Assembly (NCBI GenBank): GCA_016218045.1
Contig: JACRFB010000052.1
Coordinates: 144,481 to 180,023, forward strand
Reading direction: 5' to 3'
DNA length: 35,543 nucleotides
Origin: Ignavibacteriota bacterium
GTDB lineage: Bacteria; Bacteroidota; Ignavibacteria; SZUA-365
Under the pieces are notes generated by a model. That model was not told the DNA's origin. It saw only the letters and a program-made list of their open reading frames with translations, and searched no databases. Shown one piece after another: positions 1 through 35,543 of the stretch. The position numbers and the translations under genes were made by a program. The first letter of the stretch is position 1. Every line of letters starts with the position of its first letter.

Positions 1-2
1 GC

Positions 3-581
3 ATTCTGATCAACGACAGCCGTTACGGCGGCGGCGGCATTTACCAACTCTACACCACCACATACACGATCGAGAAAAACAAGGGCCAGGAATGGCAGCG
101 CGACTACGTGTATGTGCACGAGTTCGGACACAGCTTCGGCGGACTCGGCGACGAGTATTATTCCTCGTCCACCGGCTACAACGAATTTTATCCCGAGGGT
201 GTGGAACCGTGGGAGCCGAATGTCACACGCCTCCTGCAGGCACCCGCTGTGAAATGGAGCGCCATGGCCAGCAAGGACCTCGCGCTTCCGACGGACTGGG
301 GCAAATCCGCCTACGACAGCATCGGCACGCAGCTCTCGCGCCTGGACCGCCTTGCCGAGGATTATTATTCCAAGCGCGATCCGCTCAAGAAGAAACAGGA
401 AGCGATATTGACCAATGCCGCCCTGCGCGGAAAGGTCGGCGCCTTCGAGGGTGCCGGGTACGTTTCGACGGGCATGTACAGGCCGTCGCTCGACTGCCGT
501 ATGTTTTCGTTGAGTCTTGTTGATTTTGATCCGGTGTGCCGCGCGGCGATCGAACAGCAGATCGACTTCTACGCGAAATAG
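3..581 (+). CDS. Peptidase M64 family metallopeptidase (C-terminal part, truncated by window edge)
   Basis: The frame is open from base 3, so the true start lies outside the window. The product is the C-terminal catalytic part of an M64 (IgA-peptidase-like) zinc metallopeptidase. The family hallmarks are visible: a RYGGGGIYQLYTT stretch at the left edge, then HEFGHSFGGLGDEYY near bases 117-161, which is an HExxHxxGxxD metzincin-like zinc site (two His plus Asp, Glu as general base). Further on come EPWEPNVT, KWSAM, a GAFEGAGY segment and a YRPSLDCRMF segment, all typical of the family's C-terminal half, which ends close to the stop as here. No T9SS tail follows the catalytic domain. Substrate unknown; M64 enzymes are usually exported. 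The gene converges on the M49 peptidase gene, with a shared terminator between them. Confidence 0.88.
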   Translation: MLINDSRYGGGGIYQLYTTTYTIEKNKGQEWQRDYVYVHEFGHSFGGLGDEYYSSSTGYNEFYPEGVEPWEPNVTRLLQAPAVKWSAMASKDLALPTDWGKSAYDSIGTQLSRLDRLAEDYYSKRDPLKKKQEAILTNAALRGKVGAFEGAGYVSTGMYRPSLDCRMFSLSLVDFDPVCRAAIEQQIDFYAK

Positions 582-612
582 AGAACCGGCCCGTTCTCGA
601 TTCCCCAATACA

Positions 613-642
613 AAAAGGGGTGGGATTGCTCCCACCCCTTTT
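613..642. terminator. Bidirectional intrinsic terminator between convergent genes
   Basis: A 13-bp perfect stem (613-625 with 630-642) closes a TTGC loop. The arms begin with AAAA and end with TTTT, so either strand reads as a GC-rich hairpin followed by a U-run. It sits 31 bp after the M64 stop and 15 bp after the M49 stop on the other strand, exactly where both converging transcripts would end. Confidence 0.9.
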
Positions 643-657
643 CTACGTCCTGCTGGA

Positions 658-2328
658 TCAGAAGGTGAATGTCACATCGAGATCGCGCGGCACACCTTGT
701 AATTTGGCCAGAGACACGCGCACATGATCGGGCACCTTGCCGTACGTGTCGAGCAACACCCCCGCCCCGGCATAGTCGCCCTCGGCCTGGACGGTCAGAA
801 TCTTCCGCGCGAATTCACCGAGCGTGTCGAGGAAGCCCTCGATTTTCACAACAACATACCCGTCGGCATCGATCGAGACCGCGCCCTTCTCGACGAGGAA
901 ATTAAGCTGCATGATGTTCGATTTTCCATGCGCCTCCTCGGCACCGAAGCGCACCGAGCGGTACAGCCCGGCCACATAGGTCACGATCGACTTCCGCAAT
1001 TGCTCCTCGGTGATCTTCTTCTCCGCAAGCAACACGCGGTTGTTGTAGAGTCCGAGCAAATCGGCCTTGCACTCTTCTATGGCGGAGTAGCGTTCCTTGA
1101 GCGCGCGGCGCACGCTCAGCTTGTCGTCGCCGAACACATAGCCACGCCCGAGCGTGTGCGACACTTCGTGCAGCGTGACAAAACTCGTGAAGGCCGCACG
1201 GTCCACATAGGCGCGCTGATCGGGCCGCAGAAGTTTTTCGGCGATGGGCACAAGGATCTTGTCGAACTTCGCCTCGATGAGATTTTTGTACATCTGCTTT
1301 TTACCACCCTTGACCTGTGTCACACGCGGATCGTTGGGCAGCGACGCCGCAATGGTCTTGACACCCTTCATAAAATCGCCGCCGAAGAACACGACGTTGA
1401 CAACTTCGAGCACATTGCCCGATCCGGCCGTCGCACGAATGTACTTCGGATCCATGGGCAGGGCCTTTTCGAACGCGTCGATATGCCCTGTGAACATCTG
1501 CAATTCCCGTGTGCCGGCCGGATCCTTCACCACCACGGCACATTCGTAGGCGGTCTTGTAATTAAAGAGCGCGTCCTCATAATTCTCGATCGGGCCTATG
1601 ACCACATCGACGTTGTTCTCTTTCAAATCCATCCAGGCCATGTCGCTTGCGAAATAATCGTCCGTGAGCAGTGCTACCGCGCGCAGGCGCAGGTACTTGC
1701 GCAGCGAGGGATTGTCGGCCAGCGTTGCGGCCTTTTCGAGCAGGGCCGCGATGCGCGGCACCTCGGGATAGGCCTTTGCAAACGGCACGGCACGGAAGCC
1801 CGTCCCGTCGCGTTCCACCACGGTGTACTGACCTTCGAGTTCCTCCTTGCGTCCGGGATTCTTCGTGCTAAAGTCCTCGAATTCCTCCTTGCTCATGTCC
1901 TGCGGATAATACGCGGCCACGGGAGGCTTGGTCGCGGGACCGGTGCCGACAAAACGCGCACCGTCGTAGATACGGTCGTACGGTCCGTAATTGATGCGCA
2001 CATACTTCGAGAGGTCGGCCGCCGCGGGACCCGCCGCGCCGAGCGAATCGCGCAGGGCGATGGCATCGGGCGAGGTCTGGCGCCAGAACACCTCGTCGAC
2101 GAGAGTCCCTGCTTCCACGAGAGTGCGCACAAGCGCTCGCTCGCGCTCGGTCAGAAATGAAAGGTCCGTCGCGAGACTCACGGGTGCATACTCCGCGAGG
2201 CGCTCGGCGACCGAGGGCGTGGCGCCGTGCATGTCGGTGGTCTCCTGTGTGCGGGAATTCTGTCTGCCGCAGGAGGCGAGCAGAACGGTGAGCAGTAAAG
2301 TTGCTGGAAGAAGGAAGCGGGAGCGCAT
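658..2328 (-). CDS. Dipeptidyl-peptidase III-like (M49) metallopeptidase, lipoprotein
   Basis: A 556-residue predicted lipoprotein: the signal peptide ends in LASC, with lipidation expected on Cys20. The zinc site is H387-E-V-S-H391, followed by EECKAD at 418-423, whose second Glu (E419) matches the third zinc ligand of the dipeptidyl-peptidase III EECRAE motif. Classical DPP III has a six-residue HExxGH motif; the five-residue HExxH seen here is the variant known from bacterial DPP III (Caldithrix abyssi) and the plant Nudix-fused homologue. The length suits the shorter bacterial branch. It probably trims dipeptides from peptides at the membrane surface, though activity is inferred. It is transcribed divergently from the sugar-transport operon. 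The ATG at 2328 is preceded by a weak AGGAC-type site and gives a textbook lipoprotein signal. Confidence 0.8.
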   Translation of the reverse strand: MRSRFLLPATLLLTVLLASCGRQNSRTQETTDMHGATPSVAERLAEYAPVSLATDLSFLTERERALVRTLVEAGTLVDEVFWRQTSPDAIALRDSLGAAGPAAADLSKYVRINYGPYDRIYDGARFVGTGPATKPPVAAYYPQDMSKEEFEDFSTKNPGRKEELEGQYTVVERDGTGFRAVPFAKAYPEVPRIAALLEKAATLADNPSLRKYLRLRAVALLTDDYFASDMAWMDLKENNVDVVIGPIENYEDALFNYKTAYECAVVVKDPAGTRELQMFTGHIDAFEKALPMDPKYIRATAGSGNVLEVVNVVFFGGDFMKGVKTIAASLPNDPRVTQVKGGKKQMYKNLIEAKFDKILVPIAEKLLRPDQRAYVDRAAFTSFVTLHEVSHTLGRGYVFGDDKLSVRRALKERYSAIEECKADLLGLYNNRVLLAEKKITEEQLRKSIVTYVAGLYRSVRFGAEEAHGKSNIMQLNFLVEKGAVSIDADGYVVVKIEGFLDTLGEFARKILTVQAEGDYAGAGVLLDTYGKVPDHVRVSLAKLQGVPRDLDVTFTF

Positions 2329-2501
2329 GAAGGACGTCCTGTCTGTTGCGGAAGAGTGAAATGTACGGCGGCACGGATCGAAGGAAAAAAGACATACAGC
2401 TCCGTTACATCCAGAACCATGCCATTGCTTCCATGAAACGCGGAATCACAGTCACACGATTGGCTTTGTCTTTGAGGCGCCGAAGGTCTACTTTTTCGGG
2501 A

Positions 2502-4835
2502 ATGAACAGACTGCTCCCGCGCACCCGTCTCACTCTGCTGCTCGTCCTGCTGCTGCCCGCGGCCGTTTCCGCGCAGGTCACGCTGCACCTGTGGCATCAG
2601 ATGCGTCCGGACGCGCGCGAGGTGCTCAAGCAGCGTATCGCGGTGTTCGAACGCCTGCATCCGGGAATACGTGTCGCGCAGTTGTACAAGGAGAACGAGG
2701 AACTGCGCGTCGGCTTCCAGGCCGCGGCGGCTTTTACCGGCGGCGGACCGGAACTCGTGTACGGACCCAGCGACTTTGTGGGCGCCTTTGAATCGATGCG
2801 CATTGTCAAGCCGCTTGAAGCGCTGTTCCCGCCCGCCTTCTTCGCGCGCTTCGATACAAAGGCGCTCACACGCTACAACGGCCATATCTATCAGATCGGT
2901 GATGAGATCGGGAATCATCTCGCCCTGATCTGGAACAAACGTCTGTTCCGCGAAGCCGGTTTGAACCGCGCCCCTGAGACCTTCGACGAGCTTATCCGTT
3001 TCGGAAAACTGCTCACACGCGATAACAATGGCGACGGCGTCATCGACCAGTACGGCCTGGTGTGGAATTACACCGAACCGTTCTTCTTCATTCCCTTCTA
3101 CACATCCTTCGGTGGCTGGGTGCTCGATGAAAACCGCAGGCCGACACTCGACAACGAGGCGTCGGTGCGGGCCTTCGAATTTGTGAAGGCGATGCGCGAC
3201 GAGCATCACATCATCCCGAAGGAGTGTGATTACGAGATCGCCGACAGCAAGTTTACCGACCAACGCGCGGCGATGATCATCAACGGATCGTGGTCCTGGG
3301 GCAAGTACATGGAGGCGCTGGGCGCGGATTTCGGCATCGCGATGATACCGCGCAACACAGCCACAGGGCTCTGGGCAGCGCCGATCGTGTCGAGCAAGGG
3401 CTACTTCGTGAACGTGTATCTCGAGGGCGAACGTCTCGACGCCGCGCGGCTCTTCCTCGAATTCATGCTGTCGGACGAATCGCAGCGCATTTTCTCGACG
3501 CGGCTCAAGACCATACCCTCGTCGATCGCGGTGCAGAACTCGTCCGCCGTATTCGCCGATCCTGTCATCGCCGTCTCGATGGAGCAGGCGCGGGTCGGCC
3601 TGCCCATGCCGCTGGTGCCAGAGATGCGCGCGGTGTGGGACGCGATGCGTCCGCCGTACCAGAATCTGCTCGGAGGAAACATCGATGCAGCCGAGGCCGC
3701 GCGCGAGCAGCAGCGGCTGGCCGTGCAAAAAATCCGCGAGTTGAACGAGGGCGCTTCCGATGGCAGCGAGGATGCGTCTGGCGCCGCGGTCACCATCGTC
3801 TACCTCATCGGCGCGCTGCTCGCCATAGCCGCGCTGTTCGGGCTCGTGCGCAATTTCCTGATCCCGCTGCTGCGTCATCCCGACCGGCTCGAGACACGGA
3901 ACGCGCGATTCGCAGTGTTTATGATTCTGCCCGCCGCCATACTCATGTTCGGTGTGGTCATCTATCCCTTCTTCTACAACCTCGTCATCTCGCTCTCGAA
4001 CATGAGCATGCTGACGGTGAACGACTGGCGCATCATCGGATTCGATCAATACGGGAAGGTGTTCGGCATCGACCGTTTCGCCGAGGAACTTGCGCGTCCG
4101 TCGGGCACGCTGTGGACCGCGGCGGGACAGATGTTCTCGACCGAATTCTATGGCGTATTTCTGAAGACGGTGATATGGACCTTTGTGAACGTGACGTTTC
4201 ACGTGGTCATCGGCGTGTTTCTCGCACTGCTGCTGAACCGCGCGCTGCCGGGCAAATCCATCTTCCGCATCCTGCTCATTCTGCCCTGGGCCGTGCCGCA
4301 GTACATCACGGCGCTGACCTGGCGCGGCATGTTCAACACCGACAGCGGCGCAGTCAATGCGATATTAAAGACCGTATTTTCCGTATCTCCTCTGCCCTGG
4401 CTAACGGACGAGTCGCTCGCGTTTGCGGCGGCCATCATCACCAACATCTGGCTGGGCTTCCCGTTCATGATGCTCATCGCGCTGGGCGGACTGCAGTCCA
4501 TTCCACAGGAACTGTACGAGGCCGCCGACATCGACGGCGCGAGTCCGTGGCAGAAATTCCGCAACGTGACCGCCCCCTTGTTGAAGCCCGTCATGATTCC
4601 CGCCATCACATTGGGCATCGTGTGGACGTTCAACAACATCAATGTCGTCTGGCTCGTATCGAACGGGGGCCAGCCCGCGGATCAGACGCACATCCTGGTG
4701 AGCTACGTGTACCGCGCGGCGTTCAACCTCTACCGCTATGGCTACGCGGCGGCGTTCAGCTTCATCATTTTCCTCATCCTCGCGGCATGGAGCATCCTCT
4801 TCATGCGCCGCACCGCCACCGACAGCGCCGCATAG
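2502..4835 (+). CDS. ABC sugar transporter: solute-binding protein fused to MalF-type permease
   Basis: One 777-residue open frame carries two proteins that are normally separate. Residues 1-25 are a signal peptide ending AVSA-Q. Residues 26 to about 420 are a family 1 extracellular solute-binding domain (LWHQMRP, ELVYGPSD, DNNGDGVIDQYG). A membrane helix at about 428-450 follows, then an Arg-rich linker, then a six-helix MalF-type permease domain with the EAA loop near residues 673-690 (EAADIDGASPWQKF). The topology is consistent: binding domain in the periplasm, the extra helix bringing the chain inward, the basic linker in the cytoplasm, then the permease. The frame is open further upstream, to 2346; ATG 2502 was chosen because the signal peptide begins there, although its ribosome site is poor. 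It leads an operon with a MalG-type permease and a MalK-type ATPase, so it belongs to the CUT1 (oligosaccharide) class. Confidence 0.87.
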   Translation: MNRLLPRTRLTLLLVLLLPAAVSAQVTLHLWHQMRPDAREVLKQRIAVFERLHPGIRVAQLYKENEELRVGFQAAAAFTGGGPELVYGPSDFVGAFESMRIVKPLEALFPPAFFARFDTKALTRYNGHIYQIGDEIGNHLALIWNKRLFREAGLNRAPETFDELIRFGKLLTRDNNGDGVIDQYGLVWNYTEPFFFIPFYTSFGGWVLDENRRPTLDNEASVRAFEFVKAMRDEHHIIPKECDYEIADSKFTDQRAAMIINGSWSWGKYMEALGADFGIAMIPRNTATGLWAAPIVSSKGYFVNVYLEGERLDAARLFLEFMLSDESQRIFSTRLKTIPSSIAVQNSSAVFADPVIAVSMEQARVGLPMPLVPEMRAVWDAMRPPYQNLLGGNIDAAEAAREQQRLAVQKIRELNEGASDGSEDASGAAVTIVYLIGALLAIAALFGLVRNFLIPLLRHPDRLETRNARFAVFMILPAAILMFGVVIYPFFYNLVISLSNMSMLTVNDWRIIGFDQYGKVFGIDRFAEELARPSGTLWTAAGQMFSTEFYGVFLKTVIWTFVNVTFHVVIGVFLALLLNRALPGKSIFRILLILPWAVPQYITALTWRGMFNTDSGAVNAILKTVFSVSPLPWLTDESLAFAAAIITNIWLGFPFMMLIALGGLQSIPQELYEAADIDGASPWQKFRNVTAPLLKPVMIPAITLGIVWTFNNINVVWLVSNGGQPADQTHILVSYVYRAAFNLYRYGYAAAFSFIIFLILAAWSILFMRRTATDSAA

Positions 4836-4868
4836 GCGCGACACCAGGAGACCGGAGAAAGCAGGCAC

Positions 4869-5714
4869 ATGGCACGCGGCACAAAAACACACAGGGCATG
4901 GACGCTCGTTGGAGTGTATGCGATACTCACCGTCTTCACGGCGGCATCGGTGTACCCGATACTGCAGGTGTTCAGCATATCGCTGCGGCCGCAAGCCACG
5001 CTGCTCAGCGACTCGCTCGCCATCATCCCCGACGGCGCGACCTGGGACAATTACATCGCGCTTTTCCGCGATCAGCCCTTTTTGCACTGGGTGTGGAATT
5101 CCCTCGTGGTCACCATCGCCGTAATGGTCGTGGGTGTCGCGCTGGCCTCGACCGCGGGGTATGCCTTTTCCCGGTACCGCTTTCCGGGCAAAAAGGCCGG
5201 CCTCCTGAGCCTGCTCATCACGCAGATGTTCCCCGCCACCATGCTGCTGCTGCCGCTCTTTATCATGATGGCGAAACTGAATCTGACAAACACGTTTCTG
5301 GGGTTGATCGTCATTTACTCCTCCACGGCGCTTCCGTTCTGCGTATGGCAGATGAAGGGCTTCTACGACACAATCCCCTTGAGTCTAGAAGAAGCGGCGC
5401 GCATCGACGGGCTCGGACGCTTCGCCTCATTCTACCGCATCATTCTCCCGTTGGCCGCGCCGGCGCTGGTGATCACCGCGCTGTTCTCGTTCATGTCGGC
5501 ATGGACGGAGTACATCGTGGCGGCGCAGGTCCTGTACTACGACGAGATGTTCACGCTGCCGATCGGTCTCAAAAGTTTTCAATCGAACATGAGCACCGAG
5601 TGGGGTCTGTACGCCGCAAGTGCCCTGCTCGTCAGCATCCCCGCGATGGTGCTGTTCCTGCTTCTGAGCCGCTGGCTGATATCGGGTCTCACGCTCGGAA
5701 GCGTCAAGGGCTAA
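4869..5714 (+). CDS. ABC sugar transporter permease, MalG type
   Basis: A 281-residue inner-membrane permease with about six helices. The N-terminal helix (residues 10-35) is followed by the typical periplasmic segment WDNYIALFRDQPFLHWVWNS. The EAA loop that contacts the ATPase reads EEAARIDGLGRFASFYRIIL, and the following IILPLAAPAL is the usual continuation. It would form a heterodimer with the MalF-type half fused to the binding protein just upstream. The gap between the two genes is 33 bp. A GGAG-type site lies slightly far from the ATG. The length is normal for MalG/UgpE-like subunits. Confidence 0.92.
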   Translation: MARGTKTHRAWTLVGVYAILTVFTAASVYPILQVFSISLRPQATLLSDSLAIIPDGATWDNYIALFRDQPFLHWVWNSLVVTIAVMVVGVALASTAGYAFSRYRFPGKKAGLLSLLITQMFPATMLLLPLFIMMAKLNLTNTFLGLIVIYSSTALPFCVWQMKGFYDTIPLSLEEAARIDGLGRFASFYRIILPLAAPALVITALFSFMSAWTEYIVAAQVLYYDEMFTLPIGLKSFQSNMSTEWGLYAASALLVSIPAMVLFLLLSRWLISGLTLGSVKG

Positions 5715-5790
5715 GCACGAGACGCGAGCATTCAACAGAACGTTTCACTGCACCGAACGGATCACACCTACTTCTCCATAACCCCGCGAC

Positions 5791-6021
5791 ATGACACTCA
5801 ACACACTTCGGATCTTCGCATACACCACGTCGATCGTGCTCCTCATCGCGGGAGAGATCGCCCTGTGGTTCCTGTTCCGGGAATCGAATCTGCGCCTGTA
5901 CCTGATGGCGGGATACCCGCTGCTTGTGTTTTTCTTTCTCGGCATGAAACTCATGCTCGTGAAAACGCTCGGCCGGCACGCGCCGCCCGCCTCCTCATCC
6001 ACTCCCTCGACGGAAGAATGA
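5791..6021 (+). CDS. Small two-helix membrane protein in the sugar ABC operon
   Basis: A 76-residue protein of unknown function with two predicted membrane helices (about 8-29 and 36-57), a short charged loop between them and a Pro/Ser-rich tail ending in EE. It lies between the MalG-type permease (76 bp upstream) and the ATPase gene; its TGA overlaps the ATG at 6018 (ATGA), which suggests translational coupling. I do not recognise the family. Its place among transporter genes suggests an accessory or assembly role, but that is only inference. No clear ribosome-binding site precedes it; what supports it as a gene is the membrane pattern and the tight junction with the ATPase gene. Confidence 0.6.
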
Positions 6022-6023
6022 CC

Positions 6024-7118
6024 ATGGCATCGGTACGATTGACGAACGTCACAAAACGATTCGAGAACAGCAAGGCCGCGACGATTGAAGGTCTGCACCT
6101 CGAAGTGCAGGACGGCGAGTTCATGGTGCTCGTCGGACCGTCGGGCTGCGGCAAGTCCACCACGCTGCGCATGGTGGCCGGACTCGAGGAGGCGACCGCG
6201 GGCGAGATTTACATCGGCGACCGTCTCGTGAACGACGTGGCTCCGAAGGACCGCGACATCGCGATGGTGTTCCAGAATTACGCGTTGTATCCGCACATGA
6301 CCGTGCGCGAGAACCTGGCTTTCGGCCTCACACTGCGCAAGTACCCGAAAGCCGACATCGCGGCGCGGGTGGACGAAACCGCCGCGCTGCTCGAGATCGG
6401 TGAATTGCTGGATCGCAAGCCGAAGGCGCTTTCGGGCGGCCAGCGGCAGCGTGTGGCCCTCGGCCGCGCCATCGTGCGAAAGCCCAACGTGTTCCTGTTC
6501 GACGAGCCGCTCTCGAATCTCGACGCAAAACTCCGCGTGCAGATGCGTACCGAAATAAAAAAACTGCATCTGCGTCTGGGAACGACTATGATATACGTCA
6601 CCCACGACCAGGTTGAGGCCATGACCATGGGCGACCGCATCACCGTCATGAAGGCGGGATTGATCCATCAGGTCGATACCCCGCTCAACGTATATCACCG
6701 TCCCGCCGACCTCTTTGTGGCGGGGTTCATCGGGAATCCCGCGATGAACGTGCTGTCGGGTGCGCTCGATGCCGAGGCGCATGTGCTGTCGGGCGCGGGT
6801 TTCTCCATCACGCTTCCCGAGGCGCATGCCGCGATGCTGCGCGCGCTTGCAGGCCGGAAAATCGTGCTGGGTATACGTCCAGAGAACGTGCATTTCAACG
6901 AGATCCCCTGCGAGTTGCCTGCGGCGATCGAGCTTGTTCATGAAGTGTCGGAGCTGCTCGGCAATGAAGTGTACGCATATCTGAAGGCCGGGACCGAGGC
7001 CGTGACGGCGCGCGCCGCAGCGATGCCGTCGCTGGGTCTCGGCGAGAAAACACGCGCGTGGCTCGATCTCGCGAAGGCGCATTACTTCGACGCGGAAACA
7101 GAGAAAAGGATCGGATAA
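6024..7118 (+). CDS. ABC transporter ATP-binding protein, MalK/UgpC type
   Basis: A 364-residue ATPase that energises the upstream permease pair. Walker A is GPSGCGKST (38-46), the Q-loop lies in QNYALYPHM, the signature is LSGGQ (136-140), Walker B is VFLFDEP (D160, E161) and the switch His is H194 (YVTHDQ). The C-terminal 120 residues form the TOBE regulatory domain typical of CUT1 ATPases, including GIRPENVHF. Two in-frame ATGs compete: 6018, overlapping the previous stop, and 6024. I chose 6024 because GGAAG at 6012-6016 is correctly spaced for it and the protein then begins [13 protein letters not shown], as in most MalK proteins. The sugar cannot be told from the ATPase, but the next gene points to alpha-glucans. 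Confidence 0.93.
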
Positions 7119-7172
7119 TCCGTTACTCCGCGCCGACGCACCTGCGCCGGCCGGTCAAATCAGGAGCGCCGC

Positions 7173-10100
7173 ATGCGACGGTTCATTGGCCTGCAGGCCC
7201 TCGTCCCCATTCTCATCACCATCGCCGTGGCCGGCGCCTCCGCGCAGCGGCCGCTCCGCCTCACACTTCCGCCCGGCGGACCCGAGCGTGTGTTCACCAT
7301 CACGAACGCGCGCGACGCCTTTTACGCTGTAGTCGCCAACGGAGAAAATTCGAGCGGCTTTCACGGCATCACGCGCGCAAAGCGCAAGGTGTTCGAGAAT
7401 CACTGGATCGCGCTCGATGGCCGCCTCCTCGACAGGCGCAACGCGGAAGTGACGGTCGAACCCGACCGCTGCGTGCGCCGGTATCCGGAGAGCGGCACTG
7501 AAGAGGTGCTGCGATTCTGCGACTCCCTGTGCCTGCTCGTCGTGAGCATCACCACACGGCATGCGGGATCCGTCACCGTTGTGCCGTCGTGGTCCGCCGC
7601 CTTTGCTGCGGCCACACACGCCACGAGCGGCGCGCGACTGTTGCTGCGCGGCGAGGAGATCGCCTCCTGCGCCACAGTCTTTCTCAGCGGCGCTCCGCAC
7701 AGGGGCTCGTGGGAACCGGTGGATCACGGACTCACGGACCAGATACCCGCAGCGACACGGGGCCACATGCCCGCGATGTACCGTATCGATAAGCTGCCCG
7801 CAGGCGCGCGCATAACATTCGCGGCGCAGATACACGATGCCAATTCAGCACCCGACGATGCACGTTCGCTCGATCCCGTGCCCGCGCGTTCCGCAGACTG
7901 TCTTGCGCGGGTATGGAACATGCAGCATGAACGATTCTCCTCCGCTTACGACGGCAGTGAAACCCTGAGTCGGCGCGGCGCCCAGGGCTGGCAGGGCGCG
8001 GAGGGCTGGATACGCGCGGCGATGAGTTCACTCCTGCTGCGCGGCGGCGTACCCGCGGTGTGGGCGGGGCTGCCGTGGTTCGACGAGGAATGGGGACGCG
8101 ACACCTTCCTGGCACTGCCCGGCGCGGTGCTGGGAGCGGGAGATCACGACGCGGCTAAAAGGATCCTTTCATCTTTTATTCGCTGGCAAAACACCAGTGC
8201 CGCGGATCCGAATTTCGGCCGCATACCCAACCGGATACAGCCGGGCAATGTGATCTACAACACCGCCGACGGCACTCCCCTCTTTGTGCGCCAGGCCTGG
8301 AGCTACCTCGAACAATCCGGCGACACGCCCTTCGCCTCCGTCCTGCTCCCCGCCGTCGATCGCGCCATCGAGGGCGTGTTGCGGCATCACAGTGATTCAC
8401 TCGGCTTTCTGACGCACGCCGATGCCGACACGTGGATGGATGCCGTAGGTCCGCGCGGCCCGTGGTCTCCGCGCGGCAACCGCGCGGTCGAGATACAGGC
8501 GCTGTGGATCGACCAGCTCGAAAGCTCCGCACGTATCGCACTGCTAACGGGCGACACAACCCGTGCCGAGAAATGGCGCGCACGTCGCGCGCGTATCGTC
8601 ACAGAGTTTCTACGGCATTTCACCGATCCCGCGACAGGAACACTTGTCGATCATCTCAATTCGGACGGCAGCCGCGACACTCAGCTCCGGCCCAACGTCC
8701 TGCTCGCTCTCACGCTGCCGCGTTGGTCCATCATTCCCGATTCCACCGCCGCGCGCACGTTGGACCGCATCATCACCTCCTGCGTCTACAGCTACGGCGT
8801 CGCGTCTCTGGCGCAGTCCGATTCACGTTTCCATCCCTGGCACGTGTACCCTGCCGGATATCCCAAGGACGCGGCGTATCATAATGGCACCATATGGACG
8901 TGGTTGACCGGGCCTGCCGTCACCGCCCTTGTACGCAGCGGCAAGGCCGATGCCGCATGGAAGCTGACCGCCGCTCTCGAGGTACTCGCGCGCGATCAGG
9001 GCGCGATAGGGACCCTGCCCGAATGTACTGATGCGTTGACTCGCGGCAACAACATCGCGCCGCGCTGGTCCGGCACCTTCAACCAGGCGTGGAGTACCGC
9101 CGAGTACCTGCGCAATCTGCGCGAGGACTACTGCGGCGTGTCGGTCAACGCTTTGGAACACATCCCGGAAGTGAGCATCCATCCGCAACTGCCGTCCGCT
9201 CTCATCGGCGCGAACACCGTGTGCCGCGTTGGTGCGCACAACGTGCACATCGCACTATCAGCCCCATCGATCGACACCTTGCGGATTCACTGCAGACTCG
9301 CAACCGCGGGGCGGGTCAGGATCCGCTGCGCTCCGCCTTGGGCTGGTGATTCGCGCGCCGACACCGTCGTCACCATCGATGGACCCTCCACCGCGCAGTT
9401 CGAATTCCACGCGCCGCCGGGATATCGTGCCAGCGCAATACAAGACGTGCCATGGTGTATCCCGCGACTCGATTCCACACTCGCAAGCATCAGACCGCCG
9501 GCCTGGCCCATCATCAGTCCTGAGCGCGCTCTGAAGAAAAATCGTGCGGCATCCGTGCTATTCGAAGCGAGTGATCCGGCTGGTGACGATGCAGGAGTGG
9601 AGGGCACGTACACGTATCCGCGCGCCGCTGTATTTCCGAAGGGCATTTTCGATCTGCGATCCGTGCGCATCAGCGCTGACGAGACCGATGTGTATTTCCG
9701 TCTCACGTTCTCGGCTCTGTCGCAGCCTGGCTGGCATCCCGAGTACGGTTTTCAATTGACCATGGTCGCGATCGGCATCGATCAGAGCGCCGATCGATCG
9801 CGGCAGACGCGGAGCATGCGCTCAAACTCGCGCTATACACTTCCGCCTGGCGCGGGCTGCGACAAAATCGTTCTGGTCGGCGGCGGTGTGGAAGTGCGCA
9901 GCGCCGACGACCGCCTCCTCGGGGCCTTTGTGCCGACAGAACCGGCGCATGCCTTCGGCAGCGTGCGCGACGCCTCGATAGAATTCGCGATACCCCGATC
10001 CATACTCGGCCAGCCGCACCCGGAATGGCAGTACCACATACTTGTCGGTGCGCAGGACGACCACGGCGGCGCGGGCATCGGCGAATTCCGTGATGTTCTC

Positions 10101-10214
10101 GATGTTGAATCCGCCTGGAACGGAGGTGGCAACCGCCAGGGTGGATCCAACGTGTACGACGAGCTTCACAGCGTGTTCCCCGTCCCCAAACGCGCGGCGC
10201 CGAAGCGCAGATAG
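7173..10214 (+). CDS. Exported GH133-like glycogen-debranching enzyme with glucodextranase-type C-terminal domain
   Basis: A 1013-residue exported enzyme. The signal peptide (1-24) ends AGASA-Q, and a good AGGAG site lies six bases before the ATG. Residues about 25-280 match the N-terminal beta domain of bacterial amylo-alpha-1,6-glucosidases. Residues about 300-680 are the (alpha/alpha)6 catalytic domain, with WFDEEWGRDTF near 304, GRIPNRI then NTADGTPLFV near 350-370, DADTWMDA near 418 and GTFNQAWSTAEYLR near 633. Residues about 800-1008 start with DPAGDDAG...GTYTYP and match the glucodextranase C-terminal domain, thought to bind carbohydrate or cell surface. It probably removes alpha-1,6 branches from dextrins outside the cytoplasm, feeding the ABC transporter encoded 54 bp upstream. 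Most bacterial GH133 enzymes are cytoplasmic, so the export signal is notable. No LacI-type regulator is nearby. Confidence 0.85.
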   Translation: MRRFIGLQALVPILITIAVAGASAQRPLRLTLPPGGPERVFTITNARDAFYAVVANGENSSGFHGITRAKRKVFENHWIALDGRLLDRRNAEVTVEPDRCVRRYPESGTEEVLRFCDSLCLLVVSITTRHAGSVTVVPSWSAAFAAATHATSGARLLLRGEEIASCATVFLSGAPHRGSWEPVDHGLTDQIPAATRGHMPAMYRIDKLPAGARITFAAQIHDANSAPDDARSLDPVPARSADCLARVWNMQHERFSSAYDGSETLSRRGAQGWQGAEGWIRAAMSSLLLRGGVPAVWAGLPWFDEEWGRDTFLALPGAVLGAGDHDAAKRILSSFIRWQNTSAADPNFGRIPNRIQPGNVIYNTADGTPLFVRQAWSYLEQSGDTPFASVLLPAVDRAIEGVLRHHSDSLGFLTHADADTWMDAVGPRGPWSPRGNRAVEIQALWIDQLESSARIALLTGDTTRAEKWRARRARIVTEFLRHFTDPATGTLVDHLNSDGSRDTQLRPNVLLALTLPRWSIIPDSTAARTLDRIITSCVYSYGVASLAQSDSRFHPWHVYPAGYPKDAAYHNGTIWTWLTGPAVTALVRSGKADAAWKLTAALEVLARDQGAIGTLPECTDALTRGNNIAPRWSGTFNQAWSTAEYLRNLREDYCGVSVNALEHIPEVSIHPQLPSALIGANTVCRVGAHNVHIALSAPSIDTLRIHCRLATAGRVRIRCAPPWAGDSRADTVVTIDGPSTAQFEFHAPPGYRASAIQDVPWCIPRLDSTLASIRPPAWPIISPERALKKNRAASVLFEASDPAGDDAGVEGTYTYPRAAVFPKGIFDLRSVRISADETDVYFRLTFSALSQPGWHPEYGFQLTMVAIGIDQSADRSRQTRSMRSNSRYTLPPGAGCDKIVLVGGGVEVRSADDRLLGAFVPTEPAHAFGSVRDASIEFAIPRSILGQPHPEWQYHILVGAQDDHGGAGIGEFRDVLDVESAWNGGGNRQGGSNVYDELHSVFPVPKRAAPKRR

Positions 10215-10323
10215 CTCCGCGCCGCAAGCAACGCGACCGGGCGTTGTGTGAGGATTTTGTTCAGCGTTGACATTACGCGGAACGAGTGGGATATTTCGGG
10301 CACAATCACAACCGGCAGCAGGA

Positions 10324-11016
10324 ATGGCCTCCCGCAAAAAATGGGAAATAGCGCATCTCGCGCCAGTGCGGCGTTTTCGCAGCGCCGCATGTATCATCAC
10401 ATCGCACCGACTGCGCGCGGTGATCGATCTGGCGCATACGTTCAAGGCCTCACGGGATGTGGAGGATCTGCATCAACTGCGCATCGCCCTTCGCCGGCTC
10501 CGTTATCCGCTCGAGACCCTGCTCTCGCAGTTCCGGCGCAAAAGCGTGCTGCGTTTCATCGACGAACTGAACATGCTGCAGGACGCCGCTGGCGCGGCGC
10601 GCGATCTCGACGTCCTGATGGAGCGGCTGACACGTTCGAACAACGAGCAGCACTGGCAATTACGGCGCATCGTGTTTCTCGATCTCGAGGCGGAGCGGCG
10701 CGCGGCATACGCAGCAGCGCTGGACGCCATCGACATGTTTCTCGTGAGTCCCATGTTGTACGATTTCAAAACCGGGATCGAATTCGAGCGGCACGATCCC
10801 GCTGTCGCAACGTCCGATCCTTACGACGACGCCGGGGAGTCCGACAACACTCCCGACGACGCGCCCGAGGGTGCCGCGTCGGAACCCGACTCAACCATTC
10901 CCGATCAATCGCCCGTACACAGCGCGGCCGCATCGCCGCGCAACGACGGGAAGCACGACGGAGGTCGCCATGTTACAGAACATCTCCCGCATACTCATTC
11001 CGATCGACTTTTCTGA
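10324..11016 (+). CDS. Short CHAD domain protein
   Basis: A 230-residue protein. Residues about 18-155 form a CHAD domain: a helical, basic bundle with the conserved histidine segment DLHQLRIALRRLRYPLE and the later ARDLDVLMERL. CHAD domains bind inorganic polyphosphate through these His/Arg-rich helices. Here the domain is shorter than usual, and the last 70 residues are acidic and low in complexity (many D, E, P). The start is uncertain: ATG 10324 (MASRKKWE) is the first that fits the domain, but its upstream GCAGGA lies too close. The 3' end runs 47 bp into the universal stress protein gene in another frame, which may mean the acidic tail is an extension of the original protein. Confidence 0.75.
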   Translation: MASRKKWEIAHLAPVRRFRSAACIITSHRLRAVIDLAHTFKASRDVEDLHQLRIALRRLRYPLETLLSQFRRKSVLRFIDELNMLQDAAGAARDLDVLMERLTRSNNEQHWQLRRIVFLDLEAERRAAYAAALDAIDMFLVSPMLYDFKTGIEFERHDPAVATSDPYDDAGESDNTPDDAPEGAASEPDSTIPDQSPVHSAAASPRNDGKHDGGRHVTEHLPHTHSDRLF

Positions 11017-11434
11017 CGCGTCAAAAAACACGTTGAAACACGGCGTGGCCTTTGCGGAGCGGTTTCACGCCGAAGTGCTTCTCGTCTATGTCATCGAGCC
11101 GGTGATCTTCCCCGCCGATTTCAGTTTCGGACAGGTGGCGGTGCCGTCGATGGAGAGTGAGTTCCGCATGCGCGGCGAGGACAATCTCGCGCGGCTGCTT
11201 GAAAACGAGGTGCTGCCGCGCACGACCGGACGCGCACTCGTACGCATGGGCAAACCCTTCGTCGAGATCAATCGCGCCGCGCGCGAGGAGCAGGCCGACC
11301 TGATCATCATCGGCACGCACGGGCACACCGGCATCGAGCACGTGCTGTTCGGTAGCACCGCCGAGAAGGTGGTGCGCAAGGCGCCGTGTCCCGTGCTGGT
11401 GCTCCGCGAGCAGGACTGGCGCGCCGACGGCTGA
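10970..11434 (+). CDS. Universal stress protein, UspA family
   Basis: A 154-residue single-domain Usp fold protein (Rossmann-like alpha/beta, cytoplasmic). It begins MLQNISRILIPIDFSDAS, with the conserved D in the first loop, and carries the ATP-binding motif near the C-terminus: GTHG followed by GIEHVLFGST, then VVRKAPCPVLVLR. The motif G-x2-G-x9-G-S/T is intact, so nucleotide binding is likely. An open frame extends further upstream, but the ATG at 10970 has a perfect GGAGG five bases before it and fits the family start. The gene begins inside the 3' end of the CHAD gene, so the two are probably cotranscribed. Confidence 0.92.
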   Translation: MLQNISRILIPIDFSDASKNTLKHGVAFAERFHAEVLLVYVIEPVIFPADFSFGQVAVPSMESEFRMRGEDNLARLLENEVLPRTTGRALVRMGKPFVEINRAAREEQADLIIIGTHGHTGIEHVLFGSTAEKVVRKAPCPVLVLREQDWRADG

Positions 11435-11439
11435 GAGCT

Positions 11440-11913
11440 TTACTTGGTGCTGCGCTTTTTGTCCAGAATTTCCTGCAGCGCGTCGGCGTCCTTTTTATTC
11501 GTCGCAACGGCGGGAATAAGGATCTGCGTTCCGGCCTTGTTGATCGGTTCGGTGGCCACAAACGTCGCGCGCACGCGTCCCTGCACCACAAGCGCCATCT
11601 GTTCGCCCTTCCGGCGCATGATGCGGCGCCAGCGGCTTGCGCCCTGATCGTTCATGTAGATGCTCAGCTCGAAGCTGTCGGTTCCCGCTGTTTCACGGAC
11701 GAGCAGGGAGATGATGGTTTGATCCGTGAGAATCGGATCGCCGAGTCTTATTATTTCGCCGTCGGAATTTTCGAACTTGGGCGCGAGCTGATCCTCGGTT
11801 TCGACAGCGCGAATCTGGATGATATCCGTCACTTTCATGACGGCGGTGCCTCCGCAGGAGACGAGCAGAACGGCGGCGGCAAAAACGGATAAGAGTAACG
11901 ACAGGCGCGGCAT
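11440..11913 (-). CDS. Lipoprotein resembling the SecD/SecDF periplasmic P1 head domain
   Basis: A 157-residue predicted lipoprotein: the signal sequence ends LLVSC, with lipidation on that Cys. The rest resembles the head part of the SecD/SecDF P1 domain. In order: IQIRAVE, then a GDPILTDQTI segment (SecD has a similar 'P.lt..di' strand), then a FELSIYMNDQGASRWRRI strand-helix like SecD's 'v.l.fn.eGa.rf..lT', then QMALVVQGRVRATFVA, like SecD's 'laIvlDg.v.saP.i', and finally a helix ending EILDKK. It lacks the transmembrane part of SecD, so it is not a translocase subunit itself. The similarity is by eye. ATG 11913 has GGAG five bases upstream. It converges with uspA-like with only 5 bp between stops and is divergent from the efflux operon. 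Confidence 0.7.
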   Translation of the reverse strand: MPRLSLLLSVFAAAVLLVSCGGTAVMKVTDIIQIRAVETEDQLAPKFENSDGEIIRLGDPILTDQTIISLLVRETAGTDSFELSIYMNDQGASRWRRIMRRKGEQMALVVQGRVRATFVATEPINKAGTQILIPAVATNKKDADALQEILDKKRSTK

Positions 11914-12037
11914 GGTGCTCCGGAATGTTTCGCGCAAAGTAGCACAGCGGCCGTCACACCGCAAAGGTGCGTCTGGCGACCGGGGGGTTTGCACCGTCCG
12001 ACCTTGGAATCCTGCCCGAAATCCACCATCTTTTTCC

Positions 12038-13387
12038 ATGCACACATCACGAAGAACGACCACGTACCTATGCCTCAGCGCGTTGGCGCTTGTGCTGTGC
12101 TGCCCGCCTTACGGACGGCTCTGGGCGCAGCAGCGAACCCTGACTTTCGACGGCGCGGTGCGCGGTGCCCTCGAGCGGCACGAACGCGCCCTGGCGGCCG
12201 GCGAGCGTATCGACGCTGCCGATGCCCGCGTGATGCGCGCGCGCGCGGCCTTCCTTCCGTCACTCAGTTTTGCGGGCACCTATACACGTCGCGCGTTCGA
12301 AACCGTGCGCCAGGTCGGCGGCGACGAGATTACCATCCAGAGTTTGAACGCCTTTTCCGCGGCGGCAAACGCCTCGCTGACGCTGCTCGATCCGCGCCTC
12401 TTCCCTCTCTACAGCCAGGTAAAAAGTGACCGCGACGCCTCCCAGGCCGAAGCGTGGAATGCCGCGCGACTGGTCGCCTACGACGCCGCGGCCGCCTATC
12501 TCGACGCGATCGCGGCCGAGCAGCTTCTGCAGGCGGCCGAACGGCGCCTGGAACTTGCGCGCATCAACCTCGACGCCGCGCGCGCGCGGTATTCCGCGCA
12601 GCTCGCGGGCATCAACGACGTGACCCGCGGGGAGCTCGAATACGCCACCGCGCAGCGCGAGCGCACCACCGCCCGAGGCGCGCGTGAAACAGCGCGGCTG
12701 CGGCTGGGCTACAGCATCAACAGCGCGCCGCCCGACTCGCTTGCGCCGCCCGACGACATACTCATGATCGCGGGCTCGTACATGGCCGTCACCGAGCGCC
12801 TCGTCGAACTCGCGCTGCGCCTGCGCGCCGACATCACGATCAGCCGCGCGCGGGCCGACGCATTGCGCGCGTCCGCCACAGAAGCCGTCATGCGCGCCCT
12901 GCCCAACGTGACGGCGGTGGCCCAGTACCGGTGGACCAACGAGGCGGGCTTCAGCGGGAAAAACACCAACTGGTATGTCGGCGCAAATCTGGCGTGGACG
13001 CTGTTCGACGGCGGCGCCTGGCTGGCCGACCGCGCGGAACGCGCGGGAATGGCCGACGCGGCCGATCTTGAATCCCGCGCCATCGAGCGGCAGATCGATG
13101 TCGACATCCGTGCCGCCCTCGTGGCCCTCACAAACGCGCGGGCCGCGCGCGACCAGGCGGATGTGGCGCTCGACGCGGCGCGAAAAAACGCCGACGAAAC
13201 ACGCGAGCTGTACCGGCAGGGCCTTGTCAGCGCGCTCGCAAGCGCCGACGCAAACGTACGTCTCTTCGAATCCGACGTCGCGCACACACAGGCGCGCATC
13301 GGACTCGTGTCGGCCTTCCTCGCGCTGCGCGCGGCGATTGGCTTCGATCCTCTCGGCAACGATCTCACCAGGCGAAGCGCGGAATGA
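12038..13387 (+). CDS. TolC family outer-membrane efflux protein
   Basis: A 449-residue outer-membrane channel subunit. A signal peptide (ending LWAQ) is followed by two structurally repeated halves rich in Ala, Arg and Glu coiled-coil helices, as in TolC/OEP proteins (LTFDGAVRGALERHERALAA at the start; AAAYLDAIAAEQLLQAAERRLELA in the helical barrel; ELYRQGLVSALASADANVRLFESD near the end). It would trimerise, forming a beta barrel in the outer membrane and an alpha barrel in the periplasm. It heads an efflux operon; its TGA overlaps the next ATG (ATGA at 13384). The start at 12038 was chosen because it begins the signal peptide, although no clear ribosome site precedes it. Confidence 0.9.
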   Translation: MHTSRRTTTYLCLSALALVLCCPPYGRLWAQQRTLTFDGAVRGALERHERALAAGERIDAADARVMRARAAFLPSLSFAGTYTRRAFETVRQVGGDEITIQSLNAFSAAANASLTLLDPRLFPLYSQVKSDRDASQAEAWNAARLVAYDAAAAYLDAIAAEQLLQAAERRLELARINLDAARARYSAQLAGINDVTRGELEYATAQRERTTARGARETARLRLGYSINSAPPDSLAPPDDILMIAGSYMAVTERLVELALRLRADITISRARADALRASATEAVMRALPNVTAVAQYRWTNEAGFSGKNTNWYVGANLAWTLFDGGAWLADRAERAGMADAADLESRAIERQIDVDIRAALVALTNARAARDQADVALDAARKNADETRELYRQGLVSALASADANVRLFESDVAHTQARIGLVSAFLALRAAIGFDPLGNDLTRRSAE

Positions 13388-14514
13388 AAAAGACAATATA
13401 CTCCTGTATTCTGGCAGTTCTTCTTATTGCGGGCTGCGGCAAAAAATCCGGTCCGGAACAATCACGCGGCGGCGGAAAATCGATGCAATTCCCCGTGGAA
13501 GTAGCCGTCGTCGAGACACGTCCGGTTGTCTATTCCGTCAGCGCGGTGGGATCCGTCGAGGCCTTTGAAACCGTGCAAGTGACGGCCCGTGTTGCTGGTG
13601 TGATCGAGCGCATCCGTTTTGCTGAAGGCCGGAGCGTGCGCAGCGGTGACATACTTGCAGACATCGAACCTGAGCGCTACAAACTCTCGCTCGACGCAGC
13701 CAAGGCCGCTCTCGAAAAGGCAGAGGCGGCAAAGGCCGACGCCGAGGCCGGTCTGGCGCGCCGCGAATCGGTGGGCAAGGCAACACCCGGCCTCATACCC
13801 GGCGAGGAACTCGAAACCTGGCGCACAAAAACACGCGCGGCGGCCGCCGATCTCGCGATGGCGCGTATCGCGGCGGATCAGGCCGCGCTGAATCTGCGCG
13901 ACGCGCTTGTCAAGGCGCCCGTGGGAGGAATCATCCAATCCCGCACGGCGCAGACCGGTCAGTACGTGCAGCCCGGCGCCGTGCTCGCCACACTCGTGCG
14001 GCGCGATCCCCTGCTGCTGCGCTTCCGCGTGACCGAACAGGACGCTCCGCGCCTGCGTGTCGGACAGCGCGCGCAGTTCACCGTGCGCAACGACGACGCC
14101 GTGTACACGGCCACGATCAATCACGTGGCCGCGGCGGCCGACGAACGATCGCGTATGGCGAATGTCACCGCCGAGGTGCGCGACACGCGCAGTGCCGCGT
14201 TGCGTCCCGGCGCCTTTGCCGAGGTGCGCATCCCGATCGGTGATTCGAAACTCATGCCCGTCATACCGCAGACCGCCATACGCCCGAGCGAACGAGGATT
14301 TCTCGCCTATGTCGTCGAGGGTGCTGTCGCCCGTGAGCGCGTCCTGCGCATCGGACTACGCACCGAAGACGGCCAGGTCGAAGTGCTCTCGGGTCTGACC
14401 GCGGGCGAAAAACTCGTCGTGCGCGGCGCCGAAGCGCTGCGCGACGGAGCGGCCGTACGCAGCGGAAACAAAAAAGGCGGGAGCCGTTCCGCGGAAGGGC
14501 GCCGCGACAAATGA
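13384..14514 (+). CDS. RND efflux periplasmic adaptor (membrane fusion protein), lipoprotein
   Basis: A 376-residue AcrA/MexA-type adaptor anchored by lipid: MKKTIYSCILAVLLIAGC gives a clear lipobox (IAGC, Cys18). The order is typical: the first beta/lipoyl strand (VEAFETVQVTARVAGVIERI, with GRSVRSGDILADIE), a helical hairpin rich in Ala/Lys/Glu, the second lipoyl half (ALVKAPVGGIIQSR and TGQYVQPGAVLATLV), then the beta barrel and membrane-proximal domain (VIPQTAIRPSERGFLAYVVE, GLTAGEKLVVRGAEALRDGA). It links the TolC-type channel to the RND pump. Start and stop overlap both neighbours by 4 bp (ATGA), so the three products are probably made in balance. Confidence 0.93.
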   Translation: MKKTIYSCILAVLLIAGCGKKSGPEQSRGGGKSMQFPVEVAVVETRPVVYSVSAVGSVEAFETVQVTARVAGVIERIRFAEGRSVRSGDILADIEPERYKLSLDAAKAALEKAEAAKADAEAGLARRESVGKATPGLIPGEELETWRTKTRAAAADLAMARIAADQAALNLRDALVKAPVGGIIQSRTAQTGQYVQPGAVLATLVRRDPLLLRFRVTEQDAPRLRVGQRAQFTVRNDDAVYTATINHVAAAADERSRMANVTAEVRDTRSAALRPGAFAEVRIPIGDSKLMPVIPQTAIRPSERGFLAYVVEGAVARERVLRIGLRTEDGQVEVLSGLTAGEKLVVRGAEALRDGAAVRSGNKKGGSRSAEGRRDK

Positions 14515-17500
14515 ATCTCACCGAGATCGCGATACGAAAACCCGTATTCGCGTGGATGATCATGGGCGCGACTGTCGTCTTCGGCATCGTGGCCCTCTCG
14601 CGCATCGGCATCAGCCAGTTCCCGGATGTCGACTTCCCCACCATTTCCGTGAGTGTCTCCTGGGAAGGTGCCGCGCCGGAAATCATGGAGAAGGACGTCG
14701 TCGAGCCGCTCGAGGAAGCATTGGTGCAGGTTGAAGGATGGAAGTCCATCACCAGCTCCGCGCGCATGGGCGGTGCCACCGTCACTCTCGAACTCGATCT
14801 GTCGCGCGATGTGGATCTGGCTCTGCAGGATGTGCAGACGCGTGTGTCGCAGGCGCAGCGGCGCCTGCCGCGCGACATGGATCCGCCGGTCATCAGCAAA
14901 TCGAATCCCGAGGACAATCCCATCATGTGGATCGGGCTCTCGGGTCCTTTCCCGCAGCGCGTGCTCAGCGATTACGCGCAGTACCGTATCAAGGAACGGC
15001 TGCAGACTGTGCCCGGTGTGGGCGAAATCACGATGGGCGGGTATCTCGATCGCAACGTCCGCATCTGGGTCGACGCGAGCAAACTTGACGAGCGCGGCCT
15101 GACCGTGCGCGACGTCATCGCGGCTCTGCAGCGCGAACACGTGGAACTGCCCGCGGGCCGCATCGAGACGCAGGGGCGCGAAGTAAACGTGCGCGTGCTG
15201 GGCGAGGCCATGAACCTCGACGTGCTACGGCGCATCGTTGTGCGCGAGAACGACGGAAGTCCCGTGTATCTGCAGGACGTCGCTCTCGTCGAGGACGGCT
15301 TCGAGGATGTACGTCGTCTCTCGCGCGTGAACGGGGTGCCCGCGCAGGGCATGGGCATCAAGAAGCAGCGCGGCGCAAACGCCGTGGCTGTGGCGCAGGA
15401 TGTGAAGGCCATACTCGCCGACCTTCAGCGCACACTGCCCGAGGGCATGGAACTGGGAATCAACTTCGACGCCACCACATTCATCGAGGAATCGGTGAAT
15501 GAGATTCAGTTCGAACTGATACTCTCGGTACTGTTGACGGCGCTCATCTGCTGGGTGTTTCTCGGTTCCATGTCGAGCACCGTGAACGTGGTGCTGGCCA
15601 TACCCATGTCGCTGCTGGGCACCGTCGCGGTGATCTACTTCGCGGGATTTACGCTCAACACCTTTACCCTGCTCGCACTCGCGCTGGCCGTGGGCATCGT
15701 GGTGGACGATGCCATCATGGTGCTCGAAAACATATTCCGGCATTTCGAGGGGGGCGAAGACAAGGTCACCGCCTCACGCAACGGCACCAAGGAAATCACC
15801 GGCGCGGCCTTCGCCGCAACACTTGCCGTGGTGGCGATCTTTATCCCCGTAGTTTTCATGCAGGGAGTCGTCGGGAAGTTTTTCCTGCAGTTCGGCGTCA
15901 CGCTCTGTGTGGCCGTGCTGCTCTCGTACCTCGAGGCGATCACACTCGCGCCGGCGCGGACCTCGCAGATCATCCGCACCGCGAGTGAAAGCCGCAACCG
16001 CGTGGGCATGGCCGCCGACCGCGCCTTCGGGCGTCTCGAAGGAGTCTACGCGCGCGCCCTCGGGTGGGGTCTCGCGCGGCCGAAACTCGTGCTTCTCCTC
16101 GCCGGCCTGCTGTTCGGCGGATCCATCGCGATCTTCGCCATGATGCCGAGCGAATTCGTGCCCTCGCAGGATCAGAGCCGGCTCATGATACGGCTGCAGA
16201 CGGCTGTCGGAGCCGACCTCATGGAAACGGATAAGCTTATCCGAAAAGCCGAGGCGATACTGCAGAATAAACCCGAAGTGGAGCGGCTCTTCGGGTTTGT
16301 GGGCGGCTTCGGATCGGGTGGAGTGAACGCCGGCACCTTCTTCGTCACGATGAAACCTCCGTCGGAACGCGACGTCACCCAAGCCGAATTTGCCGGGGTT
16401 ATCCGCCGCGAACTCAACTCTATTCCGGGATTGCGGGCCGTCGTGCAGGACCTCTCGCAGGCCGGCTTCACCGCGCAGCGCGGCTTCCCTGTCGAGTTTT
16501 CCGTGCGCGGACACGATTGGGACAAACTCGTCGACGTGAGCGACAATGTCATGCGCACACTGCAGCAGAGCGGCACTGTGATCGATCTCGACACCGACTA
16601 CCGCCTGGGTATGCCCGAACTGCAGGTCGCGCCCGACCGCGCCCGCGCCGCCGATGTCGGTGTGCCCATCGAGGACGTCGCCACAACAATCAATGCGCTT
16701 GTGGGCGGCGTGCGCATCGGCAAGTACAGCGACGGCGGACGACGCATGGACGTGCGCCTCCGCCTGCTCGCGCCGCAGCGGTCGCGGCCGGAGGATCTCG
16801 CGCGTCTGAGCGTCCGGTCCGCCTCGACGGAACTGCTGCCGCTCTCGGCTCTGGTAAGCACCAACGAGCAGCCCGCGCTACAGGCCATAACGCGCCGCGA
16901 CCGTGAACGCGCCATCACCATGTACGCCAACGTCGCGCCCGGCAGGTCGCAGGACGAGGCGCTGGCCGAAGTCGAGAAGCTGTCGCAGACGCTGCCTATC
17001 GGGTACCGGCTCGTGCTCGGCGGCGCCAGTGTCGCCTTCCGCGAATCGATGAGCGGACTGTTCTTCGCCCTGTTCCTCGGCATACTCGTGGCTTACATGG
17101 TTCTGGCGTCACAGTTCAATTCGTACATCCATCCTGTCACGATTCTCACCATCCTTCCCCTTTCAGTGGCGGGCGCGGTGCTTGCGTTGCTCGTATTCGG
17201 AAAGACGTTGAACATCTTTTCGATGATCGGTCTGCTGCTGCTCATGGGTATCGTGAAGAAGAACTCGATCATTCTTGTGGACTTCGCGAACCAGATCCGC
17301 GACCGCGAAAAACTCAGTCCGACCGACGCCATGCGGCGCGCCGGACCCGTGCGTCTCCGTCCCATTCTCATGACCGCCACCGCGACACTGATGGCGGCGA
17401 TTCCTCCCGCCATGGGCATCGGCTCAGGTTCCGAAATCCGCACACCGATGGCCATCGCCGTCATCGGCGGCCTCGTGGTTTCGACCGTGCTCAGTCTCCT

Positions 17501-17588
17501 CGTTGTGCCCGCGTTCTACGTGCTCGTCGACCGCGCCCCCGCGCGCTTCAAACGGCTGTTCGCGTGGGGGCGGAACGGGAAACGATGA
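14511..17588 (+). CDS. RND efflux transporter permease, HAE1/AcrB type
   Basis: A 1025-residue inner-membrane proton/drug antiporter of the hydrophobe/amphiphile family. It has the two-fold architecture: helix 1, a large periplasmic loop, helices 2-7, a second loop, then helices 8-12. The proton relay is intact: D399-D400 in GIVVDDAIMVLEN (helix 4) and K916-K917 in GIVKKNSIILVDFAN (helix 10). The signature FPDVDFPTISVSVSWEGAAPE follows helix 1. Length is normal. It overlaps the adaptor gene by 4 bp. The substrate cannot be read from the sequence; likely lipophilic drugs, bile salts or signalling molecules. No TetR/MarR regulator lies beside the operon. Confidence 0.95.
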   Translation: MNLTEIAIRKPVFAWMIMGATVVFGIVALSRIGISQFPDVDFPTISVSVSWEGAAPEIMEKDVVEPLEEALVQVEGWKSITSSARMGGATVTLELDLSRDVDLALQDVQTRVSQAQRRLPRDMDPPVISKSNPEDNPIMWIGLSGPFPQRVLSDYAQYRIKERLQTVPGVGEITMGGYLDRNVRIWVDASKLDERGLTVRDVIAALQREHVELPAGRIETQGREVNVRVLGEAMNLDVLRRIVVRENDGSPVYLQDVALVEDGFEDVRRLSRVNGVPAQGMGIKKQRGANAVAVAQDVKAILADLQRTLPEGMELGINFDATTFIEESVNEIQFELILSVLLTALICWVFLGSMSSTVNVVLAIPMSLLGTVAVIYFAGFTLNTFTLLALALAVGIVVDDAIMVLENIFRHFEGGEDKVTASRNGTKEITGAAFAATLAVVAIFIPVVFMQGVVGKFFLQFGVTLCVAVLLSYLEAITLAPARTSQIIRTASESRNRVGMAADRAFGRLEGVYARALGWGLARPKLVLLLAGLLFGGSIAIFAMMPSEFVPSQDQSRLMIRLQTAVGADLMETDKLIRKAEAILQNKPEVERLFGFVGGFGSGGVNAGTFFVTMKPPSERDVTQAEFAGVIRRELNSIPGLRAVVQDLSQAGFTAQRGFPVEFSVRGHDWDKLVDVSDNVMRTLQQSGTVIDLDTDYRLGMPELQVAPDRARAADVGVPIEDVATTINALVGGVRIGKYSDGGRRMDVRLRLLAPQRSRPEDLARLSVRSASTELLPLSALVSTNEQPALQAITRRDRERAITMYANVAPGRSQDEALAEVEKLSQTLPIGYRLVLGGASVAFRESMSGLFFALFLGILVAYMVLASQFNSYIHPVTILTILPLSVAGAVLALLVFGKTLNIFSMIGLLLLMGIVKKNSIILVDFANQIRDREKLSPTDAMRRAGPVRLRPILMTATATLMAAIPPAMGIGSGSEIRTPMAIAVIGGLVVSTVLSLLVVPAFYVLVDRAPARFKRLFAWGRNGKR

Positions 17589-17633
17589 AAGGTGAAAGGG
17601 ACACGGGAAAACATAGGTCGTGGATCTGGAATG

Positions 17634-17995
17634 CATGTGCGTCCAGTACGAATGGGCTCCGGCAGGGCCGACCGGCGGTCGATATACTCCTGCTAAGACC
17701 TGCGCACAGTCGAATCTCCGGCCCGGCATCACAGCGCACATCGGCCTCATCGCGTTGTTTTGAGGGCGACCGCCGGTCGATGTACTGTTGTTGAGTCTCG
17801 CATAGCATCGAACCTCCAGACTGGCCTCACAGCGCACATCGGCCTCATCGCGTTGTTTTGAGGGCGACCGGAGGTTGATACATTCCTGCTAAGACCTGCG
17901 TGCAGTCGAACCTCCGGACCTGCATCACAGCTCAGATCGGCCTCGTTGCGTTGTTTTGAGGGCGACCGCCGGTCGCCCCTGTCGGAGGCAGACCG
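17634..17995. repeat. 98-bp-period tandem array upstream of the RAYT gene
   Basis: Units starting at 17732, 17830 and 17928 are exactly 98 bp apart and begin with the same text (CAGC[GT]CA[CG]ATCGGCCTC). A fourth, earlier unit (17634-17731) matches only in its right two thirds. Each unit carries a palindromic core: 17669-17681, 17764-17780, 17862-17878 (degenerate) and 17960-17978 (perfect). The left end of the first unit (about 17648-17682) is instead nearly the same as the downstream 115-bp repeat, in the same direction. The last core (17960-17995) is the reverse complement of that downstream repeat. Together with the flanks, this fills the 574-bp gap between the RND gene and the transposase. 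I see no gene in it. Confidence 0.9.
17960..17978. repeat. REP palindrome, upstream inverted copy
   Basis: GGGCGACCGCCGGTCGCCC is a 9-bp inverted repeat with a single central base (in practice an 8-bp stem with a GCC loop). The 16 bases after it (CCTGTCGGAGGCAGAC) are the reverse complement of the bases that precede the three downstream palindromes (variants of TCCGACAG), so this REP points the opposite way to those. It lies about 185 bp before the transposase start. Confidence 0.85.
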
Positions 17996-18162
17996 CGGAC
18001 AAGACAAACGCAGCTTGGATCGAGAGAGTCCGGCAAGCACTTCTTTAGGCTCTCATCCAGCGGGAACAAAAATTCATGTCCGCGCGTACTACACTACATG
18101 TGTTTCGACCCTATCGGGATCGCAGCACACGAATCCAAAAACAGCAAGGGAAGCGTTTCAGG

Positions 18163-18765
18163 ATGAGTACGCCGCGTATGATCTTTAGAAGAAGGAACAC
18201 AAGACGATGCCGTTCGCATTCATACAGCGGGGATGGTATGTACCATTTAACGCTGCGTTCCGCGGTGATGGAAAATCTCTTTGGGATGGTGACTCAGGCA
18301 GGGGTTGTACTAAATGAATATGGGCGGATCGCACATGAAGAGCTCCTTCGCACAGAACAAATCCGCCAGGAACTCAGCATTCTTCGTTTTGTGATCATGC
18401 CGAATCACATTCATTTGCTCGTTGTTCTCAAGCGTTCAACCGATTTTTCTTTATCGAATTCGCGGACAAAGGTATCGGGATCAGCATATAACCGGCGCAG
18501 GTCTACTCATGCTGGCACCGGGCCACATCCCCGCTCTACCGCAGGCCCACCGCCGCGATCACTCGGCTCCTTCGTTGCAGGCTACAAGTCTATCATCACT
18601 AGGAGAATTCGAGAAATCTCTGGACAGAGCGGAGCGGTTATTTGGCAGAGGAATTATGATGATAGAATCGTCCGTTCGCACCGCATGAAACAAATTGTCT
18701 GTGGCTACATTCAACGAAATCCCCAACGTGAATGGATACGCCTTCAGCAGCATCAAATCCCCTGA
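18163..18765 (+). CDS. REP-associated tyrosine transposase (RAYT, Y1_Tnp / HUH)
   Basis: A 200-residue single-domain HUH nuclease of the REP-associated (RAYT) group. The landmarks are in the right order: a YHLTLRS strand after the start, LFG and VLNEYGRIAHEEL, the HUH motif in MPNHIHLL (residues 79-86), SLGSFVAGYKSIITRRI, the catalytic tyrosine Y165 in WQRNYDDRIVR, and YIQRNPQREW near the end. RAYTs nick and rejoin single-stranded REP hairpins, and are thought to spread and maintain REP elements instead of moving as ordinary insertion sequences. Here matching palindromes flank the gene in inverted orientation. The Pro/Arg/Thr-rich middle (about 110-130) is a variable linker; I see no frameshift. 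The start is uncertain: ATG 18163 fits the family, but 18076 and 18175 are also in frame. Confidence 0.88.
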   Translation: MSTPRMIFRRRNTRRCRSHSYSGDGMYHLTLRSAVMENLFGMVTQAGVVLNEYGRIAHEELLRTEQIRQELSILRFVIMPNHIHLLVVLKRSTDFSLSNSRTKVSGSAYNRRRSTHAGTGPHPRSTAGPPPRSLGSFVAGYKSIITRRIREISGQSGAVIWQRNYDDRIVRSHRMKQIVCGYIQRNPQREWIRLQQHQIP

Positions 18766-18835
18766 ACAATTGAACGAAAATCTGAAAGATTCGATCCGAA
18801 ACGTGTGTTCGATCCCCACGAATGGGCTCCGACAG

Positions 18836-18854
18836 GGGCGACCGGCGGTCGCCC
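18836..18854. repeat. REP palindrome, downstream copy 1
   Basis: GGGCGACCGGCGGTCGCCC, able to form an 8-bp stem with a GGC loop. It is preceded by GGGCTCCGACAG and followed by TT, the orientation opposite to the upstream copy at 17960. Confidence 0.88.
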
Positions 18855-18950
18855 TTCATTCGGCAGACTGGATCCGCACCGCGATGTTGTTGAAGAATTC
18901 CTCTTTCGATCCGAAACGTGTGTTCGATCCCCACGAATGGGCTCCGACAG

Positions 18951-18969
18951 AGGCGACCGGCGGTCGCCC
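18951..18969. repeat. REP palindrome, downstream copy 2
   Basis: Identical to copy 1 except that the first base is A instead of G, which opens the terminal base pair of the hairpin. Same direction and 115 bp further on. Confidence 0.85.
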
Positions 18970-19065
18970 TTCAACCGCACACGTCGATACGCATATGGAT
19001 AATGTTGAAGAATTCCTCTTTCGATCCGAAACGTGTGTTCGATCCCCACGAATGGGCTCCGACAG

Positions 19066-19084
19066 GGGCGACCGGCGGTCGCCC
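19066..19084. repeat. REP palindrome, downstream copy 3
   Basis: Identical to copy 1, in the same direction and 230 bp from it. It ends the array; sequence similarity to the other units stops about two bases after the palindrome. Confidence 0.88.
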
Positions 19085-19179
19085 TTGCCGCAAAGGTTCG
19101 GACACCTTAATCGCCCCGCACACATTCACACCGCGGCATGACACCGTGCGCCGGAGTCAACCATCGCGCCTCTATGCCA

Positions 19180-19959
19180 TTACAAGCGCATCCCCAACGA
19201 CACGCCGAACTGGACCGGATTATGTTGTAATGATGGGTGTGTGGGAATAAGGGCGGTGAGCTGATACGACCAACCGATTTCGGGAGTCAGTGTCATCGTA
19301 TCCATGAAGACGAAATCGTAGCCCGCTATCATCGACACCGAGACCAGGCCGATGCGCAAATCGGCGAAGTGTGCGTCGAGGGCTTTGTCGGTGACCACCC
19401 ATGCACACGGAGTGCCTGTAGTCTGGTAATCAGCGACACAGCCAAGGATTTCATCCGCATCGGTGTAGCGTCCGGGGAGAACGAGTGAAAATTCGGGTCC
19501 TCCAGCGAGCCAGAATCTGCCGATCCCGCTGTGCCACTGCCCAAGAAGTGAACATGAGAGACGCGTGAGAGACATGTCGGCCGATCGCCGCATCATGACC
19601 TTCTGCAGGCGGATGGTCCCGTCGCTGCCGCGTGCAGGGATGGTGACAGTCCGTGTCTTCTCGTACGCCGCGGTGTACTGTTGCACCGCCATACGGGCGA
19701 GCACGCGCAGGTTGTCAGTAATACCGTATGAAAATCCCGCTCCCAGATACGCACCGAAACCAGTGGGGCTCTCATCGAACGTACATTCACAGGTGCTGGT
19801 AAATGATCCGCTCCCGCGCACGAGAACGGCGCCCGCCTGCACATGAAATACAAAGTATCCGGCGCCCGGCGCAAGCACCGGATCAGCAGGCTGAGCAGCA
19901 AGCGGGATGGATGCCGCGATGAGGAGCAACACGGTTTTGCTCCATCGTAAACATATCAT
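19180..19959 (-). CDS. Predicted outer-membrane beta-barrel protein with CxC motif (paralogue 3 of 3)
   Basis: A 259-residue exported protein of unknown function: signal peptide (ending PLAAQ), then alternating hydrophobic/polar strands typical of an eight- to ten-strand outer-membrane barrel. Near the N-terminus it has GSFTSTCECTF (C57, C59), shared with the two genes upstream. Other shared blocks are LAGGPEFSLVLPGRY, FADLRIGLVSVSMIAGYD and a last strand ending in Leu (FGVSLGMRL), as expected for a barrel C-terminus. It is the last of three adjacent paralogues on the minus strand, 64 bp after the second. The two cysteines could form a disulfide or bind a ligand; nothing in the neighbourhood says which. 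Confidence 0.75.
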   Translation of the reverse strand: MICLRWSKTVLLLIAASIPLAAQPADPVLAPGAGYFVFHVQAGAVLVRGSGSFTSTCECTFDESPTGFGAYLGAGFSYGITDNLRVLARMAVQQYTAAYEKTRTVTIPARGSDGTIRLQKVMMRRSADMSLTRLSCSLLGQWHSGIGRFWLAGGPEFSLVLPGRYTDADEILGCVADYQTTGTPCAWVVTDKALDAHFADLRIGLVSVSMIAGYDFVFMDTMTLTPEIGWSYQLTALIPTHPSLQHNPVQFGVSLGMRL

Positions 19960-20023
19960 TGCCAGAAGTGCTGAAGATTGAGACGCGTTCGTCCAGACCC
20001 TGCGAGCAGGCGTATGAGGAGAT

Positions 20024-20806
20024 CTAGAGCTGAACAGTAAGCGCTACACCCGCGCGCAGCGGGAAATGACGTAACGCGTTTGTTGATGGCAGAAATGTTG
20101 TCACCGGATACGACCACATCAGCTCGGGGGTGATGGTCAGTCGTTTGTCGAGGATCAGATCGTACCCGGCGCCGATACACAACGATACACCAACGGTGCG
20201 CATGTCCTTGAACTGTTCATCGAGCGGTTGGTCTGCCAGGAGTATGTTCCGTGTGCCTGTGGATGCGTATACCCCGCGGCCCGAAATGATTTCCTCGGTC
20301 TCCTTGTATGCACCGGGAAAAAGAATCGCAACCTCCGGTCCGCCTGCAAGCCACAGTGTTTCGAAACCGCTGCGCCAGCGGCCCAGCACAGCGAAAGCGA
20401 GGGTGCCATATGCCATTTCCGCTTCGCGACGGAAGACAACCGTTGCGGTGGAACCGTCGGACGTGTAACGCAGCGCCGTGTTTTCCTTCGTGTAGGTGGC
20501 GGCGAGTGTTTGGTACGCAACACGCCCGAGCACGTCGATATCGCCCGTAACGGCGTACGAGATGCCCGCTCCGCCATAGCCGCCGAAGCCGGAGAGTCCC
20601 GCATCGAACAGACAGTCGCAGGATGTTGTGAAGGTCCCACTGCCGAGCGCCAGCAGGCCGCCGAAAAGCAGACTCGCATCCACACGGCCGACCCGCTTCG
20701 AATACTCCCCTTCACTGCCGCCCTGTGCGTACGTTGATGCGACGGAAAAGAGCAGACTGCAACAACACACAATGCCGATCGACACGACTCGTCGAATGTT
20801 TTTCAT
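20024..20806 (-). CDS. Predicted outer-membrane beta-barrel protein with CxC motif (paralogue 2 of 3)
   Basis: A 260-residue paralogue of its two neighbours. A signal peptide (MKNIRRVVSI..., ending STYAQ, with an unusual CCC in the hydrophobic part) is followed by SGTFTTSCDCLF (C63, C65). It shares LAGGPEVAILFPGAYKETEEI and FKDMRTVGVSLCIGAGYD with paralogue 3 and ends VALTVQL. It is clearly closer to paralogue 3 than to paralogue 1. The ATG at 20806 overlaps the stop of paralogue 1 (ATGA), which fixes the start although the frame stays open upstream, and suggests coupled translation. Function not recognised. Confidence 0.76.
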   Translation of the reverse strand: MKNIRRVVSIGIVCCCSLLFSVASTYAQGGSEGEYSKRVGRVDASLLFGGLLALGSGTFTTSCDCLFDAGLSGFGGYGGAGISYAVTGDIDVLGRVAYQTLAATYTKENTALRYTSDGSTATVVFRREAEMAYGTLAFAVLGRWRSGFETLWLAGGPEVAILFPGAYKETEEIISGRGVYASTGTRNILLADQPLDEQFKDMRTVGVSLCIGAGYDLILDKRLTITPELMWSYPVTTFLPSTNALRHFPLRAGVALTVQL

Positions 20807-21624
20807 AGTCCGAACCTTATGAGGAGGCCAAACCCAACGCGCGGCTGAGACCACGACGGAGCGTTTGTGGAGAGTGATGTCAGAGGATAAGACAGACTCA
20901 CCCGTGGTGCGAGATAGGTGTCTGTTCCGATGCGGATGTCGTAGCCCACCGCGGCTTCCAAACCAACCTGCAGACGCCGCACAGGTAGGACCTTGCTCCC
21001 ATCAGCGTCGGTCAGCGCATCAATGGCCCCGTCGTGGTACGTGCGATCCGTAGTGCCCGTTTCAGGATAGCCGATTCCCGCGGTTTGAATACGTTCGGTT
21101 TCGAGCAGGTGATCTCCGCCGAGGTACCCCAGTGAAAGACCGGCGGCGAAATGCAGAGGCGCCTGCCAGGGACGCCATTCCGCCGAAGCAAGAACGCCAA
21201 ACCACGAATATGAAAGCTCGACGCGCCGTGCAAAATCGATGGGACGGTACATGCCAAGGTCGGCAATATAGGTGATGCGTGTTTCGGCCGTCTCGTACGT
21301 CGCGTCCAGACGCCGGTACAGGCCGGCGACGGCAAAACGGAATTGCTCGTTGATCGCCATATCGAACTGCAGACCTGCCGTGGGGCCGGCTCCGCTCCCC
21401 TCTCCGTATCCGCAATCACAGGCCGTGGAAAAACTGCCGGCCGATATCGCAACATCGTACGAGAGAATTACGCCGATGTAGCGACGCCGCGCGGATGGTC
21501 CCTCATCAACTTCAGACGCAACCGCAAACGACTGCATCACGGAGAGAAGGCCATACAGCACGGCGACCAGGACACTCCGCCCTGCGGCCGCGTGAAATGA
21601 GCTGGAAAAGCGCTCTGTCTGCAT
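20803..21624 (-). CDS. Predicted outer-membrane beta-barrel protein with CxC motif (paralogue 1 of 3)
   Basis: A 273-residue protein, first of the three barrel genes and the most divergent. It has a long signal region (hydrophobic core about residues 17-36), then AGSFSTACDCGY (C69, C71). It has strands such as FRFAVAGLYRRLDATYE and LQVGLEAAVGYD, and a C-terminal strand FGLLIRFGL. The LAGGPE block of the other two is here LHFAAGLSLGYLGGD. The ATG at 21624 has no ribosome-binding site. A possible promoter ends only a few bases before it, so the message may be leaderless or the true start may lie a little inside. It overlaps paralogue 2 by 4 bp. Confidence 0.74.
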   Translation of the reverse strand: MQTERFSSSFHAAAGRSVLVAVLYGLLSVMQSFAVASEVDEGPSARRRYIGVILSYDVAISAGSFSTACDCGYGEGSGAGPTAGLQFDMAINEQFRFAVAGLYRRLDATYETAETRITYIADLGMYRPIDFARRVELSYSWFGVLASAEWRPWQAPLHFAAGLSLGYLGGDHLLETERIQTAGIGYPETGTTDRTYHDGAIDALTDADGSKVLPVRRLQVGLEAAVGYDIRIGTDTYLAPRVSLSYPLTSLSTNAPSWSQPRVGFGLLIRFGL

Positions 21625-21630
21625 GGATCG

Positions 21631-21659
21631 AATATCACAAAATCCACCGCGGATATCAA
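21631..21659 (-). promoter_or_regulatory. Possible sigma-70-like promoter for the barrel operon
   Basis: Read on the minus strand: TTGATA (21654-21659), 17 bp, then GATATT (21631-21636). This is 5/6 and 4/6 of the sigma-70 consensus at ideal spacing. Transcription would start at or next to the A of the ATG at 21624, giving a leaderless or nearly leaderless message. It sits in the 48-bp gap between batE and the barrel genes. Confidence 0.3.
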
Positions 21660-21672
21660 AGGCGGCGGTAAC

Positions 21673-22422
21673 TCAGATCCGTTCGATGGCGCGCGTGTCG
21701 ATCCAGCCCTCGGTACCGTCGGCGAGTACGATACGGCTCCACGTACCGCGCTGATCGCGAATCTCAACTTTGAGTCCTTCGTGGACAAGGAAACTTTCGA
21801 TGCCGCTCGCGTCGGGAGCGCTGCGCACGGAGGCCTCTCGCGCCAGTATTATCGCATGGCGGCGGCTCTCGAGATCCTCGACACGATCCAGATACAGGAA
21901 CAGTGATGCGCTGAACAGGCCGGCGAAGGCGATCCCCGCAAGCAGCGCGACACGTCGCAACAGCACGCGCTCGATGCCAAAAAACACAAAGAGAGCCGAG
22001 GCCAAGGCCCAGAGAATTATCGCGGACCACGTCAACAGCGACGCCGGCGTATTCTCGTCCTTCACGGTGTTCCACCACTGCACCACAAAGAGCAGCGGCA
22101 TGGGTTCCACCTGGTCGCGGAGCCGGGCGTTGGCGATGGCGAGATTTTCCACAATGACAGCATTGGATGGATCGATGCGATGTGCGCGTTCATACGCAAG
22201 CACGGCGCGCGCCAGCGAACCACTCTTGAAATACGCGTTGCCCAGATTGGTGTACAGCGCAGCCGACGGCGCACTCTCCTTCAGCAGACGTTCGTAGAGC
22301 CCGACGGCGCTGTGAAAATCGCCGCGAGCATAGGCCGCGCCCGCTTCGCGGAATACTGCCGCCGGATCGGGGGCGGCATGCGCGCCTGCAACAAGGACGA
22401 GGAGCAGAAGCAGCCGTTTCAT
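21673..22422 (-). CDS. batE: BatE-like protein: TPR, two membrane helices, SH3-type domain
   Basis: A 249-residue inner-membrane protein that closes the bat operon. Signal peptide (1-16), then tetratricopeptide repeats (about 20-110, including ALYTNLGNAYFKSGSLARAVLAYERA), two membrane helices (about 127-149 and 156-177), then a C-terminal bacterial SH3-like fold (about 185-249: ASVRSAPDASG...EGLKVEIRDQRGTWSRIVLADGTEGW). This order matches Bacteroides BatE. Its ATG overlaps the batD stop by 4 bp. It probably gives the Bat complex a protein- or peptidoglycan-binding surface; the molecular role of Bat proteins remains unsettled. Confidence 0.88.
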   Translation of the reverse strand: MKRLLLLLVLVAGAHAAPDPAAVFREAGAAYARGDFHSAVGLYERLLKESAPSAALYTNLGNAYFKSGSLARAVLAYERAHRIDPSNAVIVENLAIANARLRDQVEPMPLLFVVQWWNTVKDENTPASLLTWSAIILWALASALFVFFGIERVLLRRVALLAGIAFAGLFSASLFLYLDRVEDLESRRHAIILAREASVRSAPDASGIESFLVHEGLKVEIRDQRGTWSRIVLADGTEGWIDTRAIERI

Positions 22423-24263
22423 GCGCGCAAGGCCTGTTCGAGTGATACGATTGCGGTGCGCGCCGTGTCGTAGAGTCCGCGCATCTCGTCCTCGCTTGAA
22501 CGGGTGGGCGAAAAGCGCGCGGCTTCCGTTGCGATAAGGGCCGAACGCACGGCCTCGACGGTCTCGGGCACGAGTGCACGCGCGACGAGCGCCTCCGTCA
22601 CCGCATCCACCGACGTGTCGGAGGTCGGCAGCGCAAGTTTATTCTGCACGAAGCCCCAGAGCGCGCGCGCGATCTCAAGGTAATACGCGTCGATGTTGTT
22701 CGCCTGCAGATACTTCTTCGAGCGCGCGAGATGTTTCTCGGCCAGGCGTGTGGCGCGGCGCATGCGCAGGCCCGTCACGTCGCCATGGACACGGTCGTAA
22801 CGGCGCTTCCAGACGAGCGCTCCCGCGAGCGCCGCGAGTGGCGCGCCGAAAAGCAGCAGCATACTTCCAGCGCCGGGCCGCCCTGGCTCGGAGGCCGCCT
22901 CCGCGTCGTACGGCAGCAGCGGATGTATGTCGCGACGGCGGCGTTCGGCGCGCAGACGCGAGGTCTCGTCGACGCGAGCGTTCGGATCGTCTTCCACGCG
23001 GAGCCGTACGGCCTCGCCCGTACGTTCCTCGTACCTGTTCTTGCCGATGTTGAAAAATGCGAAACTCGCGGCCGGAATGTCCATGTCGCCCGCGTAGCGC
23101 GGGATGAGAAGATATTCGAAGGTCTTCACACCGGTGATCGTGCCGCCGGAACGGATGATCTCCTCCGATATTTTCGGATCGTAGTGTTCGATGCCGTTGG
23201 GAAATTCGATGACGGGTTCTTCGAGGAGCTTGATGTTGCCCTCGCCCCGCAACACCACCTTCATAGTCGCGGTCTCGTTCACCTTGAGCCGCGTCTTGTC
23301 GATCGAAGTCTGCATGGTGAAGTCGCCCACGGCGCCGCGGAAGGAGTAGGGTTTACCCTGCTCGGGCAGGGGTTTCACCTGCACGCCGATCTTCTCGGTG
23401 AGCAGCGACTTCTGCACGTTTTTATACGTGTCGAAAAACGGATCATTAAAAAAACGATCGAAGAAGTCGTCGCCGGATTTCCTCTTCGCGCGCACCTGCA
23501 CGGTGCAGTTGATCTCGAATGGATCGATGGTCAGCGTGCCCGTCTGCGTCGGGAAGTACACGACTTTTTTCATCGTGTACGTCTCGTACTGCTTCCCGCC
23601 GTACGACTCGACTTCCGGCCGCACCTGCTGCGGCATGTCGATGTCCTCGGACCAGAACCCCACCATGCGCGGGACCTTCGCGATGTTGTCCACACGGAAC
23701 GACACGCGCGAGTACAACTTGTAGGTGACGAGAATCGGCTCGCCGACATACACGCTGCGCTTGCTCACCAGCGCCTTGATAAAAAGATTGTCGCCAAGAT
23801 CCACCTTGACGGCCTCGTCGGACTTGCCCCCGCCCTGCGCGGGATTCTGCTGCTGTCCTCCGGGCGCGCCCGCCGTCACCTTGATGGTGAGCGCATTGCT
23901 CGCGAGGGTCTGACCGTCGTACTGAATCGTGGCGGGAAGAATGCTGTATGTGCCCGTGTTGCGGGGCTGAAGAATGTACGTCCAGGTAATGGATGTGGAC
24001 GTGCGCCCGTTGATCCACTGCATCGACTGCGACGTGCTCGGCCCCATGAGCGTTAGAAAACTGGCGTTGAGATTCGGCTGGCGGAAATCTTTGTACGCCT
24101 TGAGCGCACCGCCCGACAGCGTAAAGGAGACCTGGAATTGCTCCCCGAGCGCCACCGTCGTCTTCGGCGCCGATGCGGTGAAATTTACGTCCTGTGCTGC
24201 GCCGGGAACGCCGCCCGTCATCCACACCAGGGCGGCCAGTCCGATAACAAGGGATAAACGCAT
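22419..24263 (-). CDS. batD: BatD-like oxygen-tolerance family protein
   Basis: A 614-residue membrane-anchored protein of the BatD family. A signal peptide (ending PGAAQ) is followed by DVNFTASAPKTTVALGEQFQVSFTL-type immunoglobulin-like strands, the typical BatD N-terminus. More beta domains follow, e.g. VYVGEPILVTYKLYSRV and LKVNETATMKVVLRGEGNI. Near residue 480 there is one membrane helix (SMLLLFGAPLAALAGALVW). The C-terminal cytoplasmic helical part contains RATRLAEKHLARSKKYL. Three starts are possible: GTG 24299 (overlapping the batC stop), ATG 24287 and ATG 24263. I chose 24263 because it gives a normal signal peptide. Translation is probably coupled to batC. Confidence 0.86.
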   Translation of the reverse strand: MRLSLVIGLAALVWMTGGVPGAAQDVNFTASAPKTTVALGEQFQVSFTLSGGALKAYKDFRQPNLNASFLTLMGPSTSQSMQWINGRTSTSITWTYILQPRNTGTYSILPATIQYDGQTLASNALTIKVTAGAPGGQQQNPAQGGGKSDEAVKVDLGDNLFIKALVSKRSVYVGEPILVTYKLYSRVSFRVDNIAKVPRMVGFWSEDIDMPQQVRPEVESYGGKQYETYTMKKVVYFPTQTGTLTIDPFEINCTVQVRAKRKSGDDFFDRFFNDPFFDTYKNVQKSLLTEKIGVQVKPLPEQGKPYSFRGAVGDFTMQTSIDKTRLKVNETATMKVVLRGEGNIKLLEEPVIEFPNGIEHYDPKISEEIIRSGGTITGVKTFEYLLIPRYAGDMDIPAASFAFFNIGKNRYEERTGEAVRLRVEDDPNARVDETSRLRAERRRRDIHPLLPYDAEAASEPGRPGAGSMLLLFGAPLAALAGALVWKRRYDRVHGDVTGLRMRRATRLAEKHLARSKKYLQANNIDAYYLEIARALWGFVQNKLALPTSDTSVDAVTEALVARALVPETVEAVRSALIATEAARFSPTRSSEDEMRGLYDTARTAIVSLEQALRA

Positions 24264-24295
24264 CTTTTTATCCGATTCGTCGCGCATGGCCGGTC

Positions 24296-25090
24296 TCACC
24301 AGTCCTTTTCCACGGGCACGCGCGTGGCGGCGCGTTTCTCGCGGTTCTTCTTCTGCAGTTCCTTCTCGTCGCGCTCGAGGGCCTTCAGTATCTGCTCGGC
24401 CTGCTGCTTCGACATCTGCTTGTTGTCGCGCGGCGGGGGCGGCTGCTGCGAATCCTGTTTCTTCTGGTCCTGCTTCTGCTGATCGGGTTTCTGCTGCTGA
24501 TCCTGCTTGTCCTTGTCCTGCTTCTGCTGATCCTGCTTGTTCTGGTCCTGTTTGTTCTGATCCTGTTTCTGCTTGTCCTGTTTCTGATCCTGCTTTTCCT
24601 GGTCCTTTTTCTGATCCTGCTTCTGATCCTTGTTCTGATTCTTCTGCTGTTGCTGCTGCTGCGCGAGCTTCTGCATCGCGTAGAGCAGGTTGTAGCGCGC
24701 GTCCTCGTCGTTGGGATTCAGTTTCAGCGACTGTTTAAACGCCTCGACGGCCTGTTCGTACTGCCCCATTTTCATGGCGGCGTTGCCGCCGTTGTACCAG
24801 AGCCGGGCGCCCTCTTCCTTGCTGCGCGCGCGCTCGCCCGCGCGTTTGTAGTGCTCGATGGCGCCTGCAGGATCCTCGGCGCGGTAGGCCGTGTTGCCGA
24901 GATTGTAGTGGCCTTCGACACGCCCGGGCTCCGTTGCCACGGCGTCGTTGTAGCGCTTTTTCGCTTCGGGGAATTTTTTCTCGCGATACAGGTCGTTGCC
25001 CTCGTTCACCTCGCGGCGGTACGTGGATTGCGCGTGCGCCAGCAATGGCGCGACGGCGAGAAGGAGCAGGATCAGGACGATGTGTTTCAT
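24296..25090 (-). CDS. batC: BatC-like TPR protein with a long Gln/Lys/Asp tract
   Basis: A 264-residue exported protein. Signal peptide (ending LLAHAQ), then two to three tetratricopeptide repeats (about 22-140: NEGNDLYREKKFPEAKKRYN; EGHYNLGNTAYRAEDPAGAI; WYNGGNAAMKMGQYEQAVEA). Next comes a low-complexity tract of about 75 residues (about 144-220) made almost only of Q, K, D and N in three- to four-residue patterns, then PPPP and a charged C-terminal helix. On the DNA this tract (about 24448-24660) is an imperfect short tandem repeat, so its length may vary between strains. ATG 25090 has AAGGGA nine bases upstream; ATG 25108, overlapping the batB stop, is the alternative. It lacks membrane helices after the signal. 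Confidence 0.85.
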   Translation of the reverse strand: MKHIVLILLLLAVAPLLAHAQSTYRREVNEGNDLYREKKFPEAKKRYNDAVATEPGRVEGHYNLGNTAYRAEDPAGAIEHYKRAGERARSKEEGARLWYNGGNAAMKMGQYEQAVEAFKQSLKLNPNDEDARYNLLYAMQKLAQQQQQQKNQNKDQKQDQKKDQEKQDQKQDKQKQDQNKQDQNKQDQQKQDKDKQDQQQKPDQQKQDQKKQDSQQPPPPRDNKQMSKQQAEQILKALERDEKELQKKNREKRAATRVPVEKDW

Positions 25091-25104
25091 GCGCGACGGT
25101 CCCT

Positions 25105-26142
25105 TCATTCCTTCGGTGCAAAAATCTTGAAGCGCGACAGGAATCGATTCCGTTTCTCCGACAGACCCGCTTCGAGCAGCAGCAGCAGAATGGCGGCGCC
25201 GAGCGGGTACTGGAAGCGGTCCTCGTAATTCGTGAACTGCTTCGTGCCGAATTCCTTCTTCTCCATTTTTTCGATCTGCGCGAACACCGCCGCAAGATCG
25301 TCGCGAGTATTCGATGCGCGGATATAACTCCCGCCCGTCTCCTCGACGACACGCTGGAGTATGGATTCGTCCAGCTTCGTGAGAATGGTTTTTCCGGACT
25401 CGTCGGCCTTGAAGCCCTCGGCGGCGCCATCGGGTCCGAGCGGAATCGGCGCGCCGTCGGGCGAGCCCATGCCGATGGCGTGTATCACCACACCCTTCGA
25501 GGCGGCGTCCTTCGCAGCGCTCACGGGATCGTCCTCATGATTCTCGCCGTCGGTGATGATGATCATCGCCTTGTGTTTGCCCTCGTCCTTCGCGAACGAT
25601 TCGAGCGCCAGCGTGATAGCGCTGCCGATCGAGGTGCCCGGCGTCGGCGCGCTGCCGACCGTGATGATGTCGCTCAGCATCAAGGCCGCGCTGTAATCGG
25701 TGGTGAGGGGTAGCTGCGTGTAGGCGTCGCCTGAAAAAACGATGATGCCGATACGGTCTCCGCTGAGGCGGTCGATAAGCTGTTCGAGTTCGCGCTTCGC
25801 TGCCGTGATGCGGTTGGGCGTGATGTCCTGCGCGAGCATGCTCGCCGACACGTCGAGCGCCACGATGAGGTCTATGCCGCTGCGTGTCACTTCCTCGAAC
25901 TTGGTGCCGATCTGCGGATTGATGAAGGCGAGTATCAGGCAGGCGGCGGCGGCGAAATGCAGGGATGCGCGCAGCCAGTATTTCACACGGCTCCGCTCCC
26001 CTACCATTCGCAGCATGGTTGCCTCGTTCCCATAGACCCGAATCGCCCGCGTCTTCAAACGCCAGACGAGCCACACAATACCGGCCAGCGGCAGCAGCAG
26101 CAGGAAGTAGACAAAATATTCCGGATGAGCGAAACGGATCAT
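25105..26142 (-). CDS. batB: BatB-like von Willebrand A domain membrane protein
   Basis: A 345-residue protein. Membrane helices lie near 10-28 and 60-75, then a von Willebrand A domain with an intact metal (MIDAS) site D97-V-S99-A-S101, a TTD at the second metal-ligand position (LPLTTDYSAAL) and the third acidic loop IIITDGENHEDD. A final helix near the C-terminus (LGAAILLLLLEAGL) anchors it. This helix-helix-VWA-helix order is shared with batA next to it. It probably forms a complex with BatA in the periplasm or envelope. ATG 26142 was chosen because MIRFAHPEYF is the usual Bat start. The batA stop is 19 bp upstream and no strong ribosome site is visible. Confidence 0.9.
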   Translation of the reverse strand: MIRFAHPEYFVYFLLLLPLAGIVWLVWRLKTRAIRVYGNEATMLRMVGERSRVKYWLRASLHFAAAACLILAFINPQIGTKFEEVTRSGIDLIVALDVSASMLAQDITPNRITAAKRELEQLIDRLSGDRIGIIVFSGDAYTQLPLTTDYSAALMLSDIITVGSAPTPGTSIGSAITLALESFAKDEGKHKAMIIITDGENHEDDPVSAAKDAASKGVVIHAIGMGSPDGAPIPLGPDGAAEGFKADESGKTILTKLDESILQRVVEETGGSYIRASNTRDDLAAVFAQIEKMEKKEFGTKQFTNYEDRFQYPLGAAILLLLLEAGLSEKRNRFLSRFKIFAPKE

Positions 26143-26161
26143 GTGTATGCGTGTGCGGCGT

Positions 26162-27160
26162 TTACGGGATTTTTCTGAAGACAAACGACGAAAGAAGTAG
26201 CTCGAGTGCAAGCAGCGCGGCGCCGAGCAGCGCCCAGTCCGAGAACAACTCCTTGTAGCGACGGAACTCGGTCACTTCGATCTTGGTGCGCTCGAGCGCA
26301 TCGATCTGCTCGTATATTTCCGCGAGCTTGCGGTTGCTCGTGGCGCGGAAGTATTTCCCACCCGTAGCATCCGACACCTGCTGCAGCATCGCCTCGTCGA
26401 TTTCGACGGGCATCTGCTGGTACACGATGCCGTACGGCGTCTTGACAGGATACGGCGCCATGCCGCGCGTGCCTACGCCGATACAGTAGATGCGTATGCC
26501 GAACTGCGCGGCGATCTGCGCCGCGGTGAGAGGATCGATGGAGCCCATGTTGTTGATGCCGTCGGTGAGCAGGATCATCACCTTGCTCTTGGCCTTGCTC
26601 GTGCGCATGCGGCTCACCGCCGTCGCGATGCCTTCGCCGATCGCGGTGCCGTCTTTCAGGTTCCCCATCTTCACTTTCTTGAGGAGATCCGTGAGCACGT
26701 CGTAATCGGTGGTCAGTGGACATTGGGTGAAACTCTCGCCGGAAAATATGACGAGTCCGATGCGGTCGTTCATACGTCCGCGGATAAATTCCGCGGCAAC
26801 ATCCTTGGCCGCCTCGAGGCGATTGGGCCGGAAGTCCTCCGCCAGCATCGATCCCGATATGTCCACCGCCAGAGTGATGTCGATACCTTCACGGAACACA
26901 TTCTCGCCCTTGGCCGTGCTCTGCGGCCGCGCGAATCCGACGATCAGAGCCGCAACGGCAATCACCCGAATGATGAAGGGCAGATAGCGCAGCCGCACCC
27001 GCCAGCCCGCCGGAGTGCCCGCGAAGGCCTCGAGCGAGGAATGCCGCAGCGATGAGGTTCCGCGGCGTCCGCGCCAGAAATACCAGGCCGCGTACAGCGG
27101 CAGCACGGCCAGCAGCCACAGGAAACCCGGATTCGCAAACTGCGTGTGTGCGTCAAACAT
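26162..27160 (-). CDS. batA: BatA-like von Willebrand A domain membrane protein
   Basis: A 332-residue paralogue of BatB. Helices at about 11-29 and 60-77, the RPQ turn after the second helix, the MIDAS site D100-I-S102-G-S104, the CPLTTDYDVLTDLL segment, the ILLTDGINNMG loop, GIRIYCIGVGTRG, and a last helix near 308-327. In Bacteroides, bat genes affect oxygen tolerance; in other bacteria they affect envelope integrity. They usually work with a MoxR ATPase, which is present upstream here. Its ATG lies 8 bp inside the end of the preceding gene, indicating tight translational coupling. Confidence 0.91.
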   Translation of the reverse strand: MFDAHTQFANPGFLWLLAVLPLYAAWYFWRGRRGTSSLRHSSLEAFAGTPAGWRVRLRYLPFIIRVIAVAALIVGFARPQSTAKGENVFREGIDITLAVDISGSMLAEDFRPNRLEAAKDVAAEFIRGRMNDRIGLVIFSGESFTQCPLTTDYDVLTDLLKKVKMGNLKDGTAIGEGIATAVSRMRTSKAKSKVMILLTDGINNMGSIDPLTAAQIAAQFGIRIYCIGVGTRGMAPYPVKTPYGIVYQQMPVEIDEAMLQQVSDATGGKYFRATSNRKLAEIYEQIDALERTKIEVTEFRRYKELFSDWALLGAALLALELLLSSFVFRKIP

Positions 27161-28115
27161 CGAAGCGTTCCTCCCCGCCCGACTCCGTGCGCGGACGTGT
27201 GGCTTCGAGGAACTCCCACGCGGTACTCATCGCGCGCGCATGTTCAACGGGCGAGGGCTCGTATTTCGCGAACTTTGTCATGTCGGCCAGACGCAGCGAC
27301 TGCTCGAGTGTCGTGATACGCGCCGGATCCACTCCCGCGCGCGCGAGTCCGATCACGATTTCGGTGCTCGTCTGCTCGAGCGCCGGCTGCGCGAAACGCC
27401 CCTCGATGTACTCGCGCACAGTATCGGACACAGCGCTCTGATATTCCTTGTGCCGGCCCTGTTCCCAGAGTTTCCGCGCCTCAATGTCGCGCAATTTCGC
27501 CGCGGCGATATCGTACGCCGGAACCGGCTCGGGCTCGGGTTCGGCGTAGGTTTCCGGCTCCGGTTCGGGCCTGCGGCTGTAGCGGCGCCACAGGTACCAC
27601 AGCAGCGCGGCAACACACAGCATCAGCAGCACGTAGAGCGCGATTTCCCAGAAGGTCAGCGGCACGTCGAGCACGTCCTTAATGTCGCGGAAGGCCTGGC
27701 TCGTGTCGACGGGGATGCCCGAAATGGTGAAGGCCAGCGGTGCGGTTTCTGCGCGGTACGTCGTGGTGTCGCCCTGCTTTTTGTAGCGGACGCTCAGCAC
27801 CATTTGAACGCGCCCGGTGTCGAAACAGGCGATCGTGTACTTCTTCGTCACAACGGTGCGCCCGTTCTGCGTGCTGCGCTGTTCGGGTTCCGATGACACG
27901 ATGTCGGCGCCGCGTATATCGTCCTTGCCTTCGGGCAATGTCAGCGTCACGCCCTTTTCGGCCTCGACATGCAGTGTGGCGCCTATCCACGCGCCGATGA
28001 GTGCGCGGTTGGAATCGGCCGCGGCCGTCGCGCGCACGGGTTCCTGCGCGTCGAGCCGGCCTGCGCCGAGAAGCAAGATTAGGAGAAGCAACAGCAATGT
28101 TGCACGGAGTTTCAC
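27153..28115 (-). CDS. Membrane-anchored accessory protein of the bat operon
   Basis: A 320-residue protein of a type often found between the DUF58 gene and batA; I cannot give it a firm family name (a DUF4381- or BatD-like relative is possible). Signal peptide 1-23, then a beta-rich periplasmic domain (about 40-135) that looks like a single Ig-like unit. One membrane helix lies at about 155-178, then an EP-rich linker (about 182-200, PEPEPETYAEPEPEPVPA) and a cytoplasmic helical domain (about 203-320). The layout is a shorter echo of BatD: export signal, beta domains, one helix, cytoplasmic helices. It overlaps the DUF58 gene by 4 bp and batA by 8 bp, so it is surely part of the operon. Confidence 0.78.
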   Translation of the reverse strand: MKLRATLLLLLLILLLGAGRLDAQEPVRATAAADSNRALIGAWIGATLHVEAEKGVTLTLPEGKDDIRGADIVSSEPEQRSTQNGRTVVTKKYTIACFDTGRVQMVLSVRYKKQGDTTTYRAETAPLAFTISGIPVDTSQAFRDIKDVLDVPLTFWEIALYVLLMLCVAALLWYLWRRYSRRPEPEPETYAEPEPEPVPAYDIAAAKLRDIEARKLWEQGRHKEYQSAVSDTVREYIEGRFAQPALEQTSTEIVIGLARAGVDPARITTLEQSLRLADMTKFAKYEPSPVEHARAMSTAWEFLEATRPRTESGGEERFDV

Positions 28116-28987
28116 TGTCGACGCTCCCTCATGCGGAAGAATGCGACCAATGGCTGTATGTATGATCCGTGTATGTCGATGGCGATGGAATCGACGTTGG
28201 CGCGGGCGAAGAGGCGCAGCCGCTGCGTGATCCTGTCTGCCCAGGCGGATTTGTATTGTCCGCGTACCGCCGGAAGCGACGTGTCCACAAGACGTTCCTC
28301 GCCGGTCTCCGCATCGTGCAGCACCACGAGTCCGGCATCGGGCAACTCGGCTTCCTTCGGATCCTGCAGATGGACGGCGATGAGATCGTGTTTTCGACCC
28401 AGTATACGCAGCGGTTTGTCGAAATCGCCCGCGAGGAAGTCCGACACCAGAAACACGATGGCGCGTTTCTTCACGACGCGCGAGCAGTACTCGAGCGCCT
28501 GGCGGATGTTGGTGCCGCGGCCTTCGGGTTTGAAGGCGAGGAATTCGCGGATGATGCGAAGAATATGCGTGCGGCCCTTCTTCGGCGGAATAAACGTCTC
28601 GATGCGGTCGGTGAATATGATGAGCCCCACCTTGTCGTTGTTCTTGATGGCCGAGAAGGCCAGCACGGCGCAGAGTTCCGCGGCGATGTCGCGTTTGAAG
28701 CGCGCCCCTGTGCCGTATTCCTGCGAGCCGCTCATGTCCACGAGCAGCATCACGGTCAGCTCGCGTTCCTCCTCGAACACCTTCACGAAGGGTTTGTTGA
28801 AACGGGCCGACACGTTCCAGTCGATGGCGCGCACGTCGTCGCCGAACTCGTACTCGCGCACTTCCGAGAATTCCATGCCGCGCCCTTTAAAGACGCTGTG
28901 GTATTCGCCGGAAAAGAGCTGGTTCACGAGACCGCGCGTGCGGATCTCGATCTGCCGGACGTTGCGGATGATGTCTTTGGTATCCAT
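28112..28987 (-). CDS. DUF58 family protein (VWA-like, MoxR-associated)
   Basis: A 291-residue cytoplasmic protein of the DUF58 family, the usual partner of MoxR ATPases. The core signature is at about 41-75 (EVREYEFGDDVRAIDWNVSA then FVKVFEEERE). It is followed by a von Willebrand A-like fold whose metal motif D84-M-S86-G-S88 is intact and a later LVSDFL loop. No membrane helix is evident, unlike some longer DUF58 proteins. It lies 35 bp after moxR and overlaps the next gene by 4 bp (ATGA). It may present envelope substrates or Bat proteins to the MoxR ATPase, as proposed for MoxR-VWA pairs. Confidence 0.9.
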   Translation of the reverse strand: MDTKDIIRNVRQIEIRTRGLVNQLFSGEYHSVFKGRGMEFSEVREYEFGDDVRAIDWNVSARFNKPFVKVFEEERELTVMLLVDMSGSQEYGTGARFKRDIAAELCAVLAFSAIKNNDKVGLIIFTDRIETFIPPKKGRTHILRIIREFLAFKPEGRGTNIRQALEYCSRVVKKRAIVFLVSDFLAGDFDKPLRILGRKHDLIAVHLQDPKEAELPDAGLVVLHDAETGEERLVDTSLPAVRGQYKSAWADRITQRLRLFARANVDSIAIDIHGSYIQPLVAFFRMRERRQ

Positions 28988-29022
28988 CGGCGCTGTATGC
29001 TGCGCGGTGTGGCGCGGCGGAA

Positions 29023-30012
29023 TCAGGGGACTTCGACGGTGTTGAGAATGTCCTGAATGATGTTCTCCGAGGTCAGGTTTTCGGCTTCCGCTTCATAGGT
29101 GACGGCGACGCGGTGGCGAAGCACATCAAATGCCACGGAGCGGATGTCCTCGGGAATCACGTAGCCGCGGCGCTGAATGAAGGCGTAGGCCTTGCCCGCG
29201 ATCGCCAGGAAGATGCTCGCGCGCGGTGACGCGCCGTACGAGATGTAATCCGCCAGCCGCTCGAGTTTGGCCTCCTTCGGCTGCCTGGTCGCAAACACGA
29301 TGTCGAGGATGTATTTCTCGATCTTCTCATCCATGTACACGGAATGCACTGCGCCGCGCGCGCGGAGCACGTCGTCGGCGCTCACTACGGGCGACACGCC
29401 CGGCATCTCGTTGGCCACCTGCTGGCGCATGATCAGCAGCTCCTCGTCACGCTTCGGATAGTCGATGATCACCTTCAGCATAAAACGATCGACCTGCGCT
29501 TCGGGCAGCGGATACGTGCCTTCCTGCTCGATGGGATTCTGCGTGGCCATGACGAGGAAGGGTTCCGGCAGCGGATAGGTGTGCTCGCCGATCGTGACCT
29601 GCCGCTCCTGCATCGCCTCGAGCAGCGCGCTCTGCACCTTGGCGGGCGAGCGGTTGATTTCGTCGGCGAGAATAAAATTGGCGAAGATCGGTCCCTGTTT
29701 CGTCTGGAAATCGCCCGTCTTCTGATTGTAGATCATGGTACCGACCAGATCGGCGGGCAGCAAGTCGGGCGTGAACTGGATACGATGGAAACGCGCATGC
29801 ATTGCGGCGGCCAGGGTTTTGATCGCAGTGGTTTTTGCCAGACCCGGCACACCTTCAAGAAGGATGTGTCCGTTGCCCAGCAGACCGATCAGAAGCCGGT
29901 CCACCATGGCCTTCTGCCCGATGATGACTTTGCCGATTTCGAGGCGCAAGGCGTCGATAAAGGCGCTTTCCTGCTGAATTTTCTGGTTGATTTCCTGGAT
30001 GTCGATACTCAT
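29023..30012 (-). CDS. moxR: MoxR family AAA+ ATPase
   Basis: A 329-residue AAA+ ATPase, first gene of the bat operon. Walker A is GVPGLAKT (54-61), Walker B is FILADEIN (113-120), followed by the MoxR hallmarks NRSPAKVQSALLEAMQE and FLVMATQNPIEQEGTYPLPE (sensor 1), then DRFMLK with the arginine finger region, and YGASPRASIFLAIAGKAYAF in the lid. All nucleotide-binding residues appear intact. MoxR ATPases act as chaperones that activate VWA-domain partners, here most likely the DUF58 protein and BatA/BatB. The N-terminal stretch contains a short Gln/Glu helix before the AAA core. Confidence 0.94.
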   Translation of the reverse strand: MSIDIQEINQKIQQESAFIDALRLEIGKVIIGQKAMVDRLLIGLLGNGHILLEGVPGLAKTTAIKTLAAAMHARFHRIQFTPDLLPADLVGTMIYNQKTGDFQTKQGPIFANFILADEINRSPAKVQSALLEAMQERQVTIGEHTYPLPEPFLVMATQNPIEQEGTYPLPEAQVDRFMLKVIIDYPKRDEELLIMRQQVANEMPGVSPVVSADDVLRARGAVHSVYMDEKIEKYILDIVFATRQPKEAKLERLADYISYGASPRASIFLAIAGKAYAFIQRRGYVIPEDIRSVAFDVLRHRVAVTYEAEAENLTSENIIQDILNTVEVP

Positions 30013-30097
30013 GGATGCTCCATGGTTATATGAAAAAACGCCCGTTATTAGTGAGGAACAAGGGGCGCAGCTTCGCGGGCAATGCCAATCGCAAGTA

Positions 30098-30129
30098 CGA
30101 ATTTAGCGCAAAAATGGCGAAAAGGCAAA
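30098..30129 (-). promoter_or_regulatory. Possible Bacteroidota-type promoter for the bat operon
   Basis: Minus-strand reading: TTTG (30126-30129), 20 bp, then TAAATTCG (30098-30105), one mismatch from the Bacteroidota pattern TTTG-N19-21-TAnnTTTG. It would give a leader of about 85-90 bases before moxR. The surrounding gap (30013-30248) is less G+C rich than the genes and otherwise holds only short TTCCGTGT direct repeats near 30210-30235. Confidence 0.3.
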
Positions 30130-30248
30130 GGGTGTACGCTCGGAATCCAGGGCAAAAATGCACCCACGGAACAGGTGTGAGACACGGATACCTTATGGGT
30201 TGACACAGAACGTGTTCCGTGTTATTCCGTGTGTTCCTCGGGAATGAC

Positions 30249-31214
30249 CTACCGCAGCTTCCGTTGTTTCAGGTATTTGTGATACCCATACCGCAGTTTC
30301 GAGGGCACCGAACGAATTGAGAGCGCGTTCACCGGAAACGCGAAGGAGGGCTCGAAATAACAATTCACGGTGCAACCCCGGCAGAAATCGTGACGGCCCT
30401 GCCTCTCCCGATGCCAGGCGACACGGTCGGATCTGTGCGCCGCCACCAGCGAATCTCCTATCGGAATGGATTCGTTGCTGAAATGGTAGCACGGAAGCAG
30501 GATGCTGTTCTCGGGCGACACAACAATGACCCGCGACACGGCCTTGCACAGTGGCTTCGAAGGATCGTTTCCGCCGCGGCGCCGCAGGGCGAGGAACGAG
30601 GGATTCAGATACACCCCCGCCCTGCTGCTGAATTTTTCCACATAATCCATAGCTTCATCTGTCAAGCCCTGTTCATTGAAATAACTGAAGATGGGATTGA
30701 GAAGAAGAAGAAGATTTTGTGCCCGAGCAAGCGAATGCACAGCCGGCAGTTGTTCGTAGTTTGTGTTGGTGATGGTGAAGAGCAGGTCGGGATGTTCGCC
30801 GAGCGCGCGGGCGATTTCGATGGATTCGAGCACGGCATCAAAACAGGGTACCCCGCGCAGGGTATCATGTTCCTCGCGGTCGGCGCTGTCGAGCGAGAAA
30901 TGCAGCAGACCGACACTGCCCCGCAGTCGCTCGGCCCATTTCGGGTACAGCAGCGCGTTCGTGGTGATGCTGGCGGTCATTCCCAATTCCGTCGCCCGGC
31001 GCGTGAATACATCGATATCGGGATGGAGGAGCGGCTCCCCTCCCGTAAAATCGATAAACCGAACTCCCAAGCGCCGCAGCTCCGGGAGATTCCGAAGCAC
31101 ATCCTCCGTGCGCGCGTGTGTGCTTGCCTTAAACTGCGCGTGATCCCCGAAATGACAGAACGGGCAATATGCGTTGCAGCGATATGTGACGTAGTAGTTG
31201 CAGAGAATCGGCAT
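30249..31214 (-). CDS. Radical SAM protein with SPASM-like C-terminal cysteines
   Basis: A 321-residue cytoplasmic radical SAM enzyme. The iron-sulfur cluster motif is C13-NAY-C17-PF-C20 and the SAM-binding motif is TGGEP (57-61). Strand and loop segments follow (SITTNALLYPKWA, LLHFSLDSADREEHDTLRG), as in the MoaA/PqqE-like group. The last third has further cysteines (KPLCKA, LLPCYHF, and the cluster FCRGCTVNCYF), suggesting at least one auxiliary cluster as in SPASM-type proteins. Such enzymes modify peptides or cofactors or act in lipid/sugar pathways; no peptide precursor gene is visible nearby, so I leave the substrate open. It stands alone, divergent from the transglycosylase gene. Confidence 0.87.
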   Translation of the reverse strand: MPILCNYYVTYRCNAYCPFCHFGDHAQFKASTHARTEDVLRNLPELRRLGVRFIDFTGGEPLLHPDIDVFTRRATELGMTASITTNALLYPKWAERLRGSVGLLHFSLDSADREEHDTLRGVPCFDAVLESIEIARALGEHPDLLFTITNTNYEQLPAVHSLARAQNLLLLLNPIFSYFNEQGLTDEAMDYVEKFSSRAGVYLNPSFLALRRRGGNDPSKPLCKAVSRVIVVSPENSILLPCYHFSNESIPIGDSLVAAHRSDRVAWHRERQGRHDFCRGCTVNCYFEPSFAFPVNALSIRSVPSKLRYGYHKYLKQRKLR

Positions 31215-31254
31215 GAAACTTCGGTGGGTCTGTATACTCGTGTTGAAGACCGGA

Positions 31255-31274
31255 GCGCTTCGGAAGCGCCTTCC
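31255..31274 (-). promoter_or_regulatory. Overlapping alternative hairpins in the leader of the radical SAM gene
   Basis: Two inverted repeats share bases: GCGCTT-CGG-AAGCGC (31255-31269) and GGAAG-CGC-CTTCC (31262-31274). They cannot form together. They lie 41-60 bases before the ATG on the minus strand, so they could be a simple switch in the message, but the stems are short and this may be chance. Confidence 0.25.
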
Positions 31275-31387
31275 GTATCCTCTCGATGGCCTGTGAATGT
31301 AATTGAATTCTCGTGATCACAAGGTACATAGATTCTCCAGATTTTGTACGCCATCCCTTCCGTACTGTGCCCATCCCTCCCCCCGCT

Positions 31388-31450
31388 ATCATTCTGAATT
31401 CTGGATTCTTGCTTCTGGATTCTTCCCCTTGAATTCTGCGTTCCGTATTC
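31388..31450. repeat. Short ATTCTG/TTCTGGATTCTT direct repeats in intergenic region
   Basis: The 248-bp gap between the radical SAM and transglycosylase starts holds a low-complexity stretch with TTCTGGATTCTT at 31399-31410 and again at 31413-31424, plus several ATTCTG/TTGAATTCTG variants on both sides. I see no gene in it. It directly precedes the transglycosylase ATG and may contain its promoter. Confidence 0.6.
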
Positions 31451-31462
31451 TATCTTTCGGGC

Positions 31463-32158
31463 ATGAAAGTGTTCCGTCCCCGCATGACCGCGTCCCGTTT
31501 CTTCCGCATCGTGCTGTTTGCGATCGCGGGCTACGTGGCCTTCGTGTACTTCACTCTTCCGGGCGCGGGCATCATTGCGCTGCGCGACCGCGATCCGGAG
31601 ATGTCGGCACTGATGCGCCAGCGCTGGGAGGAGGCGGGAGGCACACTCGAGATCAAGAACACCTTTGTGCCGCTCGAGAAAATTGCGCCCAGTTTTGTGC
31701 GCGCCGTACTCGCAGTGGAAGACGGAGGATTTTACCGCCATTCGGGCATCGACTGGCGCGCGCTCGAGAACGCGATGAAACGCAATGAGCGGTCCGGACG
31801 CATCCGTTTCGGCGGCAGCACGATCACGATGCAACTCGCCAAGAACCTCTTCCTCTCGAACGACCGCTCGTATCTGCGCAAGGTAAAGGAGGCGATACTC
31901 ACCTTCCGCCTCGAGAAGCATCTGCCGAAAAAACGCATCCTCGAAATCTACCTGAACATCATCGAACTCGGTCCCGGCATCTTCGGCGCCGAGGCGGCTG
32001 CGCGCCACTATTATCACAAATCCGCCGCCTCGATGTCGCGCGAAGAGTCGATCCGCCTCGCGGCAATCATTTCGAGTCCGCTGAAACACACCCCCTTCGA
32101 GAACGGGCGTTTCATCAACAGGCGCAAGGGCACGATTTACAGAAAGATCGGCGGCTAG
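31463..32158 (+). CDS. mtgA: Monofunctional biosynthetic peptidoglycan transglycosylase
   Basis: A 231-residue GT51 glycosyltransferase that polymerises lipid II into glycan strands at the inner membrane. One N-terminal helix (about 12-35), then the conserved GT51 motifs in order: VEDGGFYRHSG (85-95, with catalytic Glu86), GGSTITMQLAKNLFLS (117-132), KEAILTFRLEKHLPKKRILE (142-161) and YLNIIELGPGIFGAEAAARHYY. No transpeptidase domain follows, so it is the single-function type. The usual GGSTI[ST]QQ is GGSTITMQ here, a common variant in MtgA. ATG 31463 has a poor ribosome site; ATG 31484 is an alternative. Confidence 0.93.
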   Translation: MKVFRPRMTASRFFRIVLFAIAGYVAFVYFTLPGAGIIALRDRDPEMSALMRQRWEEAGGTLEIKNTFVPLEKIAPSFVRAVLAVEDGGFYRHSGIDWRALENAMKRNERSGRIRFGGSTITMQLAKNLFLSNDRSYLRKVKEAILTFRLEKHLPKKRILEIYLNIIELGPGIFGAEAAARHYYHKSAASMSREESIRLAAIISSPLKHTPFENGRFINRRKGTIYRKIGG

Positions 32159-32181
32159 CGCCCCGCCCCGGACCACGCGTC

Positions 32182-32832
32182 ATGAAGTACCACGTCTTTA
32201 CCGAGCTGGTGGATGCGGGCGAAGGCCTGCACGTGGAATTCAAACGCAAGGTTTCGTCGCCCGAAAAGATCGCGCGCGAGATGATCGCCTTTGCGAACAC
32301 GGCGGGCGGCACGGTGATCTTCGGTATCGACGACGATAAGGCGCTTGTGGGGGTTGTGAGCGAAAAGGGAGAACTCGACGACATCCGTATCGCGGCCGAG
32401 GAACTGGCGGATCCGCCTCTGACCTACGACGTCACGATATTTAATGTACAGGGACGCGATGTGATCTGCGTCGAGGTGCCCGAAAGTCCGAACAAACCGC
32501 ACATGCTGGTGGACTCGCACGATGGCGAGGCCAAGGCCTACGTGCGCGTGGGCGAGAACAGCATTCAGGCCAGCCGTGAAATGGTGAAGGTGATGCAGCA
32601 CCGCAGCGGGCAGACCGGACCCGTGCGCCTCATCGTGGGTGAAGCCGAGCGCCGGCTCTTCGCCTATTTCGAAAAGGCCGACCGCATCACCGTGAAAGAG
32701 TACGCGGAACTCATCAACGTCTCTGACCGCCGCGCCTCGCGCCTGCTCATCCGTCTCGTCCGCGCCGGCGTCCTCGCCATTCACACACTCGAAAAGTCGG
32801 ACTATTTCACCCTCGTGCGGCTGCCGGAGTAG
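32182..32832 (+). CDS. AlbA_2 (Schlafen-type) domain protein with C-terminal winged helix
   Basis: A 216-residue protein. Residues about 15-130 form an AlbA_2/Schlafen-type nucleic-acid-binding domain, seen in EFKRKV (19-24), EKIAREMIAFANTAGGTVIFGIDD and the later VEVPESPNKPHML...AYVRVGENSI. Residues about 150-216 look like a winged helix (ITVKEYAELINVSDRRASRLLIRLVRAGVL). In bacteria such proteins are usually annotated as transcription factors or ATP-binding proteins; some belong to defence systems, but no defence partner is visible here. The gene follows mtgA after 23 bp and may share its transcript. Confidence 0.85.
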   Translation: MKYHVFTELVDAGEGLHVEFKRKVSSPEKIAREMIAFANTAGGTVIFGIDDDKALVGVVSEKGELDDIRIAAEELADPPLTYDVTIFNVQGRDVICVEVPESPNKPHMLVDSHDGEAKAYVRVGENSIQASREMVKVMQHRSGQTGPVRLIVGEAERRLFAYFEKADRITVKEYAELINVSDRRASRLLIRLVRAGVLAIHTLEKSDYFTLVRLPE

Positions 32833-32842
32833 AACGGTTAAC

Positions 32843-32872
32843 GGGAAAAGGGAAAGGGGAAAGGGGACAGGG
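32843..32872 (+). other. Predicted G-quadruplex motif after the AlbA_2 gene
   Basis: Five G-runs (GGG, GGG, GGGG, GGGG, GGG) are separated by three or four bases, mostly A, starting 11 bases after the stop codon. This fits the canonical G3-N1-7 four-run pattern. It lies between convergent genes and could act in the 3' end of the AlbA_2 transcript, or simply be a purine microsatellite. Confidence 0.5.
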
Positions 32873-32879
32873 TGTGCGC

Positions 32880-32962
32880 TGAATTTTTCAGCTTTGCAAC
32901 CTTCCACCTTGCTACTTACTGCTTTCCACCTTGCTACCTTCTACTTTCACTCCTCCTTCCAC
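32880..32962. repeat. Pyrimidine-rich degenerate direct repeats (CCACCTTGCTAC) between convergent genes
   Basis: Between the AlbA_2 stop and the T9SS gene stop, variants of TTCCACCTTGCTAC appear twice in full (about 32899-32936) with further partial copies up to 32962. No hairpin terminator with a T-run is visible here. Nothing else is seen in this gap besides the G-rich tract. Confidence 0.6.
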
Positions 32963-32992
32963 CTGGCGCACGAGGATTAGAACGGGTATTTC

Positions 32993-34723
32993 TCACCGCG
33001 TGCGATATACAATGAGTGGTAGAACGGAGCGCGTGGTACCATTGCTCGCATGAATGTAGTACGTGCCGGGCGCGAGATGCGAGACATTGTACGGGACGGA
33101 GAATGGTCCGGCTTCCCGCTCGCCATCGAATACTGACCCTAATTCACGGCCCTGAATGTCGTGTAATGTAAGCGTGAGATGCCCGGCGGCACCGTTGTTT
33201 CCGGATATTGTTGTGTCTCCTGCGGCGGGCGAGGGGTAGGTATATCCCAGTTGAATGTCATTCGGCTCCTTCGAAGCAAGAGACTGCACGGACACGACCC
33301 CGGATGTCGTAATCTTCGCGAGATAGAGTTGATACGATAATTCACCTGAGTTTAACTGTGCCCACACGAGAAATGCTTCGCCAGGCTTCACCATGCGGAT
33401 CAGTTGATGATGAATGGCTGCTGGTCGTGGAGGATTCGTCTCAACCTCTATGCCGTCGACTGTGGCGGAGCCAGGTGCCGTCCATCGTGCGGTCCCAGTG
33501 CTGTCAATCCACTGCACCCAGTGCTCGCGACTACCGTACTGCCCACCGGTGATGAATAATCCGCCCTTGCCATCTGGGCTTGCCTCACACTCCGGATAAA
33601 AGGATTCTTTACGATACCCATTGCTCTCATCAACGACGGTCACACCATGATGTCCAAGTCTCGTTGGGTTCCAATATGAGCTATCAAGATTATTAGAGTA
33701 ATGCTGAGCCTCATAGTAAACAAAATTTGGGGCGCCGAGAAACGTATAATATAAATACACCCCGCCCTTTCCATCCGGCAACATGTCACCCTTTGAACGA
33801 CCTTTCATAAGTACTACACCATCGGTGCCGAAAGAACATTTCCCGTATTTGTCGAAATGTTGTGCCGCTTGGTCCCGTACAAACTCCTTATACCAGAACA
33901 CATACACACCGCCGGCATTGTCCTCCACCAATTTCACAAGCTGCCAATTCCAATTCGGGTGCTCCGCCACGGGTATCCCGTTTTCCGTCCACTGCGCAAC
34001 CCCATTGCGATCGAATTTTTGGATGTATACCTGGTGATCTACATCGGTTCGTTTCTCCGTCCAGCGCTCGATCCAGGCCACGTATACATCGCCACTGCTG
34101 TCGGCACAAAGAACGTCGATGCCTGCAATGTATGCGGCACTATCGGGCCTCTGTGAAAGCAACACACACGAGTCACCCCACATCGGCCGACCACCCGAAT
34201 CCACCCGCTGGATCCACGGGCGCGTGAAATCCCAGTTGTAACTTACAACATACATTCCTCCCGCACCGTCGGGCGTTACATCCACCAACCCAGCAGGACG
34301 TGATGCGCTGTTAATCACCACGCCGCCGGAAGCCCAATACTCCTGCCCAGCCGTGTCGATCTTCTGTACCCGTACGTAAGGATAATGCACCCATGCCATT
34401 GTTACAGCGCCGTTATACATGGGGGTGACTTCAAGATATTGCTGCCGAACGGAATCTGTGATGGACACTTGTTTCCCGTACCGCTCCCAGAGAGGCCGAC
34501 CGTCATTATTCACACGCTGAATATATACATCTTTCCGAACGCCATACGTGACGTCTTCCCAGGTAACAAATGCACCTCCTGTTCCGTCCGGTATTAGTCT
34601 AGGGTAGAAAAACTCGCGAGCGGATAGAGGATCAGTCAACGGAAGTCCGTATCGCAGCCACTGTGCACCGGCGTTGATGTGAAGGAGTATTGCTGCAAAA
34701 CAGATTGTCAGGATTGTTTTCAT
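32993..34723 (-). CDS. Exported repeat protein with T9SS type A C-terminal sorting domain
   Basis: A 576-residue secreted protein. Signal peptide (MKTILTICFAAILLHINAGAQ), then eight or so blades of about 45-60 residues built around 'DG.GG.[FY]V.W' and 'W...G' patterns (e.g. PDGTGGAFVTWED, TPDGAGGMYVVSY, EDNAGGVYVFWY, PDGKGGVYLYYT, SPDGKGGLFITGG), suggesting a beta-propeller. The last 85 residues form a T9SS sorting domain: LGYTYPSPAAGDTTIS, LHDIQGRELGSVFDGEREAG, LAPGTYYIHAS and a basic end. Such proteins cross the outer membrane and are attached or released at the surface. A strong AGGGGG site lies seven bases before the ATG. The broken small gene upstream ends 10 bp before it and may share its promoter. 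Base composition is visibly more A+T rich than the bat genes. Confidence 0.87.
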   Translation of the reverse strand: MKTILTICFAAILLHINAGAQWLRYGLPLTDPLSAREFFYPRLIPDGTGGAFVTWEDVTYGVRKDVYIQRVNNDGRPLWERYGKQVSITDSVRQQYLEVTPMYNGAVTMAWVHYPYVRVQKIDTAGQEYWASGGVVINSASRPAGLVDVTPDGAGGMYVVSYNWDFTRPWIQRVDSGGRPMWGDSCVLLSQRPDSAAYIAGIDVLCADSSGDVYVAWIERWTEKRTDVDHQVYIQKFDRNGVAQWTENGIPVAEHPNWNWQLVKLVEDNAGGVYVFWYKEFVRDQAAQHFDKYGKCSFGTDGVVLMKGRSKGDMLPDGKGGVYLYYTFLGAPNFVYYEAQHYSNNLDSSYWNPTRLGHHGVTVVDESNGYRKESFYPECEASPDGKGGLFITGGQYGSREHWVQWIDSTGTARWTAPGSATVDGIEVETNPPRPAAIHHQLIRMVKPGEAFLVWAQLNSGELSYQLYLAKITTSGVVSVQSLASKEPNDIQLGYTYPSPAAGDTTISGNNGAAGHLTLTLHDIQGRELGSVFDGEREAGPFSVPYNVSHLAPGTYYIHASNGTTRSVLPLIVYRTR

Positions 34724-34733
34724 GACACACCCC

Positions 34734-35109
34734 CTATCTCAGCAGACGTAGTGTGCCGGTGGTCGTACCGTGCTCAGTTACGATACTATAACGATACACT
34801 CCCGCGGGAATGGACGGAGCAGCGTTGAAGCGCACAGCATGTTCACCCGAGCTCTGCACACCGTCGTACAGTGTTGCCATCTCGGAGCCGAGGGTGTTGG
34901 CGATCTCTTGCGTCCATTGTGCCGTGGTCAACGTATCTCCGTTTCGGACCGCATCACGTTCCGTGTCGGGCCACATTCCATACAGCCCGATCGGGAAAAA
35001 GGTTGTCGAATCCATAACCCGTGTTTGGGCGTGGGCTACCCCCCCCCCCCCCGCAAAGGATAACTGCCATCACGCACATTGTTGCCATGAGACTTCGCTG
35101 TGTTTTCAT
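34734..35109 (-). pseudogene. Frameshifted exported protein remnant with T9SS-like C-terminus (G14 tract in signal peptide)
   Basis: ATG 35109 (GGAG five bases upstream) starts a signal peptide, MKTQRSLMATMCVMAVILC, then enters a run of 14 G on the coding strand (35039-35052 on the plus strand as C14). With 14 G the frame goes wrong and continues to a chance end at 34954. With 13 G (or 10, or 16) it reads into VAHAQ, a normal signal-peptidase site, and then TRVMDSTTFFPIGLYGMW..., open to 34734. That product would be 124 residues. Its last 55 residues (NTLGSEMATLYDGVQSSGEH...IPAGVYRYSI) are the final strands of a T9SS/FlgD-type domain, but the first strands of that domain and any passenger are missing, so it also looks internally deleted. 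It could be phase-variable, dead, or an assembly error. Confidence 0.65.
35039..35052. repeat. C14/G14 homopolymer
   Basis: Fourteen consecutive C on the plus strand (G on the coding strand of the small exported gene). It is the only long homopolymer I noticed in the window and falls exactly between the hydrophobic core and the cleavage site of a signal peptide. Confidence 0.9.
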
Positions 35110-35127
35110 ACGTGCTCCGATTGATGT

Positions 35128-35157
35128 GCACTGCCCCAGTGCGGACATCATTGTCCG
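35128..35157 (-). promoter_or_regulatory. Two adjacent leader hairpins
   Basis: GCACTG-CCC-CAGTGC (35128-35142) and CGGACA-TCAT-TGTCCG (35142-35157) are two perfect 6-bp stems sharing one base. They lie between the predicted promoter and ATG 35109. If transcription starts near 35166 they would form the very 5' end of the message and could stabilise it or control translation. Confidence 0.45.
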
Positions 35158-35172
35158 ATTATCACTGAAATG

Positions 35173-35201
35173 AACATACGCATCGCCAAAGGTGAAGTCA
35201 A
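35173..35201 (-). promoter_or_regulatory. Probable promoter for the T9SS-type genes
   Basis: Minus-strand reading: TTGACT (35196-35201), 17 bp, TATGTT (35173-35178): 5/6 and 4/6 of the sigma-70 consensus at ideal spacing. The expected start near 35166 gives a leader of about 57 bases before ATG 35109. Confidence 0.4.
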
Positions 35202-35238
35202 GCAGTGCAAAAATTCCACATCCTGCTGGCTTACAATT

Positions 35239-35543
35239 CGATTTCGTGATATCAATCCGCCATTCCGTCAGGCCGCTCTGCCATTCCATGATCGCAAAAG
35301 TCCATTCGGTGAAATAAAACGTCCTTCCGGAAATGCGAAACGTCCTTCCGGAAATGCGAAACGTCCTTCCGGAAATGCGACACGTCCTTCCGGAAATGCG
35401 ACACGTCCTTCCGGAAATGTGAAACGTCCTTCCGGAAATGTGAAACGTCCTTCCGGAAATGTGAAACGTCCTTCCGGAAATGTGAAACGTCCTTCCGGAA
35501 ATGTGAAACGTCCTTCCGGAAATGTGAAACATCCTTCCGGAAA
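35239..35543. repeat. 21-bp-period minisatellite centred on TTCCGGAA, runs off the window
   Basis: From 35323 to the right edge, ten near-identical 21-bp units follow each other (unit starts every 21 bp from 35323), each with the palindrome TTCCGGAA and then ATG[CT]GA[AC]ACGT; the last one is cut by the edge. Leftwards the same 21-bp phase continues in decayed units at 35302, 35281, 35260 and 35239. Spacing of 21 bp is two DNA helix turns. All three minus-strand frames stay open through the perfect part because 21 is a multiple of 3, so an open frame here is not evidence of a gene. The bases from 35110 to 35238 hold only the leader and promoter features listed. Confidence 0.93.

Follow-up and report, generated by a model that had tools for sequence, protein, structure and literature searches.

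The window (the whole stretch of DNA that was analysed, 35,543 nt of contig C52) contains on its plus strand, at 18163..18765, a gene for a 200-aa REP-associated tyrosine transposase (RAYT, or TnpA-REP) of a subclass 2.4-like type, annotated from Pfam and NCBIfam matches, alignment and an AlphaFold2 (AF2) model. The open frame extends over 18076-18765 and an upstream start at 18076 is possible; comparison with homologues and a plausible ribosome-binding site favour 18163 (M30) as the likely start. The product of this ORF matches the Pfam Y1_Tnp family (PF01797) at 31 bits, against a cut-off of 23. Numbered from M1 = 18076, the HUH histidines are H111 and H113 (codons 18406-18414), which lie in an NHIH motif at residues 110-113 and are both invariant across 59 homologues; a WQ motif is present at residues 190-191, and the catalytic tyrosine is Y211 (codon 18706-18708), within the sequence YIQRNP. 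An earlier note on this DNA had named the HUH and Tyr residues as a check on its transposase, and as both are intact the transposase stands. A profile built from five RAYTs retrieves the E. coli TnpAREP (4ER8) with an E value of 3e-6, and the HUH, W-Q and Y-x-x-x-N-P motifs align with this protein free of gaps: W190, Q191, D196, R197, R200 and Y211 correspond to 4ER8 W94, Q95, E100, H101, R104 and Y115, the E100/H101 pair being replaced by D and R. The AF2 model (pLDDT 83) has the Y1 transposase fold and was matched by Foldseek to the ISDra2, IS608 and 4ER8 transposases at E values of about 1e-6 (1.5e-6 for 4ER8). The HUH strand is separated from helix C by a variable insert of ~45 residues (between E82-89 and H134-153), modelled mostly at low confidence, and the protein stops shortly past the Tyr helix. 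The GC content of the gene is 49.8%, compared with 60.3% for the window, and its codon usage differs from that of the neighbouring genes, which suggests a foreign origin.

As the earlier note had described, the RAYT gene lies between a 98-bp and a 115-bp tandem array. Tandem Repeats Finder (TRF) placed the upstream array at 17664..17975 (98-bp period, 3.2 copies, 78% matches) and the downstream array at 18790..19086 (115-bp period, 2.6 copies, 91% matches); with copies matching at these levels, the description of the arrays as exact has to be dropped. An assembly artefact was considered as their source and rejected, since the array copies differ from one another and both arrays are internal to the contig. 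Both carry the hairpin GGGCGACC-n3-GGTCGCCC, which has a perfect stem of 8 bp and a 3-nt loop; GGGCGACC is found 10 times in the window, where 2.4 occurrences are expected and none of 100 shuffles reaches 10. The further claim that the common hairpin is inverted from one side to the other is borne out by the 29-nt sequence AGGGCGACCGCCGGTCGCCCCTGTCGGAG, which includes the whole hairpin and is present upstream of the RAYT gene and, as its exact reverse complement, downstream.

The hairpin is part of a longer element, termed type A here, with the layout CGATCC-linker-TCCGACAG-hairpin, in which a 5' tag (CGATCY) is followed by a linker and by a foot, ACAG, at the base of the hairpin. The upstream array lies within a composite, REP-array-iREP (17621-18023), that constitutes an inverted REP pair of the BIME or REPIN kind. 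The left end of this composite is a degenerate, outermost type A REP at 17621..17681 on the plus strand (C52:162101-162161; R1 model, 36.8 bits), with the tag GGATCT, the foot GCAG and a half-decayed hairpin; on its other side a complete, inverted type A REP occupies 17960..18023 on the minus strand (C52:162440-162503:-; 68 bits), comprising the hairpin (17960-17978), the foot CTGT, the linker and the tag GGATCG. The units of the 98-bp array begin within the hairpin. Each 115-bp unit of the downstream array contains a whole type A element, and three such elements were located on the plus strand: element 1 at 18791..18854 (68.7 bits), with the CGATCC tag, 30-nt linker, TCCGACAG foot and hairpin; element 2 at 18906..18969 (61.1 bits), in which one G at the base of the hairpin is replaced by A; and element 3 at 19021..19084 (68.7 bits).

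Copies of the palindrome elsewhere in the genome were the other check named in the earlier note, and they are present: the 16-mer palindrome occurs 27 times in 4.77 Mb, against 0 for a reversed-pattern control, and about 39 copies pass E<1e-5 in a search with a covariance model of the 64-nt element. The same model search detected no element of comparable kind in 60 relatives, and the core pattern TCCG(N)CAGGGGCGACC has 28 matches in this genome and one in 196 relatives. The mapped copies appear extragenic, with 36 of 36 on the fetched stretches lying outside ORFs of coding-like codon usage. Direct tandem pairs occur at C49, C63, C61, C68, C7 and C5, and inverted pairs at C5, C7 and C28. The elements thus have the properties expected of REPs, being palindromic, mostly extragenic, multi-copy and cognate to one RAYT, at a copy number (~39) that is low beside the hundreds found in Pseudomonas or E. 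coli. Canonical GTAG REPs are present in this genome in small numbers, with about eight palindromic pattern matches, and their overall total was below that of the reversed-pattern control. The intergenic flanks of the dispersed type A copies are a mosaic of several repeat families; 8-bp AGACGATY repeats adjoin the copies at L041, L043, L045, L046, L050, L051 and L052, several of which also have a palindromic repeat, GGAACGGGAGAGGGCCGGGGTGAGGGTG.

The genome has a second RAYT gene, at C57:21985-22602, whose product is 55% identical to that of the window; RAYTs are thus present as a low number of divergent copies. A wider scan of genome contigs returned only RAYT relatives with identities of up to ~37%. 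The second locus (L049 4019-5300, equivalent to C57:21618-22900) is also bracketed by arrays: the downstream one has an 84-bp period (4.1 copies), and upstream lies a short-period array of ~40 bp repeats. Its flanks carry REPs of a second type, B, with the layout CGTTGTA-linker-TCCGCAG-hairpin, the tag CGTTGT and the foot GCAG. It likewise contains an inverted REP pair, and inverted, outward-pointing CGTTGTA tags close it at both ends. In the window, the tags adjacent to the RAYT gene point inward and the right end is without a closing inverted REP. Each tag type goes with its own foot type among the elements compared (19 of type A, 11 of type B), the exceptions being the type A element C63_1491, a tandem duplicate in which no tag can be clearly made out, and the degenerate outer copy in the window. 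Neither ACAG in type A nor GCAG in type B is the GT[AG]G foot, while other RAYT loci mostly have GTAG. Replacement of 4ER8 E100/H101 by D196/R197 was considered as the cause of the altered foot and rejected, since the D-R RAYTs of loci L061 and L092 have GTAG feet. A third REP variant, CGGATAAGGGCGACCGGCAGGTCGCCC, is found at C5:37534, C5:43682, C7:2970 and C28:530, inverted relative to type B copies; the complete sequence is present on C5 and C7, and at the C5 sites short arrays of ~35 bp are enclosed between third-variant and type B REPs. No RAYT cognate to this variant was identified.

The distance between tag and foot is constant, the linker measuring 30 nt in all aligned copies compared. 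When the six tag positions were compared between copies with a linker identity of no more than 50%, 42 of 42 tag positions were identical in type B, against 76 of 210 linker positions; the corresponding values for type A were 73/84 and 181/420. These counts are descriptive and do not amount to a blind test, because the tag was picked by eye for its apparent conservation, and part of the type A conservation reflects common descent, because the dispersed copies are also alike upstream of the tag. The strongest single case is the pair of left and right copies at the C57 locus, in which the linker is identical at 7 of 30 positions, the level of chance, and the tag, foot and spacing are wholly identical. 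No upstream tag was seen at RAYT loci of other genomes, where the shared sequence begins at GTAG, and a non-exhaustive search of the RAYT/REP literature found no such 5' tag. Folding of the 30-nt linker did not consistently yield a second conserved hairpin.

That the locus comprises a RAYT with cognate REPs is close to certain, and the earlier note's proposal of a RAYT with a genome-wide REP family is upheld by the 27 palindromes, the ~39 elements and the alignment and fold match to 4ER8. Taken further, the locus is best read as a REPtron, with a probability of about 0.8: a TnpAY1 of subclass 2.4 (Bertels group 4), an HUH/Y1 single-stranded DNA endonuclease, with its cognate REPs clustered in cis and scattered in trans. 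The REPs would be bipartite, with the tag as the likely cleavage site. The RAYT is predicted to bind its REP as a folded single strand, i.e., the ACAG foot and the hairpin of 8 bp with a 3-nt loop, and to cut where the foot directs it, most likely at the tag, which lies 30 nt upstream; transfer of the cut strand to another site during replication could then disperse the family. Both arrays, of 98-bp and 115-bp period, would be by-products of local amplification of REP elements, the upstream array representing the interior of the inverted REP pair, multiplied through slippage or template switching at the hairpins or through unequal crossing-over. The borders of its units within the hairpin are as slippage or template switching there would give. 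REPs are cleaved in vitro by TnpAREP, and the mechanism of their dissemination is still unknown (PMC8266576). Three observations count against the REPtron reading: the ACAG foot falls outside the GT[AG]G consensus, the copy number of the family is low, and both RAYTs miss the cut-off of 80 bits of the NCBIfam model NF047646 (REP-associated tyrosine transposase), the window protein scoring 48 bits (E 1.1e-12) and the C57 protein 55 bits. This cut-off is a model threshold and not a biological trait.

Several known systems resemble the locus. The NHIH, WQ and Y-I-x-x-NP motifs and the variable insert after the HUH motif fit, at the sequence level, the subclass 2.4 (group 4) RAYTs of Quentin 2018 (PMC6006769), which are likewise patchily distributed across phyla and whose REPs, like those described here, have a long GGGCG...CGCCC palindrome with a G-C base at the foot of the stem and occur in both orientations around the gene. 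In our own locus set, subclass 2.4 RAYT loci with GTAG-GGGCG...CGCCC REPs were found in many phyla. The REPs of subclass 2.4 have GT[AG]G, whereas those of this genome have an ACAG or GCAG foot and an additional 5' tag at a constant distance. The E. coli TnpAREP (REPtron Ec; 4ER8) shares with the window RAYT its fold and its aligned HUH, W, Q, R and Tyr residues, and tandem clusters of its BIME-2 REPs bracket the gene as the arrays do here; E. coli REPs, however, have a bulged stem and GTAG, unlike the perfect stem in the window. In P. fluorescens SBW25 (PMC3116915), each RAYT has its separate REP group and tandem REPIN units with flanking DNA lie beside the cognate RAYT, as in this genome, but the REPs are of the GTAG type and number in the hundreds and up.

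The earlier note held that exact long-period arrays around a RAYT would be a new arrangement for an FCB-type genome and that most RAYT loci described so far are those of Gammaproteobacteria. RAYTs are well described beyond that class (PMC6006769), and within it tandem REP clusters flanking RAYTs have been published repeatedly: the E. coli rayt gene lies between BIME-2 elements and about one RAYT in three is joined to a BIME (Nunvar 2010, PMC2817692), tandem REPIN clusters adjoin RAYTs in SBW25 (Bertels and Rainey 2011, PMC3116915), and large REP clusters consist of REPs repeated in tandem along with the DNA that flanks them (Di Nocera 2013, PMC3733652). The arrangement also recurs at L075, from the same class as the window, where a RAYT gene is bracketed by two oppositely oriented REP arrays of 35 bp. 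A T9SS sorting tail (TIGR04183) makes the note's assignment to an FCB-type genome plausible. As an arrangement the arrays are ordinary; the actual peculiarities are the non-GTAG foot (ACAG/GCAG) and the fixed-distance 5' tag, both overlooked by the earlier note, together with the two matched RAYT/REP types. Two RAYT paralogues with two matched non-GTAG REP types in one genome constitute a natural test of specificity.

The left ends of IS608 and ISDra2 (IS200/IS605) have a cleavage site at a fixed distance 5' of the hairpin and a guide at its foot, a layout that the order tag-linker-foot-hairpin would match, and the transposases share the fold of the window RAYT. By analogy with these ends the tag is put forward as a cleavage or strand-transfer site, which has nearly an even chance of being correct. 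The fuller scheme is more tentative: the RAYT would recognise the foot and hairpin and cut at the tag exactly 30 nt upstream, as at IS200/IS605 left ends, with the two paralogues using matched codes (CGATC/ACAG and CGTTGT/GCAG). If the tag is the cut site, REPs would be tied directly to the cleavage-site and guide logic of IS200/IS605, and bipartite REPs would be a form linking REPs to the ends of those elements. The locus itself is not an IS200/IS605 insertion sequence: the window RAYT has YIQRNP (Y---NP) in place of the Y---Q motif, tnpB was not seen at the locus, and the family consists of short, dispersed, extragenic elements. A TIRtron (TIRYT, subclass 2.1), which is distinguished by GGGGWSAS in terminal inverted repeats and a C-terminal HTH extension, was also rejected, since GGGGCGAC does not fit GGGGWSAS and the protein stops soon after the Tyr helix.

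The growth of the arrays may have a simpler cause. They could be plain minisatellites, formed at GC-rich hairpins through slipped replication and recombination with no involvement of the RAYT in array growth, as is suggested by the unit boundaries inside the hairpin, by the drift of the array copies (78% and 91%) and by other arrays in this genome, which form around hairpin halves. Arrays are nevertheless commoner beside RAYTs, with a tandem array within 800 bp in 13 of 93 RAYT loci, as against 3 of 99 windows 1.6-3.2 kb away, a comparison that is rough because the near zone is larger. This account of the arrays is a serious one, if somewhat less probable than its negation, and is compatible with the REPtron reading as far as the dispersal step is concerned. 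It is also possible, though on balance doubtful, that the locus is an ordinary GTAG-type REPtron whose foot has drifted and that the conserved tag is a functionless remnant of common descent. The likeness of dispersed type A and B copies on either side of the tag agrees with this, and the described degeneration of GTAG to GYAG (PMC3733652) covers the GCAG of type B, but ACAG is outside the described range, and the C57 left and right copies are identical in tag, foot and spacing across a linker at chance level.

Two other explanations are improbable. The hairpins might be structural or regulatory (terminators, or BIME-type gyrase or IHF sites) and retained for the host, the neighbouring transposase gene being unrelated; every mapped copy is extragenic, and REPs and BIMEs play such roles in E. 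coli (PMC8266576), but at both loci the REP type matches the RAYT paralogue beside it, and the repeats are restricted to this genome, both of which point to a transposase-linked family, for which host use could be secondary. Least probable is a self-mobilising unit in which the RAYT, inverted tags and REPs move together like an IS or TIRtron, since, despite the outward tags bounding the C57 locus and the GC-poor RAYT gene, there are just two RAYTs, 55% identical, and the window tags face inward with no closing inverted REP at the right end.

Adjoining the RAYT locus on the minus strand, at 19180-21624, are three consecutive related ORFs that probably encode outer-membrane beta-barrel proteins. 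At 24452-24646, a low-complexity repeat encodes a K/Q/D-rich sequence within a TPR-like ORF of a Bat-type operon. A further tandem array, with a 21-bp period, 10.8 copies and 98% matches, occupies 35317-35543 and finishes exactly at the contig end; its minus-strand translation consists of FHISGRT repeats.
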